The notes beneath the pieces were generated by a model. The model was not told the DNA's origin. It saw only the letters and a program-made list of their open reading frames with translations, and made no database searches. The translations under genes and the position numbers were made by a program. 11,905 nucleotides of DNA from an uncultured Micavibrio sp. (GTDB lineage: Bacteria; Pseudomonadota; Alphaproteobacteria; Micavibrionales; UBA1664), in contig CAJXOI010000009.1 in the NCBI GenBank assembly GCA_913057885.1, positions 1 through 11,905 on the forward strand. The letters run 5' to 3'. The first letter of the stretch is position 1. Each line of letters starts with the position of its first letter. Shown piece after piece: positions 1 through 11,905 of this stretch.

Positions 1-11
1 ATGTTCCTTTC

Positions 12-842
12 TTAAGCTGATGGGGTTTCGTCACAGGGAATTTCGACGATACCGTCAGCATCGATCAAACCTGCACCTTGGGACATCACATTATTCACAA
101 AATGCGCCGCACGATCCCCGTGCCATGTGATATCGGTTTCGACCTCGGCACCAATGGCATGACCAATCGCCGTTTTGTGAAACCAGAAACATGAGCGCAC
201 ATCACCGCCATCAATTGGCAATCCGTTATGCACCATAAATGTTGTTCCCAGGAATTTCTTGGCCTGTGATCCCTGCCATGGAAGGTCTTCATTGCCGACA
301 TAATCCGCAGATGAAAATTCCTCAATTTGCAGCAATTCTGACCATTGTTTAACGCCAACAATACAAAATCTTTGGCCGTCATCCGGCACTTCGGCTGCAC
401 CCAAAATTTCATAAGCCTCAAGCAACTTTGCCTTTGTCATGCCGGTTGTGTTATCCGTCACAGATGCGGTTGCATTGGATAATGCGTTAATAATCATCTC
501 GTCCGTTTTACGACCCAAAGCATAAGCCCCTGCGGATGCAATGACCTGACGCTCATCATGATTGATTTTGATTTCATCCAATTTATCCAGCCAGTCACCA
601 GCATAATAATCCTGCAATTGAACTTCGATCGCTGTGTGTTCCAAATTCATCACGGGCACCATCCCACCTGATGATTTTGTCATGGCCGTGCCCTTACCGA
701 CCTTTTGAAATGTGCATGATGCACCCTTCACATTATTGGATGTGCGCACAGTATTACGTAGTTTTGAACCCATCCGTTGATAGGCGGAATGGACTTCGCT
801 TTCAAATTGTTTGACGAAGGCCGTATCGATTGATGTCGACAT
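12..842 (-). CDS. Phage major capsid protein
   Basis: The 276-aa product resembles the podovirus-type 'phage capsid protein' family found in alphaproteobacterial prophages; such proteins form the icosahedral shell, normally with an HK97-like fold. The recognisable parts are an N-terminal segment (about residues 8-50: FVKQFESEVHSAYQRMGSKL, then TVRTSNNVKG), a DYYAGDWLDKLDE stretch (about 78-90) and an SAGAYALGRKTDEMIINAL helix (about 103-121). The start is fixed by a strong Shine-Dalgarno AAGGAGA a few bases upstream. The gene is complete, and bases 1-11 hold an AAGGA-like site on the same strand, so another gene probably follows to the left. In T7-like phages capsid follows scaffold directly, but here about 2.9 kb separates them. 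Transcription probably starts at the dedicated promoter at 974-1002. Family assignment is from memory of conserved sequence, not from a search. Confidence 0.88.
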   Translation of the reverse strand: MSTSIDTAFVKQFESEVHSAYQRMGSKLRNTVRTSNNVKGASCTFQKVGKGTAMTKSSGGMVPVMNLEHTAIEVQLQDYYAGDWLDKLDEIKINHDERQVIASAGAYALGRKTDEMIINALSNATASVTDNTTGMTKAKLLEAYEILGAAEVPDDGQRFCIVGVKQWSELLQIEEFSSADYVGNEDLPWQGSQAKKFLGTTFMVHNGLPIDGGDVRSCFWFHKTAIGHAIGAEVETDITWHGDRAAHFVNNVMSQGAGLIDADGIVEIPCDETPSA

Positions 843-910
843 AGTAAGTCTCCTTAAAAAATGTTAATTGAAAATTTCTCAAGAAGGTTGTCGTCAGATA
901 GACGGCCTTG

Positions 911-950
911 AAATAAAAAACGCCCGGGCGGTATGACCGTTGTCCGGACG
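911..950 (-). terminator. Intrinsic terminator in the capsid leader
   Basis: Read on the minus strand, CGTCCGG pairs with CCGGGCG (one G-U pair), enclosing a smaller CGGT/ACCG hairpin, and is followed directly by TTTTTTATTT. This is a textbook rho-independent terminator. It lies about 70 bases upstream of the capsid start and downstream of the promoter at 974-1002, so it could close the glycosyltransferase transcript, attenuate the capsid transcript, or both. Confidence 0.75.
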
Positions 951-973
951 CAATTGTGGTCTTGATAGAATAA

Positions 974-1002
974 GTTATAGGATATAATTCCTATAATGTC
1001 AA
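974..1002 (-). promoter_or_regulatory. Sigma-70 promoter for the capsid gene
   Basis: On the minus strand a perfect -35 TTGACA (997-1002) is followed by a 17-base spacer and the -10 hexamer TATAAC (974-979, five of six consensus bases). The -35 overlaps the stop codon of the glycosyltransferase gene. Transcription should begin near 967 and run through the terminator at 911-950 into the capsid gene, giving a leader of about 125 bases. It is the best sigma-70 match noticed in the window. Confidence 0.7.
975..996. promoter_or_regulatory. Palindromic operator within the capsid promoter
   Basis: A perfect 8-base inverted repeat, TTATAGGA-N6-TCCTATAA, fills the spacer between the -35 and -10 of the capsid promoter, where a bound protein would occlude RNA polymerase. 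The core AGGATATAATTCCT (979-992) matches AGGATTTTATTCCT at 7098-7111, upstream of the S24 repressor gene, in 12 of 14 positions. Binding by that repressor is inference. Confidence 0.65.
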
Positions 1003-1898
1003 GCGGTTTTTTGAAGTTTTTTTGTATGGTGGTTGTGACGGAATGACCCATCATACCGTGCATGGGTAAAAACACCCTGCCCTTGTAAAATTTTAAAACC
1101 ACCCTTCCGCCACCAAGGTCCATTAATGCATAATTCTGGTGCTTGAAAATTATTGGCCGATCGTGTCGAGGCCGGATGCGCGTCAACATATGCCATGAAA
1201 ACATCCAGCCATTTTCGACGATTAATCAACAAACACTGATCGGTAAAATCAAGAGCATTACTATCGATAATTAAAAAATTCCCCTCACGCTTTATAACAT
1301 CCGGATATATTTCTTCCGGCTTTTCTTCGATAAAAATACTACGCCCCTGAAACCTCTTTGCGTTATGAGGTTTAAGCATACGGCGAACATACTTTTTTAC
1401 GGGGCTGGGTTTTATAGACGGACTGCCATGCTCTGTGGGGATATAATTTGAAGATATATTTTGCACATCATAATATTTTAAATATTTTGCAACATCGGCA
1501 AAACCCTCACCAACCTGCCACCGATGTCGCATACGCGCCATATCGGCTTTTCCAGATTCCAATAGTGCCACTGTATCTTGAATATAACGCATGGCGAAAT
1601 CAGAATTTTCACAGAGCGGATTGTCATTTTGGAGGAGCAAAACATAATCCGTAGTCATATTTTGAGCCAGTTTTTTCATTCCTGAGGCAATGCCCTGGTT
1701 TGGTCCGCCCACATAATCCCAGTCATAATCCTTGGCGATCTTTTTATCGTCTTCGGATAGGTCCGAAAAATAAATCAGCCTTTCATCAAACATCGAGAGC
1801 AAATCTTCAGGATAGCTATCCAATGACTTTTTAAGCGTTTCATGCGCTTTCCATGATAAAATTCCAATACCGATTGTTTTCTTTGATTTTGCCGACAT
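999..1898 (-). CDS. Glycosyltransferase, GT-A / family 2-like
   Basis: This encodes 299 aa from the chosen ATG at 1898. The frame stays open for 45 codons upstream, but that extension runs into the divergent PilZ gene and is not protein-like, so MSAKSKK is taken as the start. The N-terminus (IGIGILSWKAHETLKKSLDSY, residues 9-28) is a typical GT2 nucleotide-binding strand-helix. NQGIASGMKKL (67-77) and YVLLLQNDNPL (85-95) follow; the last occupies the DxD position but reads N-D-N. The C-terminal part has GPWWRKGGF and a His-rich end. It probably transfers a sugar from a nucleotide sugar in the cytosol; donor and acceptor are unknown. It is divergent from the PilZ gene with a 21-bp gap and lies inside the phage head module, so it may be a lysogenic-conversion cargo gene that alters surface glycans. 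No convincing Shine-Dalgarno precedes the start. Confidence 0.72.
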   Translation of the reverse strand: MSAKSKKTIGIGILSWKAHETLKKSLDSYPEDLLSMFDERLIYFSDLSEDDKKIAKDYDWDYVGGPNQGIASGMKKLAQNMTTDYVLLLQNDNPLCENSDFAMRYIQDTVALLESGKADMARMRHRWQVGEGFADVAKYLKYYDVQNISSNYIPTEHGSPSIKPSPVKKYVRRMLKPHNAKRFQGRSIFIEEKPEEIYPDVIKREGNFLIIDSNALDFTDQCLLINRRKWLDVFMAYVDAHPASTRSANNFQAPELCINGPWWRKGGFKILQGQGVFTHARYDGSFRHNHHTKKLQKTA

Positions 1899-1919
1899 TT
1901 TTATGCTATAACCATAATT

Positions 1920-2273
1920 ATGAAATTTGACCAATACTATAATGGAAAAACCGTAAATGACAATGATGCGGGTCAGCGCCGTGCCCACCCGCGTCGTACA
2001 ATGGATGTGTGCATGGTGAATGTTGATGGGCACCCTTATCCCGTTCAGGATTGGTCACAAGGTGGTGTTTTGTTTGAATGTGATACACGCCCATACGAAG
2101 CCGGCCAAACGGTTAATATGATCCTCAGATTCAAAGTCGGTCAAGCCATTGAAGACATTAAAGTTACAGGCAACATCGTTCGTAAAAATGCCCATGCCGT
2201 TGCGGCGCAATTCACGCAACTTCCTCAAAACGCGATGCAGTCTTTTGAAAAGGTTATCATACAGTCCGCTTAG
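1920..2273 (+). CDS. PilZ-domain protein (likely c-di-GMP receptor)
   Basis: The product is 117 aa, essentially a single PilZ domain. Both halves of the c-di-GMP signature are visible: RxxxR as R21-A-H-P-R25 and [D/N]xSxxG as D44-W-S46-Q-G-G49. A beta-strand-rich remainder (GGVLFECDTRPYEAGQTVNM, then VTGNIVRKN) fits the PilZ barrel. Known relatives bind cyclic di-GMP and regulate motility, exopolysaccharide or cell-cycle targets. It is the only plus-strand gene within the minus-strand phage module. It may be leaderless: a TTGATT / TATAAC promoter with an 18-base spacer ends about 8 bases before the ATG and no Shine-Dalgarno is visible. The divergent neighbour is a glycosyltransferase, so a joint role in surface polysaccharide is conceivable but unproven. 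Confidence 0.85.
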   Translation: MKFDQYYNGKTVNDNDAGQRRAHPRRTMDVCMVNVDGHPYPVQDWSQGGVLFECDTRPYEAGQTVNMILRFKVGQAIEDIKVTGNIVRKNAHAVAAQFTQLPQNAMQSFEKVIIQSA

Positions 2274-2373
2274 ATTCATAGATTTTGTGAATAAGGCTCG
2301 CAATTAAAAGTGATGAGAGCACATGCATTATTTAGATAAACTAAACAATCACATATACACATTATAAACTTTT

Positions 2374-2586
2374 TCATTTTCGTTGCTTGATAGCTTTTAC
2401 TGTAGAAAATAAAATAAATGCAACAATCCCTATAGTTCCAATATCAAAGCCAATATAAAACCAATTTTCGTGGGATATATTTTCATTTATTTCATAAACA
2501 AACATGATGATTTCTAAAATCATAATCACTGCAAAAATTATTGCAGTGTAGTAAATTAGCCATAAAGGGACATGGTTTTTAAACAT
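2374..2586 (-). CDS. Small two-helix membrane protein
   Basis: The 70-aa product is unrecognised. It has two strongly hydrophobic segments, at about residues 8-30 and 43-63, joined by an acidic loop (YEINENISHENW) and ending in a basic tail (KAIKQRK). It is the last gene of a compact minus-strand operon: its ATG begins one base after the stop codon of the 67-aa gene, so translation is probably coupled. Base composition is visibly AT-rich compared with the phage structural genes on either side. Possible roles for such proteins in prophages include superinfection exclusion, toxin or toxin-antidote, but nothing here assigns one. Confidence 0.6.
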   Translation of the reverse strand: MFKNHVPLWLIYYTAIIFAVIMILEIIMFVYEINENISHENWFYIGFDIGTIGIVAFILFSTVKAIKQRK

Positions 2587-2587
2587 T

Positions 2588-2791
2588 CTATTTCTGTTTA
2601 TCCTTAAAGAAAATAAGATATAGCACCACTAAACTAATCCACAAAAACCATAACCCAAAATTAACCATTTTCATGATGGTTAAGAAATCAGCTGCTTCCA
2701 ACATACTAGTGTGCGATACAAAAATATAAATGAGATATCCCACACACAAAGTAAAAGCTATATAACAAAGAATAATCGCTATTTTATTCAT
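2588..2791 (-). CDS. Small two-helix membrane protein
   Basis: The 67-aa product is unrecognised. It has hydrophobic helices at about residues 4-25 and 42-63, a short loop (SHTSMLEAADFLTIMK) and a charged C-terminus (FFKDKQK). It overlaps the upstream 50-aa gene by 8 bases and is followed one base later by the 70-aa gene, which resembles it in size and topology (two helices, basic tail). These tight junctions support a real translated gene despite its size. Its AT-richness matches the rest of the five-gene cassette. Function is unknown. Confidence 0.6.
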   Translation of the reverse strand: MNKIAIILCYIAFTLCVGYLIYIFVSHTSMLEAADFLTIMKMVNFGLWFLWISLVVLYLIFFKDKQK

Positions 2792-2936
2792 TAAGTTCTT
2801 TTTTTCTTTGGGTAATCATATTTTCTAATCTATCACGTTCTTTTTTCAGATTGAATAATTTGATTTCATCAGATTTAAAGGCCTCACTTGATAAGCTATA
2901 TCCCATATTACCGCCAGTTATTGCAGATCCAAGCAT
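2784..2936 (-). CDS. Short coiled-coil protein, partial paralogue of the 122-aa protein
   Basis: This encodes 50 aa from an ATG at 2936 to a TAA at 2784-2786. It begins with a Gly-rich stretch (MLGSAITGGNMGYSLSS) followed by a charged amphipathic helix (LFNLKKERDRLENMITQRKK). The last 38 residues align without gaps to the C-terminus of the 122-aa protein at 3315-3683. Shared points are G-x-S-x-S, then LK-x-x-R, I-x-x-RK and a final L, 11 identities plus many conservative changes. The 5' end overlaps the 136-aa membrane gene by 29 bases, and an AAAAGG lies shortly before the ATG. Because the frame is open further upstream, it could also be the remnant of a longer gene. It may be a truncated duplicate retaining only the second coiled coil. 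Confidence 0.5.
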   Translation of the reverse strand: MLGSAITGGNMGYSLSSEAFKSDEIKLFNLKKERDRLENMITQRKKELNE

Positions 2937-3318
2937 AACACCTTTTCCCAAAAAATTTATAATAAAGAAGGGCTGTAGGCATTGGCGTAATACCGTGTAA
3001 AACCGTTATCCAATAACTATTCATGAGCAAGTTTTCTGGCTGTTTGTATGCCAACATGAAAGGAATAATTATAAATATAATTAGAAAAACCATTCTGTAT
3101 ATAATTGAACGTTTTTTTACCTCTACATAATAAAACCCGAAGAAAAGCCCGAACCATAAAATCATCCATATTTCGTAACTATTTGTGACTTGTTCAATAG
3201 TTTGATGATAGCCCGTCATTATCATTAAAATCATAAATAATGCGGGCAAAAGACTAGAAATTAAAAGAAATACTAAACTATCACATAAGAAATTGATGAT
3301 ATTTTTTTTTGCATTCAT
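2908..3318 (-). CDS. Four-helix membrane protein
   Basis: The 136-aa product is unrecognised. It has a short basic N-terminus (MNAKK), then hydrophobic segments near residues 12-35, 49-65, 72-91 and 100-120, and a basic C-terminus ending CNNWR. The positive-inside pattern (EVKKRS between helices 2 and 3, GKRC after helix 4) suggests an inner-membrane protein. Its ATG overlaps the stop of the upstream coiled-coil gene in an ATGA junction, so the two are likely made together. Its codon use is markedly AT-rich relative to the neighbouring scaffold and connector genes, consistent with acquired cargo. A partner role with the coiled-coil protein is inferred from coupling only. Confidence 0.65.
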   Translation of the reverse strand: MNAKKNIINFLCDSLVFLLISSLLPALFMILMIMTGYHQTIEQVTNSYEIWMILWFGLFFGFYYVEVKKRSIIYRMVFLIIFIIIPFMLAYKQPENLLMNSYWITVLHGITPMPTALLYYKFFGKRCYAWICNNWR

Positions 3319-3683
3319 TTCAATTTATCTTTTCTATCTTTTATCTGCTTTATGATATGTTCTCTGTCTCTTTTAAGCAATGCTATTTCAACCTGTAAAT
3401 TTTTTAAAAATGTTTCTGATATGCTATTACCTGTATCTGCGCCTTTAATACCCACAACCGGGGCGATATTCTTAATCGCACTAATAGATCGCCCAGCTGG
3501 ACTTAAAGATAAAAACCCTAATAAGCCTGAGGCTGCCCCTCCAACTATACCCGCAGGACGCACTTTAGAAGATACAAATTTTAACTCATCTTCTTTGTAT
3601 TGAATTTCATATTCAATTTCCTTCAATTGTATTTCCAATTGGTCAATATCAAATTGAATTGATTGTCGTTTTTGTTCATCCAT
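3315..3683 (-). CDS. Coiled-coil protein with central glycine-rich hydrophobic segment
   Basis: The 122-aa product is unrecognised. Residues about 8-40 form an acidic amphipathic helix with heptad spacing (IDQLEIQLKEIEYEIQ). Residues 44-78 are rich in Gly, Ala and Ser (VGGAASGLLGFLSLSPAG) and could insert into or lie on a membrane. Residues 88-122 form a second, basic coiled coil (LQVEIALLKRDREHIIKQIK). A helix-glycine segment-helix layout of this kind is seen in hairpin, pore or tape-like proteins, but no family is claimed. An AAGGAT site precedes the ATG, immediately after the scaffold terminator. It is the first of five genes running to 2374. The C-terminal part is repeated, diverged, in the 50-aa protein two genes downstream. 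Confidence 0.65.
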   Translation of the reverse strand: MDEQKRQSIQFDIDQLEIQLKEIEYEIQYKEDELKFVSSKVRPAGIVGGAASGLLGFLSLSPAGRSISAIKNIAPVVGIKGADTGNSISETFLKNLQVEIALLKRDREHIIKQIKDRKDKLK

Positions 3684-3702
3684 TTTTGATCCTTAAAGTA
3701 AA

Positions 3703-3722
3703 CTCCCCGTAAAAACGGGGAG
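3703..3722 (-). terminator. Intrinsic terminator after the scaffold gene
   Basis: A perfect 8-bp stem, CTCCCCGT and ACGGGGAG around a four-base loop, lies 8 bases past the scaffold stop codon. Read on the minus strand it is followed by TTTACTTTAA. The T-run is broken, so termination may be partial, which could let some transcription reach the small-gene operon whose Shine-Dalgarno follows at once. Confidence 0.75.
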
Positions 3723-3730
3723 CAAAGATA

Positions 3731-4444
3731 TTATTCACCATACAGGTTTTTAAATCCGTCCGTGACCTTGGCAATATAGGATGGATCTTTGTCGCGCCAA
3801 TATTTCGGGTCATTCATCATGGAATGCAGGTCTTTTTCCGCGTTTGACGAAACGGATTTCGTCTGCCCCCCAAGTGTTTGCGGCTCTTCGGATTGCATCA
3901 TTTTATAGAGAGCAATAATCCCCTCATAAGAAGAGCTCATACCCTCTAAAACTTGAGGCGGCAGATTTTTTTGACCAAAGACAAGCATTTGACGTGAGGC
4001 CTCGCGCCATTGGTCTTGGCCACCGAAATACTCCATCAGGCGCTCGACCTCTCGATCGGCCTGAAATTCGGCGGCCATCTCCATAATCATTGGCACCATC
4101 TTTTCAACGGCCAAATCATAAACTTCTTGCACTTGTTCACCATTAAACCCTTTGGCATGAAGGCGTTTGTTCAAATCCGCATCCGGTTCAAACAAATTAT
4201 CACGCACGGATACCTTATATTCATCGGCCGAGGCAGGAACACCAGCCGCACGTAAAAACCGTGCACGTGTTTCGTCATCTTCGGGTTGAGGGATGGATGA
4301 CGACAATTTTTTCTCTAACTCAGCATATGATTTCAAAAGTGCATCAATACGAACTTCCCCAGTTTCAGCATTCCAGAATTTATCTGGCACGCCCTCTGGT
4401 TTTTGCGCAGTTTCATTGAGTAGGTTTTTGTCCTGAGTGGTCAT
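3731..4444 (-). CDS. Phage capsid assembly scaffolding protein
   Basis: The 237-aa product is a largely helical, acidic protein with the family's usual opening (EGVPDKFWNAETGEVRIDAL, about residues 17-36), followed by KSYAELEKKL. The C-terminal end has a short basic/aromatic tail (KDPSYIAKVTDGFKNLYGE), consistent with scaffold proteins that bind coat protein through their C-terminus. In T7-like phages the equivalent guides procapsid assembly and is then released. The start overlaps the connector stop in an ATGA junction and has a strong AAGGAGA site, so connector and scaffold are translated together. The gene position between connector and capsid fits, except for the inserted segment that follows. 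Assignment rests on sequence style plus gene order. Confidence 0.8.
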   Translation of the reverse strand: MTTQDKNLLNETAQKPEGVPDKFWNAETGEVRIDALLKSYAELEKKLSSSIPQPEDDETRARFLRAAGVPASADEYKVSVRDNLFEPDADLNKRLHAKGFNGEQVQEVYDLAVEKMVPMIMEMAAEFQADREVERLMEYFGGQDQWREASRQMLVFGQKNLPPQVLEGMSSSYEGIIALYKMMQSEEPQTLGGQTKSVSSNAEKDLHSMMNDPKYWRDKDPSYIAKVTDGFKNLYGE

Positions 4445-5937
4445 GATTGATCTCCTTGGTTTGGTTCTATGGTTTCAGGGTTTGATAAGATTATTTCTTC
4501 ACGGATCAGGTCACTGGGTACGCCCAGTGCCTGTCCAAGATGACGTATTGCGGCAGGTAAGTTGACGGCGGTTGCCGCCTCGGGTCCCATCGCCAGGGCA
4601 GAGTTGATCCAATAAAGTGTGTTTTGAATATTATTTTGTCGTTGCCCCAACGCAAGCGGGGAGCGGTAATCCAATGTGACCAACCGGCCATCAATATCAA
4701 TGTCGGGCACCTCGCCACGGCGGCGCAATATTCCGTATGCGCGCTGAATAAGCGGGGTCAGCAACTCTGACTGTAGCCGCCCGTATGTTGCACCCAATAG
4801 CAATGCCATTTCTGCGGATCTTTCCAAAACCTCGGTCGCGGTCATTTGGCGTTGACCGATCATGCCCAGACGATCCACCAACAAAGCATGACGTATACGG
4901 GACCGCAGATCCTCCAAAACAATTTGGGAAACATCAAAATTAGACGGCATCTCAAGCGGGGTTAATCCCTTTGACCCCACGGCCTTTGGAATAATGCTTC
5001 CTGGTGTCAGTTCAATATTTTCAAGATTGATGACACCATCGTCATCCGCCTGCCAAACACCACTCACGGCAATAGAGGCGTTTTTTAAAATCAATTCCAC
5101 GACCTTGTTTGCCGTTTTGATATCAGGCAGGGATTTCATAACGGGGGATCGCCCATAGATTTCACCTGGGGACTTCATCCAACGAAAGGCAATAAAAGGC
5201 GATTGTGCATATTGACCAGTCGCCAACAATAACGGCTCAGTCATATCCTCGGTTAAAAACGCAGCATAATCATAAGTAAGACCGTTTGGTGTAACCGTTT
5301 CCAATACAGCAAAGGATGCATTGGAATCCTTGACACCTCGTTCAATAACTTTTGAAGGCAAGTCAATATCCGCAAATCGATCTTGCATTTCCTGCAATGT
5401 CATACTGACCTCGCGATAAACAGTGTCTAGTCGCCCTGTCCGACGCCCCTCCTCCAATGCAATTGTTGATAATGGAATTGCTTTAAACCGAAAGGCCGAA
5501 TAATCACCCGGCTGGGATTCTTCAAATAATAATATTGCGGTTCCGCCAACGATCACATCCAAAAACGCCTGATGCATTTCCGTTGTAAAATTGGATTTAT
5601 CCAAATGGGATTGAAGCAATCGTGCCGCCTTTTCCAATGCAGGGGCCAGTAACTCTGAATCTTGTTTCGGCATATCTGGCCCTGGCGTTAAACCAAACCA
5701 TTGAGACCATGGTGGAGTTAAATTGCCCAATAGGCTGGCCGCTAATTGCTCGACAGAGTCCATGGCCGTGCCGTCATAGATATCTGCGGTTCTGTTGCGC
5801 CCACCGGAAAAACCGTCATAGCTTTCCTGCTGTGGCAACGCATATTGGTAACATTCCTTCCAAAGGGCTTCCCAACTATTTCGGCGTGATTTCGCCGCAT
5901 CATATCCGCTCATTATTTCATTGTGTATTTGTGTCAT
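4441..5937 (-). CDS. Phage head-tail connector (portal) protein
   Basis: The 498-aa product fits the 'bacteriophage head to tail connecting protein' family, the T7 gp8-type portal, which forms the dodecameric ring for DNA entry and tail attachment. Typical N-terminal features are present: an aromatic helix (WEALWKECYQYALPQQ, residues 22-37), IYDGTAMDSVEQLAASLLGNLTPP (about 53-76) and the WSQWFGL motif. Its length matches the family. The C-terminal third holds SRIRHALLVDRLGM and MTATEVLERSAEM, characteristic of these connectors. The ATG at 5937 has a GGGAGA site, and the stop of the upstream 87-aa gene lies 2 bases before it. A terminase large subunit would normally lie just upstream, but none is present in this window. 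The gene appears intact. Confidence 0.92.
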   Translation of the reverse strand: MTQIHNEIMSGYDAAKSRRNSWEALWKECYQYALPQQESYDGFSGGRNRTADIYDGTAMDSVEQLAASLLGNLTPPWSQWFGLTPGPDMPKQDSELLAPALEKAARLLQSHLDKSNFTTEMHQAFLDVIVGGTAILLFEESQPGDYSAFRFKAIPLSTIALEEGRRTGRLDTVYREVSMTLQEMQDRFADIDLPSKVIERGVKDSNASFAVLETVTPNGLTYDYAAFLTEDMTEPLLLATGQYAQSPFIAFRWMKSPGEIYGRSPVMKSLPDIKTANKVVELILKNASIAVSGVWQADDDGVINLENIELTPGSIIPKAVGSKGLTPLEMPSNFDVSQIVLEDLRSRIRHALLVDRLGMIGQRQMTATEVLERSAEMALLLGATYGRLQSELLTPLIQRAYGILRRRGEVPDIDIDGRLVTLDYRSPLALGQRQNNIQNTLYWINSALAMGPEAATAVNLPAAIRHLGQALGVPSDLIREEIILSNPETIEPNQGDQS

Positions 5938-5939
5938 CC

Positions 5940-6203
5940 TTATTCTCCCAACAGGTTTTTGCGTTTTGGCGTTAATGTGCTTTGGTCAGTCAACACACCA
6001 CGATACGATGTTTGAATGGTCGAATTGCGCCCTCTTGCTGTGCGACGGATAACATCCTCTACCTTTGCAACATCTTCATCACTTTGCTGCGTACTTTTAC
6101 CGCTTTGCTTTGGTGGTTCTGATATTTTTGATGGCGCGGCCCGAGGGACAGAATAACTCATTGGCCGATATGATGGGGTGGAGTAGGTAAACAAAGATCC
6201 CAT
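5940..6203 (-). CDS. Small protein of the phage head operon
   Basis: The 87-aa product is unrecognised. The N-terminal half is low-complexity and Pro/Ser/Lys-rich (YSTPSYRPMSYSVPRAAPSK). The second half carries a charged helix (DEDVAKVEDVIRRTARGRNS) and a final LTPKRKNLLGE. A clear AAGGAT Shine-Dalgarno precedes the start, and the stop lies 2 bases from the connector start, so it is co-translated with it. Short proteins at this position in podovirus-type prophages are often uncharacterised head or connector accessories. It was chosen as real because of its operon fit and ribosome site, not because of homology. Confidence 0.6.
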   Translation of the reverse strand: MGSLFTYSTPSYRPMSYSVPRAAPSKISEPPKQSGKSTQQSDEDVAKVEDVIRRTARGRNSTIQTSYRGVLTDQSTLTPKRKNLLGE

Positions 6204-6205
6204 AA

Positions 6206-6628
6206 TTATGATCCTTTCTTATTGTGCGTTTTTTGTAAAAATTTATAGAGCTGATATGGCGTCAAAATCGTCATATGATGAAGCCCAATGATGCGTTTCA
6301 GTGTTGCAATACATGTCACGGGAAACGGTGATAAAATTCGATTCGGGGTTTTGATAGAGGGGACTTTAACAACCGTCATACCTTGATTGGCATAATATCG
6401 AGGTAAATTAAAATCGCGCGGATGGGGCAACAAACATATATCGGTCTTGTTCGCCCGTGGATCTACCAATATCCATCGTCCGTCTTGTTGCATAATCATA
6501 AAGCAATGACGAAACCCCCTGCGCAATATTTTTAGAATGCGAATATCCGTTTTATCGGAAAAAACAACCCATGTGACCTGATCGGCCTGTAAATCAATTT
6601 CTGGGGACAATGTCGGACGATTTACCAT
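6206..6628 (-). CDS. Conserved protein with permuted papain-like Cys/His pattern
   Basis: The 140-aa product looks like a family I remember from alphaproteobacteria next to phage-type genes, without an established function. Visible elements in order are a WVVFSD strand (20-25), LRRGFRHCFMIM with H41, WILVDPR with D56, PVTCIATLKRIIGL with C106, and a closing TPYQLYKFLQ helix (123-132). His followed by Asp and then a late Cys at the head of a helix is the order expected of circularly permuted NlpC/P60 or papain-like folds, which act as peptidases, amidases or thioesterases. Catalysis is inference. In a phage module it could be a maturation peptidase or a cell-wall enzyme. It overlaps the upstream gene by 7 bases and has a GGAGG site 10 bases before its ATG. 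Confidence 0.62.
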   Translation of the reverse strand: MVNRPTLSPEIDLQADQVTWVVFSDKTDIRILKILRRGFRHCFMIMQQDGRWILVDPRANKTDICLLPHPRDFNLPRYYANQGMTVVKVPSIKTPNRILSPFPVTCIATLKRIIGLHHMTILTPYQLYKFLQKTHNKKGS

Positions 6629-7014
6629 GAGCGTGCAACCTCCGCCCTTGATTGAAAATCGATAATTTGCGCTGATGGCATGGAATAAACAATGCCCTTG
6701 GCTATCAAAACCTCGGTCAGGATACCCATTGCCTCATCCCATAAACGGGATGACAAAACTTCCTTCACCCTTGTGGGGTCAGGGGCAATCATGCGTTGAC
6801 CATAATGACGCAACACACGGAAATGATTCATATCCAAGCGGCGATGACGGCGTAAACGTTCGCATACTTTCAAAATATCCGATGGCTCACACGGGCGCTT
6901 ATATAATCCCTCATTGGCGCGAATCCTTGCACCGTCTTGCCGTGCGTCATAAGACGCCATAAACCAAAACCACGCCTCTTCGGCCGTATCAAACAATGTC
7001 ACCTCATCAGCCAT
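6622..7014 (-). CDS. Conserved alphaproteobacterial hypothetical, first gene of the head operon
   Basis: The 130-aa helical protein begins FDTAEEAWFWFMASYDARQ (residues 8-26) and contains RPCEPSDILKVCERLRRHRRLDMNHF (about 40-65), then HYGQRMIAPDP. I recall close relatives across Rhodospirillales-like genomes, always as hypothetical proteins, usually paired with the Cys/His protein that follows here. The many Arg residues and helical character would suit a nucleic-acid binder, and the position first in a head operon is where a small terminase could lie, but neither is shown. An AAGGG site lies just before the ATG at 7014. The gene is transcribed from the LexA-box promoter at 7059-7087, so it is likely induced by DNA damage. 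Confidence 0.65.
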   Translation of the reverse strand: MADEVTLFDTAEEAWFWFMASYDARQDGARIRANEGLYKRPCEPSDILKVCERLRRHRRLDMNHFRVLRHYGQRMIAPDPTRVKEVLSSRLWDEAMGILTEVLIAKGIVYSMPSAQIIDFQSRAEVARSW

Positions 7015-7031
7015 CTTTTTCCCTTTCTTTT

Positions 7032-7057
7032 GTTCTATTTATGTTCTATATTTGTTC
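7032..7057. promoter_or_regulatory. Two overlapping LexA-type boxes (three GTTC half-sites)
   Basis: GTTC occurs at 7032-7035, 7043-7046 and 7054-7057, giving GTTC-N7-GTTC-N7-GTTC with exact 11-bp periodicity, so half-sites fall on one helix face. GTTC-N7-GTTC is the established LexA site of Alphaproteobacteria. The array covers the predicted start of the minus-strand head operon. The host LexA or the adjacent S24 repressor could bind it. Confidence 0.72.
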
Positions 7058-7058
7058 T

Positions 7059-7087
7059 AATAAAACATGGAACGTATATGCTGTCAA
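7059..7087 (-). promoter_or_regulatory. Promoter of the phage head operon
   Basis: On the minus strand a perfect TTGACA (7082-7087) is followed by a 17-base spacer and TTTATT (7059-7064; four of six -10 bases). The predicted start near 7052 lies inside the GTTC repeats, so a repressor bound there would block initiation. The leader to the ATG at 7014 is about 40 bases. Confidence 0.55.
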
Positions 7088-7097
7088 TCATTATTTT

Positions 7098-7111
7098 AGG
7101 ATTTTATTCCT
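7098..7111. promoter_or_regulatory. Second copy of the AGGA-N6-TCCT operator
   Basis: AGGATTTTATTCCT is an inverted repeat of AGGA/TCCT around six A/T bases. It shares 12 of 14 bases with the core at 979-992 in the capsid promoter. It sits 10 bases upstream of the -35 of the head-operon promoter and directly before the candidate -35 of the S24 gene, a position suited to controlling either. Confidence 0.6.
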
Positions 7112-7112
7112 G

Positions 7113-7141
7113 TTTACACGCGGGGGAGCCCGTGGGACAAT
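7113..7141 (+). promoter_or_regulatory. Candidate promoter of the S24 repressor, possibly leaderless
   Basis: TTTACA (7113-7118), a 17-base spacer and GACAAT (7136-7141) give a modest sigma-70 match whose start would fall at or near the ATG at 7148. No well-spaced Shine-Dalgarno exists, so a leaderless transcript like that of lambda cI from PRM is plausible. A GGAC-AATA-GTCC dyad (7135-7146) overlaps the -10. Confidence 0.35.
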
Positions 7142-7147
7142 AGTCCT

Positions 7148-7804
7148 ATGTTTTCACATGATGATATTTGGCATGCCATTGACCAATTGGCGAATAAATC
7201 TGGCTACTCAACGTCCGGTTTGGCCAAAAAGGCTGGGCTGGACCCAACCGCCTTTAACAGAAGCAAACGCATGAGCCCGGAAGGAAAACCGAGGTGGCCA
7301 TCGACAGAGAGTGTAGCCAAAATATTGGCCGTCACCGACGTGACGATGGGAGAATTTATGGCCTTTGTCCATGTCGAGAGTTATACAGTTTCCCCACGCA
7401 AAGCCCCTGCCAAAAACGCTATCCCCGTGATCGGCTGCGCCCAAGCCGGCGCAGAGGGATATTTTACCGATGCCGGATACCCACAAGGCGAAGGGTGGGA
7501 CTATGTCGACCTTCCCGGTGTCTCACCTACCGATGAGGCAGCCTATGCCTTGGAAGTAAGCGGAGATTCAATGGAACCCCTTTATCGCGATGGTGATATC
7601 ATTGTTGTTTCCCCATCATCCGGTATCCGCCGCGGTGATCGTGTGGTTGTCAAAACATCTGATGGTCAGGTCACAGTTAAAGAGTTAGCGCGGAAAACAA
7701 CATCAAAGGTTGAGTTAAAGGCCCTGAACCCCGCACACGAAGATATGAATCTCGCCCCCGAACAGGTTGAGTGGATGGCCCGTGTGTTGTGGGTCAGCCA
7801 GTAA
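7148..7804 (+). CDS. S24-family (LexA/CI-like) self-cleaving transcriptional repressor
   Basis: The 218-aa product has an N-terminal helix-turn-helix region (about residues 5-70, STSGLAKKAGLDPTAFNRSK) and a C-terminal S24 peptidase domain. All autoproteolysis elements are visible: the Ala100-Gly101 scissile bond in GCAQAGAEGYF, the nucleophile Ser141 in SGDSMEP and the general base Lys178 in VTVKEL. The Ser-Lys spacing of 37 residues equals that of E. coli LexA. The N-terminal domain is not that of LexA itself, so it is called a phage-type or chromosomal CI-like repressor. RecA-stimulated self-cleavage would lift repression after DNA damage. It is divergent from the phage head operon with operator-like repeats between, so it is the prime candidate to control that operon and itself. 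A weak hairpin and T-run (about 7779-7813) may end its transcript. Confidence 0.88.
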   Translation: MFSHDDIWHAIDQLANKSGYSTSGLAKKAGLDPTAFNRSKRMSPEGKPRWPSTESVAKILAVTDVTMGEFMAFVHVESYTVSPRKAPAKNAIPVIGCAQAGAEGYFTDAGYPQGEGWDYVDLPGVSPTDEAAYALEVSGDSMEPLYRDGDIIVVSPSSGIRRGDRVVVKTSDGQVTVKELARKTTSKVELKALNPAHEDMNLAPEQVEWMARVLWVSQ

Positions 7805-7821
7805 CGGTTTTTTCTTTTTAA

Positions 7822-7850
7822 TTTTCATGCTATGACTTTGGGGATAAAAT
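7822..7850 (+). promoter_or_regulatory. Candidate promoter for pyrE-nadK
   Basis: TTTTCA (7822-7827), a 17-base spacer and TAAAAT (7845-7850) form a fair sigma-70 match. It ends about 20 bases before the pyrE start, leaving room for the AAAGGAT ribosome site. No attenuator-like hairpin was seen. Confidence 0.4.
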
Positions 7851-7871
7851 AATAAGAGACAAAGGATAGCC

Positions 7872-8576
7872 ATGGCATTTTCCACCCCTTTTTTCGACAA
7901 AGAAACAATGACGCGCGAGGCGTCAAAAATCCTACTTCAAACCGAAGCTATTCTAGTGAACGTCGATGAACCCTTCACTTATACCTCTGGACGTAAAGGC
8001 CCTGTTTATGTTGATTGCCGTAAACTCATTGGCTTTCCGCGCGCTCGTGGCGTGCTCATGGATATGGCCGCCAGCTTATTGGCACAAGAGGTTGGTACAG
8101 AAGAAATTGACGTGTGCGCAGGAGGAGAAACCGCGGGTATCCCTTATGCCGCATTTTTATCGGAACGACTCAACCTGCCGATGGCCTACGTCCGTAAAAA
8201 ACCAAAAGGATTTGGCCGCATGGCCCAAATAGAAGGTGTCGTGAATGAAGGCGATCGCGCGATATTGGTCGAAGATTTGCAAACCGATGGCGGATCAAAA
8301 AGAGTTTTTGTCAATGCCCTGCGCGAAGCGGGAGCCATCGTCGACCATGCCTTTGTCGTTTTTCATTATGGCGTGTTCGAGGCCAGTACAAAGAATATGG
8401 AAGAATTGGGAATCAATCTTCACGCCCTCACCACATGGCCAGAAATTTTAAAAACAGCGCAAGATTTTGATTATTTTGATGCCAAAACCGCAGAATCCGT
8501 GCGTGAATTTTTGGATGATCCCGTTGCTTGGTCTGTTGCCCATGGCGGTAAAGGTGAAGAAGAAAGCGCCGCATAA
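7872..8576 (+). CDS. pyrE: Orotate phosphoribosyltransferase
   Basis: This 234-aa enzyme of pyrimidine synthesis joins orotate to PRPP to give orotidine 5'-phosphate in the cytosol. The PRPP-binding loop is clear: LVEDLQTDGGSK (132-143), an E-D variant of the usual VDD(V/L)xTTGGS. Other family elements are FTYTSGRKGPVYVDCRKL (35-52), the GGETAGIPYA loop (84-93) and the basic YVRKKPK segment (106-112) that contacts PRPP. Length is slightly above the classical 213 aa through a C-terminal helix and an acidic tail (GKGEEESAA). An AAAGGAT site precedes the ATG. nadK follows after only 5 bases, so the two are probably co-transcribed. Confidence 0.95.
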   Translation: MAFSTPFFDKETMTREASKILLQTEAILVNVDEPFTYTSGRKGPVYVDCRKLIGFPRARGVLMDMAASLLAQEVGTEEIDVCAGGETAGIPYAAFLSERLNLPMAYVRKKPKGFGRMAQIEGVVNEGDRAILVEDLQTDGGSKRVFVNALREAGAIVDHAFVVFHYGVFEASTKNMEELGINLHALTTWPEILKTAQDFDYFDAKTAESVREFLDDPVAWSVAHGGKGEEESAA

Positions 8577-8581
8577 TTACA

Positions 8582-9346
8582 ATGAACACTAAACTGCATT
8601 TTGTCGCTAGCCATACTGAAGAAGCTCAAGATGCGCTTGAGGGATTGAGTAAACATTACGGACAACATGATGTTGAAGAATGCGATGTCATTGTTCCTTT
8701 AGGCGGAGACGGGTTTTTGCTTGAGTGCCTGCACAAGCTGCATCACCATGGCCGTGCCTTTTACGGTGTGAATAAAGGATCCGAAGGATTTCTTTTAAAC
8801 GAATCAATTTCAGTCCGCCTATCGGAACGCATCCCAAAATCCCACGCTATCACACTTCATGCCTTGAATATGAATGCCAAGACAAAAGACGGAAGAGATC
8901 ATGAGGCCATTGCGTTTAACGAAGTTGCCTTATTCCGACACACAAGACAAACAGCCCATATCGGCATTAGTGTGGATGGGATTGAGCGAATAGATAAATT
9001 GGTGGCAGATGGCGTCATGATTGCAACGCCTGCGGGAAGCACAGCGTATAACCTCTCAGCCCATGGCCCTATAATACCTCTTGATGCGCCGCTATTGGCT
9101 TTGACGCCCATCAGCCCTTTTAGGCCTAGGCGATGGAGAGGCGCTCTTCTTCCACAACAGAGTGTTACTAAATTTACGGTTATTGATCCTTATAAGCGCC
9201 CAGTTAACGTATCCGCAGATTTCACAGAGATACCTGACGTGATCGAAGTGACCGTGCGTAAGAAAAATTCTGTTAAAGTCACCTTATTATTTGACCCCGA
9301 CCATGCGTTGGAAGAACGCATCATGCGTGAACAATTTATGGTGTGA
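8582..9346 (+). CDS. nadK: NAD kinase
   Basis: The 254-aa cytosolic enzyme phosphorylates NAD to NADP. Diagnostic motifs are GGDG at 41-44 (VPLGGDGFLLE), the following GVNKGSEGFLLN (62-73), AFNEVALFR with the NE pair that binds the ribose, and TPAGSTAYNLSAHGPI in the glycine-rich C-terminal domain, followed by the family's LTPISPFRPR. The length is typical of the short alphaproteobacterial form without N-terminal extension. No clear Shine-Dalgarno lies in the 5-base gap after pyrE, so translational coupling is likely. The gene is convergent with the DNA glycosylase gene, with 5 bases between stop codons and no obvious terminator between them. Confidence 0.94.
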   Translation: MNTKLHFVASHTEEAQDALEGLSKHYGQHDVEECDVIVPLGGDGFLLECLHKLHHHGRAFYGVNKGSEGFLLNESISVRLSERIPKSHAITLHALNMNAKTKDGRDHEAIAFNEVALFRHTRQTAHIGISVDGIERIDKLVADGVMIATPAGSTAYNLSAHGPIIPLDAPLLALTPISPFRPRRWRGALLPQQSVTKFTVIDPYKRPVNVSADFTEIPDVIEVTVRKKNSVKVTLLFDPDHALEERIMREQFMV

Positions 9347-9351
9347 CTTTG

Positions 9352-9969
9352 TCATATACCGCCATCTTTGATGGACCAAAGAAGAAGCGCAGCCGCCGTT
9401 TCCCGCCCTTTGAACAGATGCGCATGCGCAAGTGTTTCTTTTTCTGACGGGCGGTTTTCTTGGCCCAAATACTGTGCCAGGCCATTTTGAATGCCCAAAT
9501 CGCCATACGGCCAAACATCGTGCCGCGCCAAATTGAACATTAAATACATTTGTGCCGACCACAGACCAAACCCCTTCAAAGCCGTAATTTCGGCCACCAC
9601 TTGGTCTGTGGGCTTATCTGCCCATGACTGAATATCTATTTCTTTATCAATCACCGCCTGAGCCAGGCCACGTACATAACCGATTTTTTGACGGCTTAAT
9701 CCGCATGTACGCAATGTTTCATCATCTGCAGATATAATTGCCTGAGGGTCGCTAGCATCAAATTTATCTGAAAATTTTTGCCATAGTGATTTTGCCGCTG
9801 CTGTTGAAACTTGTTGACCAATGATAATGCGGATTAAACCTGCCATGCCATCTTCGCCACGCTCGCGATTAATTCTGCAATCTTTTGAAAAATGTTTTTG
9901 AAAAACCAAGTTATTAGTCAAAAGCCAATCAATATGATCGCGAATTACAGGATCGTCCGTCAAAAACAT
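9352..9969 (-). CDS. DNA-3-methyladenine glycosylase, AlkA/Mag type
   Basis: This 205-aa base-excision enzyme of the helix-hairpin-helix-GPD superfamily removes alkylated purines from DNA. The conserved LIRIIIGQQVSTAAAKSLW helix (45-63) is followed by the hairpin LKGFGLWSAQMYLMFNLAR (131-149) and the catalytic-aspartate segment DVWPYGDLGIQNG, in which D157 corresponds to Asp238 of E. coli AlkA. It lacks AlkA's N-terminal domain and matches the short Mag1/Mag2-like length. No cysteine-rich iron-sulfur cluster motif follows the catalytic core, arguing against an EndoIII/MutY-type enzyme. The start lies 2 bases after the stop of the purC-like gene, so the two form an operon. No LexA-type GTTC repeat was noticed upstream. 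Confidence 0.88.
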   Translation of the reverse strand: MFLTDDPVIRDHIDWLLTNNLVFQKHFSKDCRINRERGEDGMAGLIRIIIGQQVSTAAAKSLWQKFSDKFDASDPQAIISADDETLRTCGLSRQKIGYVRGLAQAVIDKEIDIQSWADKPTDQVVAEITALKGFGLWSAQMYLMFNLARHDVWPYGDLGIQNGLAQYLGQENRPSEKETLAHAHLFKGRETAAALLLWSIKDGGI

Positions 9970-9971
9970 TG

Positions 9972-10790
9972 TTATGGTCGACCTTTCGTCCCCTTTTTAA
10001 TAATCGGACGAATTTTGCGCGTTGTGTCATTGGCCAATATGTTTTCAATATTATCCCAGTTTTGTGCCTTTTTCTCATTAAAGCCCTCGCGTGGAATAAC
10101 ACCCAGCCTTGCCGCAACCTCTTGATACGATTCAAGATCGCCCATAAATGGCTTATTGGTTTTAATATCCCATAAACGCATGGAATCCGGGGATAATTCG
10201 TCCATTATCATCAAATACAGCTCACCATAATCACCATAAAGACGCCCAATCTCCATTTGAAAATCCACCAAACGAATACCTAAACCCGTCATTAAGCCAT
10301 TAAGGTAATCATTCGTGCGATAGGCAATCGTAACAATTTCTTCTAGCTCTAACGCATCTGCCCATTGAAAGGCCAATATATGATCGTCGGTCACAAGGTT
10401 GTAATCCCCTGCCCCTCTTTTTCGATAAAATTCGATAATAGGTCTTGGCAAGATTGTTCCCTCATCCAACCCCAATCTTTTCGATAAACCACCTGCAGCA
10501 ACGTTTCTGACGCGAAACACAACGTCCATCGCCTCAAGGCGCCTAACCTGCTGCTCACGCATATTGATTGACCTTAGGAAATGCGTTGGCAATCCTATGG
10601 ATTCAAGGCAAGACATAAGGTGGGCAGAAATACGGTTATTGATAATACCCTTTCCACATATCATTCCGCCCTGTCGGTCACTCGACTGACGTCTGTTATC
10701 TGTGAATGACAAAACGGCCTTATCGTCTTCCGGAGAAGAAAATAATGTTTTTGTGACACCACCAACCAATTTTGAATTTTTTGCTGTCAT
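9972..10790 (-). CDS. SAICAR synthetase (PurC) family protein with altered active-site motifs
   Basis: The 272-aa product is clearly of the PurC family, whose usual members ligate aspartate to CAIR in purine synthesis. Well-kept blocks are GKGIINNRIS (46-55), INMREQQVRR, VRNVAAGGLSKRLGLDEGT, LPRPIIEFY and DELSPDSMRLWD. Several signature positions differ from typical family members. The N-terminal GKAK loop reads GVTK (11-14), the D-D-A-T-A-F-N loop reads DNRRQSSD (31-38), the K-x-D-A-x-x-D-P loop reads RKRGAGDYN, and LVDFKLEFG reads LVDFQMEIG. It may be a divergent paralogue with other or lost activity, or a lineage-specific functional variant. TTGCAA and TATATC (10800-10828, spacer 17) give a promoter starting about 3 bases before the ATG, so the transcript may be nearly leaderless. 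It is followed by the DNA glycosylase. Confidence 0.82.
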   Translation of the reverse strand: MTAKNSKLVGGVTKTLFSSPEDDKAVLSFTDNRRQSSDRQGGMICGKGIINNRISAHLMSCLESIGLPTHFLRSINMREQQVRRLEAMDVVFRVRNVAAGGLSKRLGLDEGTILPRPIIEFYRKRGAGDYNLVTDDHILAFQWADALELEEIVTIAYRTNDYLNGLMTGLGIRLVDFQMEIGRLYGDYGELYLMIMDELSPDSMRLWDIKTNKPFMGDLESYQEVAARLGVIPREGFNEKKAQNWDNIENILANDTTRKIRPIIKKGTKGRP

Positions 10791-10842
10791 ACCGCTTGAG
10801 ATATAGGCATAGGCTAATTAAATTGCAAGTTTTATTGAACTG

Positions 10843-10881
10843 AAAAAAAGAAAAGGCACGCCTCGAAAGACAGTGCCTTTT
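10843..10881 (-). terminator. Intrinsic terminator on the minus strand
   Basis: A 9-bp stem, AAAAGGCAC with GTGCCTTTT, encloses a 13-base loop. On the minus strand it is followed by CTTTTTTT, while on the plus strand no T-run follows. It would stop transcripts coming from the AT-rich region at 10885-11215 before the purC-like promoter, implying that a minus-strand transcript exists there. Confidence 0.7.
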
Positions 10882-11219
10882 GTGATCAAATAGAAGTTAT
10901 TCTCCCTGTTTCGTTTTTTTAACAATATCTACTATTTGATATTCTAATTATTCCTATAAGAAATACTTCTATTCAATCAATTTTTTTAATTTTTCGTAAT
11001 TTTATAACTTTATTTTTGATTATAGGATAAAAACTTAGGATAATATCAATTAAAAAAGGATAAAAATTTAATATTGCGCTGCACAAAAAAAATATGGTTG
11101 CCATATAAAAAAATTGACATTGTCCGACCTGTGGGTAATTTAAAAAACAAATCAAGAACATTGTCATTTTAGAAAAATCGCCTTTGTGTTAATGACCCAA
11201 AATAAGTTATATTATTGCT
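10882..11219. other. AT-rich intergenic stretch with little coding evidence
   Basis: This very AT-rich stretch separates the purC-like gene from bolA. It contains one weak minus-strand reading frame, three AGGATAA repeats at 11024, 11037 and 11057, and long A/T runs. A TATAAC with TTGGTC 17 bases away on the minus strand (11206-11234) could start a transcript that ends at the terminator at 10843-10881. No tRNA, known riboswitch or mobile element was recognised. Confidence 0.4.
10973..11167 (-). CDS. Possible small membrane protein (doubtful)
   Basis: A 64-aa frame encodes a hydrophobic segment (about residues 21-49, with two FYP repeats) and a basic C-terminus (KNKVIKLRKIKKID). In its favour are an intrinsic terminator about 90 bases downstream on the same strand and a possible minus-strand promoter near 11206-11234. 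Against it, AT-rich DNA readily produces such hydrophobic frames, and the only ribosome-site candidate (AAAGGCG) is about 15 bases from the ATG. It may instead be part of a noncoding transcript. Confidence 0.25.
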   Translation of the reverse strand: MTMFLICFLNYPQVGQCQFFYMATIFFLCSAILNFYPFLIDIILSFYPIIKNKVIKLRKIKKID

Positions 11220-11450
11220 ATGGCGCTAGACCAAGAAACATTACAGTCTTTATTACAAGAAGGGTTGCCTGGCGCAACCGTTGAAATTCATGATGTCCGC
11301 GGTGATGGCGAACATTATGCCGCCCGTATTACTTATTCTGGATTTGCTGGCAAAAACCGTGTTCAGCAACATCAAATGGTTTATGCCGCTCTCAACGGAA
11401 AAATGGCAAATGACCTGCATGCCTTGCAAATTCAGACCGTTACACCGTAA
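11220..11450 (+). CDS. BolA-family protein
   Basis: The 76-aa protein has the BolA/IbaG fold order: an N-terminal helix (ETLQSLLQEGLPGATVEIHDV, 6-26), strands through GEHYAARITYSGF, the class-II-like loop GKNRVQQHQMVYAAL (44-58) and a final helix ending MANDLHALQIQTVTP. BolA proteins bind monothiol glutaredoxins through a shared [2Fe-2S] cluster and serve iron sensing or cluster trafficking. The invariant His, here in the QQH of the loop, is present. The partner glutaredoxin is encoded 28 bases downstream, which is the standard alphaproteobacterial pairing. No Shine-Dalgarno is visible and a TATATT -10-like hexamer lies at 11208-11213, so the message may be leaderless. Because the short loop type is closer to IbaG/BolA2, no symbol is assigned. 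Confidence 0.9.
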   Translation: MALDQETLQSLLQEGLPGATVEIHDVRGDGEHYAARITYSGFAGKNRVQQHQMVYAALNGKMANDLHALQIQTVTP

Positions 11451-11478
11451 ATAAATATAATAAAAAGAAAGAGGTAAC

Positions 11479-11817
11479 ATGGAAAATATTGTATTTGACC
11501 GTATCAAAAAAGAGTTAGAGACTGACGACGTTGTCTTATTTATGAAAGGGACACCGGTATTTCCGCAATGTGGTTTTTCCGCCGCTGTTGCGCAAATACT
11601 GGGCGTGATGGGCGTGACATACCATTCTATCGATGTGTTACAAGATTCGGATATTCGCCAAGGCATTAAAAATTATACAAATTGGCCTACTATTCCACAG
11701 TTGTACGTAAAAAATGAATTTGTTGGTGGCTGCGACATTATTCGAGAAATGTATGAAAATGGAGAGCTTCAACAGCTATTTGATGATAAGGGCGTCCAAT
11801 ACAATAAAGCCGCTTAG
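11479..11817 (+). CDS. grxD: Monothiol glutaredoxin (Grx4 type)
   Basis: The 112-aa cytosolic protein has a thioredoxin fold with the CGFS active site in the block MKGTPVFPQCGFSAAVAQIL (residues 22-41). The glutathione-binding WPTIPQLYVKNEFVGGCDI segment, with the cis-Pro TIP motif and the GGCD turn, is intact. Such glutaredoxins coordinate a glutathione-ligated [2Fe-2S] cluster as homodimers or with BolA, and deliver clusters to acceptor proteins. A GAGG ribosome site precedes the ATG. It follows the BolA-family gene and almost certainly shares its transcript. Length and motifs match the single-domain family, with no anomalies seen. The last 88 bases of the window after its stop show no recognisable gene. 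Confidence 0.95.
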   Translation: MENIVFDRIKKELETDDVVLFMKGTPVFPQCGFSAAVAQILGVMGVTYHSIDVLQDSDIRQGIKNYTNWPTIPQLYVKNEFVGGCDIIREMYENGELQQLFDDKGVQYNKAA

Positions 11818-11905
11818 CTGGCACTTCAGGCATATTGCGATTGGAAAAATGAAACGAAGCGTATGAGGAATACGGGATTTCAAATTTGACGACACCACAA
11901 TGAAT

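Follow-up and report, generated by a model that had tools for sequence, protein, structure and literature searches.

The inverted repeats at the capsid promoter and in the head-operon control region of the phage-derived module examined here are a genuine and conserved control switch, of which the adjoining S24-family repressor is most likely the regulator. The fuller reading, to which a probability of roughly 0.8 is assigned, takes these dyads as operators of a RogA- and CI-like S24 repressor, places LexA on the module as a second lock, and regards the module itself as a vertically inherited podovirus-type cluster resembling a gene transfer agent (GTA). We infer binding, cleavage, induction and particle function from the sequence comparisons described below. 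The window, the whole 11,905-nt stretch of DNA analysed, derives from an uncultured Micavibrio sp. (contig CAJXOI010000009.1), and all positions follow its own numbering (Table 1).

Table 1. Operators, predicted promoters, LexA-type boxes and genes of the window.
Feature	Position	Strand	Details
Major capsid protein, 276 aa	12..842	minus	PF19821 6.7e-83; phrog_3437 major head protein
Predicted capsid promoter	974..1002	minus	-35 TTGACA (1002-997), 17-bp spacer, -10 TATAAC (979-974)
Operator C, AGGATATAATTCCT	979..992	none	TAGGA-N6-TCCTA at 978-993; occupies capsid promoter spacer
Scaffold / T7-type capsid assembly protein, 237 aa	3731..4444	minus	PF05396 1.3e-9
Portal (head-to-tail connector), 498 aa	4441..5937	minus	PF12236 1.3e-139; phrog_332
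Small head-operon protein, 87 aa	5940..6203	minus	phrog_831 3.7e-5, family function unknown
Conserved head-operon protein, 140 aa	6206..6628	minus	no family match; in 44/81 loci including the window
First head-operon gene, 130 aa	6622..7014	minus	no family match; in 43/81 loci including the window
GTTC-N7-GTTC-N7-GTTC	7032..7057	none	two overlapping LexA-type boxes
Predicted head-operon promoter	7059..7087	minus	-35 TTGACA (7087-7082), 17-bp spacer, -10 TTTATT (7064-7059)
Operator O1, AGGATTTTATTCCT	7098..7111	none	between divergent -35 boxes of head operon and S24 repressor
Predicted repressor promoter	7113..7141	plus	-35 TTTACA (7113-7118), 17-bp spacer, -10 GACAAT
Operator O2, GGGACAATAGTCCT	7134..7147	none	third dyad; covers repressor -10
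S24-family repressor (HTH + S24), 218 aa	7148..7804	plus	PF00717 2.6e-27

Rechecking of the window sequence confirmed what the preliminary description had said of C and O1, namely that they lie where it placed them and have 12 of 14 bases in common, that the former takes up the spacer of a promoter, which lies on the minus strand, and that the latter stands between divergent promoters next to the S24 gene. Its two-site picture was sound as far as it went but incomplete, having missed both O2 and the LexA-type array on the head operon, which lies directly 3' of the predicted -10 and around the predicted start. The repressor mRNA is predicted to be leaderless, with its start at the ATG, and relatives compared by eye have a sequence similar to the repressor promoter. 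The pair had been judged hard to explain by chance, and so it proved: the window has two exact copies of AGGA-N6-TCCT as against 0.05 per dinucleotide shuffle, none of 300 shuffles reaching two, and exact AGGATNTNATTCCT occurs twice as against zero in dinucleotide shuffles. With up to two mismatches allowed, the window count was unremarkable (three versus 1.29 expected; 28 of 200 shuffles reached three). Throughout its own assembly, AGGA-N6-TCCT was present 18 times and the reversed pattern six times, while the corresponding figures for the full palindrome TAGGA-N6-TCCTA were three, one being the capsid promoter copy, and zero.

Conservation was assessed using a matrix whose training set consisted solely of 19 exact sites from capsid promoters, any score over 11 bits being counted as a site. 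The loci compared, termed here the Micavibrio group, comprised the window plus L122-L176 minus L158, L160, L161, L168, L169 and L171, a grouping of the authors' own rather than a taxonomic test, one contig (L165) being titled Rhodospirillaceae. Of 32 loci, 29 had a site corresponding to O1 or O2 no more than 150 bp ahead of the repressor gene, compared with an expectation of 0.0015 per locus derived from 16 matches in 1,359,497 other positions. For the head operon, 32 of 33 loci had a site in the 400 bp upstream (L143 and L154, with short upstream regions, omitted); neither count shares a training site with the matrix. The head-operon site was also kept in four of the five cases in which the repressor gene is missing from the locus or more than 1 kb away. 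At the capsid promoter a site was recorded in 33 of 49 loci (the upstreams of L124 and L199 were omitted from the scan), a count which includes its own training sites because the matrix was built from them; TTGAY, a feature unused in training, directly preceded the site at the same offset in 31 of these 33 matches. Related modules keep the motif at their equivalent promoters, a lack of such conservation having been named beforehand as evidence against the operator; the upstreams with no site above 11 bits number 16 for the capsid gene, three for the repressor gene and one for the head operon. In three cases the repressor gene is separated from the head genes: L110 and L138 keep the O2-like GGGA-N6-TCCT, L117 differs from it by one mismatch, and in all three O1 remains with the head operon while the O2-like site accompanies the repressor gene.

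Beyond the Micavibrio group, a site was found at one of 14 repressor genes and at three of eight head operons. Exact GGA-N6-TCC was present class-wide in four of 23 repressor upstreams (located among 28 loci) versus 0.77 expected, and class-wide conservation of the exact operator is accordingly weak. Among the repressor upstreams of 28 relatives, located among 29 loci of L036-L065 (30 fetched, L047 left out), exact AGGA-N6-TCCT was present in only eight and an exact GTTC box in 21.

The alphaproteobacterial LexA box is GTTC-N7-GTTC, a consensus that was tested on the lexA promoters of relatives. Of six genomes searched, five yielded a lexA gene, and in four of these the box was found at lexA's own promoter, although in one (G004) the lexA match lies in a 74-aa frame; the same box precedes the Y-family polymerase gene of the window's own genome. 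In 27 of 33 loci a GTTC box occurs in the 400 bp preceding the head operon, while six have none there, and the head operon hence shares the LexA box of this group. Through such boxes LexA would act on the head operon as a second lock. C104, which also has a GTTC box, was rejected as part of the phage module, its recognisable genes being TrbI-like and proline dehydrogenase.

The repressor gave an HTH_26 match of 20.9 bits, below the cut-off of 22, and its alignment revealed the residues A100-G101, S141 and K178, by which it is predicted to be cleavage-competent. Its best fold matches were lambda repressor and LexA, with overall TM-scores of 0.40-0.49 that are low because the linker is poorly predicted. 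Of 144 genomes taken from the class, 39 contained full-length homologues (E < 1e-50). Several relatives' repressors align without the active site, and self-cleavage is therefore not general. In G046 and G053, presumed to be Micavibrio strains, the repressor is without the cleavage residues, so that DNA damage by itself may free no more than the operon under LexA in these two. Some relatives have the repressor HTH fused to PyrE, the S24 domain having been lost or PyrE-replaced in part of the group.

Allowing up to one mismatch, a composite of the -35 element and the operator was detected in 27 of the 29 genomes that possess a close capsid gene versus two of the 26 others (reversed control, four matches in all), a division which counts the 41-43% capsid genomes (G009, G021, G033, G047) as without a close capsid and which, like the 21 capsid-promoter positions, was read off result lists by the authors. 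Together, the shuffles, the repressor-upstream scan and this tracking of the capsid gene rule out a chance pair of motifs. The composite also matched elsewhere, with nine occurrences in the window's own genome (G000), 26 in G019 and 19 in G001, several of which sit in multi-copy promoter-like repeat families with no obvious gene; some matches precede small genes, for example a Phd-like gene and another that adjoins a dxs-like gene. The gene adjoining the dxs-like gene gave no PHROGs family and, for one of four, only a weak and implausible Pfam match, which ruled it out as a known phage protein; the names dxs, sppA, folD and isocitrate dehydrogenase are presumed identities. Occurrence at random positions had been named in advance as evidence against the operator; what was found is a composite that tracks the module but also stands at other promoters. 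Because the same promoter-operator recurs at these loci, the term 'dedicated' was too strong for what is otherwise a conserved, module-tracking element, and the earlier interpretation is supported overall. Such outlying matches, some before small genes, favour a different, genome-wide regulator as the protein bound, with the S24 gene merely one of its targets, but this is rather unlikely in view of the link between composite and module, the three cases in which an O2-like site follows a repressor gene apart from the head genes, and the autoregulation usual for CI-like genes. Caulobacter RogA, moreover, is reported to bind promoter DNA in which this dyad is present (PMC9632790). The multi-copy repeats of G019, G001 and G000 would partly suit another explanation, that the dyad is just a spacer sequence preferred in strong promoters, or belongs to a dispersed repeat family, with no bound protein. 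This is highly improbable: O1 lies outside any spacer, upstream of the head-operon -35, and is equally well conserved, the composite occurs in very few genomes without a close capsid, and no tRNA was found in the 400 bp that follow the composite sites of 50 loci, a check of tRNAs alone that also disposed of tRNA promoters as an account of them. Three tRNA genes lie elsewhere in those 50 loci.

The status of the module itself bears on a further alternative, in which the operators are real but belong to a decaying or defective prophage instead of a working particle system. Damage is evident in some modules: the portal is broken in G010 and G002 and the terminase split in G039 and G045, terminase matches in G001, G002 and G004 contain in-frame stops, capsid matches in G011, G038, G046 and G053 have one stop flagged, and that of G006 extends to 87 residues only. 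Of the genomes examined, G028 has a terminase piece only, and G005 yielded no portal match above 27% identity, no capsid and no terminase. Furthermore, inspection by eye of the ORFs lying between the host flanks in four genomes, not all of which ORFs were searched, picked out no replication or integration gene. A defective prophage is nevertheless doubtful, given that the pairwise dN/dS of portal, capsid and scaffold, at 0.008-0.13, indicates purifying selection about as strong as that on pyrE and nadK (many dS values being saturated), that the portal shows the cluster to be present in four families (f1, f2, f4, f5) and the terminase in a fifth (f7), that it occupies the same place, between the same two syntenic host flanks, in four genera, and that its control region is kept along with it. 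There is one copy each of terminase, portal and capsid, apart from split pieces in G002, G011, G039 and G045, and these features, with the shared flanks and no integrase recognised by eye, led to rejection of a temperate prophage of sporadic distribution and variable site. Portal distances correlated with those of neighbouring host genes (r=0.79), although these genes are linked to the module and joint transfer is compatible with the correlation. The virion, packaging and lysis genes are inherited with the host, with four of the 14 supported splits of the virion tree in conflict with the host-gene tree.

With the S24 repressor as the regulator of the dyads, a repressor dimer on C would block the capsid promoter, probably that of the whole capsid-tail-terminase-lysis set, while repressor on O1 would block the head operon and repressor on O1 and O2 together would limit its own synthesis; LexA on the separate GTTC-N7 boxes would also control the head operon. 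DNA damage would then turn the first key of module release through RecA-stimulated LexA cleavage and, where the S24 active site is intact as it is here, the second through RecA-stimulated cleavage of the repressor. The module so controlled would be no mobile prophage but a largely vertical podovirus-type virion cluster, most likely GTA-like.

Few GTAs have been studied in detail, most of them alphaproteobacterial, and a podovirus-like GTA was described in 2026 as the first of its morphology, according to one report (PMC12946183). With operators, repressor and LexA-type box readable from the DNA, induction of the Micavibrio-like cluster becomes directly testable; the HTH-PyrE fusion would offer a remarkable example of a phage-type repressor made from an enzyme of central metabolism, and the link with RogA suggests a possible origin for a known GTA repressor. 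As a tentative proposal, rated at somewhat less than even odds, the module may represent a further alphaproteobacterial lineage of podovirus-type GTAs, in Micavibrio-like bacteria and some Rhodospirillales, governed by a two-key RogA-like/LexA switch, with the pyrimidine enzyme PyrE replacing the damage-sensing S24 domain in some species and thereby wiring the making of particles to nucleotide state, and with the RogA of RcGTA-type systems perhaps descended from its repressor.

Comparison with known systems places the cluster (Phage_capsid_2 capsid, T7-type portal and scaffold, T7-like terminase) nearest, among named phages in the best 25 matches for each of capsid and portal, to HTVC010P-type pelagiphages and their relatives, which are free phages with identities in those matches of 30-48% for capsid and 31-36% for portal. 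A 5-kb faecal scaffold was closer (capsid 61.5%, portal 50.9%), and bacterial contigs gave capsid identities of 61-90% in the best 80 of 269. The repressor resembles lambda CI and LexA-type proteins in its best fold matches, its Ala-Gly, Ser and Lys residues and an operator over its own promoter, but differs in being linked to a host-fixed virion cluster and in belonging to a Micavibrio group part of which has the S24 domain lost or PyrE-replaced. The capsid protein of RcGTA is of the HK97 type. That of BaGTA is described likewise, and the inheritance of virion genes with alphaproteobacterial hosts is a likeness to both (PMC9662315), whereas the present cluster, known from its genes alone, has the capsid, portal, scaffold and terminase types given above. 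FpGTA of Faecalibacterium is similarly a podovirus-like, GTA-like element with its genes in two operons, but its host is non-alphaproteobacterial and its particles and packaged DNA have been studied (PMC12946183). A close regulatory parallel is with RogA (CCNA_00080) of Caulobacter crescentus, which represses the GTA activators gafYZ, bound promoter fragments spanning two GGAA-N4-TTCC repeats, and has reported homologues in Rhodospirillales and other orders (PMC9632790). As there described, RogA, of 213 aa, likewise combines an HTH with an S24-like domain, the DNA it binds contains the dyad common to the window sites (GGA-N6-TCC, seen here in sequence alone), and it controls phage-derived particle genes, which for the window repressor are the predicted target. 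The window system differs in having its sites directly on the head and capsid promoters where RogA acts on an activator gene, in retaining S24 active-site residues reported absent from RogA (PMC9632790), and in serving a podovirus-type rather than an RcGTA-type module.

The preliminary description had reported a pair of similar AGGA-N6-TCCT inverted repeats, one at the promoter of the phage-derived capsid gene and one beside an S24-family repressor gene, and both were confirmed to be present, differing at two of 14 bases and fitting the promoter geometry claimed for each, the first dyad filling the spacer of the predicted capsid promoter. Exact AGGA-N6-TCCT occurred twice in the window compared with 0.05 times per shuffle, and at least twice in none of 300 shuffles, while a search permitting two mismatches was not above chance (3 dyads versus 1.29 expected). 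The interpretation then offered, an operator coordinating the split head genes, was supported, and extended by a third dyad and a putative LexA-type lock: judged from sequence, the mechanism is most likely one in which a RogA/CI-like repressor would act at three promoters, while LexA would lock the head operon a second time.

Positions of predicted regulatory features in the window, and loci carrying repressor fusions
Feature	Position or loci	Strand	Context
Capsid promoter (predicted)	-35 TTGACA 1002-997; -10 TATAAC 979-974	minus	17-bp spacer
First dyad	979-992		
Three GTTC, 7-base spacing	7032-7057		directly downstream of the head-operon promoter -10
Second dyad	7098-7111		between the head-operon -35 (minus strand, 7087-7082) and the repressor -35 (plus strand, 7113-7118)
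Third dyad, GGGACAATAGTCCT	7134-7147		over the repressor -10, ending at the repressor ATG
HTH-PyrE fusions	L134, L132, L133, L140, L147, L149, L151, L152, L153, L175		

Judged by eye, the layout upstream of the repressor gene recurs in most of 28 such regions from relatives, in the order GTTC box, TGTCAA, TAGGA..TCCTA-like dyad, TTTAC, GGGA..TCCT-like dyad and ATG, exact elements being fewer (GTTC box 21/28; AGGA-N6-TCCT 8/28). A matrix made solely from 19 capsid-promoter sites (threshold >11 bits) located sites upstream of the capsid gene in 33 of 49 loci of the Micavibrio group (our own grouping), a count that includes the 19 training sites, with TTGAY directly before the site in 31 of the 33. 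Sites were likewise located at 32 of 33 head operons and 29 of 32 repressor genes of the group, against a background in the same loci of 16 matches in 1,359,497 positions; outside the group, they were present at 1/14 repressor genes and 3/8 head operons. Natural rearrangements have parted the operator sites in some loci: the head-operon site was kept in four of five loci where the repressor gene is absent or more than 1 kb away, and separately placed repressor genes have kept GGGA-N6-TCCT (L110, L138) or a one-mismatch form of it (L117).

The composite promoter-operator TTGAC-N4-TAGGA-N6-TCCTA, scanned with at most one mismatch, was found in 29 of 55 genomes, the reversed control giving 4 matches. 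Of the 29 genomes that have a close capsid homologue, 27 carry it, against 2 of 26 others; in one of those two (G028) a terminase piece lies 126 bases from the site. In 21 of the 29, a match falls on the capsid promoter. The composite tracks the module, but the term 'dedicated' has to be tempered, since the element also marks promoters beyond the module and the regulon is thus wider. In G010, G022 and G045 it precedes a leaderless gene with a 111-176-aa product, between dxs-like and HAD/sppA-like genes, for which no credible known family was found; a homologue adjoins a composite site in G019. This gene (L343:2186-2713, L321:2226-2558, L326:2320-2703) is fast-evolving and occupies the same place in three genera. 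In the window's own genome (G000), G001 and G004, three genomes of one genus, a Phd/YefM-like small gene follows the operator (L301, L305, L330; weak match, checked on L305). Some composites form part of multi-copy repeats, most clearly in G019 and also in G001 and G000. Promoter-like composites occupy many intergenic positions in these genomes (L307-L318, L327-L334 and L296-L303, respectively), several with common downstream repeats and often no obvious gene. A perfect TAGGA-N6-TCCTA also occurs at G000:C1:538-553 between divergent genes, one penicillin-binding-protein-like by eye.

Since the GTTC box precedes lexA in four of five relatives in which lexA was found (six genomes searched; in one lexA-bearing relative, G004, the match sits in a 74-aa frame), and also precedes the Y-family polymerase gene of the window's own genome, it is most likely this group's LexA box. 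The assembly of the window's own genome, which is incomplete, yielded no lexA. Of 33 head operons, 27 have the box upstream, whereas the 300 bp preceding the capsid gene contained it in none of 79 loci. GTTC-N7-GTTC was not enriched across the window's own genome (20 matches versus 29 for the control), and its significance rests on position, not on genome-wide count.

The 218-aa repressor gave a Peptidase_S24 match, and its structural model (mean pLDDT 75, pTM 0.44, linker poorly predicted) had its best matches in lambda repressor and LexA, the three highest overall TM-scores being 0.40-0.49. Alignment confirmed the presence of A100-G101, S141 and K178, so the protein should be able to cleave itself; several relatives' repressors have lost cleavage residues. 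In ten Micavibrio-group loci, alignment indicated an in-frame fusion of the repressor HTH with orotate phosphoribosyltransferase (PyrE), which replaces the S24 domain; one fusion matched a solved OPRTase at 1.7e-75, and a fusion model reached pLDDT 84. Fusion-type proteins of 303-313 aa occur in nine genomes of one family (f4), a set overlapping the ten loci, Pfam having been run on one. All ten fusion loci have a capsid-promoter site above 11 bits. Another eight loci, of which some bear titles referring to gut samples, carry an 81-82-aa HTH-only gene ~3.5 kb upstream of the capsid gene and no matching capsid site.

The window module comprises capsid, T7-type scaffold and T7-type portal genes, followed in relatives by tail proteins, a tail-spike-like protein, a T7-like terminase large subunit, a cell-wall hydrolase and a holin-like gene. 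Between scaffold and capsid (999-3683) lie a gene judged glycosyltransferase-like by eye, which gave no match in Pfam, as well as a PilZ gene and a number of small unassigned genes; the PilZ gene was present in 43 of 81 loci and the glycosyltransferase-like gene in 3, window counted. Distant homologues included, portal, capsid and terminase were found in 35, 33 and 30 of the 55 genomes, in single copy except for split pieces, the window genome's terminase being truncated where contig C66 ends. The linkage of repressor and head genes extends beyond the order: in 9 of 23 class-level loci the repressor gene adjoins homologues of portal or of other head-operon genes. Identical host genes flank the cluster on either side in G004, G010, G016 and G046; some additional genes are interspersed, and inspection by eye recognised neither an integrase nor a replication gene. 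Portal distance correlated with that of nadK plus pyrE (r = 0.79, 23 loci; nadK versus pyrE, 0.63), host genes that are module-linked and might have been transferred jointly with it. Portal and host-gene trees have 11 of 20 splits in common versus 0.22 expected, and conflict at 4 of 14 supported splits. The dN/dS values of portal, capsid and scaffold (0.008-0.13, many dS values saturated) were similar to those of pyrE and nadK; some module copies are damaged. Among the matches listed, the closest named phages were pelagiphages and their kin (capsid 30-48%, portal 31-36%). A 5-kb human-faecal scaffold catalogued as phage (L267, MT838907.1) carries a related portal-scaffold-capsid cluster (capsid identity 61.5%).

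A podovirus-like GTA-like element of Faecalibacterium, published in 2026, is called the first of that morphology (PMC12946183), and GTAs with formal classification are described as being of other types (PMC9662315). GTAs of Dinoroseobacter are described as linked to quorum sensing, CtrA and SOS (PMC6473078), and other XRE proteins as controlling the Caulobacter GTA activators (PMC10688885). Caulobacter RogA is presented as a LexA-like repressor of GTA activators that bound gafYZ promoter fragments from a region containing two GGAA-N4-TTCC repeats; RogA homologues are reportedly spread across Alphaproteobacteria (PMC9632790). RogA shares its architecture and dyad with the window repressor, whereas the latter has an intact active site and putative sites situated directly on virion promoters.
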